NCBI GenBank assembly: GCA_017459675.1
Contig: JAFUCM010000004.1
Span: 1 to 56,532 of the forward strand
DNA from: Eubacterium sp.
GTDB taxonomy: Bacteria > Bacillota > Clostridia > Lachnospirales > Lachnospiraceae
DNA length: 56,532 nucleotides
Reading direction: 5' to 3'
Program-made: the position numbers and the translations under genes
Notes under the pieces: model-generated
Database searches by the model: none
What the model was told of the DNA's origin: nothing
Seen by the model: only the letters and a program-made list of their open reading frames with translations
Shown here: positions 1-56,532 of the stretch, piece by piece
How positions within the stretch are numbered: position 1 is the stretch's first letter
Layout: each line of letters opens with the position of its first letter

Positions 1-29
1 AACATGCAGCAATGAAAGGAGACAATTAA

Positions 30-1142
30 ATGAAAAAGAGAGTAAAAAAATGGATTGCCCTGATTCTGACTGCAATGATGGTCACAGGCTTGCTGTCCGC
101 ATGTGGAGGAAGCTCCGGATCTGACAGCAAGAGCGGGAGCAGCGCTTCTGCGTCCTCTGCCTCAGAGGCGTCTGACAAGGGTAAGGGAGGCGGAAGCAAC
201 AAGCTGACGATATACACGGCATTTCCGGAGGCAGAGGTAGTTTATTACATCAACAAGTTCACGGAGGAAACCGGCATCGAGGTAAATTATATCCGTCTTT
301 CCGCCGGTGAGATGCTTACCCGCGTTGCGGCTGAGAAGGAAAATCCGCAGGCTTCGCTAATGCTCGGAGGTTCTCCCGACAATTACATCGCGGCTTCCAA
401 GCAGGGACTTCTGGAGCCCTATCAGGCATGCAGCCTCTCCGCTACACCGGATCGGTTCATTGACCCGGATAAGACCTGGAATCCGATCTATGTCGGTTGT
501 ATCGCATTTGCCTGCAATAAAGACTGGTTTGCGGAAAAGGGATATGACTATCCGACAAGCTGGGCAGATCTTTTGGACGAGAAGTATAAAGACCAGATCA
601 TTATGGCACATCCGTCCACATCCGGGACCGCATATACCGTACTCGCGACGCTGGTACAGCTGATGGGCGAGGACCAGGTATGGCCGTATCTTGAGAAACT
701 GGACAAGAATATCACGCAGTATACCCAGTCCGGATCTGCGGCTCCGAACGCGGTTGCCATCGGTGAGTCTGCGATTGCCCTGACCTTCTCGCATGATGGT
801 CTGCAGCCGACGGCAGAGGGTTATCCGATCGAGCTGTCCTTCCCGTCAGACGGAACCGGCTATGAGGTAGGTGCTACGGCACTGATTAAAAACGGACCGG
901 CTGATGAGCAGGAAAATGCAAAGAAGTTCATCGACTGGATGTGCTCTGTAGATGGTCAGAACCTGTATGCGGAAAATGATTCCTTCCGTGTTCCTACCAA
1001 TACAGAAGCAACCGTAGCAGACGGTCTTGTCACGCTGGACAAAGTAGACGTCATTGACTATGACGCCGTCTGGGCTGCAGACAACAAGGAAAAACTGACG
1101 GGAGAATTTGAAGAGAACCTCGTGGCAGCACCGGAAGAATAA
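30..1142 (+). CDS. ABC transporter substrate-binding lipoprotein (Fe3+/phosphonate-type family 1)
   Basis: Predicted extracytoplasmic solute receptor of an ABC importer. Residues 1-25 are a lipoprotein signal peptide with positive start, hydrophobic core and lipobox LSAC (Cys25), followed by a Ser/Ala/Gly-rich linker to about residue 55. The remainder resembles the binding proteins of iron and 2-aminoethylphosphonate importers (opening LTIYTAFPEAEV, then a two-lobe fold of normal length, 370 aa). An AAAGGAG site lies 8 bases before the ATG. It is the first gene of a run with a fused permease at 1282 and an ATPase at 3015. The PHP and PfkB genes that follow suggest an organophosphate or phosphorylated sugar rather than free iron; that is inference, and no ligand residue can be assigned by eye. 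Confidence 0.85.
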   Translation: MKKRVKKWIALILTAMMVTGLLSACGGSSGSDSKSGSSASASSASEASDKGKGGGSNKLTIYTAFPEAEVVYYINKFTEETGIEVNYIRLSAGEMLTRVAAEKENPQASLMLGGSPDNYIAASKQGLLEPYQACSLSATPDRFIDPDKTWNPIYVGCIAFACNKDWFAEKGYDYPTSWADLLDEKYKDQIIMAHPSTSGTAYTVLATLVQLMGEDQVWPYLEKLDKNITQYTQSGSAAPNAVAIGESAIALTFSHDGLQPTAEGYPIELSFPSDGTGYEVGATALIKNGPADEQENAKKFIDWMCSVDGQNLYAENDSFRVPTNTEATVADGLVTLDKVDVIDYDAVWAADNKEKLTGEFEENLVAAPEE

Positions 1143-1163
1143 AACAGTTCCTTACACATCATG

Positions 1164-1187
1164 CCGGGCGGAGTTGACTTCGCCCGG
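1164..1187 (+). other. intergenic hairpin between binding-protein and permease genes
   Basis: CCGGGCG (1164-1170) and CGCCCGG (1181-1187) form a 7-bp stem with no T-run after it. It may stabilise the upstream mRNA or reduce read-through so that the binding protein is made in excess. This is weak evidence from sequence only. Confidence 0.35.
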
Positions 1188-1281
1188 TGCTTCCCTCAGG
1201 GATATGCGGTGCGATCCTTTGAATCCCTGAAGAAACAGGACAAACATGTTCTGGAGTTTGCAACACGCAGGAGGGTATAAC

Positions 1282-3018
1282 ATGGCACATCCAAGAAGAG
1301 CGGGTTCAACTGCTGCCCGCATGAAAAAACGAAATGAAACAAAAATGATCCTGCGGCAGCCGGTTCTGCTGATTTCCATCGCGGCAACCATCGCGCTTCT
1401 GCTGCTGTTTGTCATCTATCCGCTGGTCAAGGTGCTGATCTTCGGTCTGACAGATGAAAACGGCAGACTCTCGGGCGCAAATCTGCATGCTATACTGACC
1501 AATCCGAACAATCTGGCGACCATGGGAAGGACACTGCTGCTTGGTCTGATCGTTGCGGTGATCGCAACCTTCATCGGATATGTTTTTGCGTATACGATTA
1601 CGCGCACAAACGCACCCTGCAAGCGGCTGTTGAAGATCATCGCGACGCTGCCGATCCTTTCGCCGCCGTTTATCCTTTCCCTGTCGATCATTTTCCTGTT
1701 CGGAAAACAGGGCGTCATCACAAAAACGCTGCTCGGCATCACAGGAAACAATGTTTACGGGATGGGAAGCCTGATCATCGTGCAGGTCATCTCATTTTTC
1801 CCGATTGCCTACCTGACGCTTTCGGGCATCCTGGAATCCATCGATGCATCGGTCGAGGATGCGGCCTGCAATATGGGCGCCGACCGGTGGCACACCTTCT
1901 GGACCGTCACATTTCCACTGTCCCTGCCCGGGATTATCTCCGGATGCCTTCTGGTTTTCATCCAGTCCCTGGAGGACTTTTCCAATCCTGCTACCATCGG
2001 CGGCGACTACCGGACGCTCTCCGTTGAGATCTACAAGACGATCACGGGAAGCTACGACATGCGGAAGGGATCTGTGCTTGCAGTGCTGCTTCTGCTGCCC
2101 GCGGTCATTGCTTACCTTCTGAACAAGTACTGGGTCGGCAAGAAGAGCTTCGTGACCGTCACAGGCAAACCGACGCAGGCCAGGAAGCTGGTCGACATTC
2201 CGCGGGTAAAATACCCGCTGTTTATCTTCTGCCTGGTGATCGGTCTGATTACTCTGCTGCTGTACGGAACCGTGATTTACGGATCCTTTGTCACGACCTG
2301 GGGCTATGATTATGCACTCACGCTGGATCAGTACAAAAAGGCGCTGGCCTATGGATGGACGTCGCTGAAGAATTCCATGATCCTGGGTCTCATCTCGGCA
2401 GTCGTGGGCGGATTGCTCGGTATGGTGATCGCCTACATCACTGCGAAGAGAAACTATTACGGAAAAACCTTCATCGAAGTATCTTCCGTCCTGATGTTTG
2501 CGGTTCCGGGAACCGTGCTCGGCATCTCCTATGTGCTTGGTTTCAATACAAAGCCGCTGGTGCTGACAGGAACGGCGACCGTCCTGGTGATCGTATTTGT
2601 ATTCCGCAATATGCCTGTCGCCATCGAATCCGGGACGACAACGCTGCTGCAAATAGACAATTCCATCGAAGAAGCCTCCACGATTCTGGGTGCGGACACC
2701 GGATACTCATTCCGGCAGATTACGCTGCCGATGCTTCGCAATGCATTTTACTCAGGCGTCGTATACTCCTTTGTGCGTGCGATTACGGCCGTGAGCGCAG
2801 TTATTTTTCTGGTATCTCCGAAGTGGAATCTTGTAACCAGTAAGATCTATACGCTGTTTGATCAGGCGAAATACGCGCAGGCAGCAGCATTTGTCACCAT
2901 GATGGTGATCATCCTGCTGGTATTTATCGGACTATTTAACACAGTGATCAACCGGCTTCTGGCACCGCGTTCAAGGGTACCGGAGGAACTCAGACAAAAA
3001 ACGGAGGTAGCAAAATGA
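1282..3018 (+). CDS. ABC transporter permease, fused double-domain (FbpB/PhnU-V-like)
   Basis: Integral membrane component of the importer. The 578-residue protein holds two binding-protein-dependent permease domains in tandem, each of about six membrane segments. Each half has an EAA-type loop that docks on the ATPase: one near residues 190-215 (EDAACNMGADRW) and one near 462-487 (EEASTILGADTG). The start is placed at 1282 because GGAGGG sits 7 bases upstream; an in-frame GTG-less extension to 1246 lacks a site and a later ATG at 1321 has a weaker one. The stop overlaps the start of the ATPase gene by four bases, indicating translational coupling. Length and duplication match iron(III) and phosphonate permeases. 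Confidence 0.88.
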   Translation: MAHPRRAGSTAARMKKRNETKMILRQPVLLISIAATIALLLLFVIYPLVKVLIFGLTDENGRLSGANLHAILTNPNNLATMGRTLLLGLIVAVIATFIGYVFAYTITRTNAPCKRLLKIIATLPILSPPFILSLSIIFLFGKQGVITKTLLGITGNNVYGMGSLIIVQVISFFPIAYLTLSGILESIDASVEDAACNMGADRWHTFWTVTFPLSLPGIISGCLLVFIQSLEDFSNPATIGGDYRTLSVEIYKTITGSYDMRKGSVLAVLLLLPAVIAYLLNKYWVGKKSFVTVTGKPTQARKLVDIPRVKYPLFIFCLVIGLITLLLYGTVIYGSFVTTWGYDYALTLDQYKKALAYGWTSLKNSMILGLISAVVGGLLGMVIAYITAKRNYYGKTFIEVSSVLMFAVPGTVLGISYVLGFNTKPLVLTGTATVLVIVFVFRNMPVAIESGTTTLLQIDNSIEEASTILGADTGYSFRQITLPMLRNAFYSGVVYSFVRAITAVSAVIFLVSPKWNLVTSKIYTLFDQAKYAQAAAFVTMMVIILLVFIGLFNTVINRLLAPRSRVPEELRQKTEVAK

Positions 3019-4139
3019 GTCAGGATACGATGAACAGCAAACATCTCGGGAAAAAGAGTTCGGGCGTGGTTCTGAAAAATGTAACGAAGGTGTTTCAGCA
3101 GCCGGAGACAGGAAAGGATTTTGTCGCAGTCAATCACATCAATCTCGAGATACGCGACGGAGAGATGGTGACGCTGCTCGGACCTTCCGGATGCGGGAAA
3201 ACGACGACCCTCCGGATGATCTCAGGATTTGAATACCCTTCAGAGGGAAATGTCCTCATCGGCGAGCGCGACGTAGCAAAGATCCCGCCGAACAAACGGG
3301 GCATCTCCATGGTATTTCAGAGTTATGCGCTGTTTCCGCACATGAATATATTTGAAAACATCGCCTATGGTCTGCGTGTGGAGAAGCTTTCGCGCAGCGA
3401 GATCATTGAGCGCACCGCGCATGTCATAGATATGATGCAGCTCAAGGGCATGGAAGGACGTTTTCCGAATCAGCTTTCGGGCGGCCAGCAGCAGCGTGTC
3501 GCGCTGGCGCGTGCCGTCGTAATCGAGCCGAGTGTGCTGTTGTTCGACGAGCCGCTCTCCAATCTGGACGCAAAGCTCAGGGAGAGCATGCGGGATGAGC
3601 TGCGCGCGCTGCAGAAACGACTGGGGATCACCTCGCTGTATGTCACGCATGATCAGTCAGAGGCGATGGCGATCTCTGACCGTGTTGTCATCATGAAAGA
3701 CGGAAATATCATGCAGCACGGAAGCCCTGTGGAGATCTATGAGCACCCGGCAAGCCGCTTTGTGGCAAACTTTATCGGCAAGGCAAACTTTGTCGGGGGC
3801 GTGTTCCGGGGAAAGAAGCAGGATGGCTCCGCTGTTGTGGAAGTACTGGGGAAAGAGCTGCTGTTCCCGAGTCCGGGCGAGATGCAGGAAATCGAGATGA
3901 ACGGTCCGTGCTGTCTGTCTGTGCGCCCGGAATCCATATCACTTTCCAGGGACAGCGGTGATTTTCCGGGACGAGTGACCCGGGCAACCTATTACGGTGC
4001 AAAGATCGAATACGAGATTATGCTGCAGGAGCAGCCGGTCATCGTCGAGATCTACAATCCGCAGCTGACCGAGCGCTTCACGGAAGGGGAAGAAGTGTAC
4101 ATGACATTTATTGACAAATGCGTGAGAGTGCTGCGCTGA
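3015..4139 (+). CDS. ABC transporter ATP-binding protein (FbpC/PotA-like)
   Basis: Cytoplasmic ATPase of the importer, 374 aa. Walker A GPSGCGKT is at residues 56-63, followed by the Q-loop FQSYALFPHMN, the signature LSGGQQQRVALARA, Walker B LLFDEPLSNLD and the switch histidine in YVTHDQSEAM. The last 120 or so residues look like the TOBE regulatory domain common in iron, spermidine and sugar importers. The ATGA overlap with the permease shows it is the third gene of the operon. Its last codons are part of a 39-bp tandem duplication that repeats the stop region and the next ribosome binding site (4128-4205). Confidence 0.93.
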   Translation: MSQDTMNSKHLGKKSSGVVLKNVTKVFQQPETGKDFVAVNHINLEIRDGEMVTLLGPSGCGKTTTLRMISGFEYPSEGNVLIGERDVAKIPPNKRGISMVFQSYALFPHMNIFENIAYGLRVEKLSRSEIIERTAHVIDMMQLKGMEGRFPNQLSGGQQQRVALARAVVIEPSVLLFDEPLSNLDAKLRESMRDELRALQKRLGITSLYVTHDQSEAMAISDRVVIMKDGNIMQHGSPVEIYEHPASRFVANFIGKANFVGGVFRGKKQDGSAVVEVLGKELLFPSPGEMQEIEMNGPCCLSVRPESISLSRDSGDFPGRVTRATYYGAKIEYEIMLQEQPVIVEIYNPQLTERFTEGEEVYMTFIDKCVRVLR

Positions 4140-4205
4140 CATCATGGACGGCAAATAACAGGGAGCGTGCTGCGCTGACATCAGGGACAGACGAAAAGCA
4201 GGGAG
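4128..4205 (+). repeat. 39-bp tandem duplication across a gene junction
   Basis: GTGCTGCGCTGACATCA occurs at 4128-4144 and again at 4167-4183, each followed by a GGAC-containing spacer and a CAGGGAG box (ending 4165 and 4205). The period is 39-40 bases. The duplication repeats the end of the ATPase gene and the Shine-Dalgarno box of the next gene; only the second box is placed to serve the PHP gene. Confidence 0.8.
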
Positions 4206-4212
4206 AATGCAT

Positions 4213-4905
4213 ATGTATAAAATCGAGACCCATCTGCACACGACTTATATATCAAAATGCGGCTGGCTTGGTGCGGAAGGAATCGTCCGGATGTACAGAG
4301 CGTGCGGCTATGATGCGATCTGCGTGACAGATCATTACAACCGGACCTGCTTTGACTATGCAGAGATTGATCTCACGGGAGAAGGGAGCAGGACAGAAGC
4401 GTTTCTGCTCGGATACAGACGTGTCCGCGACGAGGCAGAGCGGTACGGGGTCCGCATATACGAAGGGGCAGAAGTCCGTTTTGACGGCTCCGAAAACGAC
4501 TACCTGGTATTCGGATTTCACCATGACCTGCTGGCGGAGCCTGACCGGATTATGCGCGAGGGGCTGAAGGTGTTTTCTGAAAAATGCAGACAGGACGGTG
4601 CACTGCTGATCCAGGCGCATCCGTATCGGTCGGGCACGCACTGTACGCCTGCGCCGCCCGCATATCTGGACGGCGTAGAGATCTTTAATGGAAATGCACG
4701 GCAGGACAACCGAAATGATCTGGCGCTTGCCTACGCAAAGGAACATGGTCTTCTGATGTTGTCCGGTTCTGATTTCCACAGACCGGGCGACCAGGGGCAG
4801 GGGGGCATCCTGACGAATATGCTGCCGGAAGATGGATTTCAGCTGGCGGATCTGATTCGCAGCGGACAATATAAGCTCATTATGCCAGAGGAGGAACCGG
4901 TATGA
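4213..4905 (+). CDS. PHP-domain metal-dependent phosphoesterase
   Basis: Cytoplasmic hydrolase of the polymerase-and-histidinol-phosphatase superfamily, about 230 aa, the size of stand-alone PHP enzymes. Metal ligands are visible in order: ETHLHTTY (His7, His9), CVTDHYN, the Glu of YEGAEVRF, the His of QAHPYRSG, and the closing SGSDFHRPGD. These make a trinuclear metal site that cleaves phosphate esters. The ATG at 4213 has AGGGAG 7 bases upstream; an in-frame ATG at 4207 overlaps that box. The stop overlaps the PfkB gene by four bases. Being encoded with an importer and a kinase, it may dephosphorylate or open a phosphodiester of the imported compound (inference). Confidence 0.85.
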   Translation: MYKIETHLHTTYISKCGWLGAEGIVRMYRACGYDAICVTDHYNRTCFDYAEIDLTGEGSRTEAFLLGYRRVRDEAERYGVRIYEGAEVRFDGSENDYLVFGFHHDLLAEPDRIMREGLKVFSEKCRQDGALLIQAHPYRSGTHCTPAPPAYLDGVEIFNGNARQDNRNDLALAYAKEHGLLMLSGSDFHRPGDQGQGGILTNMLPEDGFQLADLIRSGQYKLIMPEEEPV

Positions 4906-5786
4906 AATCATGTGATTTGATGCTGATCGGACCGCTTTCACTGGATGAAAACATCGATTATACGGGGAATGTGGTTCAAGAGACGGGAGGCGCTGTATTT
5001 TTCGGAGCCCATGCAGCCGTGAGCAGCGGTGCGGATACCTTTGCCGCGGTGAAGATGGCGGAAAAAGACCGGGAATTGCTGGCTGCATTCGGGCTGGATG
5101 ATGCACATACCGTACTTCTGGCATCGGAGCAGACCACCAGGATGACCAATACTTATACAACGAAGACCCGTGAGCGGCGCCGCTCGGTCTGCTCTGCGCA
5201 GTCGGATCCCGTGACGGCGGAGGAACTGCCGCAGATCCCCTGCAGACTCTGTCATCTTGCCGGGCTGCTGTACGGCGATCTTCCGGAGGAGTTGATCCCG
5301 TGCCTTAAAAAGAGGGGGAAGGTTTCCGCAGACATGCAGGGCTATCTCCGTCACAATGAAGGAGGGGAGATGGTTCTGCGGGACTGGGCCCATAAAAAGG
5401 ACTACCTTGGTTACATCGATGTTCTGAAAGCCGACGCGGCAGAGGCGGAGGTTCTGACCGGAACGGCAGACCGCTCGCGGGCCGCGCGCATGCTGCACGA
5501 CTGGGGCGCAGGTGAAGTCCTCATCTCATACAACGAGGCAATGCTCGTATATGACGGCAGCAGGGAGTACACCTGCCCGGTCAAAGCGCGCAATCTCTCC
5601 GGCCGGACCGGCAGAGGTGATACAGTTTTCGGCGCCTATCTTGCGCGGCGTGTAAAAGGAGAAGCACCGGCGGAAGCACTTCTCTTTGCGACGGGGGCTG
5701 TTTCTATGAAAATGGAGGCGCCCGGACCGCTGCACGCCTCGGAGGCAGAGATACGCGCTTATATAAAAGAACAGTATGGAGAGTGA
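4902..5786 (+). CDS. PfkB-family carbohydrate kinase
   Basis: Predicted ribokinase-fold kinase of 294 aa that transfers phosphate from ATP to a sugar or nucleoside alcohol. The N-terminal glycine pair region (ETGGAVFFGAHAA) and the C-terminal anion-hole motif TGRGDTVFGAYL with catalytic Asp near residue 240 are both present. The usual GAGD is GRGD here, which is seen in some family members. It is coupled to the PHP gene by an ATGA overlap and is the last gene of the importer operon. The natural substrate cannot be read from sequence; context suggests the product left after PHP cleavage. Confidence 0.85.
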   Translation: MKSCDLMLIGPLSLDENIDYTGNVVQETGGAVFFGAHAAVSSGADTFAAVKMAEKDRELLAAFGLDDAHTVLLASEQTTRMTNTYTTKTRERRRSVCSAQSDPVTAEELPQIPCRLCHLAGLLYGDLPEELIPCLKKRGKVSADMQGYLRHNEGGEMVLRDWAHKKDYLGYIDVLKADAAEAEVLTGTADRSRAARMLHDWGAGEVLISYNEAMLVYDGSREYTCPVKARNLSGRTGRGDTVFGAYLARRVKGEAPAEALLFATGAVSMKMEAPGPLHASEAEIRAYIKEQYGE

Positions 5787-5949
5787 TTTGCGAATTACCG
5801 GGTTCAAATGCTGCCGTAGTTACCGGAAATAAACAAACAGATTTTAGAAGTTCCTGGCGCGGAAGCCCGTCTGAATATTCCTGCAATTCCGGGCTTCAGC
5901 AGACTTCGCAATTACCTGAATAAACAAAGCGTGTGAGGAGAAGAGCGGC

Positions 5950-7446
5950 ATGAAGACGTCATATATCGAGAAGCTGTTTTCGGGAATGGCTGAAAACGGT
6001 GAGGTGGCAGGCATCATACTGTCGATCACGGCGATGTTGTTTCTGGGATTTTTGATGACGCGTCTCACAAAGCGGCTCCGTCTTCCCAATGTCACAGCGT
6101 ATATTGTCACCGGAATCCTCATCGGACCTTACTGTCTGAATCTGATCCCGTCAGGTGTTGTTGACGGGATGTCGTTCCTTTCGGATATTGCGCTTGCATT
6201 TATTGCGTTTAGCACCGGCGAGTTTTTCCGGATGGAGACGATCCGGAAAAATGGCATCAGGGTTGTGATTATCACGGTGATGGAGGCCTGTCTCTCATCA
6301 CTTCTGGTGTTTGCGGTAACATTTGGCGTACTGCGGATCAGCCTTCCGTTTTCCATCGTGCTTGCGGCACTGGCGTCCGCGACGGCGCCGGCGTCTACGA
6401 TGATGACGATCCGGCAGACGGGTGCGAAGGGCGACTTTGTTAACACGCTGCTTCAGGTGGTAGCGCTGGATGACGTGGTCGGACTGATCCTGTACAGCGT
6501 AGCGATTTCGATCGCTGTTGCTGTCAGCAGCGGCGCGCAGTTTCAGTTGGGAAATGTGATCAGGCCGCTTTTTATCAATGTCGGGGTGTTTGGTCTCGGA
6601 GGGCTGTTTGGCGTGCTGATGAAGCTGTTCATGCCAAACGGACGCAGCACGGACAACCGCCTGATCATATCAATCGCACTGCTGTTCGGCTTTTGCGGGA
6701 TCTGCGCGATACTCGGGATCTCGCCGCTCCTTGGCTGCATGTCCATGGGGACAGTCTATATCAATATCACAGATGACGACAGACTGTTCATGCAGCTGAA
6801 CTATTTTACGCCGCCGATTTTGCTCCTGTTCTTTGTCAGATCCGGCGTCGCATTTAATCTGAACGCCCTGGTCGGGTCGTCAAACCCGATCGGACGTGTA
6901 TCGCTTCTGACGGTCGGCGTTGTCTATTTTATCACCCGTATTGCGGGGAAATATGCGGGATCCTTTCTTGGATGCATGCTGGCGAAGAAGGAGAGAAGGG
7001 TGCGGGATTATCTGGGTCTGGCACTTGTGCCGCAGGCAGGCGTTGCCATAGGTCTGGCCATGCTTGGAGCCAGAACACTCGGCGGAGAGACAGGCGAAGC
7101 ACTGCTGACGATCATTCTTGCTTCAAGTGTCCTGTATGAATTGATCGGACCGGCCTGCGCAAAAGCGTCTCTATATCTGTCAGGATCCTATTCCCACAAA
7201 CTGGAAGAACTGGTAGAAGCGGAGGAGATCACAGAAGACGGGAGAAAAAAGACGGAAGCGGAGCTTCTGATCGAACGGATCGGAAAGATTCAGGAGGAAC
7301 TGAACCGCAGCAGACAGGAACTGTCCGGAGAAGAGCAGGCATTTCTGGATGCTGCAGAAGAGCAGAGGATGGCGCTGTACGGGACTTACAGACCAGACAA
7401 TCTGCTGGTTCATAATCGTCATATGATGCAGGGGGGAAAACGATGA
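5950..7446 (+). CDS. cation:proton antiporter (CPA2/Kef-type)
   Basis: Polytopic membrane protein, 498 aa, with roughly 12-13 hydrophobic segments from residue 20 to 410 and a charged, helical cytoplasmic tail (residues about 415-498) rich in Glu and Lys. Motifs such as RLRLPNVTAYIVTGILIGPY after the first segments and the conserved-acid region ALDDVVGLILYSV match monovalent cation/proton exchangers. A GAGGAG site precedes the ATG. The stop overlaps the MgtC-like gene by four bases, so the two membrane proteins are probably co-translated. Whether it exports Na+ or K+ cannot be told from sequence. Confidence 0.85.
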   Translation: MKTSYIEKLFSGMAENGEVAGIILSITAMLFLGFLMTRLTKRLRLPNVTAYIVTGILIGPYCLNLIPSGVVDGMSFLSDIALAFIAFSTGEFFRMETIRKNGIRVVIITVMEACLSSLLVFAVTFGVLRISLPFSIVLAALASATAPASTMMTIRQTGAKGDFVNTLLQVVALDDVVGLILYSVAISIAVAVSSGAQFQLGNVIRPLFINVGVFGLGGLFGVLMKLFMPNGRSTDNRLIISIALLFGFCGICAILGISPLLGCMSMGTVYINITDDDRLFMQLNYFTPPILLLFFVRSGVAFNLNALVGSSNPIGRVSLLTVGVVYFITRIAGKYAGSFLGCMLAKKERRVRDYLGLALVPQAGVAIGLAMLGARTLGGETGEALLTIILASSVLYELIGPACAKASLYLSGSYSHKLEELVEAEEITEDGRKKTEAELLIERIGKIQEELNRSRQELSGEEQAFLDAAEEQRMALYGTYRPDNLLVHNRHMMQGGKR

Positions 7447-8165
7447 CAGGATACGATCTGATAGCGGAATTGCTTGGGAAATGGTCTTTTGGAATCAGTG
7501 CCCGGACGATTTTGTTCCGGGTGCTGCTCGCTGTTGTACTGGCGGCGCTGATCGGATGGGAGCGCTCCGCCAAGCGGCATGCGGCCGGACTTCGGACCTT
7601 TATTATGATTGGCATGGCGTCAAACGCGGCTGCAATGGCTGATGCGTGGCTGATGGAAACGCGGGAGGTCAGACTTCCGGTGATCACCGCCGCGGTCGTG
7701 GTGGGCGCATCCATGATCAGCGTTTACACGATCCTGTTCAGTTCCAGAAACCAGATCCGGGGACTGACCACCTCGGCAGGTCTGTGGACCTGCGGTATCG
7801 CAGGGCTTTCCGTCGGTCTTGGTTTCTATACGGCGGGTGTCATCGTTACCATTGTCATGCTGCTCTGTCTTTCTGTGCTGCCGCTGTTTGAGAGATACCT
7901 GAAGGATCGTTCCAATCATTTTGAAGTACATCTTGAGCTGGAGTCTTCGAGGGAACTCAAGCAGTTTGTGTCGACCATACGGAAGCTTGGCATGAAAATC
8001 GACGAGATCGAATTCAATCCGGCTTATCTGGATTCCGGACTCAGTGTGTATTCGGTCTCCTTCAGCATACGCAGTCAGGAACTTAAGAAATACAAAAAGC
8101 ATGCGGAGATTATTGAGGCACTTCGTTCACTGGATTATGTATCGCATATCGAGGAGATGAATTAA
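7443..8165 (+). CDS. MgtC/SapB family membrane protein
   Basis: A 240-residue protein with the MgtC core: RVLLAVVLAALIGWERSAKR, AAGLRTFIMIGMASNAAAM and the later GLTTSAGLWTCGIAGLSVGLG, spread over about five membrane segments, then a soluble C-terminal region of about 90 residues resembling an ACT-like regulatory domain. Family members influence magnesium homeostasis and the F-type ATPase in other bacteria; the role here is not known. It is coupled to the antiporter by ATGA overlap, which suggests a shared role in ion balance. A decayed paralogue faces it directly downstream. Confidence 0.85.
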   Translation: MTGYDLIAELLGKWSFGISARTILFRVLLAVVLAALIGWERSAKRHAAGLRTFIMIGMASNAAAMADAWLMETREVRLPVITAAVVVGASMISVYTILFSSRNQIRGLTTSAGLWTCGIAGLSVGLGFYTAGVIVTIVMLLCLSVLPLFERYLKDRSNHFEVHLELESSRELKQFVSTIRKLGMKIDEIEFNPAYLDSGLSVYSVSFSIRSQELKKYKKHAEIIEALRSLDYVSHIEEMN

Positions 8166-8189
8166 AAACCAGGTTACTCCTGCATGCAT

Positions 8190-8473
8190 TCGATCTGTGC
8201 CCCCGGATACCGTCCATGGGGCGAATATAGGCGAGCAGCCGGTCAACCTGCGCTCCGGTGTCTGCTGGTGCAGAGCATCCGGTATTCATAACAGGCCGGC
8301 AGCATCGTCAGCGCCGCTCCGATGCTGAAGATCATGAAGGTACGCAGTCCGGCAGCTTTTTTCTATTTGGAACGGCCGTAGCCGATTACGCCGCCGACGG
8401 CCATCCCAAGCAGAAGCCGCAGGCAGACGGACAAGAAGTTGAAATCCTTTATATATGTTAGAAATGCATTCAT
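8190..8473 (-). pseudogene. decayed mgtC-like gene (in-frame TAG, frameshift, truncated)
   Basis: Read from 8473 leftwards, an ATG with AGGAGG seven bases before it opens a clear MgtC N-terminus: LRLLLGMAVGGVIGYGRSK, then an in-frame TAG (bases 8365-8363), then AAGLRTFMIFSIGAALTML and a loss of frame near 8270. A second frame continues with TGAQVDRLLAYI, like the next conserved MgtC segment, before similarity is lost. Everything after roughly one third of the protein is missing. It lies tail to tail with the intact mgtC-like gene. The start signals are still good, so decay is probably recent. Confidence 0.7.
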
Positions 8474-8539
8474 CGGAATCCTCCTGTACTATGCAGAATT
8501 TCATTGTAGAAGAGCCGCCAGAGAGAAAAAGTCCGATGG

Positions 8540-8568
8540 TTGAATCGGCCTGCCGGAGCGGGTATAAT
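8540..8568 (+). promoter_or_regulatory. sigma-A type promoter for yjbQ
   Basis: TTGAAT (8540-8545), a 17-base spacer and a perfect TATAAT (8563-8568), about 85 bases before the yjbQ start at 8654. Confidence 0.7.
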
Positions 8569-8653
8569 ATAAATCAGAAGACGCATCTGCCAGATAAGAC
8601 AGGCAGGGGCTTTCCCGGTTTCCGGAACAACCGGATTCAGAAAGGAGCAGCAT

Positions 8654-9058
8654 ATGTCAAGGATTACCGGCTTTTCGGTACAGACCGATAAACATACCGA
8701 AATGATTGATATTACGCGTCAGGTGCAGGGCGTCGTGCGCGAGAAAAATGTCGACAGGGGGATCTGTATCGTTTATGTTCCGCATACGACAGCCGCAATA
8801 ACGATTAATGAGAATGCAGATCCGGATGTTGTGCGCGATTTTACAATGGAGATCAACAAGCTCGTCCCCTGGGAAGACGGCTACCGCCACGCGGAGGGCA
8901 ATTCCGCCGCACACCTGAAAGCCAGCATGATCGGTTTCTCGCAGACGATTCTGATTGAGGACGGCCGTCTGGTGCTGGGCACCTGGCAGGGAATCTATTT
9001 CTGCGAATTTGACGGTCCGCGGTCAAGAAAAGTATATGTGAAGGTCATAGAAGGATAA
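8654..9058 (+). CDS. yjbQ: YjbQ family protein (UPF0047)
   Basis: Small soluble protein of 134 aa, the normal family length. The family hallmarks are present: HTTAAITINENADPDV in the middle, HLKASMIGFSQTILIEDG, then GTWQGIYFCEFDGPR before the C-terminal strand. Homologues show weak thiamin-phosphate synthase activity in vitro and the physiological role is unsettled. A GAAAGGAG site and its own promoter suggest a single-gene transcript. The gene is followed by a long stem structure at 9143-9211. Confidence 0.9.
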   Translation: MSRITGFSVQTDKHTEMIDITRQVQGVVREKNVDRGICIVYVPHTTAAITINENADPDVVRDFTMEINKLVPWEDGYRHAEGNSAAHLKASMIGFSQTILIEDGRLVLGTWQGIYFCEFDGPRSRKVYVKVIEG

Positions 9059-9142
9059 ATGCGGCCGGAAACAGCGGCATTATACAGGTCGGCCCGAACA
9101 AAACCGGGCGGGATCCGGTAAAAAATCATCTGAAAAAATCGC

Positions 9143-9211
9143 AAAAACAGCAGAATTCATGCACAGAAAGTTAAATTAGACTAATTTTCTGGCCTGTATT
9201 CTGCTGTTTTT
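9143..9211 (+). terminator. long two-tier inverted repeat, probable terminator of yjbQ
   Basis: AAAAACAGCAGAAT (9143-9156) pairs perfectly with ATTCTGCTGTTTTT (9198-9211). Inside it CAGAAA/TTTCTG (9164-9169, 9186-9191) and the perfect palindrome AAATTAG-A-CTAATTT (9173-9187) form a second stem. The 3' T-run gives a terminator on the plus strand, and the A-run gives one on the minus strand. The central palindrome is more than a simple terminator needs. Confidence 0.6.
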
Positions 9212-9234
9212 TGTGAAAAATGACAAATAACCCA

Positions 9235-9263
9235 TTGTTTCGAAGGATTATTTCCTATATAAT
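9235..9263 (+). promoter_or_regulatory. promoter of the hydrogenase operon
   Basis: TTGTTT (9235-9240), exactly 17 bases, then TATAAT (9258-9263). The start codon of the first hydrogenase gene is 112 bases downstream, so a leader of about 105 nt is expected. No known riboswitch is recognisable in it. Confidence 0.65.
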
Positions 9264-9374
9264 CTTTTTATATCATTATAATTGTGGAACATGGCGGCGC
9301 GCTGAAGGAAAAGAGAAGATTACATTTTTCTGCAGCGGGCTGTTTTTGTTACACGACACAAGGAGGGTAGATGG

Positions 9375-9854
9375 ATGTTGGAAGAGGCTTATTATCAGAA
9401 GGCGGATGAAATTATCGAACATTACGGTAAAAAAGCCGCATCTCTGATTCCGATCATGCAGGATATTCAGGCGGAATATCGTTATCTGCCGGGTGAACTG
9501 CTGACATATGTTGCGGGTCAGATCGGGATTACAGAGGAGAAGGCATACAGTGTTGCGACCTTCTACGAGAACTTCTCCTTCGAGCAGAAGGGCAAGTATG
9601 TCGTTAAGGTATGTGACGGAACTGCCTGTCATGTGCGTAAATCCGTGCCAATTCTGGAGGCATTCCAGAAGGAGCTGGGCCTGAGCGCAAAGAAACACAC
9701 ATCGGATGACATGCTGTTCACGGTCGAGACCGTTTCCTGCCTTGGCGCGTGCGGCCTTGCGCCGACAGTCATGGTTAACGAAGACGTTCATCCGAAAATG
9801 ACGCCGGAGAAGGTACAGGAGCTGATCCAGGAATTGCGAGGTGATAAGAAATGA
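9375..9854 (+). CDS. hydC: electron-bifurcating hydrogenase subunit, NuoE-like [2Fe-2S] thioredoxin fold (HydC/HndA)
   Basis: Smallest subunit of the NAD-linked [FeFe] hydrogenase. The 159-residue protein has a helical N-terminus and a thioredoxin-like domain with the four [2Fe-2S] ligands Cys80, Cys85, Cys122 and Cys126 (CDGTACHVRKS and CLGACGLAP), as in complex I NuoE. An AGGAGG box lies eight bases before the ATG at 9375; an overlapping ATG at 9371 is in another frame. Its stop overlaps the next gene by four bases. The order E-like, F-like, hydrogenase is typical of HydABC complexes that couple NADH and ferredoxin oxidation to H2 formation. Confidence 0.93.
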   Translation: MLEEAYYQKADEIIEHYGKKAASLIPIMQDIQAEYRYLPGELLTYVAGQIGITEEKAYSVATFYENFSFEQKGKYVVKVCDGTACHVRKSVPILEAFQKELGLSAKKHTSDDMLFTVETVSCLGACGLAPTVMVNEDVHPKMTPEKVQELIQELRGDKK

Positions 9855-11764
9855 TTAACAGCAGAGAAGCATTAATCCAGACAACCGAAGCAGCGAAGGC
9901 GACTCTTGCTTCTTATGGCTGCCGTATTCTTGTATGTTCCGGTACCGGCTGTATTGCATCCGGTTCAGAGGCGGTCTATGAGGAGTTCCGCAAACTCGCG
10001 AAGGACGACCACAATGTCGTGCTTGACTTCAAGCCGCATGATGAGGATGAACATGACAGCGAAGTAGTCAGCGATGTCAAGAATGCACTCGGCGTCAAGA
10101 AGACGGGCTGCCAGGGCGTCTGTGAGCTCGGACCGCTTGTCCGTATTCAGAAGGGCGACGATGTGATCCAGTACATCAAAGTAAAACCGGAAAACTGTGA
10201 AGAGATCTGGCAGCGTTCTGTACGGCAGGACGATGTCATTGAGAGTCTGCTTTACCATCAGGGTGAAGAGGCGTTCCGCGGACCGGATGACATTCCGTTT
10301 ATCGCAAAGCAGACCAGAATCGTTCTGGAGAACTGCGGAAAATATGACGCAGAGTCCTTCGAAGAGTATCTTGCAGGCGGCGGATTTACTGCACTGCAGA
10401 AGGCACTGTTCGAGATGAAGCCGGAAGAGGTCGTTGATGAAGTCGACAAATCCGGACTGCGCGGACGCGGCGGCGGCGGATTCCCGGCAGGCCGCAAGTG
10501 GAAACAGGTTGCACGCCAGCCGGAGAAAGAGCGCTTTGTCGTCTGTAACGGTGACGAGGGCGACCCGGGCGCGTTCATGGACGGCTCCGTTATGGAGGGT
10601 GATCCGTACAAGCTGATCGAGGGTATGATGATTGCCGGCTATGCATGCGGCGCTGAGAACGGATACATCTACGTCCGTGCTGAGTATCCGATGTCAGTTG
10701 CGAGACTGCGCAAGGCAATCGCAACACTTGAGGAAGTCGGCCTGCTCGGCGATGACATTCTCGGAACCGGCTACAACTTCCATATGCACATCAACCGCGG
10801 CGCGGGCGCATTTGTCTGCGGCGAGGGCTCGGCGCTGACAGCCTCCATCGAGGGCAACCGCGGTATGCCGCGTGTCAAACCGCCGAGAACCGTTGAGAAG
10901 GGACTGTGGGCAAAACCGACCGTTCTGAACAACGTTGAAACATATGCAAACGTACCGAAGATCATTCTGCAGGGCTCTGACTGGTTCCGCAGCATCGGTA
11001 CTGAGAATTCAACAGGTACCAAGACATTCTCCCTGACCGGTTCCATCCAGAATACAGGTCTGATCGAGGTTCCGATGGGAACCACGCTTCGTGAGATTAT
11101 CTTTGATATCGGAGGCGGCCTGAAAGACGGCGGCAGCTTCAAGGCTGTCCAGATCGGCGGACCGTCCGGCGGATGTCTGACAGAAGAGCACCTCGATGAG
11201 CCGCTCGACTTCGAATCTGTAAAGAAGTTCGGCGCAATCATCGGTTCCGGCGGTCTGGTTGTCATGGATGACAATACCTGTATGGTCGAGGTTGCACGCT
11301 TCTTCATGAGCTTCACACAGCGTGAGTCCTGCGGTAAATGTATCCCGTGCCGTGAGGGAACCAAGCGTATGCTTGAGATTCTTGAGCGCATTGTCAACGG
11401 CGAAGGCGAACTGAAGGATCTGGATCTGCTCGAAGAGCTCGCTACGATGATCAAGAGCATGGCACTCTGCGGTCTCGGAAAGAGCGCGCCGCTTCCGGTT
11501 CTTTCTACACTGCGTACCTTCCGTGATGAGTATGTTGAGCACATTGTTAATCATAAGTGCCGCGCGAAAGTCTGCGGCGCGATGCGTACCTTCCACATCA
11601 ATCCGGAATTCTGTAAGAACTGCGGCAAGTGTATGAGAAGCTGCCCGGTCGGTGCAATTACCGGAAACCGTGAGGTCGGATACACGATTAACTCCAAGCA
11701 GTGTATCAGATGCGGTGCTTGTAAAGAGAACTGCGCATTTGATGCCATCTACGTCGAAATGTAA
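9851..11764 (+). CDS. hydB: electron-bifurcating hydrogenase subunit, NuoF-like flavoprotein (HydB/HndC)
   Basis: Flavoprotein subunit, 637 aa, that binds FMN and NAD(H). In order: an N-terminal thioredoxin-like [2Fe-2S] domain, the glycine-rich GRGGGGFPAG near residue 205, CNGDEGDPGAFMD, FVCGEGSAL, the NuoF [4Fe-4S] motif CGKCIPC (Cys494, 497, 500, with a fourth near 540), and a C-terminal two-cluster ferredoxin (Cys588/591/594/598 and Cys618/621/624/628). The extra terminal domains separate it from plain NuoF and are typical of bifurcating hydrogenases. It is translationally coupled to the NuoE-like gene and 12 bases from the catalytic subunit gene. Confidence 0.95.
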   Translation: MINSREALIQTTEAAKATLASYGCRILVCSGTGCIASGSEAVYEEFRKLAKDDHNVVLDFKPHDEDEHDSEVVSDVKNALGVKKTGCQGVCELGPLVRIQKGDDVIQYIKVKPENCEEIWQRSVRQDDVIESLLYHQGEEAFRGPDDIPFIAKQTRIVLENCGKYDAESFEEYLAGGGFTALQKALFEMKPEEVVDEVDKSGLRGRGGGGFPAGRKWKQVARQPEKERFVVCNGDEGDPGAFMDGSVMEGDPYKLIEGMMIAGYACGAENGYIYVRAEYPMSVARLRKAIATLEEVGLLGDDILGTGYNFHMHINRGAGAFVCGEGSALTASIEGNRGMPRVKPPRTVEKGLWAKPTVLNNVETYANVPKIILQGSDWFRSIGTENSTGTKTFSLTGSIQNTGLIEVPMGTTLREIIFDIGGGLKDGGSFKAVQIGGPSGGCLTEEHLDEPLDFESVKKFGAIIGSGGLVVMDDNTCMVEVARFFMSFTQRESCGKCIPCREGTKRMLEILERIVNGEGELKDLDLLEELATMIKSMALCGLGKSAPLPVLSTLRTFRDEYVEHIVNHKCRAKVCGAMRTFHINPEFCKNCGKCMRSCPVGAITGNREVGYTINSKQCIRCGACKENCAFDAIYVEM

Positions 11765-11776
11765 GGAGGGATAAAC

Positions 11777-13486
11777 GTGGGAGTTATTACAATTGACGGA
11801 AGAAAAGTCAATTTTACCAATGAAAAGAACTTGTTAGAGATTATTCGCAATGCGGGAATCGACCTCCCGACCCTCTGCTACCAGCCTGAGCTGTCCACAT
11901 TCGGCGCATGCAGACTTTGTACAGTAGAGGATGACAGGGGCCGCCTGTTTGCATCCTGTTCAGAAGAACCGCGTGACGGCATGGTAATTCTTACCAATAC
12001 AGACCGCCTGCGCAAACACCGCAAACTGATCATCGAGCTTCTGCTGGCAGCACACTGCCAGACCTGCCTGACCTGCGAGAAGAACGGCGACTGCAAACTG
12101 CAGTCTCTTGCACGCCGCAGCGGCCAGACAACGATCCGTTTTGAGAACTACAAAGAGATGGTTCCGCTTGATTTCTCATCACCGTCCATCGTACGTGATC
12201 CGAACAAGTGTATCCTCTGCGGCAACTGTGTCCGTGTCTGTGCGGAACTGCAGGGCGTCGGCGCACTCGAGTTTGCAAACCGCGGCTCTGAGACCATGGT
12301 TATGCCGGCATTTGACCGCGAGATCGGAACCACCCACTGCGTCAACTGCGGACAGTGCCGTGTATACTGCCCGACAGGCGCAATCAGTATTGTACACAAC
12401 TTTACGCCGGTCTGGGCAGCGCTCAATGACCCGAATGTCCGCGTTGTTGCACAGATCGCACCGGCAGTCCGTGTTGCATTCGGACAGGCGTTTGGCTTCC
12501 GCAACGGCGAAAACGTCATCGGCAAAGTTGTTGCAGCAATGCACAGAATGGGATTCGAGGAAGTTTATGACACCACATTCAGTGCCGATCTGACCATCAT
12601 GGAAGAGGCAGCTGAGTTCGTAGAGCGCGTCGAAAACGGCGGAAAACTTCCGCTTCTCACCTCCTGCTGTCCGGCATGGGTGAAATTTGTAGGCGACAAC
12701 TTCCCGGAATTCTCGGACAATGTATCGACATGCCGTTCCCCGCAGGGAATGATGTCGGCAGTTGTCAAGGAATACTACCGCGACAAGAAGAATAATCCTG
12801 ACGGCAGAAAGACCATCATGGTTTCTGTCATGCCTTGTACCGCGAAGAAGATGGAGGCAAAACGTCCGAACAGCTTCACCGAAGGTGAGCAGGACACAGA
12901 TTTCGTCCTCACGACAAAGGAAATGGTCGATATGGTCCTTTCCACCGGTGTTGACTTTGATGCAATTGAGCCGGAAGCTCCGGACATCCCGTTCGGATTC
13001 GGTTCCGGCGGCGGCGTTATCTTCGGCGTATCCGGCGGTGTTACAGAGGCAGTTATCCGCCGTCTGGTACCGGGCAACGACCAGCACACCATGAACGAGA
13101 TTGCTGAGAGCGGCGTGCGTGACGGTGAGGAAGAGACCTTCATCCGCGAGTTCACCATTCCGTATAACGGCATGGACGTTAAGATCTGCGTCGCATCCGG
13201 TCTTGCAAATGCCCGCAAGATCATGGAGCAGGTTAAGAGCGGTGAGAAGGAATATCATCTCATCGAGATCATGGCCTGCAGACGCGGCTGCATCATGGGC
13301 GGCGGACAGCCGAGACTGACCAATGTCAAGAAGGGCATCGTCAGAAGGGACGGTATCTACGCAGCAGACAAAGAAACCGTTGTCAAGAAATGTAATGAGA
13401 ACCCGATGGTTCTGTCCCTGTACGACGGATTCCTGAAGAACAGAGAGCACAAACTTCTGCATAACCCGATGTTCTGCGCAAAATAA
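11777..13486 (+). CDS. hydA: [FeFe] hydrogenase catalytic subunit, group A (HydA)
   Basis: Catalytic subunit, 569 aa, reducing protons at the H-cluster. N-terminal [2Fe-2S] ferredoxin domain (CYQPELSTFGACRLC), a His/Cys [4Fe-4S] site (HCQTCLTCEKNGDC), two further [4Fe-4S] clusters (CILCGNCVRVC and CVNCGQCRVYCP), then the three H-cluster motifs TSCCPAW (Cys297), MPCTAKKME (Cys354) and MACRRGCIMGG (Cys501, Cys505). All cluster ligands are intact. It starts with GTG at 11777, with AAGGAGGG upstream. The maturation genes hydE, hydF and hydG are not in the window. Confidence 0.95.
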   Translation: MGVITIDGRKVNFTNEKNLLEIIRNAGIDLPTLCYQPELSTFGACRLCTVEDDRGRLFASCSEEPRDGMVILTNTDRLRKHRKLIIELLLAAHCQTCLTCEKNGDCKLQSLARRSGQTTIRFENYKEMVPLDFSSPSIVRDPNKCILCGNCVRVCAELQGVGALEFANRGSETMVMPAFDREIGTTHCVNCGQCRVYCPTGAISIVHNFTPVWAALNDPNVRVVAQIAPAVRVAFGQAFGFRNGENVIGKVVAAMHRMGFEEVYDTTFSADLTIMEEAAEFVERVENGGKLPLLTSCCPAWVKFVGDNFPEFSDNVSTCRSPQGMMSAVVKEYYRDKKNNPDGRKTIMVSVMPCTAKKMEAKRPNSFTEGEQDTDFVLTTKEMVDMVLSTGVDFDAIEPEAPDIPFGFGSGGGVIFGVSGGVTEAVIRRLVPGNDQHTMNEIAESGVRDGEEETFIREFTIPYNGMDVKICVASGLANARKIMEQVKSGEKEYHLIEIMACRRGCIMGGGQPRLTNVKKGIVRRDGIYAADKETVVKKCNENPMVLSLYDGFLKNREHKLLHNPMFCAK

Positions 13487-13536
13487 GGCACTTTGGAGAG
13501 GCTGCAGAGCAGCTGTCAGATCGTGCGTAAAAGCAA

Positions 13537-13573
13537 AATCTCCCGGCGGTTTATCCGCCGGGGGATTCTTTTT
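13537..13573 (+). terminator. Rho-independent terminator of the hydrogenase operon
   Basis: CCCGGCGG (13542-13549) and CCGCCGGG (13555-13562) with flanking AATC/GATT pairing and a following CTTTTT run. Confidence 0.85.
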
Positions 13574-13612
13574 GAGGTACACCGGCGGTGCACCTTTCTT
13601 TTTTCTGTAAAA

Positions 13613-13655
13613 GAATAGACGTATGAAGCACAGAGCCTGCTTCATACGTCTATTC
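13613..13655. repeat. perfect 18-bp inverted repeat
   Basis: GAATAGACGTATGAAGCA (13613-13630), a 7-base loop, and its exact complement at 13638-13655. There is no T-run on the plus strand and only TTCTTTT on the minus strand. It stands between the operon terminator and the PucR promoter. It could be a second terminator, a regulator site, or an mRNA stem. Confidence 0.75.
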
Positions 13656-13794
13656 CCAGTATGAGGTACGAATATTGAAGATATCTTTATTCGCAATCAA
13701 AATTATAACGGTTTCCTAACGGAAAATCCATATGCGTGTGATATAAAATATCCCAATTCATATTGTGCATGATAACCAATGTGTGGTACTCTTT

Positions 13795-13821
13795 TGTAAA
13801 TGGATAAATATACAATATAAT
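13795..13821 (+). promoter_or_regulatory. promoter of the PucR-type regulator
   Basis: TATAAT at 13816-13821 with a weak TTGTAA at 13795-13800 (15-base spacing). The start codon follows 19 bases later, with AGAGG as the ribosome binding site, so the leader is very short. Confidence 0.5.
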
Positions 13822-13839
13822 GTATAAAAGAGGTACTTT

Positions 13840-14859
13840 ATGCGGTTTTCTGAATTAGTAATGCAGTTTGATAAACAAGATTACCTGTGGAATGTATGTG
13901 TCGGGGCCGACCGGGATTTGTATTCGGTCAGAATTCTGGAAAATAATGAGCAGGAATTTGAGCCGGGCATCCTTTATTTTGGACACATTGCACAAGCTGT
14001 GGAACCCTTTCCGCCGCAGGCTGTTCTGATCGGCACGGAGGCGGATGCTGTGCGCCTGCGGGAAGCATGTAAGGACTATGCAGGCTGTCTTGCTGTGGTG
14101 CGTGCGGACCAGTTTGCAGTTGTATTTAACAGATTCCGGGAGCAGGTGGAATACACCTTTCAGATCAGCCGCTATGAGCGGATTTCCAAAATCTACAGCT
14201 CGCTGCCGGAATCATTTGAATTGGGAATGGCCTATTGTGTGCCGACGGACCGGCCGGGTCTTTTTCCGGACGCTGCTGAAATGCAGAAGCGCCTGGAGCG
14301 GAAACTGTCCTATGCATATGCATTTGACGCACAGAATGGTCTTGTCGTGCTGGCGGAGATGAAGGCGCTCCGCCATGACGGTATTCTTCTGTCAGTTGTT
14401 CCGCCGGAATGCAGGATCCGCGTCGGAATCAGCAATGAAATCCGTCACGAGAACCGCATCCGCGCTGCCTATAATGAAGCAATGGAGGCGCTGGATCTCG
14501 GCCGGCGGATCTGGCCGGACGACCAGATCTATGTATTTGCAGAGATCGGCATTTTCAATCTGCTGCGGAATGCAACGGACCGGAATGAGCTGGACCGCTA
14601 TTTAAGTCCCAGTATCCTGAAACTCCAGGAGTACGATCAGAAGATGGAAACACACCTGGTGGACACGCTTCATGTCTATCTGCTGGAAAACGGAAGCATC
14701 AAAGATACTGCAAAAAGACTGTATCTGCACAGAAATACAGTGATCTACCGTCTGAATAAAATCCGGCAGATCACGAATCTTGATATCGATCAGGCGAGAA
14801 TCCGGTTTCTGCTGATGCTGTCGTTTGCAGTGATCCTGGTGCGGGAGAAGTTTGCCTGA
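13840..14859 (+). CDS. PucR/CdaR-type transcriptional regulator
   Basis: Putative DNA-binding regulator, 339 aa. The C-terminal 60 residues form the PucR helix-turn-helix (LENGSIKDTAKRLYLHRNTVIYRLNKI near residues 283-310), and the region before it (GISNEIRHENRIRAAYNEAMEAL) matches the degenerate GGDEF-like dimerisation domain of CdaR proteins. The first 150 residues show no recognisable sensor. Codon use is slightly AT-richer in the promoter region than in the operon before it. It is monocistronic by position. A link to hydrogenase control is suggested only by adjacency. Confidence 0.8.
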   Translation: MRFSELVMQFDKQDYLWNVCVGADRDLYSVRILENNEQEFEPGILYFGHIAQAVEPFPPQAVLIGTEADAVRLREACKDYAGCLAVVRADQFAVVFNRFREQVEYTFQISRYERISKIYSSLPESFELGMAYCVPTDRPGLFPDAAEMQKRLERKLSYAYAFDAQNGLVVLAEMKALRHDGILLSVVPPECRIRVGISNEIRHENRIRAAYNEAMEALDLGRRIWPDDQIYVFAEIGIFNLLRNATDRNELDRYLSPSILKLQEYDQKMETHLVDTLHVYLLENGSIKDTAKRLYLHRNTVIYRLNKIRQITNLDIDQARIRFLLMLSFAVILVREKFA

Positions 14860-14934
14860 AAGCTGCAGGGGAAAGTCTGCCTGACGGCCGGCCGCAGCAG
14901 CGCGCGGTTTACGTATAAAAAGACCATACAGCGT

Positions 14935-14963
14935 TTGCATACACTTATATTTCCTGCTATAAT
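14935..14963 (+). promoter_or_regulatory. promoter directly abutting the SGNH gene start
   Basis: TTGCAT (14935-14940), 17 bases, TATAAT (14958-14963). The ATG of the next gene is at 14973, only nine bases after the -10 box, so the transcript would have almost no leader. Confidence 0.7.
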
Positions 14964-14972
14964 TTTAAGGTT

Positions 14973-16076
14973 ATGAAACGAGTCAATAAAAGAAAAAGAG
15001 AACTGCAGATACGTTTCAGAGGAATTCTTCTGATCATATTACTGGCCGCTGCTGCTGCCGGTGTTATTTACTATATGAAAACCCGCCCGCCCAAAGAGGT
15101 GCAGCAGGGGGTGTCCCGCATCCAGGAAATGGAAGCCGGAGAGGTTTCAGAGGTAGAGGAGACCATCCGCGAGGAGGCGGAAAACCAGCGCAGAAAAGAG
15201 CGTACCGAGAAACTCGAAGAGGCCCGCAGGAAGCAGGAGGCTGAAAAGGAAGCTGCGAAGAAGGCGGCTGAGGATGCCGAGGCAGCGGCCGAGAAGAAGA
15301 AGCAGGAAGAGCAGGAACTGCTGGAACAGAGTGTGAATGAGACAATGGCGCAGGTGGAAAGCGGTGCCATCGATGTCTGGTCGCTGTTCGGGGATGTTTT
15401 CATTCTCGGAGATTCCCGCTCGGAGCCGTTTTCCTATTACGGCCTGCTGGATGAGTCCCGGGTGTTTGCCATTAAGGGGGCAAATCTGCGCAAGGCCGAT
15501 CAGGGCGTTTCACAGGCGCAGGCCGCAAATGCGCAGAATCTGATCTTTACATTCGGCCTCAATGACGCGAGCGGCAACTGGCCGACCGCGCAGGATTACA
15601 TTGCAAAATATGAGGAAGTGATCCAGCAGTACCGCGCGGTTCTGCCGGATGCGAAGATCTATATCGCATCGGTCGCGGGTGTGACAGAGCATGCGATCAA
15701 CGGCAATCCCACGCTGGCACAGCTTCCTGCCTACAACCAGGAAATCCGGAATCTCTGTGATCAGAAGGGATATGTTTATATTGAATGTGAGTCTCTGCTG
15801 ACGGAGCACGAGGATCTTTACGAGCCGGATGGCGAGCATTTTACCCGTGCGCTGTATGAATTCTGGGGCAGACTGATGATCCGAGAAGTGCTGCTGCACG
15901 AGGGTGCGCCGGCGCCGGGCGGCGAAGTGAAAGAAGCCGCAGACAGTCAGGAAGCGCAGGCAGGCGAAGCGGGAGAAGCCGCAGACAGCCAGGAAGCGCA
16001 GGCAGGCGAAGCGGGAGAAGCCGCAGACAGCCAGGAAGCGCAGGCAGACGAAGCGGCCGCAGCAGAAAACTCGTAA
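14973..16076 (+). CDS. membrane-anchored SGNH/GDSL-type hydrolase with coiled coil
   Basis: Predicted extracytoplasmic esterase or acyltransferase partner, 367 aa. A short basic N-terminus and one membrane segment (about residues 14-32) are followed by a Glu/Lys/Ala-rich coiled coil (about 50-125). The SGNH motifs are ILGDSRSEPF (Ser148), FGLNDASG and DGEHFTR (Asp286, His289). The last 45 residues contain three copies of a 14-residue acidic repeat. No ribosome binding site is present at normal spacing before the ATG. It opens a locus with DUF4358, MBOAT and DHHW genes, so it probably works on O-acyl groups of an envelope polymer. Confidence 0.8.
   Translation: MKRVNKRKRELQIRFRGILLIILLAAAAAGVIYYMKTRPPKEVQQGVSRIQEMEAGEVSEVEETIREEAENQRRKERTEKLEEARRKQEAEKEAAKKAAEDAEAAAEKKKQEEQELLEQSVNETMAQVESGAIDVWSLFGDVFILGDSRSEPFSYYGLLDESRVFAIKGANLRKADQGVSQAQAANAQNLIFTFGLNDASGNWPTAQDYIAKYEEVIQQYRAVLPDAKIYIASVAGVTEHAINGNPTLAQLPAYNQEIRNLCDQKGYVYIECESLLTEHEDLYEPDGEHFTRALYEFWGRLMIREVLLHEGAPAPGGEVKEAADSQEAQAGEAGEAADSQEAQAGEAGEAADSQEAQADEAAAAENS
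15933..16058 (+). repeat. three 42-bp tandem repeats in coding sequence
   Basis: Copies start at 15933, 15975 and 16017 and encode EAADSQEAQAGEAG-type units; the last copy has diverged at its end. The near-identity at DNA level indicates recent expansion or slippage. Confidence 0.85.
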
Positions 16077-16092
16077 GAAGGGGAACATCTGG

Positions 16093-16563
16093 ATGACACG
16101 GATTCTGGAATTAAAATGGATATGCTTCGGCGCAATGCTTGTGCTGCTGTTTTCTTCCCTGATACAGGCAACTCCGAGCAAAGCGCCGTTTGACCAGGTA
16201 AAGACAGCGGTCACGGCTTCTGCGGATATGGAAAATATGACAGAAGGCGACAATCTGATGATCCGCCGCCTGTACGGTCTTGACCGGAGTGCCTATCAGG
16301 GCGCGGCACTGTATTATCCGGCATCCAACATGGGTGCGGAAGAACTGCTCCTGATTCAGATGAAGGATGCCGCACAGCAGGATACTATCGAGGAGGCAAT
16401 CCGGAACCGGATCAAAACACAGAAAAAAAGCTTCGACGGGTACGGAACCGAGCAGATGGGACTGCTCGCGGACAGCCTGATCGAAGCAAAGGGCAACTAC
16501 ATTCTGTTCGCGGTGGCCGAAGATCCGGACGCGGTCAGAGACGCATTTCTTGGGGCGTTGTAA
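16093..16563 (+). CDS. DUF4358 family exported protein
   Basis: A 156-residue protein with an N-terminal hydrophobic segment (about residues 8-25) and a small extracytoplasmic domain of the DUF4358 type, recognisable from the pattern LMIRRLYGLDRSAYQGAALYYP and the C-terminal GNYILFAVAEDPDAVRDAF. The function of the family is unknown, but it repeatedly accompanies MBOAT and DHHW genes in Clostridia, as it does here. It starts 16 bases after the SGNH gene with GAAGGGG upstream, and ends two bases before the MBOAT gene. Confidence 0.75.
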   Translation: MTRILELKWICFGAMLVLLFSSLIQATPSKAPFDQVKTAVTASADMENMTEGDNLMIRRLYGLDRSAYQGAALYYPASNMGAEELLLIQMKDAAQQDTIEEAIRNRIKTQKKSFDGYGTEQMGLLADSLIEAKGNYILFAVAEDPDAVRDAFLGAL

Positions 16564-16565
16564 CC

Positions 16566-17933
16566 ATGACGTTTAACAGCTTATATTTTATTTTCATATT
16601 TTTGCCGCTGGCGGTCTTTCTGGTATGGATTGTCCCGCAAAAGGCAAAAAAGACCGTGCTGCTTCTGATCAGCCTTCTTTTCTATGCGTGGGGAAACCCT
16701 CGCAGTCTGCTGTTCCTTGCCGGCTCCATCCTGTTCAATTACCTGACGGGTATTCAGATGGGCCTGCTCAAAGAACAGGGGCGGGAGAAGACGCTGAAGC
16801 GTGTCGTGGCGGCAGCGGCTGCGGCAGATATTCTGTTGCTGTGCCTGTTCAAATACACGGCGGCGGGAATGCCGGTCGGCATTTCCTTTTATACCTTCTC
16901 AGTGCTGTCCTACCTGTTTGATATCTGGCAGGGCGCCGCACTGCCGCAGCGCAATCTGCTCAATTTCGCACTGTATATTTCCCTGTTTCCGAAAATCACG
17001 TCCGGACCGATCGCACAGTACCGTGACATGGAGAAGCAGCTTGCCGGGATCCGTCTGAACCGGACGCAGCTTTTTAGCGGCATTCAGCTCTTTCTGGTCG
17101 GCCTCGGCAAGAAGGTTCTGCTCGCGGACCAGCTCGGGGCGGCCTTTGCAATGGTGACAGAACAGAGCAGCATGTCAGTGCTGTCGGCGTGGCTGGGAAT
17201 GGTTCTGTACAGCCTGCAGCTGTATTATGATTTCAGCGGATATTCTGATATGGCCATCGGCCTGGCGCGCATTTTCGGATTTGAGCTCAAACCGAACTTC
17301 AATTACCCGTATTTATCCAGATCTGTCTCAGAATTCTGGAGAAGATGGCACATTTCTCTTGGCGCCTGGTTCCGGCAGTATGTCTATATCCCGCTGGGCG
17401 GAAACCGGGTTTCTGACGGCCGTCTGTTCCTGAATCTTCTGATTGTCTGGCTGCTGACAGGAATCTGGCACGGCTCCGGCCTGAACTATATTGTCTGGGG
17501 ACTGTGGCACGGGTTCTTCGTAATCCTGGAGCGGTTTGTCATTAAGGATCATTTCGACCGGGTTCCCCGGATTTTCCGCATCCTTGTGACGGATCTCATC
17601 GCATTTACCGGCTGGGTGTTTTTCTTCTCGCCTTCGCTTTCTTCCGCGGTCCATTATCTGGGACAGATGTTCGGCGCGGGCGGCGCCGGTGTGGCAGACA
17701 GCGCGGGGCTCTACTATCTGGCGCAGTTTGCAGTCCTGCTTGTGGCTGCAGGACTGGGCAGCGTGAAGGTGATCCGCCTGCTCGTCAACCGGATCTTTTA
17801 CAGGAACAGTCTGCATCTGGGAGAATCCGTGCTGAATCTGGCGGCATTTGCCGGCACGATTCTGCTGTTGATCTGCATTACGGCCGGACTTGTGAGCAAT
17901 ACGTATCAGAGTTTTCTGTATTTCCAGTTCTGA
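16566..17933 (+). CDS. MBOAT family O-acyltransferase (AlgI/DltB-like)
   Basis: Polytopic membrane enzyme, 455 aa, that moves an acyl group, usually acetyl, from the cytoplasmic side to an exported polysaccharide. Signature segments: KITSGPIAQYRDM, YYDFSGYSDMAIGLARIFG, SEFWRRWHISLGAWFRQYVY and TGIWHGSGLNYIVWGLWHG with conserved His302 and His315. Length and motifs match AlgI. It follows the DUF4358 gene with a two-base gap and is followed after about 110 bases by the DHHW gene. The acceptor polymer is not encoded nearby, so it cannot be named. Confidence 0.9.
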   Translation: MTFNSLYFIFIFLPLAVFLVWIVPQKAKKTVLLLISLLFYAWGNPRSLLFLAGSILFNYLTGIQMGLLKEQGREKTLKRVVAAAAAADILLLCLFKYTAAGMPVGISFYTFSVLSYLFDIWQGAALPQRNLLNFALYISLFPKITSGPIAQYRDMEKQLAGIRLNRTQLFSGIQLFLVGLGKKVLLADQLGAAFAMVTEQSSMSVLSAWLGMVLYSLQLYYDFSGYSDMAIGLARIFGFELKPNFNYPYLSRSVSEFWRRWHISLGAWFRQYVYIPLGGNRVSDGRLFLNLLIVWLLTGIWHGSGLNYIVWGLWHGFFVILERFVIKDHFDRVPRIFRILVTDLIAFTGWVFFFSPSLSSAVHYLGQMFGAGGAGVADSAGLYYLAQFAVLLVAAGLGSVKVIRLLVNRIFYRNSLHLGESVLNLAAFAGTILLLICITAGLVSNTYQSFLYFQF

Positions 17934-18044
17934 ATCCGCATGCACCGGCGGGATTCGGACGGCCTGTACCCCGGGTTCCGCGCCAAGTCCCGCAAGGGCG
18001 GGAGTTGAATTGATTGTCCCGTGCGGGCAGTATGGTGAAATAAA

Positions 18045-19220
18045 ATGAATGAGAAAAGAAAAGCCCTGCGCGAGAAGATGCTCAGGGAAAATGTCATGAT
18101 CATCCAGATGCTTCTGGTGATTGTATTTATTGTTATTTTTGCGGTCGTTAATCTGGTCGTGCCGGACCGGCTGTATTCTCAGGAGGAAAACCGCACGCTG
18201 GCGCAGCGCCCGCAGATGTCCGGGGGAAATCTTGCAGACGGCAGTTATTTCACAGACCTGGAAACTGCTTATTCGGATCAGTTTGTGCTGCGTGATAAAT
18301 GGGTGATGCTGCAGGCAAATCTTGCGCGCCTGACCGGCAGAAGAGAACTGAACGGCGTCTATATCGGCAAGAAAAAATACCTGCTGGCGAAACCGGCGGT
18401 TCCGCAGGAGGAACAGCTGACGGCGCTGACGGATGCCGTAAATGCTTTCCGGACAGCGCATGAGAAACTTAACACACAGGTGATGCTGGTGCCGGATGCC
18501 GCGAATGTCCTGACAGACAAGCTGCCGGAACTGGCGCCGCTGCATGACCAGGTGGCTGATATTCTGGATTTCTCCCAGCGGCTGGACCAGGAAGTTGTGT
18601 GGCTGGATGCCGTGACGCCGCTGCGCGCACACGCAAGTGAAGACATTTATTACCGCACAGATCACCACTGGACCAGTGCCGGTGCAAAATATGTCTTCGA
18701 ATATATCGCGCACGACATGGGAATCACATCCGTGCTGCGGGAATATGACCGGTATGTTGTCTCAGATGAATTTGAGGGAACGCTTGCGGCGAAGACAGGC
18801 CTGCACCGCGCAAAGGATGCCATTGAAGTTTACACGCCGCTCGGAACAGATGTGGAATACTACGTAAACTATCCGGATACCAACGAAAAATCCACTTCCA
18901 TGTTCCACAGCGAGGCGCTCGATCAAAAGGACCAGTACACCGTATTTTTCGGCGGGAATCACCCGCTGGTGGAAATTCATACAACGGCGGATACGACCAG
19001 AAGCCTGCTGCTGTTCAAGGATTCCTATGCGAACAGCTTTGTGCAGTTTCTGTATCCGTATTATAAAAATATCATTCTGATCGACCCCAGGTACTACTAT
19101 GATAATGCTGAGGCGCTGATCAGTGCGCACGGGATCACCGATGTGATGATCCTGTACAGCGCAGATACGATTTTTGAGGATACCGCACTTGCAGACTGCC
19201 TGAATGCGATGCGGTATTAG
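18045..19220 (+). CDS. DHHW family protein (AlgJ/AlgX-like SGNH partner)
   Basis: Membrane-anchored extracytoplasmic protein, 391 aa. One N-terminal membrane segment (about residues 20-40) precedes an AlgJ-like fold with the DHHW motif (Asp206-Trp209) and FKDSYANSF (Ser327) near the C-terminus, which supply the catalytic triad in acetyltransferases of this class. It is the usual partner of MBOAT proteins: MBOAT brings the acyl group across the membrane, the DHHW protein places it on the polymer. With the SGNH and DUF4358 proteins it forms a complete acylation locus. Confidence 0.85.
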   Translation: MNEKRKALREKMLRENVMIIQMLLVIVFIVIFAVVNLVVPDRLYSQEENRTLAQRPQMSGGNLADGSYFTDLETAYSDQFVLRDKWVMLQANLARLTGRRELNGVYIGKKKYLLAKPAVPQEEQLTALTDAVNAFRTAHEKLNTQVMLVPDAANVLTDKLPELAPLHDQVADILDFSQRLDQEVVWLDAVTPLRAHASEDIYYRTDHHWTSAGAKYVFEYIAHDMGITSVLREYDRYVVSDEFEGTLAAKTGLHRAKDAIEVYTPLGTDVEYYVNYPDTNEKSTSMFHSEALDQKDQYTVFFGGNHPLVEIHTTADTTRSLLLFKDSYANSFVQFLYPYYKNIILIDPRYYYDNAEALISAHGITDVMILYSADTIFEDTALADCLNAMRY

Positions 19221-19315
19221 AGCCGGGGGACGATTGAACGCAGAAGGCCGGCAGTTCTTCCTGCTTTCTCACGAACATGACTTCACTTCGCAGAGCTAAC
19301 TGCAAACTGCGGCAA

Positions 19316-19360
19316 AATGCCCGGAACATTCACGAACGATTTGTTCATGTCCCGGGCATT
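19316..19360 (+). terminator. hairpin after the acylation locus
   Basis: AATGCCCGG (19316-19324) pairs with CCGGGCATT (19352-19360), with further pairing of GAACA and TGTTC inside. A short TTTG follows later. It lies between convergent genes and may end transcription from both sides. Confidence 0.5.
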
Positions 19361-19442
19361 AAGCCTTTGTAAGCAGTGGATCTCTGCTCACTCTCGTCGA
19401 ATGTTCGCTCAAAATGCAGTGAAGAACTGTCGACCTTGCATG

Positions 19443-20045
19443 TTAATGATGAAAGAAGACGATCCGCCGGAAAATGGAATACAGGGGAGTGGCCAGCACG
19501 ATGCCGGCTGCTCCCTGTACTGCGTTAAAGGGGAGTCCTGCAGCTGCGAGTGCTGCGGCAGCCGCAATGCCTGCGCGGGTAAAGCCTCCGTTGGTGATGG
19601 ATACGACAATGATATTGCAGAAGAAGTACCCGATTACCATGAGAATTTCGCCGGCAATTCCGGCTGCAATTACGGACACCATCAGAGATACGGATCCGGA
19701 ACGTCTGCCGTCTGCGCGGGATGCCGGCAGATTCTGCAGAAACCGCAGGACCTGTGCGGCTGCTGCGGCGGTCAGGAATTTGATCAAAAAGGTGCCGGGC
19801 ACCCAGAGAACATACCCGCCGAAGAGGTCGGAGAGTCCGGAGCCGATGCCGGCCGCAAGACCGCCGGTCACAGGTCCCAGAAGGAATCCTGCCAGCAGTA
19901 CGAAGGCATCGCCGATGTGGATGTAGCCGAAGGTCGGGGTCTGGATTTTCAGGACAGAAGTAGCCAGCAGGATCAGCGCCGCAAACATGGATGCGGTTAC
20001 GATCTCGCGTGTGCGCGGCTGTGTTCCGGATATTGTCTGATTCAT
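19443..20045 (-). CDS. ECF transporter S component
   Basis: Substrate-capturing membrane protein of an energy-coupling-factor vitamin importer, about 200 aa with five to six hydrophobic segments. The pattern REIVTASMFAALILLAT, TFGYIHIGDAFVLLAGFLLGPVTGGLAAGIGSGLSDLF is typical of S components. The start MNQTIS is chosen because GAAGGAG lies eight bases before it; an upstream in-frame ATG at 20063 overlaps that site. It is divergent from a MocR-type gene. MocR/PdxR regulators often sit beside vitamin B6 transport genes, so pyridoxine is a plausible substrate, though this is inference. The ECF module genes are not in the window. Confidence 0.8.
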   Translation of the reverse strand: MNQTISGTQPRTREIVTASMFAALILLATSVLKIQTPTFGYIHIGDAFVLLAGFLLGPVTGGLAAGIGSGLSDLFGGYVLWVPGTFLIKFLTAAAAAQVLRFLQNLPASRADGRRSGSVSLMVSVIAAGIAGEILMVIGYFFCNIIVVSITNGGFTRAGIAAAAALAAAGLPFNAVQGAAGIVLATPLYSIFRRIVFFHH

Positions 20046-20265
20046 ATGAGATTGCTCCTTCAATTATTTTTTTGTAATGTCAGATCCGGAAAGGTACTGG
20101 CCGGGGATACCCGGCCACATTTCGATTGCGATCTTTGTTTCGCTCCGGTCTGCACTACAAGAGCCATCATAACACATATCTGAACATATAAAATCACCAG
20201 AACAATATTTATTTATATAACCAGATTTCCTTGCATCTGTCTGCGGGATCCGATATGATCGGTGT

Positions 20266-21453
20266 ATGCGGTACAAGATTGATAAAAAAACGGGGAAACC
20301 CGGATATATGCAGTTATATGCGCAGCTGCGCAATGATATCGTGAGCGGATATTATTCATTCGGCATGCGCATGCCTTCCAAGCGGACGCTTTCGGACGAT
20401 GCCGAAGTCAGTGTGATTACGGTGGAGCATGCCTATGCACTGCTTGCGGAAGAAGGATATGTCGCGGCGCGTGAGCGCAGCGGTTATTTTGTGTGTTACC
20501 GGAAAATGGATCTGATCGGATCGCCGGGGCCGGATGTGCCGGGCAGCGGACAGCGCCGGAAGAGCAGGCAGAATTCGCAGAGGCGGCCGGGCGGACCACA
20601 TGACTCTGCTGGCAAAACCGCACCGGCGGGACAGCCGGAAACACCGCCGCGCGAGCACGACAACACGCCGGAATTCCCGTTTTCCCTGTTTGCCAGAACG
20701 GCCAGAAGTGTCCTGACAAACCGGGGAAAGGATGTACTGACGCCCTCTGAGAGCAGCGGTTCGCCGGAACTGCGCAGCGCAATTGCGGATTATCTGGCGC
20801 GGAGCCGCGGAATTGTCGTACATCCGGACCAGATTCTGATCGGCGCGGGAGCGGAGTATCTGTATGGTCTGGCTGTGCAGATGATCGGACGTGAGCGGAT
20901 CTATGCACTTGAGGATCCCTCCTACGAGAAGATCCGGCAGGTCTATGAGGCCAATGGCGTGCAGTGTGAGATGCTCCGGCTCGGGCAGGAAGGGATTCTT
21001 TCAGCGGAACTGGTCCGGACAAGGGCAGGTGTTCTGCATGTGACTCCCTTCAACAGCTATCCGAGCGGGATTACTGCGACGGCATCGAAGCGCACAGAAT
21101 ACGTGCAGTGGGCCGTGCGCCGGGGGGCTCTGATCATAGAAGATGATTATGATTCAGAATTTTCAGAGCTGACCAAGGCAGAGGACACTCTGTTTTCGCT
21201 GGAGCCGGAGCGGACAGTTCTCTACATCAATACATTTTCGCGCACCATCGCGCCGGCCATGCGAATGGGATATATGGTGCTGCCGGCTGCGCGCTGCAGA
21301 GAAATGAAGGAAAAGATTTCATTTTATACCTGTACCGTGCCGGTGTTTGAGCAGTACGTGCTGGCGGAATTTATCAGAGAAGGGCATTTTGAGCGGCATA
21401 TTAACAGGGTGCGGCGGCAGAGAAGGCGCGCACTGCAGGAAAGGAAGGATTGA
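20266..21453 (+). CDS. MocR-type GntR regulator, C-terminally truncated and lacking the PLP lysine
   Basis: Fusion of a GntR winged helix (residues 1-75), a Pro/Gly/Arg-rich linker (about 85-135) and an aminotransferase-like domain. In MocR regulators PLP is held by a lysine in a FSKT motif; here the same place reads INTFSRTIAPAMR, with Arg in place of Lys. The protein stops at 395 residues, just after HFERHINRVRR, where relatives continue for roughly 90 residues. The stop is two bases before the mutY start and the mutY ribosome binding site lies inside the gene. It is divergent from the ECF S gene, its likely target. It is probably inactive as a PLP sensor; DNA binding could remain. Confidence 0.75.
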   Translation: MRYKIDKKTGKPGYMQLYAQLRNDIVSGYYSFGMRMPSKRTLSDDAEVSVITVEHAYALLAEEGYVAARERSGYFVCYRKMDLIGSPGPDVPGSGQRRKSRQNSQRRPGGPHDSAGKTAPAGQPETPPREHDNTPEFPFSLFARTARSVLTNRGKDVLTPSESSGSPELRSAIADYLARSRGIVVHPDQILIGAGAEYLYGLAVQMIGRERIYALEDPSYEKIRQVYEANGVQCEMLRLGQEGILSAELVRTRAGVLHVTPFNSYPSGITATASKRTEYVQWAVRRGALIIEDDYDSEFSELTKAEDTLFSLEPERTVLYINTFSRTIAPAMRMGYMVLPAARCREMKEKISFYTCTVPVFEQYVLAEFIREGHFERHINRVRRQRRRALQERKD

Positions 21454-21454
21454 G

Positions 21455-22624
21455 ATGCGAAGAGCAGTCAGTGAATATGAGGGAAAGGATCTGCTTTCCC
21501 TGATGCCGGAGCGGCTTCCCGTCTGGTATGCAGATCATCACAGAGATCTGCCCTGGCGCGATACGGGCGATCCCTATGACGTCTGGCTGTCTGAAATTAT
21601 GCTGCAGCAGACACGCGTTGCGGCGGTGATCGAATATTTTCTCCGGTTCAAAGAAGCACTGCCGGGTATCCCGGAGCTTGCCGCCTGCGATGAAGAGCGT
21701 CTGATGAAGCTGTGGGAGGGACTCGGCTATTACAGCCGCGTGCGGAATCTGCAGAAGGCTGCGCAGAAGGTCATGGAGGCGTACGGCGGACGCCTGCCGG
21801 AATCAGCCGGGGAACTGCGGAAGCTTCCGGGAATCGGTCCCTATACCGCCGGCGCCATTGCATCGATCGCGTTCGGGGAGGCCATGCCGGCAGTTGACGG
21901 AAACGTCCTGCGGATCTGTGCCAGGATCACGGAAAACCGGAAGGATATTGCCCTTCCGGAGACGAAGAAAGCGCTGGAGGCTGCGCTTCTGGAGGTATTC
22001 CGCGAAGCCTGTCCGCCGGTTCATCCCGGCACCCTGAACCAGGCGATGATGGAACTTGGCGCAACCGTCTGCGTTCCCAACGGCCCGCCGCAGTGCGGCA
22101 TCTGTCCCGTGGCAGACTGGTGCCGGTCGCATGCCGCAGGTGCGGAAGAAGCGCTTCCGGTAAAATCAGCCGCGCGGCCGCGCAAAATCGAACAGCGGAC
22201 GATCCTGCTTATTATGGACGGGGAAAATGTGCTGATCCGGAAGCGGCCGGCCAGAGGGCTTCTGGCAGGCCTGTGGGAACTGCCTGCACAGGCGGGATTT
22301 CTGACAGAGGTCCAGGCGCTGGAGGCGGCAGCGGCGCTGCTGGAAGAGGTGTCCGGAAAAACAGACGCACCGCTTTTCGAACCGGTCTTCATTAAGAAGC
22401 TGCCCCCTGCCAGACACGTCTTCACCCATATCGAATGGGAGATGGAGGGCTGGCTGATCCGCGTGGTTCCGGCAATTTCCCAAAATGGGATGCCGTGTGC
22501 TGATCCGGCTGAAAATGAGATGCCGGGTATGGAGCCGGCCGGAAACACCACCTGCTTCGCGGATCCGTCAGAACTGCAGACCTTATATGCCCTTCCGTCG
22601 GCATTTTCCGCCTTCCTGCCCTGA
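21455..22624 (+). CDS. mutY: A/G-specific adenine DNA glycosylase
   Basis: Base-excision repair enzyme that removes adenine opposite 8-oxoguanine, 389 aa. Catalytic Glu47 in WLSEIMLQQTRV, helix-hairpin-helix LPGIGPYTAGAIASIAFG followed by Asp148 (AVDGNVLRI), and the [4Fe-4S] loop Cys206, Cys214, Cys217, Cys223. The C-terminal 150 residues resemble the NUDIX-like domain that reads 8-oxoG. The start at 21455 has AAGGAAGG upstream; longer in-frame starts would lie within the preceding gene. The first Cys spacing is seven residues rather than six, as in many clostridial MutY proteins. Confidence 0.93.
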   Translation: MRRAVSEYEGKDLLSLMPERLPVWYADHHRDLPWRDTGDPYDVWLSEIMLQQTRVAAVIEYFLRFKEALPGIPELAACDEERLMKLWEGLGYYSRVRNLQKAAQKVMEAYGGRLPESAGELRKLPGIGPYTAGAIASIAFGEAMPAVDGNVLRICARITENRKDIALPETKKALEAALLEVFREACPPVHPGTLNQAMMELGATVCVPNGPPQCGICPVADWCRSHAAGAEEALPVKSAARPRKIEQRTILLIMDGENVLIRKRPARGLLAGLWELPAQAGFLTEVQALEAAAALLEEVSGKTDAPLFEPVFIKKLPPARHVFTHIEWEMEGWLIRVVPAISQNGMPCADPAENEMPGMEPAGNTTCFADPSELQTLYALPSAFSAFLP

Positions 22625-22745
22625 AGATGCTGCATTATATGTCGTAAATATTCAAAAAATAGATACAATAATGAAAAATTAAATAATAAAAACAGATGTG
22701 AATATAAAATAGAGAAAAAATAAAAAAGAAATTCCCTGAAATGTG

Positions 22746-22774
22746 TTGACAAATCAGATTGTACCTGATAAAAT
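22746..22774 (+). promoter_or_regulatory. near-consensus promoter with no intact gene behind it
   Basis: TTGACA (22746-22751), 17 bases, TAAAAT (22769-22774). The downstream sequence holds no supported coding region, so the transcript may be a relic or non-coding. Confidence 0.65.
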
Positions 22775-23548
22775 ACAATTCATCAAAAGAAACCACCCGT
22801 TAAACAAAAATTCCACACAGACACAGCAAACAAAGCGGTTGGGTATACACGACCAAAGGTTCGATCTGTGGGAACGGTACAAAGATTCATCGAGCACCCA
22901 ATATCTCAAACGTACAAAATGTACCAGAAGATAAAAGCCGATGAAAAAATGAGCAGGATCGTATCAGATATCATCATAAGGTATCGAAATACAACTGCAG
23001 AAAACAAAAAGTACATAACGGAGATGGTTCAGAAAGGAAGGTACAGACCCATGGGAAATCCACCGGTTGTATATCTTCAATATGAGAGTGGTATTGCATA
23101 GCAGTTCCCGACAAGAAAGACCTTTTATAAACTTGTGAAAAGATCGTCACCGGACTCAGAGTAGTGTGACATGAAATGAAAGGTAATGTGCAGCTGGCAA
23201 CTCATATTGAATATTACCACGAAGCTAGTTTGTATAGAGAGAAGATGATAAGCCTGCATCATCGATCCGAAATACAGACGGGAGATTATAGAAAAATAAG
23301 GTTTCGTTTATTCGTTTAAGAAGATTTTCTGTATCAGGAAAAGGTGTTACAGGGTATCGGCAAACGGTCAGATGTGAAAGACCGAACCGGAAAACTCTCA
23401 ATTTGAATATAGATTAAAACGCACGTTTACTTTCTAAGTGAAGCAATTCGCGAGTTGGGAATGGAAGAAAAGAAGAAAAAAATTTGGATCTGATTGGATT
23501 TTCAGTAAACAAAGAAAGGAACCATGCAAATTGAATATTGAATTTTGA

Positions 23549-23607
23549 GCAGCCGTTCTATTGGAGGTAACGCAGAAGCGTAGAAGTATAACCGGTAGAA
23601 CGGCTGC
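23549..23607 (+). ncRNA. structured RNA candidate (long hairpin with inner stem-loop)
   Basis: GCAGCCGTTCTA (23549-23560) pairs perfectly with TAGAACGGCTGC (23596-23607). The stem extends inwards through TTGG/CCGG by G-U pairs, and the loop carries a second small stem ACGC-AGAA-GCGT. No T-run follows, so it is not a standard terminator. No known RNA family is recognised. Confidence 0.4.
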
Positions 23608-23701
23608 ATTGTGTTCTGCGGGATGTTCAGTGTATTTTTTGAAAAAGCACTGGACTATTTTTTTTGCATCGCTATACTAATTATGTAAGAATCGCAGACG
23701 T

Positions 23702-23760
23702 ATCGATTACAGACATCAATCGATTACAGACATCAGATTGCGTATAGATTACAGGTGTCA
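23702..23760 (+). repeat. 17-bp tandem repeat in a 5' leader
   Basis: ATCGATTACAGACATCA at 23702-23718 is repeated exactly at 23719-23735. A degenerate third copy, ATAGATTACAGGTGTCA, lies at 23744-23760 and ends four bases before the start codon; its AGGTG may act as the ribosome binding site. Confidence 0.85.
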
Positions 23761-23764
23761 GATT

Positions 23765-24841
23765 ATGAAGCAGTACAAAGGAATGATCTTCTGCATGATG
23801 GCTGCGCTGATCTTTGCAGGCTGCGGACATGCGGACAGCCCCGCCGGCGATGGAGATTCTGCCGGTCATAATAAAGACTTTTCTGTTTCGGTGGCTGAGG
23901 GGCAGTCTCTGTGGTGGGATTATACCAGTGTCAGTGAGGTGCCGGAGCTGCCGGGCGCCCGCATTGCCATTGTTGCGAAAGACATGGATCTGGACTACTG
24001 GGAGGCGGTCCGCGAGGGCGCGGAGCTGGCAGTCGATGAAATCAATGAAAAGTTCGGTTTTACGGGAGACGATGAGATTGTGCTGACCATGGAAGGGTCC
24101 GGGGACGGCGCAGACGTTGAGGCCCAGGTAAACCAGATTGATACCGTGCTCGCGGAGAATCCGACGGCACTCTGCATCGCGGCGGTTGACGTGGAGTCAT
24201 GTGCGCCGCAGCTGGAGGCGGCTGCGGACAACCGGATTCCGGTCATTGCGCTGGAATCCGGCGTGGAGAATCCGCTGCTGACGGCAGCCTGCGAGACAGA
24301 TAATTATGCCGCGGCGCAGAGAGCGGTACAGGAACTCTGCAATGCCATCGGGGACAGCGGGGAAATCGCGCTGGTGACGCATTCTGCGGCCTCGCAGACG
24401 GCGAAGGAGCGGCTGAGCGGATTTCTGTGGGAGATTTCTGCCCACCCGGATATCAAAGTGGCGGCCAACCTCGTGCAGAATGAGACAGACAGCATTGAGA
24501 CGATGGTAAATGCCGCGCTGGAGCTGCACCCGGATCTGAAGGGGATCTTCTGTACAAATGAGCAGACGGCGGTTGAGACACTGCAGACGCTTGAAAAGCT
24601 GGGCCGGGAGGATCTGACGGTAGTCGGATTTGATGCCGGCAAGGTGCAGCGGGAGGCGGTCGAAGCAGGCAGGGAATATGGTCTGATCTGCCAGAATCCG
24701 AGGGGCATGGGTTATGTGTCTGTCGTAGCTGCCGTTCATGCGGCTGCAGGGGAAAAAATTGACAAATACATTGATACAGGTTACTGCTGGATCGATCAGA
24801 ATAACATCGATGAAGCGGGCAGTGCTGTATACCTGTACTGA
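23765..24841 (+). CDS. sugar-type periplasmic-binding-fold lipoprotein
   Basis: Exported lipoprotein of 358 aa. Signal peptide with lipobox FAGC (Cys20), then a type I periplasmic binding fold of the ribose/LacI class: ARIAIVAKDMDLDYWEAVREGAELA, NRIPVIALESGV, GIFCTNEQTAVETLQTLEKLG and LTVVGFDAGKVQREAVEAG. The start at 23765 is favoured over the upstream frame because it begins the signal peptide; the only ribosome site is a weak AGGTG inside a tandem repeat. No permease or ATPase gene is adjacent, so it may serve a distant transporter or act as a sensor. It is followed by a large exported protein. Confidence 0.8.
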   Translation: MKQYKGMIFCMMAALIFAGCGHADSPAGDGDSAGHNKDFSVSVAEGQSLWWDYTSVSEVPELPGARIAIVAKDMDLDYWEAVREGAELAVDEINEKFGFTGDDEIVLTMEGSGDGADVEAQVNQIDTVLAENPTALCIAAVDVESCAPQLEAAADNRIPVIALESGVENPLLTAACETDNYAAAQRAVQELCNAIGDSGEIALVTHSAASQTAKERLSGFLWEISAHPDIKVAANLVQNETDSIETMVNAALELHPDLKGIFCTNEQTAVETLQTLEKLGREDLTVVGFDAGKVQREAVEAGREYGLICQNPRGMGYVSVVAAVHAAAGEKIDKYIDTGYCWIDQNNIDEAGSAVYLY

Positions 24842-24953
24842 TCTGCCGCAGGGGAAAGCATATCCGGCAGATTTTCACAGGATTAAACAGGTCTCGTATG
24901 ACTGAAGTCACGCAGGGGCGGGACTTGAATATTGAAGATAAGGGGAGTAACAG

Positions 24954-27449
24954 GTGAAAACAGGAGCATTCAGTAAGCTGGTGATCCGGCTGGTGATCCT
25001 GGCGGCCGTCGTGGCTGCCGCAGCGGGCATTATCCTATTTGCCAGAGGACGCAGTTCCGGAAAAAAAGAAGAAGTACACACGGAGACATTCGGAACGCCG
25101 GAACTTCCGGTCATGTGGGTCCGCCTCGGGGACCGGTCTGTCAATCCGATGTACGGCTACCAGAGCGAACAGGATCTTACTTCGCGCAGAACATCACTGA
25201 CCCTGCTGGCGGCGGACCGTCAGTTCGGCGTGCAGGTGGATCCATACGGAAAGAAAATCACTGCGATCCGCTATGAAATCACATCACTTCTGGACGGCGC
25301 ATTTGTGGAAAACGGAACCGTAGACGGGCTGACGGAAGCAGAAGGACTGTTTGCGGCGGACATTCATATTTCGACGCCGATTCTGATGGATCAGGAATAT
25401 GCGATCTGTTTCGCGGTGGATATGGAAGATGAGGACGGCGAAAACGGGAGAACGGTGTATTATTACACGCGGATTGTCCAGAAGACGGGCACAAATCTGG
25501 AGGCGTATCTTACATTTGCGGACCGTTTTTACCGCGCATGCATCACGAAGGATGATTCCGTGGACATTGCATCCTACCTTGAGTCAGAGTCCGGTTCTGT
25601 GAAGAATACCTATTCGGATACGACCATTAAGTCCAGTCTGGATCAGGTGACCTGGGGAGACCTGGAGCCGGAGCTGTTCGAGGAGGCAATTCCGGATGTG
25701 AAGGAGATCAATGTCGAGACGGCGAGCTTTGTCTATGATTACATCATCACAGCCACCGATGCAGACGGCAATAAAGAGTATTACAATGTGCATGATTTCT
25801 ATCGGCTGCGCACCAATCAGGGTGAGATTCTTCTGATTGATATGGACCGGACGGCGGAGCAGATTTTTGACGCGGCACATGTATCCTATGTTGATAAGCA
25901 GATCAACCTCGGCGTCCGGAATCCGGACAGGCTGCAGTATCTGGTGAGTGCCGGTCAGGAGCGGGTGGCATTTGTCTCCGGAAGTGATCTGTGGCTGTAC
26001 GGCACAGAGGACGCGCCGGCGACCTGTGTATTTACCTTCAGAAGTGAGGCGGAACCGGACCGCCGGTCGGAAAACCGGAATTCGCATATCCGGATCTGCA
26101 GTGTGACGGATGACGGCGAAGTTACATTTGTCGTTTACGGCTATATGGCTGCCGGACAGCACGAAGGCTGCACGGGCGTCGCGGTGTATCATTACAGCGA
26201 GGAAGAAAACCAGCTGACGGAGAAGTACTTCATGTCCTCCGCGCTGGACCCGGAAGTGCTCAGCTATTCGGTTGAAAAGCTGTCCTACGTAAATGGGCAG
26301 AATCAGATGTATCTGTTCACAGGGACTCAGATTCTCTGCACGGACCCGGAGGACGGAGAAGCCTCGGTTGTGCAGGATGAAGTCGATGACAGCTGCATCG
26401 GTGTGTCAAAGGATCAGCAGTACATTGCCTGGATGGATGAAATGGACAGTTATGCATCCGAAGGCGTGACGGTGCTCAATACCAACAACGGCAGCACGCG
26501 TAAAATCAGTGCGCCGGACGGTGAAAAGATTCAGATCATCGGATTTTTCAACCAGGATCTGGTATACGGACTTGCGCGGGACGAAGATATTACCACCGAC
26601 GCGGTCGGCAACCGGACCTTCGGAATGTACCGGATCTGTATCGAGGATCCGAACGGATCGCTGCTGAAGGCCTACGGTGCAAATGAGAGTTTCTTCACAG
26701 AGGAGACCTGGGACGGCGAAAATCTGGAGCTGGTGCTCTCCCGCAAGAACGGAAACAGCTTTGTTCCGAGCGGAAATGATCATATTATCAACAATGATAC
26801 AGACAGTGATCAGAAGATTCAGCCGGAAACAACCGTAAACAAACGGTGCGGCCAGCAGGTACTGCTGCCGTTTGCGGTCAGCTCCGATGCTGATACCCGC
26901 GTGCGGGGTGCGGATCTGGTTGTCTCGGACAATCTGCCGCAGACAGTACTGGAAATACCACAGTCCGGGAAAGAACGGTATTACGTCTATGCCGGCGGAA
27001 AGCTCGCGGAAGTAGTCGAGGACAGCAACCAGGCCCTTCGCAGCGCAGATGAAATGCGCGGCATCGTCGTGGATCACACACAGAAATATGTCTATGAGCG
27101 CGGCAACTGGAGCGGCGGCAATATGATTGATCTGGAGAAAATCCCGTACGACCTGCTCGTCCCGCCGATGGATGCGGCGGCCATCCAGCAGATCATCGGA
27201 GACGAATACGCCGTGCTCAATTACAGCGGCTGTTCCGTCGAGAGCATCCGCTATCAGCTGAGCCGCGGCTACGCTGTCGCAGCAAAAATGACGGAGAAAC
27301 AGAATGTTCTTCTCATCGGATATGACATTTACGAGAATTTGTGGTATTATGATCCGCAAAAAGGCGAAGCAAAGGCCCTCGGCAGCGAAGATGCCGAGAA
27401 GCTGTTCGCAGAACAGGGAAATCTGTTTGTGAGCTACTATAAATTATAA
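24954..27449 (+). CDS. large membrane-anchored extracytoplasmic protein with C39-like C-terminus
   Basis: An 831-residue protein starting at GTG (24954), with AAGGGGAG upstream. One N-terminal membrane segment (about residues 9-29) is followed by a long exported region of alternating short strands with aromatic and Asp residues (about 290-600), which could be a beta-propeller-like fold. The last 110 residues ([18 protein letters not shown] to FVSYYKL) resemble a papain-like C39 domain, including [16 protein letters not shown]. The usual catalytic His before the Gly-Tyr-Asp motif is Asn and Val here, so peptidase activity is doubtful. Family function is unknown. Its terminator overlaps the palindromic element at 27458. 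Confidence 0.55.
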
Positions 27450-27457
27450 GGAGATAA

Positions 27458-27591
27458 GGGACGGTTCTCTGTCTCCTTTTGGGGGCAGGATGCAATTTCC
27501 ACGCAGCTCAGGCAGGATTCGCTGCTTTGGAAAGTGCATCCTGACCAAAGCGTTTTCTGATCCCGGGATAATAGAGACAGAGAATCGTCCC
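27458..27591. mobile_element. nested palindromic element (REP/MITE-like)
   Basis: Outer arms GGGACGGTTCTCTGTCTC (27458-27475) and GAGACAGAGAATCGTCCC (27574-27591) match at 17 of 18 positions. A second tier pairs CAGGATGCAATTTCCA (27486-27501) with TGGAAAGTGCATCCTG (27528-27543), 15 of 16, and a third pairs GCAGC (27503-27507) with GCTGC (27521-27525). No coding frame is inside. Terminal GGGACGGTTCTCTGTCTC-like arms are known to me from dispersed repeats in Clostridia. A shorter relative lies after asnS. Confidence 0.65.
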
Positions 27592-27645
27592 CTGACTCCG
27601 CGGGATTATGGATTGAAGAATAAATATAGAGGGAGAATACAAAAT

Positions 27646-29040
<1,395 letters not shown>

Positions 29041-29076
29041 TGCATCCCGTCTGACAAAATCATGACAGGTTATATT

Positions 29077-29103
29077 GGAGACAGAGAACCGCTCTCTGTC
29101 TCC
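29077..29103 (+). terminator. hairpin after asnS, related to the upstream palindrome arms
   Basis: GGAGACAGAGA (29077-29087) and TCTCTGTCTCC (29093-29103) form a perfect 11-bp stem around ACCGC, followed by TTCT. The arm reads as the same word as the outer arm of the element at 27458-27591. Confidence 0.65.
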
Positions 29104-29122
29104 TTCTGCTGTCTGAATATAT

Positions 29123-29151
29123 TTTACAATTCGGCACTTTCCTGTTATAGT
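29123..29151 (+). promoter_or_regulatory. promoter of the DUF975 gene
   Basis: TTTACA (29123-29128), 17 bases, TATAGT (29146-29151), 43 bases before the start codon. Confidence 0.6.
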
Positions 29152-29193
29152 TGTATTACTGGTAAGAAGCAATGAGTTGGGAGGTGTGGCAGT

Positions 29194-30183
29194 ATGTGGA
29201 CAAGGAGAAATGTTAAGCGGCGCGGCAGAAATGCGATGCGCGCAAATTACTGGAAAACGGTTCTGGTCAGTCTGATCCTGACGTGTGTTCTGGGCGGTGC
29301 ATCAGGCGCGTCGAGTGCCGGAAGCAGCGCGGCGGCAGCAGCCGGATCGGCCGGGTCGGCCGCGGCGGTGCAGAGCCAGAGTCAGACGCAGTCCGGTGAT
29401 GTTTATGAGGGACTGCTCTCAGAAGATCCGCTTGCGGATGCAGGCAGCGATATCAATACACTGCCGCCGGAAGCTGTATCTGCCATGGAGGAATCCGGCA
29501 GCGGAATCCGTTCTCTGCCGACAAGTCCGGAAGCAGTTACGGACGAAATCATCAATCATATGCCCGGAAGATTTATAAACATCGAGATTCCGGATGATAA
29601 GAAGATGCCGGTTCTGATCGCACTGTGCGTGGTATTTTTAATAATCGTTGCCATTGCGATTCTCATCGATGCGTTCCTGTTTAATCCGCTTGAGGTGGGC
29701 ATCCGCAGATTTTTCTTCATGAATATGCGCGGTCCGGCGGAGATCAAAGAAGTTGCATATGGGTATGACCACAAATACCTGAAAAATGTCAAAATCATTT
29801 TCCTGCGGGATCTGTGTCTGTTCCTGTGGACACTGCTTCTGATCTTCCCGGGAATCATTAAATCCTACTCCTACCGGATGGTTCCTTACATTCTGGCAGA
29901 CCAGCCGGAGCTGACCCGCAAGGAGATTTTTACACTGAGCAAGAAGCTGATGCACGGCAACAAATGGAAAGCGTTTGTGCTGGATCTGTCCTTTATCGGC
30001 TGGTATATTTTAAGTGTGCTGACACTGGGAATTCTGCACGTCTTCTTTGTCGCACCTTACAAGAACATGACCGATGCGGCGCTCTATGAGAAGCTGATGT
30101 ACGGACGGAAGAATCAGGGAGGCATCCAGACAGTTCCGATGATCGCGGAAGATGACGAAGCGGATGAGGAAGCAGGGCTGTAA
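29194..30183 (+). CDS. DUF975 family membrane protein
   Basis: Membrane protein of 329 aa. The N-terminus has the DUF975 opening (KRRGRNAMRANYWKTVLVSLILTCVLGG) and a first membrane segment. A long Ser/Ala/Gln-rich outside loop (about residues 30-125) is unusual for the family. Further segments near 138-165, 200-225 and 260-285 follow, with the family core LFLWTLLLIFPGIIKSYSYRMVPYILAD between them. Molecular function is unknown. GGGAGGTG precedes the ATG and a good promoter lies just upstream. The phosphatase gene starts 21 bases after its stop, so the two may be co-transcribed. Confidence 0.8.
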   Translation: MWTRRNVKRRGRNAMRANYWKTVLVSLILTCVLGGASGASSAGSSAAAAAGSAGSAAAVQSQSQTQSGDVYEGLLSEDPLADAGSDINTLPPEAVSAMEESGSGIRSLPTSPEAVTDEIINHMPGRFINIEIPDDKKMPVLIALCVVFLIIVAIAILIDAFLFNPLEVGIRRFFFMNMRGPAEIKEVAYGYDHKYLKNVKIIFLRDLCLFLWTLLLIFPGIIKSYSYRMVPYILADQPELTRKEIFTLSKKLMHGNKWKAFVLDLSFIGWYILSVLTLGILHVFFVAPYKNMTDAALYEKLMYGRKNQGGIQTVPMIAEDDEADEEAGL

Positions 30184-30204
30184 GATAAGGTTGGTTGATT
30201 CATT

Positions 30205-31008
30205 ATGAGCATCTATGTTTGCGGAGATATCCACGGACAGTACCAATTATATAAAGAAATGCTGGACGACATCGGGTTTGGCCCGGGGGATCATCTCTTC
30301 ATCATCGGTGACATGATCGACCGCGGCCCGGAAGGCATCAGGATCCTGCAGGATGCTATGTACCGGAGCAATGTCGCCTGCCTGATCGGAAACCATGAAC
30401 TGATGATGTATGACAGCATCACCGGTACCGGCGAGACCGGGGAGTTCTGGGCGATGTGGAACAACGGGGGCGGCGTGACAAGAGACGCCTATTACCGTCT
30501 GCCTTCTAAGGCACAGAGAGATATTCTGGCTTATCTGGAGAAGCTGTACCTGCAGGTGGAGCTGAAGCTGGGGGATCAGACCTGGCTGCTTTCCCACTCC
30601 TCGTTTCTGGAGGCGGAAGGCACGGTGAAATGGCAGGACGTACCCTACCGGGGTGTGAATAAGACCGTGTGGGATTCGCCCTGGCGTTCCTTCGAACATG
30701 TGCCTGCTGAGAAATACCGGGAAGACGGCCGGTATCATATCATCGGCCATGTCCCCGTGCAGAGAATCTATGCCGCCATGGAGCGGGAGCAGGAATATTT
30801 CGGGCAGACAACAGAATCTGCCATTGAGAAAATCACGCCTGCAGTGCCGGCGGCCTATATCGACGCGGAGAATCATCTGATCAACATTGATCTGGGATGT
30901 GCGGCCTACGCCCCAGACAGAAAGACGAAAAACGCAGGGCTCTGCTGCATGAATCTCTCGGCGTATGCGGAGGGTGCGTCGGCGGAGGCATTTACCTATT
31001 ACAGGTGA
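30205..31008 (+). CDS. metallophosphoesterase (Ser/Thr phosphatase / Ap4A hydrolase-like)
   Basis: Cytoplasmic calcineurin-type phosphoesterase, 267 aa. The metal-binding blocks are all present: VCGDIHGQYQLY, IIGDMIDRGPEG, LIGNHELMMYD, a histidine in LLSHSS and another in IIGHVPVQ. The layout matches PrpA/ApaH-like phosphatases that act on phosphoproteins or dinucleoside polyphosphates; the two cannot be separated by eye. It follows the DUF975 gene closely and ends before a strong terminator at 31096. Confidence 0.88.
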   Translation: MSIYVCGDIHGQYQLYKEMLDDIGFGPGDHLFIIGDMIDRGPEGIRILQDAMYRSNVACLIGNHELMMYDSITGTGETGEFWAMWNNGGGVTRDAYYRLPSKAQRDILAYLEKLYLQVELKLGDQTWLLSHSSFLEAEGTVKWQDVPYRGVNKTVWDSPWRSFEHVPAEKYREDGRYHIIGHVPVQRIYAAMEREQEYFGQTTESAIEKITPAVPAAYIDAENHLINIDLGCAAYAPDRKTKNAGLCCMNLSAYAEGASAEAFTYYR

Positions 31009-31095
31009 AGTGATGTAAAAACAGGCAGCAGGACAGGTATATCGTAAAAAAAGACACCCCGTACGTTAAACAACTAAAAACAGAACACCTTTTCG

Positions 31096-31132
31096 AAAGT
31101 TCCCGGCATACATTTTCCGGGAACTTTCTTTT
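31096..31132 (+). terminator. Rho-independent terminator
   Basis: AAAGTTCCCGG (31096-31106) and CCGGGAACTTT (31117-31127) form a perfect 11-bp stem followed by CTTTT. Confidence 0.85.
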
Positions 31133-31249
31133 ATGATGACATCAGTTCAGAAATGTGGCCGGCGGCACAGGCAGCCGCAGGCAGAACGAATTACAGAAAA
31201 TCATCAGTCAAAGCGAGCAGAAGCGAGCAGATGAAAAGGAGGATTTACC

Positions 31250-32263
31250 ATGTTAAGAGTTGGTGTTATCGGTGTAGGTGCAATGGGTACACAGCATTTT
31301 CTGCGTATCATGAACAAGATTAACGGTGCGACAGTTACAGCTGTATCAGATATTAATGAAGCACGTGCAAAGGAAGTAATCGCACCGTTTGAGGGTGTCC
31401 GCTATATTGCAGATCCGTATGCACTGATCAATGATCCGGAAGTAGATGCGATCGTAATCGTTTCGATCGATTCCACACATGAGGAATATTGCCTGGAGGC
31501 AATTAAACTTGGCAAGTACATCTTCTGTGAAAAACCGCTCTCTGCAAGTGCAGAAGGCGCGTGGAAGGTAGTAGATGCGGAGATGGCAGGCGGAAAGCGT
31601 CTGATCCAGATGGGATTCAACCGCCGCTTTGATCCGGCTTATGAAGAGCTGAAAAATATCGTCGTATCCGGCAAGCTCGGCGAGCCGCTCGTAGCGCACT
31701 GCGCACACAGAAATGCCAACTATGCGCCGCAGTATGATGACGTAATTGCTGTTACAGGCACAGCGATCCATGAGATTGATACCATGAGCTGACTGGTTGG
31801 TGACTATTTCGTGAAGGCCCAGTCGATCTTCCCGAAAACATCCCGCCATTCCAAGAACCCGAACCTGCATGATCCGCAGATCGTGATCCTTACAACAGCT
31901 TCCGGCATGGTTATCAACTGCGAGATCTGGACAAACTGCCAGTACGGTTATGATATCCGCTGTGAAGTGCTCTGTGAAGACGGAACAGCAACACTTCCGC
32001 GTCCGGCACGTGTGGATGTCTGCACGGCGAACACACATTATACCGGAATGACTTCCAACGGACTCGGCTATTTTGCAGAGGCATATGACCGTGAATTCCA
32101 GGCATGGGCAGATGCATGCAACGAAGGAAGCTTCTGCAGTGCGGCAGCATCTGCATGGGATGGTTACTGCGCAGCTGTCACAACCGATGCTGTTCTGAAA
32201 TCACAGAAGAGCGGCGCGATCGAGGAAGTTCCGCTGACAGACCGTCCGGATTTCTACAAGTAA
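31250..32263 (+). pseudogene. Gfo/Idh/MocA oxidoreductase (inositol 2-dehydrogenase-like) interrupted by one TGA
   Basis: NAD-dependent sugar or inositol dehydrogenase, 337 codons if read through. The Rossmann start VGVIGVGAMGTQH, CEKPLSAS (the family EKP motif) and HEIDTMS are intact. At 31790-31792 the frame meets TGA exactly where relatives have the Trp of a RWLLG-like segment; sequence then continues in the same frame (LVGDYFVKAQSIFPK) to a normal C-terminus at 32263. A single TGG to TGA change explains it. GGAGG precedes the ATG. Downstream lie a decayed regulator pair, an RbsABC-type importer and iolE, so inositol or a close relative is the likely substrate. Confidence 0.8.
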
Positions 32264-32303
32264 TCTTGTTTTCTTTATCTCTTTCCCCCTATTTATAAGT
32301 GTT

Positions 32304-32338
32304 TACAGGCTCCCGGATCAGTGCACCGGGGGCCTGTA
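32304..32338 (+). terminator. hairpin after the dehydrogenase gene
   Basis: TACAGGCTCCCGG (32304-32316) pairs with CCGGGGGCCTGTA (32326-32338), one G-U pair. There is no T-run, so termination would be inefficient. Confidence 0.45.
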
Positions 32339-32390
32339 CATGCATCCTGTGTCATGGTTAACGAATGAAACTAAAAAGGTTGAGTTTTCG

Positions 32391-32419
32391 ATCAAATTAT
32401 ACATATGTTATAATTTGAT
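32391..32419 (+). promoter_or_regulatory. operator-like inverted repeat over a -10 box
   Basis: ATCAAATTATA (32391-32401) and TATAATTTGAT (32409-32419) are exact complements separated by seven bases. The right arm contains TATAAT (32409-32414), so a dimeric regulator bound here would block the promoter of the histidine kinase gene. Confidence 0.55.
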
Positions 32420-32450
32420 GATTTTTCACAGGCTGGGAAGGTATGAAACA

Positions 32451-33569
32451 ATGTTCCGGAATAAAACACTCAAATTCAGCGGGAGGGTGATGCTGCTGGT
32501 AATCAGTGTCTCTGTGATGATTACCATAGTAATGAGCATCCTGTTCTACCAGCGTTCTGTTGTATCCCTTCTCGATCATTATCGAAAAAATATGACGGAG
32601 AATCTGAACAGACGTCTGGATATTTTTGACGGCATGATGAAGGGTGCCTATCTGACATGTGTCTGCGGAGCGACAGATCAGAGGATGCAGAACCTCCTTT
32701 CTGAAAACAGGGAAAACCGGGATGCAGAACTGACTGCGCTGCTGCGGGGGTACCTGAACCGCAGTGAAAATATTCAGTCCGTATACTGTTATCTTCCGGA
32801 AGAAGACATGATTGTTCAGGTCAGTGAGAGCAGTGAACAGGTGCAGGCAGGATCAGAGGAAATCCGCAGCTGGGTACAGGAAGTAAAACAGCAGTCGGAA
32901 ATAAAGAATCCTTTCTCGCCGGTATTCAATCAGGACAGGGTATCCGTTTTCTGGCGGCATTTCTTTACGTTTTCCAAAGCGGTATTCAGTCATGACGGAA
33001 GAACGGCCGGGATTTTGTTTATCAATGTGGATGAACGCCGCGTCTATTTTTCATGTCTGCGGGCAGGAACGGATATGCAGAGCGACCTGTATCTTGTAAA
33101 TGGAGCGAAAATTGCTTCCGGTCAGTCTGAGAGTATGCTGGGAAAAGAACTGACAGAGCCGGAGAATATGCTGACCGTCTGTGCGGATGCGCAGGAAACA
33201 AACTACACGATGATATCACTGGAAGACCGGCGTGCGATCACCGAGGACCTGAAGCAAACGCGGAACCGGATCATGGTGATGGCCGTGCTCCTGAATCTTC
33301 TGTGTGCGGTTCCGGGATATCTTCTGATCCGGCATCTGATGCGGCCGCTGAAGGAACTGGAGCAGGACATGAACCGGGTCAGAGAAGGTGATTTTTCGGT
33401 TCGGGCAAACGTTTACAGGGCTGACGAGATCGGCAGTTTGTCAGAACATTTCAATGAAATGATCGGGCAGATCGAACAGCTGATCGAGGATCTGGTCACG
33501 CAGAGAATGCTGAAGAAAGAAGCAGAAATTGAGGCGCTGCAGTACCAGATCACACCACATTTCATGTAA
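32451..33569 (+). pseudogene. sensor histidine kinase (YesM/LytS type), 3' end deleted
   Basis: N-terminal part of a membrane sensor kinase, about 372 residues. Two membrane segments (near residues 12-34 and 280-300) flank an extracytoplasmic sensor; then a HAMP domain (RHLMRPLKELEQDMNRVREGDFSVR) and the opening of the kinase domain, EAEIEALQYQITPHFM. The frame stops at TAA (33567) in the middle of the phosphorylated-His segment, where relatives read PHFLYNTL. The entire ATP-binding domain is missing. The sequence runs directly into the second half of a response regulator in another frame, so one deletion removed the end of this gene and the start of the next. Confidence 0.8.
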
Positions 33570-34393
33570 CAGACAGACCGCAGGACCGCCGGTATGCCCT
33601 GCAGAAGAGCGCAAATGTGTTTCAGTATGAAGCTGACCGGCACTACACAGTTTCCCTTCGCGTCGGGATCTGTGAAATGCAGCCCTGCGGCAATGACGTG
33701 CAGAAGTGCTGGGAAGCGGCAAAAGATCTGACAGGGCATGCATTTTATAATCGCGGGACATCTTTTTACGGATGGCAGATGCCGCCGATGGGGAATACAC
33801 TTCCGCAGAAAGCGCAGGATTTTCTGGATGTTTTACCGGAGATGATCGCAAGGCGCGACCAGGATGCTGTGCGGGAGACCTGTGAAAGTGTTCTGCAGAC
33901 ATTTATGAAAGAACAGACAAAGGAAACACTTGTAATCGGATGGATTCGGAACACCGACAGGATTTTTCAGCTGGAAATGCAGCCGGTCCCAAAGCATTTC
34001 CGCGAGATGGAAGAATGCGTCAGGCGCTATGTGTCAGCGTGCGGCGAGCGCCTGCCGGATACGGGCGAATACAGTGAAAGCGTCGCAATGGTGATCCGGT
34101 ATATTCAGAAAAACTACGCAGATAATATTTCGCTGAATGACGCAGCAGAATCGGTACATCTGACTACAACCTATCTCAGTTATATTTTCCACAAGGAGAC
34201 AGATATTACCTTTTCAGAATATCTCCAGTCCTGCCGGATCGACAGAGCACGGGAGCTGCTCGAACACACAGATGAAAAAGTGCGGGAGATCGGACAGATG
34301 GTCGGGTACAATGACAACCGGCATTTCAGTAAGACCTTTAAGAAAGTGACGGGCGTTACACCGCTGGAATACCGGAAGATGCGCCGCAGATAA
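33570..34393 (+). pseudogene. AraC-type response regulator (YesN type), 5' end deleted
   Basis: Remaining C-terminal part of a YesN-like regulator. From about 33572 the frame reads as the middle domain of such proteins (YTVSLRVGICEMQ, a degenerate GGDEF-like part) and ends in an intact AraC helix-turn-helix pair (DNISLNDAAESVHLTTTYLSYIFHKETDITFSEYL and VREIGQMVGYNDNRHFSKTFKKVTGVTPLEYR). The receiver domain with its Asp is gone and no ribosome binding site serves the in-frame ATG at 33617. With the kinase fragment it once formed a two-component pair, probably controlling the importer downstream. Confidence 0.8.
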
Positions 34394-34405
34394 AATCGAA
34401 AAATA

Positions 34406-34457
34406 AGACACCTTGTCGAAAAACTGTCCTGTACAGTTCCGGCAGGTGTCTTTTTTT
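34406..34457 (+). terminator. Rho-independent terminator
   Basis: AGACACCT (34406-34413) pairs with AGGTGTCT (34444-34451), with inner ACTGT/ACAGT pairing, followed by seven T. Confidence 0.8.
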
Positions 34458-34644
34458 GTGCCTGCATTTAAGAAAAAAAGCATATTTTTGATGCATTTTC
34501 CGAAAGAGCGGCTCGTTATCGAAAAGGCGGATCCGGCATATACTTTGCTTAACAAGAAGAGAAAAGCAGCCGCTGAAGGACGAACGAAACAGGCGGGCTG
34601 CAGAAGCGAAGGGGAAGCAAAGAAAAAGAGGAGGTAAACATCAT

Positions 34645-36159
34645 ATGAGCAATCCGAAGTATCTCGTAGAGATGAATGATATCTCCGTAGAATTTCCGGG
34701 TGTTAAGGCACTGGACGGTGTCCACTTCAACGCAATACCCGGCGAGGTACACGTTCTTCTCGGAGAGAACGGCGCAGGCAAGAGCACCATTATGAAGGTA
34801 CTGGCCGGTGTAAATACCAATTATACGGGAACCATCATCTGGAAGGGAGAAGAAATTGTCGCGAAGAGCGTCGAAGAGCAGCGCGAACGCGGTGTCGGCA
34901 TCATTTTCCAGGAACTGAACCTCCTGGACAACCTCACGGTCGCAGAGAATATGTTTCTCGGCCGGCAGCCGCTGACAAAGTCCGGAAATATCGATTGGAA
35001 GAAGATGAATGCGGACGCCAGAAAGCTGCTGGACGACATTCATTCAGATATCGATGAGAAAATCCAGGTCTCCAAACTGACAGTCGGACAGAAACAGATG
35101 GTCGAGATTGCGAAATCCATGTCATATCACTGTGACATTCTGATCATGGACGAGCCGACTTCCGCTCTGACGGAGAAAGAAGTAAATGCACTCTTTGAGC
35201 TGATCCACAGACTGACGGCTGAAGGCGTGGCGATCGTATATATTTCTCACAGACTGGCGGAGATCAAGCAGATCGGCGACCGGGTAACAATCTTCCGCGA
35301 CGGCAAGTATGTCGACACACTGAACCTGAAAGAAATCACAATCGATCAGATGGTGGCCCTGATGGTCGGACGTGAGATGACAAACTACTATCCCAAGGTT
35401 GATGTGGAACCGGGAGAAGTACTGCTTGAGGTAAAGAACTTTAAACAGAATGCGACACTGAAAGATGTTTCATTCTATGCGAGAGCCGGAGAGATTACCG
35501 GGTTCTATGGTCTGATGGGTGCAGGCCGGACAGAACTGATGCGGGCAGTCTTCGGCGCAGATCCGATCGACAGCGGAGAGGTTTTCGTAAAAGGTCAGAA
35601 AACGGTGATCAAGAGTCCGGAACAGGCTGTTAAGCAGGGCATTGCACTTCTGACAGAAGACCGCAAACAGCAGGGTCTGATCCTCGAGTTTGATTTGAAC
35701 CAGAATATTTCCCTCCCTAATTTGTCAACTGCCATGACAAAGTTCGGTTTGAATCATAAGAAGGAGACAGACAACAATCAGAAACTGGCGGACTCCATGC
35801 GGGTTAAGACACCGTCTCTGATGCAGAAGGCGAAAAACCTCTCCGGCGGCAATCAGCAGAAAGTCGTCATCTGTAAATGGCTGAATACCAATTCTGACAT
35901 CGTGATTTTCGATGAGCCGACACGCGGTATCGACGTCGGCGCAAAAGCTGAGATCTATTCCATTATGAACGAGCTGAAGGAAGACGGCAAAGCGGTCATC
36001 ATGGTTTCCTCGGAACTGGCGGAGTGCATGGGTGTCAGTGACAGAATCTACGTCATGCATGAGGGTGAGATCACCGGTCTGATCGAGCGGGATCAGATGA
36101 AGGATGTCACAGAAGAGCTGGTCGTAGGTTATGCAACAGCGGCAACTACCATGAATTAA
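34645..36159 (+). CDS. sugar ABC transporter ATP-binding protein (RbsA/MglA-like)
   Basis: Double ATPase of a carbohydrate or inositol importer, 504 aa. The first cassette has Walker A GENGAGKST (residues 40-48), the relaxed signature LTVGQKQMVEIAKS and Walker B LIMDEPTSALTEKE. The second has a degenerate Walker A (GLMGAGRTELMR), the canonical signature LSGGNQQKVVICKWL and Walker B IVIFDEPTRGIDVG. This asymmetry is usual in RbsA-type proteins. GAGGAGG precedes the ATG. It heads an operon with a permease and a binding lipoprotein, and the reading frame is intact although the regulators before it are not. Confidence 0.93.
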   Translation: MSNPKYLVEMNDISVEFPGVKALDGVHFNAIPGEVHVLLGENGAGKSTIMKVLAGVNTNYTGTIIWKGEEIVAKSVEEQRERGVGIIFQELNLLDNLTVAENMFLGRQPLTKSGNIDWKKMNADARKLLDDIHSDIDEKIQVSKLTVGQKQMVEIAKSMSYHCDILIMDEPTSALTEKEVNALFELIHRLTAEGVAIVYISHRLAEIKQIGDRVTIFRDGKYVDTLNLKEITIDQMVALMVGREMTNYYPKVDVEPGEVLLEVKNFKQNATLKDVSFYARAGEITGFYGLMGAGRTELMRAVFGADPIDSGEVFVKGQKTVIKSPEQAVKQGIALLTEDRKQQGLILEFDLNQNISLPNLSTAMTKFGLNHKKETDNNQKLADSMRVKTPSLMQKAKNLSGGNQQKVVICKWLNTNSDIVIFDEPTRGIDVGAKAEIYSIMNELKEDGKAVIMVSSELAECMGVSDRIYVMHEGEITGLIERDQMKDVTEELVVGYATAATTMN

Positions 36160-36211
36160 GCAGAACACCGGGCTGAATGATCCGGCTTGCAAGAATAAAA
36201 GGAGAATAAAG

Positions 36212-37180
36212 ATGAATACAACAGCTGCAAAGACAAAAAAAATAGATTTATCGAATATGTCGGCACTGCTCGTACTGATTGTTCTGTGCGTGCTGCTGTC
36301 AATCGCAGAACCGGCATTCCATTCATTTGCAAACTTCATTAACATCCTGCAGCAGGTTACCGTATATGCGGTCCTGGCAGTCGGTGTCAACATTGTAATC
36401 TTCACCGGCGGTATCGATATTTCAGTCGGTTCAGTCGTCGCATTTACCGGCATCGTAATGGGTAAGATCATCGTGGAAGCAGGCCTTCCGAGCATCGTCG
36501 GCATCATCGCAGCACTGGCAATCGGACTTGGCTGCGGCCTGTTCAACGGCATCATGATTTCCAAATTCAAACTGCAGCCAATGATCGCAACACTGGCCAT
36601 GATGTCCATGGCACGCGGCGCGGCTTACACAATCGCTGACGGAAATACGATCACAGGATATTCCGAAGGCTTCCGTTTTATCGGTTCCGGTACGATTCCG
36701 GGAACACAGATTCCGGTTCAGATTATCTTCATGATTCTGCTGTATATCCTGTTCTACTACATCATGAAATACCGCAGATTCGGCCGCTACATTTACTCCA
36801 TCGGCGGAAATGAAGAAGCAACAAGACTTTCTGGTATCAATGTAAATAAATACAAAACCATGGCATACGGAATCTCAGGTCTCTGCGCCGGTATCGCTTC
36901 CGTAATCCTGACAGCAAAGCTGAACTCCGCGCAGTCCACAGCAGGTCTTGACTACGAGATGGACGCAATCGCATCCTGCGTCATCGGCGGAACCTCCCTT
37001 CTCGGCGGATCCGGTTCGGTGTGGGGCACATTCGTAGGTGCGATCATCATGATCGTTATCAGAAACGGTCTGAACCTCCTGAACGTATCCTCCAACCTGC
37101 AGAAGCTGGTCATCGGTGTTGTCATCCTGATCGCAGTTCTGGCTGACGCAATTCGTAACGGCGCGCTGAAGAAAAGCTGA
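36212..37180 (+). CDS. sugar ABC transporter permease (RbsC-like)
   Basis: Membrane component of the importer, 322 aa with eight to ten hydrophobic segments. Typical RbsC-family segments are VNIVIFTGGIDISVGSVVAF, the loop RFGRYIYSIGGNEEATRLSGINV that contacts the ATPase, and IASCVIGGTSLLGGSGSVWGT. AAAGGAG lies before the ATG. It follows the ATPase by about 50 bases. A strong intergenic stem at 37220-37260 separates it from the binding-protein gene. Confidence 0.92.
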   Translation: MNTTAAKTKKIDLSNMSALLVLIVLCVLLSIAEPAFHSFANFINILQQVTVYAVLAVGVNIVIFTGGIDISVGSVVAFTGIVMGKIIVEAGLPSIVGIIAALAIGLGCGLFNGIMISKFKLQPMIATLAMMSMARGAAYTIADGNTITGYSEGFRFIGSGTIPGTQIPVQIIFMILLYILFYYIMKYRRFGRYIYSIGGNEEATRLSGINVNKYKTMAYGISGLCAGIASVILTAKLNSAQSTAGLDYEMDAIASCVIGGTSLLGGSGSVWGTFVGAIIMIVIRNGLNLLNVSSNLQKLVIGVVILIAVLADAIRNGALKKS

Positions 37181-37219
37181 TAAGTGAAAGCAGGCAGTTC
37201 ACGAAAACATTAAAAAGGT

Positions 37220-37260
37220 TTATCCCGGCCGGGATTAACTGGGTGATTCCGGCCGGATAA
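37220..37260 (+). other. intercistronic hairpin between permease and binding protein genes
   Basis: TTATCCCGGCCGG (from 37220) pairs with CCGGCCGGATAA (ending 37260) with a bulged C; the left side also contains the palindrome ATCCCGGCCGGGAT. There is no T-run. Such stems commonly protect one mRNA segment and raise binding-protein output. Confidence 0.55.
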
Positions 37261-37314
37261 CAAAAATAAGTTATCATTTGCCCGGACAGGGCCGTTTATG
37301 AAAGGAGAATCATT

Positions 37315-38370
37315 ATGAAAAACTGGAAAAAACTGATCGCAGTCGCTATGGCAGGCGCAATGTCCATGAGTATGCTGGCAGCATGCGGAAGCAGCTCTGA
37401 TTCAAGTGCAGCATCTTCTGCACCGGCAGCAGCATCAAGTGCAGCGGCATCCTCAGCATCAAGTGCGGCAGCTTCTTCTGTTGAGAAGAAGGACGGAGAC
37501 GTTAAGATTGCCTATATCGTAAAGGCTAAGACAGACGAGTTCTGGACAACCATGGAGACAGGTGCTTATGCGGCAGCAGAAGAAAAGGGCGTAACCCTTG
37601 AGTTCCAGGCACCGGAGAAAGAGACAGATGTTGAGAAACAGGTTCAGATGGTTGAGAACGCAGTTGTCAAGGGATTTGATGCAATTATCCTGTCAGCAGC
37701 TGACTCCACCTCTCTGCTTCCGTCAATTGTAAAGGCAAACAATGCAGGTATCCCGGTCGTTCTTGTAAATGACACCATCGATATGGACGAGCTTGAAAAG
37801 CAGGGCGGAAAGGTTGAGACATACGTCGGCATCAGCCAGTATGACGCAGCAGCACAGGCAGGTGTCTATGCAGCAGAAAACATTGAAGACGGCAAGATCT
37901 GCTATCTGGAAGGTGTTCCGGGCGTTAAGGCACTCGATGACCGTCTTGCAGGCTTCCAGGATCAGGCGCCTGATTTTGAGACAGTTGCATCCCAGACCGC
38001 TAAATGCGACAGAAACGAGGCCTACAATGTCATGCAGAACGTTCTGAATGCAAATCCGGATGTAAACGTTGTATGGGCAGTCAATGCTGAGATGGGTCAG
38101 GGCGCAATCCAGGCGATCGACCAGATGAAGAAGACTGGTTCCATCAGCGTATTCGACTTCGATGCTTCCTCTGATGACCTTGCAGCAATCGAAGCGGGAA
38201 CACTTGCAGGTACGGTTGCACAGTATCCGAACAAGCAGGCAGAAGCAGCAATCCAGGCATGCCTCGATGTTCTTGACGGCAAGACACTTGAAGAGCACAC
38301 AGAGACTCCGTCCCTTCTGGTTACTGCTGAGAACCTCGATGAGTACAAGGCAGAGATGGGAATCGAATAA
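37315..38370 (+). CDS. sugar-binding lipoprotein of the importer (RbsB/IbpA-like)
   Basis: Extracytoplasmic receptor, 351 aa. Signal peptide with lipobox LAAC (about residue 23), a Ser/Ala linker, then a type I binding fold: VKIAYIVKAKTDEFWTTMETGAYAAAEEKG, GFDAIILSAADSTSLLPSIVKANNAGIPVVLVND, and SVFDFDASSDDLAAIEAG with the hinge end. GAAAGGAG lies before the ATG. With the ATPase and permease it forms a complete importer. The dehydrogenase before and IolE after make inositol or an inositol isomer the best guess for the ligand. Confidence 0.9.
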   Translation: MKNWKKLIAVAMAGAMSMSMLAACGSSSDSSAASSAPAAASSAAASSASSAAASSVEKKDGDVKIAYIVKAKTDEFWTTMETGAYAAAEEKGVTLEFQAPEKETDVEKQVQMVENAVVKGFDAIILSAADSTSLLPSIVKANNAGIPVVLVNDTIDMDELEKQGGKVETYVGISQYDAAAQAGVYAAENIEDGKICYLEGVPGVKALDDRLAGFQDQAPDFETVASQTAKCDRNEAYNVMQNVLNANPDVNVVWAVNAEMGQGAIQAIDQMKKTGSISVFDFDASSDDLAAIEAGTLAGTVAQYPNKQAEAAIQACLDVLDGKTLEEHTETPSLLVTAENLDEYKAEMGIE

Positions 38371-38437
38371 TAAAAATACTGCGTACAGATTGAAAATGAT
38401 CTGAACGGCAAAAATTCCCCCGAAACTGTAAATGAGG

Positions 38438-38471
38438 ACGCCTGCGGCATGAGAACTGCCGCGGGCGTTTC
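38438..38471 (+). terminator. hairpin after the binding-protein gene
   Basis: ACGCCTGCGGCA (38438-38449) pairs with TGCCGCGGGCGT (38457-38468) apart from one mismatch; only TTT follows. Partial read-through into iolE is likely. Confidence 0.6.
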
Positions 38472-38500
38472 AGATATAAGGCGATAAGGAGATGATTAAA

Positions 38501-39400
38501 ATGATGCTGAAAAATATCAAACTTGGAATTGCACCGATCAACTGGACCAATGACGACATGCCGCAGCTGGGCGGTGACCGGACCTTTGAGCAGATGATTT
38601 CCGAGGCGGCGCTGGCCGGCTATAAAGGAACCGAAATCGGCGGAAAATTCCCGACGGATCCGGTCGTGTTAAAGAAGGCGCTGGATCTGCGCGGCATGCA
38701 GATTACTTCACAGTGGTTTTCATCCTTTCTCTGTTCGGAATCCTATGAGTCGAACGAGGAACGGTTTATCAGTCAGCTGGATTTTCTGGAAAAGGTCGGC
38801 GCGAAGATGATCAATGTATGTGAAGTGACAAGATGCCTGTTTGCTGAGACCTGTTCCATGTTCGGCGACAGAAAGCCGGTTGCGGATGATGAAGAATGGG
38901 AGAAGCTCTGCAGCGGCCTCAACAGACTTGGAAAGATCGCATCGGACAGAGGATTTACCCTCTGCTATCACCATCACATGGCGACGGTTGTTCAGACATT
39001 CGAAGAGACCGAACGGCTTATGGACAATACAGATCCGGCGTATGTATCACTTTGCTTTGACACAGGCCACTTTACAGTCGCAGGTGCGGATGCGGCAAAA
39101 GCAGCAGAGCGGTTTGCAGACCGCATTGCCTATGTGCATCTGAAAGATATCCGTCCGGAAAAGCTTGAGCAGGCAGTGCGGGAAGGATGGGCATTCCGCC
39201 GCTGCGTCCTGGAAGGCTGTTTTACGGTTCCGGGAGACGGTTGTGTGGATTATCCTGCAGTATTTGAAGTGCTCGGACAGGCGGGCTATGAAGGCTGGAT
39301 GACGGTGGAAGCCGAGCAGGATCCGGACATTGCCAATCCGTTCGAATACGCCCTGAAGGCACAGGCATACCTGAAAGAAGCCGGAATTCAGGCGGTTTAA
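38501..39400 (+). CDS. iolE: myo-inosose-2 dehydratase-like TIM-barrel protein
   Basis: Predicted metal-dependent dehydratase acting on 2-keto-myo-inositol, the step after inositol dehydrogenase; about 299 aa. The start GIAPINWTNDDMPQLGG, TFEQMISEAALAGYKGTEIGGKFP and SQWFSSF are close to IolE, and metal ligands appear in CYHHHMATVVQT, LCFDTGHF, YVHLKDI and TVEAEQD. A more general sugar-phosphate isomerase/epimerase role cannot be excluded. The start at 38501 is preferred because AAGGAG ends ten bases before it; an in-frame ATG at 38492 is next to that box. Other iol genes (iolC, iolD, iolB) are absent from the window. Confidence 0.8.
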   Translation: MMLKNIKLGIAPINWTNDDMPQLGGDRTFEQMISEAALAGYKGTEIGGKFPTDPVVLKKALDLRGMQITSQWFSSFLCSESYESNEERFISQLDFLEKVGAKMINVCEVTRCLFAETCSMFGDRKPVADDEEWEKLCSGLNRLGKIASDRGFTLCYHHHMATVVQTFEETERLMDNTDPAYVSLCFDTGHFTVAGADAAKAAERFADRIAYVHLKDIRPEKLEQAVREGWAFRRCVLEGCFTVPGDGCVDYPAVFEVLGQAGYEGWMTVEAEQDPDIANPFEYALKAQAYLKEAGIQAV

Positions 39401-39430
39401 ACAAATTATATTTAAGAAGCGCGTTAAAAT

Positions 39431-39464
39431 GCTGTCACAGATCCCCCGCTGTGACGGCCTTTTT
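39431..39464 (+). terminator. Rho-independent terminator after iolE
   Basis: GCTGTCACAG (39431-39440) pairs with CTGTGACGGC (39449-39458), one G-U pair, then CTTTTT. Confidence 0.8.
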
Positions 39465-39563
39465 GTCTGCAGCGATGAGTTGACAATTAAGTTCTGAAAA
39501 GGTACGCTCAAAAGGAAGAGACGTATATACAGCAGGGCAGCTGCATTGATACAGGAGGAAGCG

Positions 39564-40961
39564 ATGATTTCTGTCCCGAAATTATTCAGAAATACAAAAT
39601 CGGTGAAGCGGATGCAGGCGTACATGGATACCGTCTTCAATGAGGTCCTTCACACGACCCTCAATCCGGACGGGCCGGGCGCGATCCGCATCCATCTGAT
39701 TCCGCCGAAGAATGAGGAGAATACCCTCAATCCGAGTGTCGCGATCATCAACGGAACCGATGTCGTGCCGGTCAATTTTGCCTGGGCGGTGATTCTGGCG
39801 GAGATGATCCGCGAGACCAACCGGTTCGACGGGAAAGAAATCGGCGAGGCGGAGATTCAAAGCATTCTGGACCGGACATGTGAGAACGTGAAGCAGATCA
39901 TCCCGTTCTTTTCGCGGAAACGGATTCAGGCAGATATTCAGACGATTTATCAGACGCTGCGGCAGATCGCGTACCGCGAGGAAGTCACAACGGATGTCCA
40001 CTACATGAGCCTTGGCGAATATGCCGCATATATGAATGCGCCGCACCGGATGGACCTGCTGGTCAGCGCCATGACGAAGGACGGAAAATGGCACTGCAAT
40101 CAGAAATGTGTGCACTGCTATGCGGCGGGACAGACCCTGGCTGATGAGGAAGAACTCTCAACAGAATCCTGGAAGGAAATTCTCGCAAAATGCCGCGCGG
40201 CCGGGATTCCGCAGGTGACCTTTACCGGCGGGGAGCCGACCATGCGCGACGATCTTATTGACCTCATCAGGGAGGCGCGCTGGTTTATTTCCCGCCTGAA
40301 CACCAACGGGATCCGGCTCACGAAGGAGTACTGCAGCGCGCTGCACGCGGCCGAACTGGACAGCGTGCAGATTACGTTCTACTCCTGCGATCCGGATATT
40401 CACAACCGGCTGGTCGGCGCGGAGCAGTTTCAGAATACGGCAGCGGCGATTGAAAATGCGCTGGAGGAGGGGCTGTCGGTCAGCATCAACACGCCGCTCT
40501 GCACACTGAACCGGGACTACCGGAAGACGCTCGAATACCTGCATGAAAAAGGCGTCATCTATGTGACCTGCTCCGGCCTGATCACGACCGGAAATGCGGC
40601 CGGGGAAACCTCGGAGCATCTGCAGCTGACCGGGGAGGAACTCGAGAAAATCCTGCGGGAATCCGTCGCATACTGTCACGCGAACGGTATGGAGATTGCA
40701 TTTACCTCGCCGGGATGGATCGGGCAGGAGGTATTTGACGAATTAAATATCCCGTCGCCGTCCTGCGGCGCATGCCTGTCCAATATGGCAGTTACGCCTT
40801 CCGGAAATGTCGTGCCCTGTCAGAGCTGGCTGTCAGACCAGCCGCTGGGCAATCTGCTCTGCGATGACTGGAAAATGATCTGGGAGAGCGAAGCCTGCAG
40901 AGAGCGGCGGGCGTATTCCGCTGAGATGACCGGCCAATGTCCGCTGAGGAGGTACTGCTGA
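39564..40961 (+). CDS. radical SAM/SPASM enzyme paired with a Cys-repeat membrane protein
   Basis: Predicted S-adenosylmethionine radical enzyme, 465 aa. A 170-residue N-terminal domain of unknown type precedes the cluster motif Cys178-x3-Cys182-x2-Cys185 (CNQKCVHCYA), then the GGEP-type motif TFTGGEPTMRDD. A SPASM-like C-terminus carries extra cluster cysteines (CGACLSNMAVTPSGNVVPCQSW, then CPLRRYC as the last residues). AGGAGG lies before the ATG at 39564; an upstream in-frame TTG would include that box. The stop TGA shares its final A with the ATG of the next gene, so the two are coupled. SPASM enzymes usually modify peptides or proteins; the natural candidate substrate is the Cys-rich tail encoded next. 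Confidence 0.88.
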   Translation: MISVPKLFRNTKSVKRMQAYMDTVFNEVLHTTLNPDGPGAIRIHLIPPKNEENTLNPSVAIINGTDVVPVNFAWAVILAEMIRETNRFDGKEIGEAEIQSILDRTCENVKQIIPFFSRKRIQADIQTIYQTLRQIAYREEVTTDVHYMSLGEYAAYMNAPHRMDLLVSAMTKDGKWHCNQKCVHCYAAGQTLADEEELSTESWKEILAKCRAAGIPQVTFTGGEPTMRDDLIDLIREARWFISRLNTNGIRLTKEYCSALHAAELDSVQITFYSCDPDIHNRLVGAEQFQNTAAAIENALEEGLSVSINTPLCTLNRDYRKTLEYLHEKGVIYVTCSGLITTGNAAGETSEHLQLTGEELEKILRESVAYCHANGMEIAFTSPGWIGQEVFDELNIPSPSCGACLSNMAVTPSGNVVPCQSWLSDQPLGNLLCDDWKMIWESEACRERRAYSAEMTGQCPLRRYC

Positions 40962-42355
40962 TGAACCGTATAACCAGAATGAGAAATGCAAGGCCCGCCC
41001 TCGCAGATCTCCGGCGCGTAAATCATTCCCGGAACCGGAAACAGGGCAGACGCCTTCTGGCTCTGACAGTTCTGCTGATCATGGTGAGCATGGCAGTCAT
41101 GCTCGTGTTTCCGGCAGTCCCGGTCATGGCCGATGCGACCGATGAGATCCGTGATTTTACCATCACGGTTGATGTAAATGACGACGCCTCGCTCAACATG
41201 AATTACCACATCGAGTGGGAAGTGCTCGACGATTCGATCGGTGAGCTGGAATGGATCGACCTCGGCGTGCCGAACAGCTTTCATGAGGACATTGTGCCGG
41301 AAAGCGATACGATCGATTACATCGAAGATAATGGCAGCTCGCTGGCCATTTATCTGGACCGCGGCTACGGCGAAGATGAGATTGTCAGCGTCGATTTTTC
41401 CATGACGCAGGACCATATGTATCAGATTGACAAGTGGGTGGAGGGAGAATCCGTCTATACGTTCACGCCCGCGTGGTTTGACGGCATGGATGTTGATCAG
41501 CTTACCATCCGCTGGAATGCGGAAAATGCCGGCGCCTGGCAGCCGGACTGTCTGCAGGAGGACGGCTATCTGGTCTTTGAGACGTCACTGTCAGCAGGTG
41601 AGAAATATACCATCTCTGTCGTATATCCGAATGATACGTTCGGCTTTGTCCCGGAGCGGCAGGCCGGCGGCAGCGGCGGCGACTACGAAGATGGATATGA
41701 CGGCAGCTACGAGAGCGAGAGCGGCGGGTACAGCATTGCGGAAGGCATCGGGATCCTCATCGGAATCGTGATTTTCCTTGGCTTCCTTGCTGCGCCGTTC
41801 ATTGCACTGTATAAATTTATCCGCTGGATTGCCGGCGGCACCGGATTCGGCTCCGCCACATCCGGACAGCCGCAGACAAAAAAGAAGATCACGCGCACGA
41901 AGATCGAATATTACGAGAGCTGCCCGGGCTGCGGCGCCGTGCGTGAGGACGGCAAGGATAAATGTGCCTACTGCGGGCGCAGTATGATCAAGAGCAAAGA
42001 AGTTGTGGAAGAAGATCAGATTGAAGAACCGGAGAAATATACGAAGCGCGGAACATACCGGTACGGAGATGCGCCGAATACCTTTATCCGCGTCAATGTG
42101 ATCAACGTGCCGGTCAGCCGGCCGCGGCCGTCTTCGCACACTTCCCGTTCTTCCCGCTCGGGCGGATCACATCACTCGTCCTGTGCATCCTCCTGCGCAT
42201 GTGCATCTTCCTGCGCGTGCGCGTCCTCCTGTGCATGCGCCTGCGCGTGTGCGTCCTCGGGACGGGCGGGCTGCTCCGTGAAAGATTTCTTCCGGGACAG
42301 CATTCATAACGGCCGGGTCCGTGTGCAGCAGTATCATACGAAGAAGAATGAATAG
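40961..42355 (+). CDS. membrane protein with zinc ribbon and CAC/SSC cysteine-repeat tail
   Basis: 464 aa. A basic N-terminus and membrane segment (about residues 32-56) lead to an exported beta-rich domain (about 60-240, DUF2207-like in feel), a Gly/Tyr/Ser spacer, a second membrane segment (about 259-287), a zinc ribbon (Cys321, 324, 335, 338), an acidic stretch, and a tail from residue 400. The tail repeats SSCACA units: cysteines 408, 412, 414, 418, 420, 424, 426, 428, 430, then GRAGC with Cys438 and SVKDFF. With two membrane segments and an outside domain, the ribbon and tail would face the cytoplasm. GAGGAGG in the previous gene drives a start overlapping the radical SAM stop. I do not recognise a described function. 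Confidence 0.75.
   Translation: MNRITRMRNARPALADLRRVNHSRNRKQGRRLLALTVLLIMVSMAVMLVFPAVPVMADATDEIRDFTITVDVNDDASLNMNYHIEWEVLDDSIGELEWIDLGVPNSFHEDIVPESDTIDYIEDNGSSLAIYLDRGYGEDEIVSVDFSMTQDHMYQIDKWVEGESVYTFTPAWFDGMDVDQLTIRWNAENAGAWQPDCLQEDGYLVFETSLSAGEKYTISVVYPNDTFGFVPERQAGGSGGDYEDGYDGSYESESGGYSIAEGIGILIGIVIFLGFLAAPFIALYKFIRWIAGGTGFGSATSGQPQTKKKITRTKIEYYESCPGCGAVREDGKDKCAYCGRSMIKSKEVVEEDQIEEPEKYTKRGTYRYGDAPNTFIRVNVINVPVSRPRPSSHTSRSSRSGGSHHSSCASSCACASSCACASSCACACACASSGRAGCSVKDFFRDSIHNGRVRVQQYHTKKNE
42179..42274 (+). repeat. coding Cys-Ala/Ser-Ser repeat tract
   Basis: An 18-bp-type unit encoding SSCACA is repeated three to four times with the final unit extended by two extra Cys-Ala pairs. Synonymous codons vary (TGT and TGC; GCA, GCG and GCC), so the repeat is conserved as protein rather than as fresh DNA slippage. 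Confidence 0.8.
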
Positions 42356-42374
42356 CAAAAAAGGATTGAAAGAG

Positions 42375-42725
42375 ATGCGTCAGGAAGACACAGCGCGCGG
42401 AAGCGGCGCATTTGCAAAAATCTATGAGGTTGTCCGGCAGATCCCGCGGGGGACGGTCGCGACATACGGGCAGATTGCCGCGCTCGCGGGGAACCGCCGC
42501 TGGGCGCGCGTGGTCGGCTATGCGCTGCACGCCAATCCAGATCCGGACGGGATTCCCTGCTACCGGGTTGTCAACCGGAACGGAGAAGTCTCCCCGGCAT
42601 TTGTCTTCGGCGGGAAGAACCGGCAGATCGAGCTGCTCGAGGCGGACGGGATTCCCTGTCCGGACGGCAGAGTGGATCTGGCAAAATACCAGTGGCGCCG
42701 GGTGACAACCGATTTTATACACTGA
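42375..42725 (+). CDS. MGMT-family DNA alkyltransferase-like protein
   Basis: About 116 aa, a single alkyltransferase C-terminal domain without the N-terminal domain of Ogt/Ada. It has the helix-turn-helix IYEVVRQIPRGTVATYGQIAALAG and the acceptor-cysteine motif IPCYRVVNRNG, where classical enzymes have PCHRV; Tyr instead of His is also seen in short family members. It may repair O6-alkylguanine or only flag it. The start at 42375 uses AAGGA 10-14 bases upstream; an in-frame ATG at 42348 overlaps the previous stop. It follows the Cys-tail gene by 19 bases, so it may share its transcript. Confidence 0.8.
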   Translation: MRQEDTARGSGAFAKIYEVVRQIPRGTVATYGQIAALAGNRRWARVVGYALHANPDPDGIPCYRVVNRNGEVSPAFVFGGKNRQIELLEADGIPCPDGRVDLAKYQWRRVTTDFIH

Positions 42726-42753
42726 ATGACGCTGCAGCAGTCCCAAAACGTGG

Positions 42754-42759
42754 TATAAT
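42754..42759 (+). promoter_or_regulatory. extended -10 promoter of the hybrid kinase gene
   Basis: TATAAT preceded by TGG, giving the extended -10 form TGNTATAAT; no good -35 box is seen. The start codon is 50 bases downstream. Confidence 0.5.
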
Positions 42760-42809
42760 AACATCATCTTGACTGGCTTTTAAAAAATTCACCGGGGGGA
42801 CCGATTAAC

Positions 42810-45800
42810 GTGAATGAGATCAGAAAAAACAACACCGCCCGCATCGCGGTAATCGGAAGTCTGATTCTCGCAGTCATACTGGTTGCGGGAACGATCTGGA
42901 TGGGCCATTATGCGAGACGTGATACCGAGGAGGCAGTCCGCGAGGTCAGCCTTCTGTATCTGGATGAGCTCGCCGGCCGCCGGGAACAGGTCGTTGAGAA
43001 CAATCTGCAGGAAAAGATTCAGACCGTGCAGATTGCCATTGATCTGATGACGGAGGAAGATCTGAGCGACAAGGCGCACATGGAGGACTACCAGACCCGC
43101 ATGAAGCAGCTGCTGAAGCTGGACAAGTTCGCATTTGTCGATACAGATGGCCGGATCTATTCCTCCAGAGGGATGGATTCCAATATTTCTGATTACACAT
43201 TTGATTACAGGACACTTTCTGAGCCGGAAATCTCCGTCATTGATCAGGCGGATGTCGGCAAACGGGTTGTTATCGCAGTTCCGGTCAATGTCCCCTTCCA
43301 GGATGAAACCCTGTCGGTCTGCTTTATTTCCATTGACATGGATGACATGCTCGCCGGCGTTTCCATGACGACCAATACCGGCGACGCGACCTTCTGTAAT
43401 ATTTACACGGACGACGGAATGGCGCTGACCAATGCCGTGCTCGGCGGTCTTGCTGAGGAAGACAACCTGCTGAATGCCATGAAGATTGCGGTGTTCGAAG
43501 AACCGTATTCCTATGACCAGTTTGTTGAGGAATTTCAGAGCGGAACCAGAGGTGTCGTATCCTTTACCTACAACGATATCCGGGAGACGCTGGCTTATAT
43601 CCCGGTGGGCGGAACAGACTGTCAGCTGACCTATCTGATCCGGGAGAACGTCATCAGTGACCGGATCGGTGCCATTTCTGACGGGACAGTCCGGCGCAGC
43701 ATCATGCAGTCTGTTTTGACGGTGGCCGCCATGCTGATTATGTTCGGGTTCATCATTGCCCAGACGAAACGGAACAGCCGTCTGATTCTCGAGAAGGAGA
43801 CGGCGGATACCGAAAACCGCGTCAAGCAGGAGGAACTGGAACACCGCCTGGAACTGCAGGAGAAGCTGCTGGCGGAAGAGCGTCAGACGAAGCAGCAGAG
43901 CCGGATGATTACGGCACTGTCCTCGGACTACTGGAGCGTATATTATCTGGATCTGGAGACGGACGACGGCGTCTGCTACCAGTCCCACGGCGATCTGGAC
44001 GGAACCGGCTTCAAGGTCGGTGAGGAATTCAAATACCTGGCGTCCGTCACAGCTTACGCAAACCAGTATATTACAGAACCTTATCTGGAACCATTTCTGG
44101 CATTTATTCAGCCGGATGCGGTCCGGGAGGGACTGCGGAAGAGCAACGTCATTTCTTATACCTACATGGTGACGCGCCACGGAAAGGAGACCTACGAGAC
44201 GGTCCGCTTCGCGGCGATGAAGGATCCGAATGATCCTTCGGGACGTGATGTCAATCACGTGGGCGCATGCTTCGCCGATGTAGATGCCGAGACCCGCAAG
44301 AGTATCCGGCAGAACTAGGCGCTGAGCGACGCGCTCACTGCGGCCGAAGAGGCAAACAAGGCGAAGACGGCATTCCTGTCCAATATGAGCCATGAGATCC
44401 GCACGCCGATGAATGCCATCATCGGTCTGGACAACATTGCACTCAGTGACCCGGAGACGCCGGAGAAGACCCGGGAATATCTGGAGAAAATCGGTGATTC
44501 CGCGGAACATCTGCTCAATCTGATTAACGACATTCTCGACATGACCCGCATCGAATCCGGACGCATGGTTCTGCGGAACGAGGAATTTTCCTTCTCCAGA
44601 CTTCTGGAGGCGGTCAACACCATGTTCAGCAGCCAGTGCCACGACAAGGGTCTGGATTATCAGTGTTATATTAACGGCGAGGTCGATGATTATTACATCG
44701 GCGACAACATGAAGCTGCGCCAGGTGCTGATCAACATTCTCGGAAATGCGGTGAAATTCACACCTGTCGGCGGAAAGGTCAGCCTGCAGGTTGCGCGGAA
44801 AGCGCAGTTCGACGGGAAAACGACGCTGCAGTTTACCATTTCCGACACCGGAATCGGCATGAGCAAAGAATTTATCCCGCATATCTTTGATACATTTGCC
44901 CAGGAAGACAGTTCCACGACGAACAAGTATGGAAGCTCCGGCCTCGGTCTGGCGATTACCAGAAGCATCGTCGAGATGATGAACGGGACGATCGAGGTCG
45001 AGAGTACCAAGGGGAAAGGAAGCACCTTCACGGTCAATGTGACGCTTGATGATGTAGCCGGAAGTGAAAAGACGCCGGATCAGGAAATTCATCCGGGCGA
45101 AATGACGGTGCTGATCGTCGACGATGACCCGGTTGCCTGCGAGCATGCCAGACTGGTTCTGGAAAGGGTCGGCATTGCGGCGGAAATTGCGGATTCAGGT
45201 GCGGCGGCGGTGGAAACGGTCCGTCTGCGTCACGCGCGCCATGAGCCCTACAATCTGATTCTGGTTGACTGGCAGATGCCGGAAATGGACGGTGTGGAGA
45301 CCACCCGGCGGATCCGCAGCATTATCGGAAATGAATCGGCCATCATCATTCTGACGGCTTACAAGTGGGATGATATTCTGGATGAGGCCATTCAGGCCGG
45401 TGTGGACAGCTTCATTGCGAAGCCGCTGTTTGCAGCAGCGGTCATGGAGGAGTTCCGCTCCGCCATGCAGCGGAAGAATCTTGCTGCAAAGGATGGGGTG
45501 AAGAAAACAGATCTGACCGGACGCAGAATTCTGCTGGCCGAGGATGTCCAGGTCAACGCGGAAATTATCGAGATGGTGCTGCAGATGCGCGGCGTCACGA
45601 CAGATCTCGCAGAGAACGGCCGGATTGCCGTCGAGAAATTCGAAGCCAGTCCGGAGGGCAGCTATGACGCGATTCTGATGGATATGCGGATGCCGGAGAT
45701 GGACGGCCTCGAGGCGACCCGCCGGATCCGTGAACTGGACAGAGCAGACGCAAGGAACATCCCGATTATTGCCCTGACGGCAAATGCATTCGACGAGGAT

Positions 45801-45914
45801 GTGCAGCGCAGCCTGCAGGCCGGGCTGAATGCGCATCTGTCCAAGCCGGTGCAGCCGGACACCCTGTTTGAGACGCTGGAAAGTCTGATCGGGCAGCAGG
45901 AGACAGAGGAGTAA
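42810..45914 (+). pseudogene. hybrid sensor histidine kinase interrupted by one TAG
   Basis: A 1034-codon hybrid kinase if read through. It starts at GTG with GGGGG upstream. Two membrane segments (near residues 12-30 and 295-315) enclose an extracytoplasmic sensor, followed by a coiled coil and a PAS-like domain (about 365-490). TAG at codon 503 (44316-44318) falls just before ALSDALTAAEEANKAKTAFL, where relatives usually have Gln; CAG to TAG is the simplest cause. After it, in the same frame, come His528 (SNMSHEIRTPM), GNAVKF, DTGIGM, GSSGLGL, and two receiver domains with LILVDWQMPEMDG and AILMDMRMPEMDG. ATG 44385 lies within the phosphoacceptor segment and lacks a site, so the second half is unlikely to be made alone. 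Confidence 0.8.
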
Positions 45915-45947
45915 ATGGGTAAATTGCGATCTCTGATCGCGCACAGG

Positions 45948-45975
45948 AAACGGTCGCCCGGCAGGCGACCGTTTT
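45948..45975 (+). terminator. Rho-independent terminator after the hybrid kinase
   Basis: AAACGGTCGCC (45948-45958) and GGCGACCGTTT (45964-45974) form a perfect 11-bp stem with the T-run included. Confidence 0.88.
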
Positions 45976-46049
45976 TGCATGCGTGCCTGCTATACTGACC
46001 TCACAGAGATGAAACACAGCCCGCCGCGGGGCAGAAAGTGAGGTCAGAA

Positions 46050-46724
46050 ATGAGAAAAGGATTAACAGAACTGGTATTTATTCTCGACAGAAGCGGATCC
46101 ATGTCCGGTCTGGAAGCAGATACAATCGGGGGCTTCAACGGCCTGCTTGCGAAGCAGAAAAAGGAGGAAGGAGAAGCGCTTGTATCGGTCGTCCTGTTTG
46201 ACGACGTGACAGAGGTCATTTACGACCGGACCGATATCCGGAAGGTTGAGCCGCTGAACGACAGCCAGTATTATGTGCGCGGCTGCACAGCACTGCTGGA
46301 TGCGGTCGGCGGAGCCATTCATCACATCGGAAACGTCCACAGATACGCCAGAGAAGAAGATGTGCCGGAAAAGACACTGTTTATCATCACCACCGACGGA
46401 ATGGAAAACGCAAGCCGTGTATATAATTATGAGAAGGTCCGCCGGATGATCGAACGCCAGAAGGAAAAATATCACTGGGAATTCCTGTTTCTCGGCGCCA
46501 ATATTGATGCGGTTTCTGTGGCCGGCAGCTTCGGCATCCGTCCGAACCGCGCAGTACGCTACGAGCATGATGCAAAAGGGACCAGACTGAACTTCGAAGT
46601 CATGTCAAATGCAGTTTCTTATGCGCGGATGTCTGCATCTGCAGAAGCGATGGAGGAAATGCTCGATGACGAGGAACTGCTTGCGCCCATCCGCCGGGAC
46701 TACAAGAAACGGCACCGCCGGTGA
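46050..46724 (+). CDS. VWA domain protein (TerY-like)
   Basis: A 224-residue single von Willebrand A domain. The metal-ion-dependent adhesion site is complete: DRSGSMS (Asp13, Ser15, Ser17), a Thr in RGCTALLDAVG, and the TTDGMEN acid. No signal peptide or membrane segment is present, so it is cytoplasmic, as in TerY-type proteins. GAGGTC lies close before the ATG; an in-frame GTG at 46038 is the alternative. TerY-like proteins belong to Ter-linked stress systems described by comparative genomics. The next gene has a macro domain, which hints at ADP-ribose signalling. No TerD or kinase gene is visible here. Confidence 0.85.
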   Translation: MRKGLTELVFILDRSGSMSGLEADTIGGFNGLLAKQKKEEGEALVSVVLFDDVTEVIYDRTDIRKVEPLNDSQYYVRGCTALLDAVGGAIHHIGNVHRYAREEDVPEKTLFIITTDGMENASRVYNYEKVRRMIERQKEKYHWEFLFLGANIDAVSVAGSFGIRPNRAVRYEHDAKGTRLNFEVMSNAVSYARMSASAEAMEEMLDDEELLAPIRRDYKKRHRR

Positions 46725-46772
46725 GAAGCAGGGTCACGCAGCACTTTCGGTGAGCAGCCGGTACGGTTTCGG

Positions 46773-46802
46773 TTTCCATGAAGGTTTGGTGTGATATATA
46801 AT
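46773..46802 (+). promoter_or_regulatory. promoter of the macro-domain gene
   Basis: TTTCCA (46773-46778), 18 bases, TATAAT (46797-46802); start codon at 46841. Confidence 0.45.
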
Positions 46803-46840
46803 AAAATGCAGGATGATCCTGAGAAAAGGAGGCAGAAGCG

Positions 46841-48046
46841 ATGCCATTTAAGATTATTCGCAATGATATTACCAGGATGGAAACCGAAGCCATTGTAAAT
46901 ACGGCAAATGATCATCCGAGTGTCGGAACCGGATGTGATCATGCGGTTTATCAGGCGGCAGGCTATGAAGAGCTGCTTGCATACAGGAAGGAGAAGATCG
47001 GCTTTGCGGAAGAAGGCGAAGCATTTATGACACCCGGATTCTGCCTTCCTGCGAAATATATCATTCATGCCGTGAGTCCGCTTTATATTGACGGAAATCA
47101 TCATGAAGAGGAACTGCTCCGGTCCTGCTACCGGAAAAGCCTGGCACTTGCTGCCCAAAACGGAATCCGGTCCATTGCATTTCCCCTGATCTCAACCGGC
47201 GGATTCGGATACCCGAAAGAAGAGGGCATGCGGATCGCAGTCGACGAAATACATGCATTTCTGATGCATTCAGATATGGAGATTTACCTCGTTGTGTTCG
47301 ACGAGAAGGCGACCCGGATGGGAAAAAGTCTGTATCCGGAACTTGAAGCCTATATTGACCGCAATTACGTGGAGGAGAAGCGCGAGGAAGAATACGGCGG
47401 CGCTTATTATGCGGCCTGGAGGACGCGGGAAGAAGCGGCAGAAGACTTCATGATGGATAGGGAGGAACCGCACCGCGAAGCAGACCGGGCACCGTATCAG
47501 GAAGGAAACATGCCGGAGGCGCCATTATTCAACGAGCGGCCCTCCAGAAGAATGAGCAGACGCCGGGATGAACGTGAGATGTACAGGCCGGCGGCGTCTC
47601 CGCGTTTCGATGAAGATGTCATGGACGCTGCGCCGGCAATTTCCATCGACCAGGATGAAGCGATTGAAGAAATGGAGCGAAAACTCGCTGCCAGAGTGGC
47701 CCACGTCTCCGATACATTTTCCGAGTATCTGCTCTATCTGATCGGAGAAAAAGGCCTGACCAATGCCGATGTCTACAAAGGTGCCATCGTCGACAAAAAG
47801 GTCTTCTCCAAGATCAAGAACAATCCGAATTATCATCCGCAGAAACTGACGGCACTCTGCCTGTGTGTGGGTGCGCATCTGAACATGGACGAGACAAAAG
47901 ATCTTCTCGCGCGGGCCGGCTACGCCCTGTCGCCCTGTGACATCACAGATATCATTTTCTCGTTCTTTATCGAGAACCGGATTTATAACATGATCGAGCT
48001 GGATATTCAGCTTGAAGAACACGGGCAGCCGTGTATCATTTCCTGA
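46841..48046 (+). CDS. macro-domain protein with C-terminal XRE-like domain
   Basis: 401 aa. Residues 1-165 form a macro domain that binds or hydrolyses ADP-ribose derivatives (AIVNTANDHPSVGTGCDHAVYQAAG, then FMTPGFCLPAKYIIHAVSP and AFPLISTGGFGYPKEEG); the first loop lacks the usual glycine run. A charged, Arg/Glu-rich linker spans about 170-265. The last 135 residues (EYLLYLIGEKGLTNADVYKGAIVDKKVFSKI to ARAGYALSPCDITDIIFSFFIEN) match a helical XRE-like module known to me fused to other signalling domains in Bacillota. AAAGGAGG precedes the ATG. It lies between a VWA gene and an exonuclease-like remnant. Confidence 0.82.
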   Translation: MPFKIIRNDITRMETEAIVNTANDHPSVGTGCDHAVYQAAGYEELLAYRKEKIGFAEEGEAFMTPGFCLPAKYIIHAVSPLYIDGNHHEEELLRSCYRKSLALAAQNGIRSIAFPLISTGGFGYPKEEGMRIAVDEIHAFLMHSDMEIYLVVFDEKATRMGKSLYPELEAYIDRNYVEEKREEEYGGAYYAAWRTREEAAEDFMMDREEPHREADRAPYQEGNMPEAPLFNERPSRRMSRRRDEREMYRPAASPRFDEDVMDAAPAISIDQDEAIEEMERKLAARVAHVSDTFSEYLLYLIGEKGLTNADVYKGAIVDKKVFSKIKNNPNYHPQKLTALCLCVGAHLNMDETKDLLARAGYALSPCDITDIIFSFFIENRIYNMIELDIQLEEHGQPCIIS

Positions 48047-48093
48047 AAGGGAAAATCTGCATGCCGCAAATGCAGCAGAATGGAGAGGACGAT

Positions 48094-48198
48094 ATGAATG
48101 AAATATCTCTGACAAACACGACTGCGATCAGTGCACTCCTCCACGGCGGGACAGAATTTGCCGCTCCGATGACAAAAGATATTTTCCTGACAAAATGA
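48094..48198 (+). CDS. short open frame (34 aa) upstream of the exonuclease-like remnant
   Basis: Starts at ATG 48094 with GGAGAGGA eight bases before it and ends in TGA overlapping the next ATG by four bases. It encodes ISLTNTTAISALLHGG and ends TKDIFLTK. No family is recognised. It may be a real coupled leader gene, or the 5' end of the following gene separated by a one-base frameshift. Confidence 0.4.
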   Translation: MNEISLTNTTAISALLHGGTEFAAPMTKDIFLTK

Positions 48199-48587
48199 AA
48201 ATCATCAATGGCGAAGAGCGCGGCATGTACTGCTGTGAACTTGACGAAAATGCGGACAGAGAGGCGCAGAGCAGGATGCTCGCCGAATTTGAAGAAACGG
48301 TGGGGTATCTTCCGATGGTATCATACGGGTTGGCAGGCTGCAGGCTGGAAGCACTTGAAGAAGCATACGGCGTCCTTCTCGGGAAATCATTTTCCAATCA
48401 TGTAATCGATACTAAAAAGATGGTCAGCATTCACATCCCCGAACGCTCCTTCCGTACATTAGATGATTGTGCCAACTGGCTGGGAATCACCTGCGAGGCA
48501 GAGACAGACCTGGAGCGGGAATGCCGTCTGATCTGGAATCTGTACTGCAGACTGGACCGGTCAGAACTGGAACATAAAAGTAAGTGA
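48195..48587 (+). CDS. exonuclease-fold-like fragment, likely non-catalytic
   Basis: 130 aa. The order LPMVSYGLAGCRLEALEEAYG, FSNHVIDTKKM, RSFRTLDDCANWLGI and ECRLIWNLYCRL follows the second half of DnaQ-type exonucleases (the usual GHN-x-x-FD, DT, ALDALAxxLGI and H-x4-D regions). However, the catalytic HN and Asp and the late His are replaced, and the first DxE block is absent. It is therefore either a degraded remnant or a binding-only relative. It follows the macro gene closely and is ended by a strong terminator. The exonuclease link rests on pattern only. Confidence 0.35.
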   Translation: MKIINGEERGMYCCELDENADREAQSRMLAEFEETVGYLPMVSYGLAGCRLEALEEAYGVLLGKSFSNHVIDTKKMVSIHIPERSFRTLDDCANWLGITCEAETDLERECRLIWNLYCRLDRSELEHKSK

Positions 48588-48602
48588 AGACGACTTTGCG
48601 TA

Positions 48603-48641
48603 AAAGCGGGCTGCCGTAAAAGATACGACAGCCCGCTTTTT
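48603..48641. terminator. bidirectional terminator before the tRNA fragment
   Basis: AAAGCGGGCTG (48603-48613) pairs with CAGCCCGCTTT (48629-48639), with CGT/ACG inside; T-run after and A-run before, so it can act on both strands. Confidence 0.85.
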
Positions 48642-48644
48642 CAG

Positions 48645-48702
48645 CGGAGACGAAGGGATTCGAACCCCCGTACCGGGATGAACCGGTAAACGCATTTCGA
48701 GA
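48645..48702 (-). tRNA. 3' half of a tRNA-Ser gene (attachment-site remnant)
   Basis: Read on the minus strand from 48702: TCTCGAAATGCG (3' side of an anticodon arm, loop consistent with CGA), a long variable arm TACCGG-TTCAT-CCCGGTA typical of serine tRNAs, the T arm GGGGGTTCGAATCCC and the acceptor strand CGTCTCCG. No CCA is encoded. The expected 5' half (a GGAGACG start and D arm) is absent on the right; sequence there is unrelated. This is the pattern left where an element has integrated in a tRNA gene. Confidence 0.75.
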
Positions 48703-49037
48703 AATAGAATCCGAAAGGATTTATGTGGAATGCAGTGGAATCATATGGTATGCAAAGGAAACAGAATTTTATACGGAAATCCTTTATTTTCGGGGATAAG
48801 AGGCCATTGAGCCCTTTAAATGCTGGACAAATTAAGGGCAACAATACCGAGGACAAGAGATGTCAAATGTTCTGGAATTTGGAGAGAAATTGGAGAGAAA
48901 TCGATAAAAAAAGAAGAGTTTGAAGAGAATTAAAAACGAAAAATTAATACGAATTTGAACCCATTCTGATTGGGCAAATCATCATGTGTGCACTTCTGCT
49001 GTTGGCAAGAATAACTTATTTTCAGGAGAAGTGAGAT

Positions 49038-51419
49038 ATGACAATTGATGAAATAAACGATCTCAGGGATCAATACCCGCAAATCATAAGTGCAGCGCAG
49101 ATGCAAAAGATTTGCCACATTTCCGATAATAAATGCAAATATCTTTTAGAAGAAGGAATTGTTCCCTCCATCGATTATCATCGCAGAGCGAAACGTTTCA
49201 AGATACGTCTGGATGATGTGATTGATTATTTACAGAAACGAGAAATGGATGCTGATTATGGATGCCCGCCAAAAGGCTACTATTCAGCACTTCAGATCAA
49301 CAAACGAAAACGGTGGATTATCAGACAGAAGGTTCTTTCTGAAGAAGAAAAGAAAATCGTTCGGGATTATTATGAAAAACAGATCGAGAGCTGGCCGGAT
49401 GTGCTCACCCCCTGGTGGGCTGCCCGTCTTCTTGGCTGGACAACTTCTAACATTGTCAAAGTTTGCAGGGAAAAGAAGTTGAAGGCATTTCATGTCGGAA
49501 GGGGCCGTTCTCTGAAGATTCCGAAAGAGTATCTGATCGACTACCTCGTTTCGGAAGACTACAGATGCAGAAAATGTCATTTTACCCGGGAACAGTTGGA
49601 ACATGAAGAGAAGCTGGAAAAGCTGCTGGTATCATATAACCTGACTGTTGAGAATTCTGACGGAGATCGGATGGTTAACAGGTTTGAGGAAAGTAGTGAT
49701 GGGAATCATTATTTATCAGCAGATGAGATTAATAACATCAAAAATCAATATCCATCATACGTAAGCGGACAACAGATGTGTCAAATATGTGACATCAAAA
49801 TGCCGGAATGCAAGTATCTTCTGGAAAATGGAATTGTTCCATGTGTCGATTATCATCGCCGACGGCATCGATTCAAAATACGTCTGGATGATGTGATTGA
49901 TTTCTTACAGAAACGGGCAGCCGGCGTTGAACTGAGGCGCTCACCGACGGAATATATGATACAAAATATTAATTATGAAAAGAGTCCGTTGAGAATTCGA
50001 AGAAAAAACCTGTCGGAGAAGGAACAGAGTGTTGTTAGGGCATATTATGAAGAACAGACCATAAGCTGGCCTGATGTGATAAAAACAGATATGGTTTGCA
50101 GTCTTCTGGGATGCAAAGGTGATATTGTTGCAAGGTTGTGCAGGCAGCAGAAATTGAAAGCGTTTTATATCGGCAAGGGCAGTGCGCTCAATATTCCCAA
50201 AGAGTATCTGCTCGACTATCTGGTTTCATGGGAACACAGATGTGGTAGAAAGTTTACGCCGAAGGAAAAAGAGCATGAAGAAAAGCTGGAAAAGCTGCTA
50301 AAAACACAGTGTCCGGTAAGTGAGACGGAGGAATTATCTGAGCAGGAACAGAACTGCGATAATGAGCATTTACAGTCAAATGTGCAGCAAATGGAAGAAG
50401 CGTCTTATTCGTTGGAAGAAAGTACTTTACCTGAAAAGCAGATAACAGATACAGAGAATCGCTTTGGAGAGGTATTTGTTAGTGAAAAAGAAAATGAAGT
50501 TGTTAATGAGGATGTCGATGTAGTTGTTGCTGAAACAGTTTTCATGTCCGAAGACAGTACAGCGGATGAGATGATTCCTCAGAACGACAGAAAGAAGAAT
50601 GACATGAAAATAGATGCAATAGAAGATTTAAGGGATCAATATCCGCCATATATCAGTGAAAACCAGATGTATAAAATCTGTCATATCAGCAAACGTACAT
50701 GCCGGTATCTTCTGGGAAACGGGATTGTTCCGTGTATTGATAACCATAAAAAGACGCATCGGTATAAAATACGCATTGATGATGTGATCGAGTATCTTTA
50801 TAAACGCGAATCCGGTGCTGAATTGAAACGTCCGCCGGCAGGATATTACAAATCCCAAAAGAATGATGAGAGTTCGTTATTAATAAGAGAAAAGCTACTG
50901 TCAGATGAAGCACAGGAGATCGTTCGGTCATACTATGAAAAGCAGACTGAAGGCTGGCCTGATGTAATGAGGATCTGGTGGGTGAGTCGTCTTTTAGGCT
51001 GTACGGTCACAACTGTTTCAAAATTATGTCAGGATCAGAAGTTAAAGGCGTTTAAAATAGGAGGAACATATAAAGTCCCGAAAGACAGCCTGATTGACTA
51101 TCTCGTTTCTGAGGAGTACAGGTGCAGAAAAAAGAACACTCCGAAACAACTGGAACACGAAGAGAAACTGGAGAAAATGCTGAGGGTGCAGAGACAAGTG
51201 AATGAAAGCATGCCGGATCCCGAACTGGGAAGTGATGATACATTGTCTGTTTATAATGATTGTGAAGAAGTGCCTCAGATCCTGGAAGAGCATGCGCCTG
51301 TCAACCAATCAACATCTGATAGTGAAACTGATAGCGATGCAGCTATATTAATGAAACTGTTAAAGAATCCGGAAGCAGCTGGATTGTTAAAGGCACTTGT
51401 TAAAGTGATGGACAAGTGA
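49038..51419 (+). CDS. triplicated protein with six excisionase-like helix-turn-helix units
   Basis: 793 aa made of three similar modules starting near residues 1, 226 and 523. Each has a first HTH unit (opening with a DLRDQYP-like segment, then KYLLEEGIVP and the basic FKIRLDDVIDYLQKR), a middle linker, and a second one (SWPDV, WWAARLLGW, KLKAFHVGRG, LKIPKEYLIDYLVSE), ending in an acidic helix (EHEEKLEKLL). Both resemble the MerR/excisionase HTH_17 fold. The linker before module 3 is long and acidic. GGAGAAGTGAG precedes the ATG. Base composition is AT-rich, unlike the chromosome. It lies 340 bases inside the element and may be an excision or copy-control regulator. Confidence 0.6.
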   Translation: MTIDEINDLRDQYPQIISAAQMQKICHISDNKCKYLLEEGIVPSIDYHRRAKRFKIRLDDVIDYLQKREMDADYGCPPKGYYSALQINKRKRWIIRQKVLSEEEKKIVRDYYEKQIESWPDVLTPWWAARLLGWTTSNIVKVCREKKLKAFHVGRGRSLKIPKEYLIDYLVSEDYRCRKCHFTREQLEHEEKLEKLLVSYNLTVENSDGDRMVNRFEESSDGNHYLSADEINNIKNQYPSYVSGQQMCQICDIKMPECKYLLENGIVPCVDYHRRRHRFKIRLDDVIDFLQKRAAGVELRRSPTEYMIQNINYEKSPLRIRRKNLSEKEQSVVRAYYEEQTISWPDVIKTDMVCSLLGCKGDIVARLCRQQKLKAFYIGKGSALNIPKEYLLDYLVSWEHRCGRKFTPKEKEHEEKLEKLLKTQCPVSETEELSEQEQNCDNEHLQSNVQQMEEASYSLEESTLPEKQITDTENRFGEVFVSEKENEVVNEDVDVVVAETVFMSEDSTADEMIPQNDRKKNDMKIDAIEDLRDQYPPYISENQMYKICHISKRTCRYLLGNGIVPCIDNHKKTHRYKIRIDDVIEYLYKRESGAELKRPPAGYYKSQKNDESSLLIREKLLSDEAQEIVRSYYEKQTEGWPDVMRIWWVSRLLGCTVTTVSKLCQDQKLKAFKIGGTYKVPKDSLIDYLVSEEYRCRKKNTPKQLEHEEKLEKMLRVQRQVNESMPDPELGSDDTLSVYNDCEEVPQILEEHAPVNQSTSDSETDSDAAILMKLLKNPEAAGLLKALVKVMDK

Positions 51420-51473
51420 GCAAAGAGATTTTTGCTTATAATAAACTGAAGAATTAGATTCTCCCTCTTACAT

Positions 51474-51524
51474 AGCGCAGTATGAAAGAACTCATTTTCG
51501 GAGTCTTCTGTACTGCGCTTTTTT
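51474..51524 (+). terminator. Rho-independent terminator
   Basis: AGCGCAGTA (51474-51482) pairs with TACTGCGCT (51511-51519), followed by a run of five more T; the loop contains weaker GAACTC/GGAGTC pairing. Confidence 0.75.
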
Positions 51525-51563
51525 GATGTCTGAATTCATACCACAATCATAAAGGAGGATCAT

Positions 51564-52622
51564 ATGAGAACAGAACCGGTAACAATGAATGAGTTTGCGG
51601 AGGCTGTCAGGCAGGATCTGCAGGAACGTCTTTCGGGGATGTATCCGGAACTTCAGGTCAACATCCTGCAGGTAAATAAGCTGCAGGGAGAATCGTATCT
51701 GGGGGCAAGGATCGACAGGGGTGACGGCCTGGCATCTCCGGTCATCGATCTGGAGACGGCGTTTCATGAGATGAAAGTTGTAAGGCCTTATGAAAAGGTG
51801 ATTGATGATCTGATGGATACAGCCAGGTCGGTCCTGAAGGATATGCCGGAGCTCAGTGTGGAGAAGCTGAGTGATTACGACCGGGCGAAGAGCAACCTGA
51901 TTATGCAGGTGATTCCGATCAAAGGCAATGAGGAGCGTCTTGCCGACATGCCGCACAGAGAGCTGGAAGACATGGCCGTGGTATATCGTGTCATTGTCGG
52001 GTCAGATGAACGGGGAGAGATGTCCTATCTGGTAACGAATTCCCTTCTGGAAGAATACGGGATCACACATGAGCAGCTGTATACAGACGCGGTACAGAGC
52101 ATGCGGGAGCAGAATTCCTATTCCATAACACCGCTTTTCGATGTACTTGCCGCGATTGATCCGGTATTTGCAGACGGACCGATGTTCGAGCCGGATCACA
52201 GCCTTCTGGTCGCCACAAATGAGCAGAAGATGTACGGTGCAGGTGTGATTGCCATGCCTGAGTTTATGGAGGAAGCTGCGGAAAAGCTGCACGGGGACTA
52301 TTTTATTCTCCCTTCTTCGATTCATGAAGTTCTGCTGCTGAAAGATGATGGAAATACAGACTATCGGGGACTGGAGTCAATGGTGCAGGAGATCAATGAA
52401 AATGCGGTAGCACCGAAAGAACGTCTGACTGATACTGTATATCACTATGACGCAGAGGAACGGGTCTTCGAAACGGCAAAACACTTCACGGAGCGGCAGA
52501 TGGAAAAGGAACGGGGCGGGCGTGGGTCTGTGCTGAAGGATCTGGCGGATAACCGGCAGAAATCACAGGAGCTGCAGCCCAGACAAAGATCAGAACCCGG
52601 GAGAGGTGGTGTCGTCCTGTGA
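51564..52622 (+). CDS. DUF5688 family protein
   Basis: A 352-residue cytoplasmic protein of the DUF5688 type, recognised from the opening MNEFAEAVRQDLQERL, the ILQVNKLQGESYLGARI segment, VIPIKGNEERLADMPHRELEDMAVVYRV and the C-terminal DYFILPSSIHEVLLL. Many copies occur in mobile elements of Lachnospiraceae; the function is unknown. AAAGGAGG lies before the ATG. The final 35 residues are basic and Gln-rich. Its TGA overlaps the GTG of the next gene by four bases, so both are probably translated together. Confidence 0.85.
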   Translation: MRTEPVTMNEFAEAVRQDLQERLSGMYPELQVNILQVNKLQGESYLGARIDRGDGLASPVIDLETAFHEMKVVRPYEKVIDDLMDTARSVLKDMPELSVEKLSDYDRAKSNLIMQVIPIKGNEERLADMPHRELEDMAVVYRVIVGSDERGEMSYLVTNSLLEEYGITHEQLYTDAVQSMREQNSYSITPLFDVLAAIDPVFADGPMFEPDHSLLVATNEQKMYGAGVIAMPEFMEEAAEKLHGDYFILPSSIHEVLLLKDDGNTDYRGLESMVQEINENAVAPKERLTDTVYHYDAEERVFETAKHFTERQMEKERGGRGSVLKDLADNRQKSQELQPRQRSEPGRGGVVL

Positions 52623-52909
52623 AAAGAATCCGAAAAAAACCTTCTTTAAGGAAAGTCAGGGATTGTAAAAATTGTCTGTATTACAACAGGAAATTGAAGA
52701 TCTGCACGCTGGGGATGAACCACTGCATCCTGTACCGGAATACTGCTGAAGAGAAGAAGAAACCGGATCTGATCAGAAGGCCGGTATTCTGCTGGAACTG
52801 CCCGTATGGGAGAGACCGCCCGTGTGTCAGTTTCTGCATGCGGAATACACTGGAGGAGTGGCGTAAGGAGCATGCAGTGATCAGGAAGGAGATACAGGTA
52901 TATGCATGA
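52619..52909 (+). CDS. small eight-cysteine, zinc-finger-like protein
   Basis: 96 aa, very basic at the start, with Cys16, 19, 29, 36 and then Cys58, 61, 69, 73. Two groups of four cysteines suggest two zinc sites. It starts at GTG, overlapping the end of the DUF5688 gene, and its stop overlaps the RepA-like ATG by four bases. Position in the replication operon suggests a nucleic-acid-binding accessory role; no family name is recognised. Confidence 0.7.
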   Translation: MKRIRKKPSLRKVRDCKNCLYYNRKLKICTLGMNHCILYRNTAEEKKKPDLIRRPVFCWNCPYGRDRPCVSFCMRNTLEEWRKEHAVIRKEIQVYA

Positions 52910-53763
52910 ACTTTCAATACTTTGATTACGGGGAAGAGCGGCGCTATTCATTTCTGCAGGTTCCAAAGCTCCTTCTGGAGGAACCAAAATTCAAAACCTT
53001 AAGCGGGGACGCGAAGCTTTTATACAGCCTGATGCTGGACAGGGGATATCTCTCCCGCGTAAACGGATGGTATGACGAACGGGGACACCCGTTCATTTTT
53101 TTCACCATCGAAGAGGTGATGAAAAGCCTGTCGATCGGGCGCTCAAAAGCAATCGGGCTTCTTTCGGATCTGGAGAAGTCAGGGTTGATTCTGCGTGTCC
53201 GCCAGGGACTTGGAAAGCCGAACAGGATATATGTCGGAAGGTTCTATTCCGGAGAGCAGCCGGCAGACTTCAAGAAGTATGAAAATCAGACTTCAGGAAG
53301 TCCGGAAATCAACCTTCAGGAAGTCCGAAAATCAGACGGTAATAAAACTGATAAGAGTCAGACTGAAAAGAATCATACTGATCTTATCAATCAGATGGAT
53401 CCGGTTGATGAGATACGGGCGTTTTTTGATATCAGCTGCGGATTCGAGGCGTTGAAGATGGATTATCCAAACCGCGCTGATCAGCTGGAAGAGATCCGGG
53501 AACTGCTTGCGGAGGTATGTACAACAACAAAGCCGACTATCCGGATTTCGGGAGAGGAAAAACCGGCTGCGGTTGTAATAGGCCGTCTGAAAAAACTGAA
53601 CAGCAGCCATATCTGCTATGTCATGGACTGCCTTGGTGAGAACACGACGAAGATCTCCAACATTCGTCAGTATCTCCTGGCAGTCCTTTATAATGCGCCG
53701 GTTACGATCAGCCATTATTACCAGACACTGGTCAGTCACGACATGGCACAGGGGCTGGTGTAA
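52906..53763 (+). CDS. repA: RepA N-terminal-type replication initiator
   Basis: 285 aa. The first 110 residues are the RepA_N winged-helix domain: FDYGEERRYSFLQVPKLLLEEP, LSGDAKLLYSLMLDR, then FFTIEEVMKSLSIGRSKAIGLLSDLEKSGLI and GKPNRIYVGRF. A variable, Ser/Lys-rich middle (residues 115-160) precedes a C-terminal helical domain, as in initiators of Firmicutes plasmids and conjugative elements. It is coupled to the small Cys-rich gene by ATGA and followed after 33 bases by parA. It indicates that the element can replicate autonomously at some stage. Confidence 0.88.
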   Translation: MNFQYFDYGEERRYSFLQVPKLLLEEPKFKTLSGDAKLLYSLMLDRGYLSRVNGWYDERGHPFIFFTIEEVMKSLSIGRSKAIGLLSDLEKSGLILRVRQGLGKPNRIYVGRFYSGEQPADFKKYENQTSGSPEINLQEVRKSDGNKTDKSQTEKNHTDLINQMDPVDEIRAFFDISCGFEALKMDYPNRADQLEEIRELLAEVCTTTKPTIRISGEEKPAAVVIGRLKKLNSSHICYVMDCLGENTTKISNIRQYLLAVLYNAPVTISHYYQTLVSHDMAQGLV

Positions 53764-53796
53764 CGGGCCGACAGAAACGGAGGTGAAAGACCATTT

Positions 53797-54627
53797 ATGG
53801 CGAAGAAAAAAGCAACGGTCATTGCCATTGCGAACCAGAAAGGGGGGACAGCCAAAACAACGACCTGCGAAAATCTGGGAATCGGACTGGCAAATGAGGG
53901 CAAAGATGTCCTGCTGGTGGATGTGGATCCGCAGGGGAGCCTTACCATTGCGCTCGGAAACCAGATGCCGGATGAGATGGAACCGACACTGGCGGACATG
54001 ATGGAGCGGGTGATCCGGGACGAGCCGATCCTTCCGTGTGAGGGTGTGCTGCGGCATCCGGAAGGCGTGGATCTGATGCCGGGAAACATCCTGCTTTCCG
54101 GTCTGGAGGCCTCACTTGTCAACGTGATGAGCCGTGAGACGGTTTTGAAGCAGTATCTGAACACGCTGAAGGACCGTTACGACTATATCCTTCTGGACGG
54201 CTCACCTTCGCTTGGCTTGCTGACGATCAATATGCTGGCTGCCGCAGACTCTGTCCTGGTGCCGGTGCAGGCCCAGTATCTGTCGGCCAAAGGGCTGGAG
54301 CAGCTGCTAGGGACCGTATCGAAAGTCCGGCGCCAGATCAACCCGAAGCTCCGGATCGAGGGTGTGCTGCTCACAATGGTTGACCAGCGAACGAATTACG
54401 CGAAGGAGATCGCGGAGCTTATCAGGGAAACCTACGGGAAGCATATCAGGATCTATGAAAGCGAGATCCCCAGGTCCATCCGGGCAGCTGAAATAAGTGC
54501 AGCAGGCCGCAGTATTTTCAGACATGACCCGAGGGGAAAGGTTGCAGAGGCGTACAGGAACCTGACAAAGGAGGTACTGGCCGATGGAAACAGAAGACTG
54601 AAACGAAGCAAAGAGAACTGTCTTTGA
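53797..54627 (+). CDS. parA: ParA/Soj-type partition ATPase
   Basis: 276 aa. The deviant Walker A KGGTAKTTT (residues 15-23) with signature Lys, Walker A' VDVDPQGSLTIALG and Walker B YILLDGSPSLGLLTINML define the ParA family. It binds nucleoid DNA when ATP-bound and drives segregation. The ATG follows GGAGGTG. No parB gene follows directly; the next gene is a surface protein. With RepA it forms the maintenance module of the element. Confidence 0.93.
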   Translation: MAKKKATVIAIANQKGGTAKTTTCENLGIGLANEGKDVLLVDVDPQGSLTIALGNQMPDEMEPTLADMMERVIRDEPILPCEGVLRHPEGVDLMPGNILLSGLEASLVNVMSRETVLKQYLNTLKDRYDYILLDGSPSLGLLTINMLAAADSVLVPVQAQYLSAKGLEQLLGTVSKVRRQINPKLRIEGVLLTMVDQRTNYAKEIAELIRETYGKHIRIYESEIPRSIRAAEISAAGRSIFRHDPRGKVAEAYRNLTKEVLADGNRRLKRSKENCL

Positions 54628-54639
54628 AAGGAGGAGTTC

Positions 54640-56274
54640 ATGAGAACAGGAAAACAGAGAATGCTTTCACTGGTTCTGGCGGTTATTTTCCTGATCGGTG
54701 CGGCTGCCATACCGGCTGCCGCATCCGGAACGAACGATAAATCAGAAGCAACGGAACAGACATCGTCTTCTGTGTCTGCAGCTGATGCGGGAAAGACCGA
54801 AGAACAGGTGAAGGCAGATCATGAAGAAGGAAAAACGGCTGATGCAGCAAACACTGCCGTTGGCAGTGCGTCTGTTTCAGAGCCGGAAGAAGAAACAAAG
54901 ACGGAAGCAGATAAGCCGGAAAAGAGTACAGAAACTGCAGCCGCAGAAAAGACAGAAATTGATAAGGCAGGAACATCTGACAACAAAAACACCGGATCAG
55001 CTGCGGGGAACAGTTCATCTGCCGGATCTGTCACAGGGAAAGCGGATACCACTGATACTGCGAAGGACCAGCCGGCAGCTGTTTCCAAATCCGGATCCGG
55101 TACTGAGCCGGAACCGGAAAAGAAGCCACTGGATGAGATGACGGATGAAGAGATCCTGATTGCGGGTGAATCACTCCTGAAAACCGCGATCGCAGAGGCG
55201 GACAAACGGCGCGGCGATCTCGATATCATTTTCAACGGCGAGGACCTTGCACTGTATATCCGCTATCAGGAGGTTAAGCGGAAAGCGCAGGCCAGCAGTT
55301 CCGGCAGAAAGATGCTAAGGGCAGCGGCAGCACAGGCGGAGATCAAACATATCTACGCTAAGGACTACGGCCCGCTGATCCAGATGGCAAGTGCGGTGAC
55401 ACAGGAGTTCCCGTATATGCGTCCGGTCGGCACACATGTCCACTACGATGCAGAGACAAACAATGCCGTATACTGTGCGAATATCAACCGGCACTTTGTA
55501 AGCGATACCATTTATGAGGTGGCGGGACAGTGGAAGGATGACGAGATGTATTCGGCCCTGTCCTATGTCTTCGATAAAGGCGTGAAAAAGCTGAACGGGA
55601 CAGCCAAAAAGAAGTATTCCACGGGTGATGCGACGCGTGACTGGTACGCGACGCAGATGGCAGTCTGGGGAATCCTGCATCACTTCGGCATCAAGGATGC
55701 GAAAGGCTGGGATGCCGGATTTGATATGAACCAGACACAGGCTATCGGCGGGTATGAAAACGTGTATAACATGATGCACAAGCTGTATGATGACGCGCTT
55801 TACTATGCGTCCAAGAAAAACGACGGCAGCGCCAGCGATCCCTATTTTGTCATGGAGAATCCTGACTACAAACTGATCCTGCAGGGCAAAACGGACGTGC
55901 CGTTCTATATCACATCTGCGGAGGAGCCGGTTTATACCCTTGATATCAAGGGATCCTCGAATGCCAGCGAGGCATCCGTTGTCCTCCGGAAGAAGGACTA
56001 CGATGACAGCCAGAGATGGCGGCTTGAGAGCACAGGGGAAGCCGGATACTATTTCATCAAAAATGAGCAGTCCGGCAAGTATCTGGAAACGGACGGGACC
56101 GGTAACAACGATGATATCCAACAGAACACCAAAGATGGAACCGATAAGCAGAAGTGGAATATGATTGCCGCCTCTGATGGAACCGTGCAGTTCGCACCGA
56201 AAGCAGCCCCGGGCAAGCGCATCGATATCAAAAACGGCGTGTTTGTAAACGGCACAAATGTGCAATGTCATTAA
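54640..56274 (+). CDS. secreted thioester-domain adhesin with ricin-type lectin, probably truncated
   Basis: 544 aa. A signal peptide (residues 1-29) and a long Thr/Glu/Lys/Ser stalk (30-165) lead to a TQXA thioester domain: Cys279 in VYCANINRHF and Gln339 in ATQMAVWGIL can form the internal Cys-Gln thioester that bonds covalently to host or surface amines. A ricin-type trefoil follows (residues about 405-540; DDSQRWRLEST, KYLETDG, KQKWNM). The frame then ends at NGTNVQCH, where trefoil repeats normally continue with a QxW unit, and no LPXTG anchor is present. The sequence after about 56262 looks unrelated, so an insertion probably cut the gene. AAAGGAGG lies before the ATG. Confidence 0.75.
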   Translation: MRTGKQRMLSLVLAVIFLIGAAAIPAAASGTNDKSEATEQTSSSVSAADAGKTEEQVKADHEEGKTADAANTAVGSASVSEPEEETKTEADKPEKSTETAAAEKTEIDKAGTSDNKNTGSAAGNSSSAGSVTGKADTTDTAKDQPAAVSKSGSGTEPEPEKKPLDEMTDEEILIAGESLLKTAIAEADKRRGDLDIIFNGEDLALYIRYQEVKRKAQASSSGRKMLRAAAAQAEIKHIYAKDYGPLIQMASAVTQEFPYMRPVGTHVHYDAETNNAVYCANINRHFVSDTIYEVAGQWKDDEMYSALSYVFDKGVKKLNGTAKKKYSTGDATRDWYATQMAVWGILHHFGIKDAKGWDAGFDMNQTQAIGGYENVYNMMHKLYDDALYYASKKNDGSASDPYFVMENPDYKLILQGKTDVPFYITSAEEPVYTLDIKGSSNASEASVVLRKKDYDDSQRWRLESTGEAGYYFIKNEQSGKYLETDGTGNNDDIQQNTKDGTDKQKWNMIAASDGTVQFAPKAAPGKRIDIKNGVFVNGTNVQCH

Positions 56275-56532
56275 CTTTACAAAACCGGCATTCTGAACAC
56301 AGTCAGCGTGTATGTCAAGGTCCTGGGTTTTAATCAAACACCTTACTAGCAGATCGAAAAAACAGTCAAAAGCTGACTGTTTTTTCGAGAAACAGGGAAT
56401 AATGGCATAGTTCACCCTCGTCATTAATAGCTCCGTTTGTGGGTGTTTGAGTAATTCCCGGCCAATTGGCCTCTCGTCCTGTGATAATGGCGGTCTGGCC
56501 TTACCGTCACAATGTTTTCACTGATTTCATCA
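56275..56532. other. non-coding sequence at the window end
   Basis: No supported gene is seen in these 258 bases. Apart from the terminator-like repeat, the sequence does not continue the adhesin in any frame. It may be the edge of an insertion sequence; no transposase segment is visible. Confidence 0.4.
56354..56388. terminator. perfect 15-bp inverted repeat, bidirectional terminator
   Basis: TCGAAAAAACAGTCA (56354-56368), loop AAAGC, TGACTGTTTTTTCGA (56374-56388). A-run and T-run give termination on either strand. It is in the foreign-looking sequence after the broken adhesin gene. Confidence 0.8.

Follow-up and report, generated by a model that had tools for sequence, protein, structure and literature searches.

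A radical SAM/SPASM-Twitch enzyme and a membrane protein with a Cys-Ala tail form a two-gene unit in many Bacillota of the gut and in some other members of the phylum. Their co-occurrence is a functional linkage, which by itself does not give the direction, i.e. which protein acts on which. Judging from the sequences, we consider it fairly probable that they are a dedicated substrate-plus-maturase pair, in which the enzyme would introduce Cys crosslinks, probably thioethers, into a retained cytoplasmic tail. The case for this putative modification of the tail is a genomic one, built on the co-occurrence of both genes and on the conservation of the tail core. The further suggestion that the thioether-stitched tail is a permanent structural or sensory element on the cytoplasmic side of a LemA/TPM/DUF2207 envelope module is more tentative. 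The pair was studied in a stretch of 56,532 nucleotides from Eubacterium sp. (contig JAFUCM010000004.1), referred to as the window (Table 1).

Table 1 Features of the enzyme gene and the membrane-protein gene in the window
Feature	Position	Strand	Evidence
Radical SAM/SPASM-Twitch enzyme, 465 aa	39564..40961	+	PF04055 4.5e-22, PF13186 1.8e-6
N-terminal extension of the enzyme, ~residues 1-170	39564..40073	+	kept across alignments A2, A5
CX3CX2C radical SAM cluster motif, Cys 178, 182, 185	40095..40118	+	56/56 rows, alignment A3
Twitch-type auxiliary cluster region, C-X12-G-X4-C spacing	40764..40940	+	alignment A3
TGATG stop/start overlap of both genes	40959..40963	+	
Membrane protein, 464 aa, divergent DUF2207-like, with Cys-Ala tail; candidate substrate	40961..42355	+	
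N-terminal hydrophobic segment (signal peptide or anchor), residues 32-50	41054..41110	+	hydropathy
DUF2207-like domain, ~residues 56-232, proposed extracytoplasmic	41126..41656	+	weak PF09972, profile comparison
Transmembrane segment, residues 265-283	41753..41809	+	hydropathy
Zinc ribbon, Cys 321, 324, 335, 338	41921..41974	+	
Cys-Ala tail, residues 408-438, ten Cys	42182..42274	+	
Tail core CACACACA-SS-GRAGC	42230..42274	+	invariant 16/16 apart from SS/GG pair
Follower segment SVKDFF	42275..42292	+	

Co-occurrence of the enzyme and the tail protein

The initial annotation had proposed co-occurrence of both proteins in most hosts as a check. In enzyme-first searches, the enzyme was present in 16 of the 200 genomes of the family sample at E 1e-40, and the tail protein adjoined it in all 16. 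Each gene was found in 8 of 341 genomes of the class sample at the thresholds used, and these were the identical 8; the phylum sample yielded each gene in 10 of 378 genomes, again the identical 10. As one genome (G000) was common to all three samples, the tail protein was observed together with the enzyme in 32 distinct genomes. The tail was complete in 29 of them and partial in one, and in two it was obscured by contig ends or Ns; none of the 32 had an enzyme whose partners were all tailless. One cultured strain, Gemmiger formicilis ATCC 27749, has both genes (L066, L185, L215). In three genomes (G201, G203 and G445), a single enzyme match was accompanied by two complete tail proteins, and G203 contained a third paralogue without tail beside the enzyme. 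A membrane-protein homologue without tail was present in G082, where no enzyme was found at E 1e-40. Some pairs are not intact, since a single stop codon interrupts the enzyme match in G439 and likewise in G512, and the membrane-protein gene of G520 was broken by an insert. Plasmids gave no enzyme match at E 1e-20; among phages, one unannotated 7.4 kb record matched.

The reverse approach, a scan with the tail pattern, yielded 80 loci. Ten of these were removed before counting as chance matches in loci without enzyme or N-terminal domain (L050, L055, L057, L058, L070, L073, L106, L108, L118 and L121). The other 70 were true tail loci, though not 70 genomes, since L067 and L072 share a contig. 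The enzyme was present in 56 of them; 13, in which no more than 291 bases precede the tail-bearing frame, were not judgeable, and one was a real exception. Tail homologues were therefore not common without the radical SAM gene, the condition that the initial annotation had named as refuting: the enzyme was present in 56 of 57 judgeable loci, and the exception (L080) is a truncated gene. In one metagenome-assembled genome of 1.7 Mb (G200), the tail protein was present and the enzyme was not found at E 1e-40. The sole match in IMG/VR (L261), a short frame without N-terminal domain, looks like a chance match, and six loci (L018, L019, L022, L025, L027 and L029) were dropped as zinc-ribbon-only matches around residues 302-374.

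The enzyme, the membrane protein and their neighbourhood

The Pfam domains Radical_SAM and SPASM were both above cut-off in the window enzyme; the former, together with the CX3CX2C motif, places it in the radical SAM superfamily. Its C-terminal part shows the CX9-15GX4C spacing and further C-terminal Cys ligands by which SPASM/Twitch domains are defined in PMC6231123. In alignment A3, which includes near-duplicates from one genome (L033/L113; likewise L003/L113 and L004/L112 in alignment A4), Cys 401 and Cys 419 were conserved in 56 of 56 rows, Cys 445 in 51 and Cys 459 in 54. Enzymes of the Lachnospiraceae clade are thus of the four-Cys Twitch type at the C-terminus, and the full SPASM Cys set was present in two distant-clade enzymes inspected (L263 and L266). 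The initial assignment as a SPASM enzyme holds with regard to PF13186, but not with regard to the C-terminal Cys set, which is that of a four-Cys Twitch and not of a seven-Cys SPASM domain.

For each of four enzymes, the 25 best-scoring NCBIfam families all stayed below their curated cut-offs. The single-sequence scan of the window enzyme gave 96.1 and 95.2 bits for MoaA and NirJ2 versus 47.9 bits for the SkfB model; as these and further generic models outscore SkfB, the reaction type is not readable from homology. By profile, SkfB was the closest solved structure (E 9.9e-21), in a match spanning mostly the common radical SAM core. The N-terminal extension, conserved in the family, is a possible substrate-binding domain. 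No RRE-like domain for leader binding was detected in it by hhalign, Pfam or PDB profiles: hhalign against three PqqD sets gave 12%, 0.2% and 3%, and in the control two of the three PqqD sets recovered the first at 87% and 95%. The best PDB profile match of the extension was a MarR protein (E 0.075), and Pfam yielded no consistent match.

The two open reading frames share one base, as initially reported. AGGAGG is located just upstream of the ATG of the second gene, for which an alternative longer in-frame start exists at 40937; RNA families were not found at the gathering threshold between 38000 and 43500. The encoded membrane protein of the window had no match in Pfam. From its sequence it looks like a divergent DUF2207 relative, and the link is a weak one: PF09972 matched weakly (best 1.2e-4) in 3 relatives of a set of 16 and in 11 of a set of 74 but not in the window protein, hhalign of the domain versus DUF2207 gave 59% probability, and the reverse search with the domain profile found none of 14 DUF2207 proteins at E 10. 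From a positive-inside reading of the hydropathy segments we infer that the tail lies on the cytoplasmic side. The zinc ribbon described in front of the tail is present in the window protein, but it is optional; missing from 5 of the 16 family homologues, it is, on this comparison, dispensable.

The ten cysteines reported for the 31-residue tail were confirmed. An alignment of 16 membrane proteins had 30 invariant columns, 15 of them within residues 424-443, so that the tail accounts for half of the invariant positions, and the Cys spacing of the core was strongly kept in the tail alignment. In most relatives the SS pair of the window is replaced by GG, and the follower reads mostly [ST]xKDFYxT, or SERGYQVLHW or [AT]xKF in distant clades. 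The window tail uses mixed Cys codons (TGT/TGC) and mixed Ala codons (GCA/GCC/GCG). In a comparison of 25 tails picked from homologues, each of the 11 fixed-residue codons of the core occurred as 2-5 synonymous codons; 17 of these tails came from the tail-pattern scan, so that their fixed residues were partly selected for, and independent evidence of conservation is provided by the alignment of 16 homologues and by the tails of the enzyme-first genomes. The synonymous variety at fixed residues agrees with the earlier claim that the repeat is maintained at the protein level.

A terminal Cys in the enzyme accompanied all 10 SS-type tails versus 3 of 44 others, with one of the 55 pairs (L115) left out because its follower was too short for the pattern. 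This association probably reflects phylogeny only and was for that reason not used as evidence.

Around the 16 family pairs, no third gene recurred in more than four neighbourhoods. There is thus no conserved protease or exporter, in line with the initial observation that none is adjacent in the window. TPM and LemA did not recur beside these Lachnospiraceae-type pairs. In a distant clade, an operon of enzyme, tail protein, TPM and LemA was observed in the 6 of 9 members reaching that far; the remaining 3 end at contig ends before LemA. In two of the nine (2 of the 6 with complete operon), the tail is an internal part of a TPM fusion protein, which speaks against its release as a peptide.

Proposed tail modification and alternative explanations

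In the favored explanation, the membrane protein would insert with the DUF2207-like domain outside and the C-terminal tail in the cytoplasm, where the cytosolic enzyme may bind the tail, perhaps by means of its N-terminal extension and of the follower motif that comes behind the repeat. The 5'-deoxyadenosyl radical would take hydrogen from tail residues, and bonds would form between Cys sulfurs and carbons of nearby residues, most likely thioether bonds like those of sactionines or ranthionines. Once crosslinked, the Cys-Ala segment would remain on the protein and could act as a rigid or redox-stable cytoplasmic element of a LemA/TPM/DUF2207-type envelope module.

Alternatively, the tail may stay unmodified and bind metals or clusters through its thiols, in the manner of a metallothionein or a redox sensor, with the enzyme acting elsewhere in the pathway, e.g. 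in making a cofactor held by the tail. CxC repeats commonly bind metals, and 11 of the 16 family members have a zinc ribbon in front of the tail; however, the tail core stays where the ribbon is lost, the pairing with the enzyme extends over 32 genomes, and the fixed Ala residues and GRAGC would be superfluous for plain metal binding. We regard this explanation as unlikely. The same holds, to an equal degree, for other radical chemistry, such as epimerisation, C-C crosslinks or carbon modification of Ala or Arg, which would leave the tail cysteines free. SPASM/Twitch enzymes perform many types of reaction and the NCBIfam matches were generic, yet no other invariant residue of the tail is repeated as often as Cys and Ala, and profile comparison with solved structures ranks a sactisynthase first.

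Less likely again is a membrane-anchored RiPP precursor, whose tail would be crosslinked and then cleaved off to give a free peptide. Such a precursor would account for a Cys-rich core behind a long leader-like part, and two tail proteins per enzyme also occur in the manner of RiPP clusters. The core, however, hardly varies, the tail is cytoplasmic by the positive-inside reading, no protease or exporter recurs in the family neighbourhoods, and in the TPM fusions the tail is internal, followed by the TPM domain. A chance neighbourhood of a low-complexity tail and an unrelated radical SAM gene can practically be dismissed, because it is contradicted by the co-occurrence counts and by residues fixed despite synonymous codon variety, even though low-complexity tails are common among DUF2207 proteins (Gly-rich in 11 of 14).

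Comparison with known systems

Full-text searches, whose coverage mostly excluded subscription papers and preprints, returned no paper treating DUF2207 together with radical SAM, six papers mentioning both radical SAM and LemA, and, among the titles listed, none describing such a pair of enzyme and tail protein. SkfB and other sactipeptide maturases resemble the window enzyme in the radical SAM core and the Twitch-type Cys set, with SkfB as best PDB profile match, and here, too, a gene for a candidate Cys-containing substrate adjoins the enzyme gene. In contrast to sactipeptide systems, this candidate is a membrane protein of ~320-690 aa and not a short secreted peptide, and a recurring protease or exporter is lacking near the pair; a short precursor with export or protease genes, the mark of sactipeptide and ranthipeptide clusters, did not recur in the 16 neighbourhoods. 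SkfB moreover has an N-terminal RRE, whereas none was detected by sequence in the window enzyme.

A Cys-rich target and a SPASM maturase are also combined in SCIFF/ranthipeptide systems (PMC8326336), but SCIFF precursors are small peptides and the architecture differs from that of the pair; no SCIFF/ranthipeptide model was among the 25 best NCBIfam families for the window enzyme. By their model names, TIGR04133/TIGR04134 likewise pair a radical SAM/SPASM enzyme with an envelope protein, a putative lipoprotein, but the window enzyme reached 78.8 bits against the curated TIGR04133 cut-off of 425.

Ordinary DUF2207 (PF09972) proteins have a similar N-terminal domain by weak profile evidence, and the TPM and LemA genes beside the distant-clade pair recall the LemA/TPM/DUF2207 neighbourhoods of such proteins. 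They differ in the tail: of 14 ordinary members, 11 end in Gly-rich tails instead, the other 3 show none in the available stretch, and a Cys-Ala tail was absent from all ends examined. According to PMC10457818, a Streptococcus mutans member affects acid tolerance, peroxide tolerance and biofilm; the pair described here would offer a handle on the molecular role of DUF2207 proteins.

Radical SAM/SPASM enzymes are mainly associated with small secreted peptides, cofactors and a few enzyme maturations (PMC8326336 and general knowledge). If the favored explanation is true, the pair would represent an unusual case in which a permanent protein of the cell envelope is modified instead of a secreted peptide, and the repetitive tail of a resident membrane protein as target would widen the uses of radical SAM/SPASM chemistry. 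QhpD and the anaerobic sulfatase-maturating enzymes are comparable in that they are radical SAM enzymes acting on proteins which keep the modification (PMC8326336 and general knowledge); their targets, however, are enzymes, whereas the candidate target of the present pair is the repetitive Cys-Ala tail of a membrane protein.

Architecture and conservation of the pair

The overlap of the radical SAM/SPASM-Twitch enzyme gene with the adjoining membrane-protein gene and the Cys-rich tail of the latter (10 Cys within 31 residues), both reported in the initial annotation, were confirmed. In the membrane protein, an N-terminal hydrophobic segment is followed by a domain resembling DUF2207 (PF09972), a single transmembrane segment, the zinc ribbon and the tail. 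The pair is single-copy in its own genome, which also encodes an ordinary DUF2207 protein whose C-terminal tail is Gly-rich; such tails were counted by eye in 11 of 14 ordinary DUF2207 proteins fetched, including this one.

Features of the enzyme–tail protein pair and of related loci
Feature	Location	Description
Enzyme gene	window 39564-40961	radical SAM motif and SPASM-family C-terminal region (Pfam)
Membrane-protein gene	window 40961-42355	1-base overlap with enzyme gene
VWA-like protein gene	window 46038-46724
Macro-domain-like gene	window 46841-48046	next after VWA-like gene
Ordinary DUF2207 protein gene	G000:C132:25140-25757 (L256)	window's genome
Upstream gene, ribbon-less members	L176:7352-8200
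Upstream gene, ribbon-less members	L177:11451-12278
Upstream gene, ribbon-less members	L178:10750-11589
Upstream gene, ribbon-less members	L180:11547-12554
Interrupted membrane-protein gene	L208:6663-9592	genome G520
Enzyme homologue in phage record	MT837216.1:3534-4865	50% identity

Sixteen membrane proteins from the Lachnospiraceae sample, none of them obtained via the tail pattern, were aligned; their identity to the window protein ranges from 78% down to 28%, and the zinc ribbon is absent in five. The tail motifs C-A-C-A-C-A-C-A and G-R-A-G-C, followed by K and F, are invariant and account for 15 of the 30 invariant columns. Distant variants retain the core with an altered flank, as in genomes G512 (GGGRVGCSERGYQVLHW) and G520 (VGGRVGCSERGYQVLHW) and in the clade from the phylum sample (CACACAGGxGAGC, then KF). 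On the enzyme side, the Twitch cysteines are near-invariant across 56 aligned sequences, and the full SPASM Cys set is present in the two distant-clade enzymes inspected (L263 and L266). Two complete tail proteins per one enzyme match were observed in three genomes (G201, G203 and G445), and G401 holds a second copy, with one copy cut by a contig end. In G203 (locus L051) three tandem paralogues follow one enzyme gene, two with tails and the third without.

The N-terminal extension of one enzyme (L045, genome G062) repeats a 13-residue unit, rich in Gly, Arg and Lys, about seven times in tandem. An enzyme homologue was also detected in an unannotated 7.4 kb record from human faeces labelled 'Bacteriophage sp.', possibly bacterial DNA in a virome.

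Co-occurrence of enzyme and tail protein

In the family sample of 200 genomes, 16 contained the enzyme (E 1e-40) and 19 matched the membrane protein (E 1e-3); these 19 included all 16 enzyme genomes, in each of which both genes adjoin. Of the other three matches, in two genomes without the enzyme at this threshold (G010 and G073) the similarity was confined to the zinc-ribbon region, and in G082, not among the enzyme genomes at E 1e-40, the match was a DUF2207-like protein without the tail. Both genes were detected in the identical 8 of 341 genomes of the class sample (enzyme E 1e-80, membrane protein E 1e-15) and in the identical 10 of 378 genomes of the phylum sample (E 1e-80 and E 1e-10); in these two samples at most four or five candidates were scored for each genome, and homologues too weak for the thresholds are not included in the counts. 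The three samples have the window's genome and some matchless genomes in common, so that the totals examined are not additive; together they yielded the pair in 32 distinct genomes.

The tail is complete in 29 of these genomes, partial at a contig end in one (G812, L274) and concealed in two (G439 and G922), where a contig ends or Ns intervene. For G401, where the contig ends within the tail next to the enzyme, the complete tail counted belongs to the second copy on another contig. In G520 an insert with transposase-like open frames interrupts the membrane-protein gene, with a tail piece beyond the insert, and the adjacent enzyme gene has a 459-codon open frame. In G439 and G512 the matched enzyme stretch contains one internal stop each.

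A reverse search of 84,980 species genomes with a tail-core DNA pattern returned at least 120 matching stretches, 80 of which were examined as loci; ten were judged chance matches and discarded. Among the 70 true tail loci, the N-terminal domain was visible in 62 and the enzyme in 56. In 13 of the 14 loci without the enzyme, no more than 291 bases precede the tail-bearing frame, so that these loci are uninformative on the enzyme's presence; one of them, L066, was followed to its genome, where the enzyme adjoins the tail protein. The sole remaining locus, L080, lies in a 1.7 Mb genome without an enzyme match at E 1e-40, which counts against a strict dependence of the tail protein on the enzyme. 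Its frame is without the signal-peptide region, and this truncation suggests a decayed case. True tail loci also occur under the record names Oscillospiraceae, Gemmiger, Fournierella, Acholeplasmatales, Bacilli and Eggerthellaceae, mostly in MAGs.

Gene neighbourhoods and fusions

No further gene was common to more than four of the 16 family neighbourhoods, which span 12-22 kb each and are in some cases cut by contig ends. Recurring neighbours formed two groups of four and two groups of three, the latter two resembling transporters as judged by eye. Of the five ribbon-less family members, four encode directly upstream of the enzyme an uncharacterised protein, seemingly membrane-bound, which may represent a third component in this lineage. 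In the window itself, the VWA-like protein gene gave Pfam matches below the cut-off, and the N-terminal part of the following gene product resembles ADP-ribose macro-domain models ahead of a long C-terminal extension.

In the distant clade (nine members, L281-L289), the operon begins with the enzyme and the tail protein and continues with TPM and LemA, as seen in the six members whose sequence extends to LemA; the other three are cut by contig ends. Of ten neighbour proteins scanned with Pfam, nine were confirmed as TPM or LemA; the tenth, at the TPM position of L285, grouped with TPM proteins by BLAST only. In two members (G636 and G674; L281 and L282) the tail protein continues into a TPM domain, and the tail is thus internal.

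Putative tail modification and known systems

The initial annotation had proposed that the enzyme modifies the cytoplasmic tail of the membrane protein. Enzyme and candidate substrate would be co-produced, with the tail predicted to be oriented to the cytoplasm. In all 16 family members the N-terminus is hydrophobic, as is a segment ahead of the tail, and in 15 of them Lys and Arg outnumber Asp and Glu in the 15 residues after this segment; with two hydrophobic segments and this excess of positive charge, the tail should face the cytoplasm. As judged by genomic tests, namely the co-occurrence, the reverse search and the tail alignment, this proposal of a tail modification is supported, with one apparently decayed exception.

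None of four enzymes from three clades reached an NCBIfam cut-off among the best 25 families listed for each, and the tail proteins gave no significant NCBIfam match. A description of the pair was not found in literature searches, which could have missed one. Profile comparison places SkfB closest among enzymes of solved structure. SkfB forms Cys-to-alpha-carbon thioethers and, according to an excerpt of PMC6231123, has an RRE ahead of its core. The region corresponding to this RRE is conserved in the present enzyme family, but is not recognisable as an RRE. Excerpts of further studies provide precedents for the modification of repeats, with TvgB acting on a TVGG-repeat peptide (PMC9062424), and for the maturation of whole proteins by anSME and QhpD (PMC8326336). 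By analogy with these four enzymes, the Cys-Ala tail may receive thioethers. We regard a SPASM/Twitch maturase with a Cys-rich target as the known element of this system, and the type of target and its setting as new.
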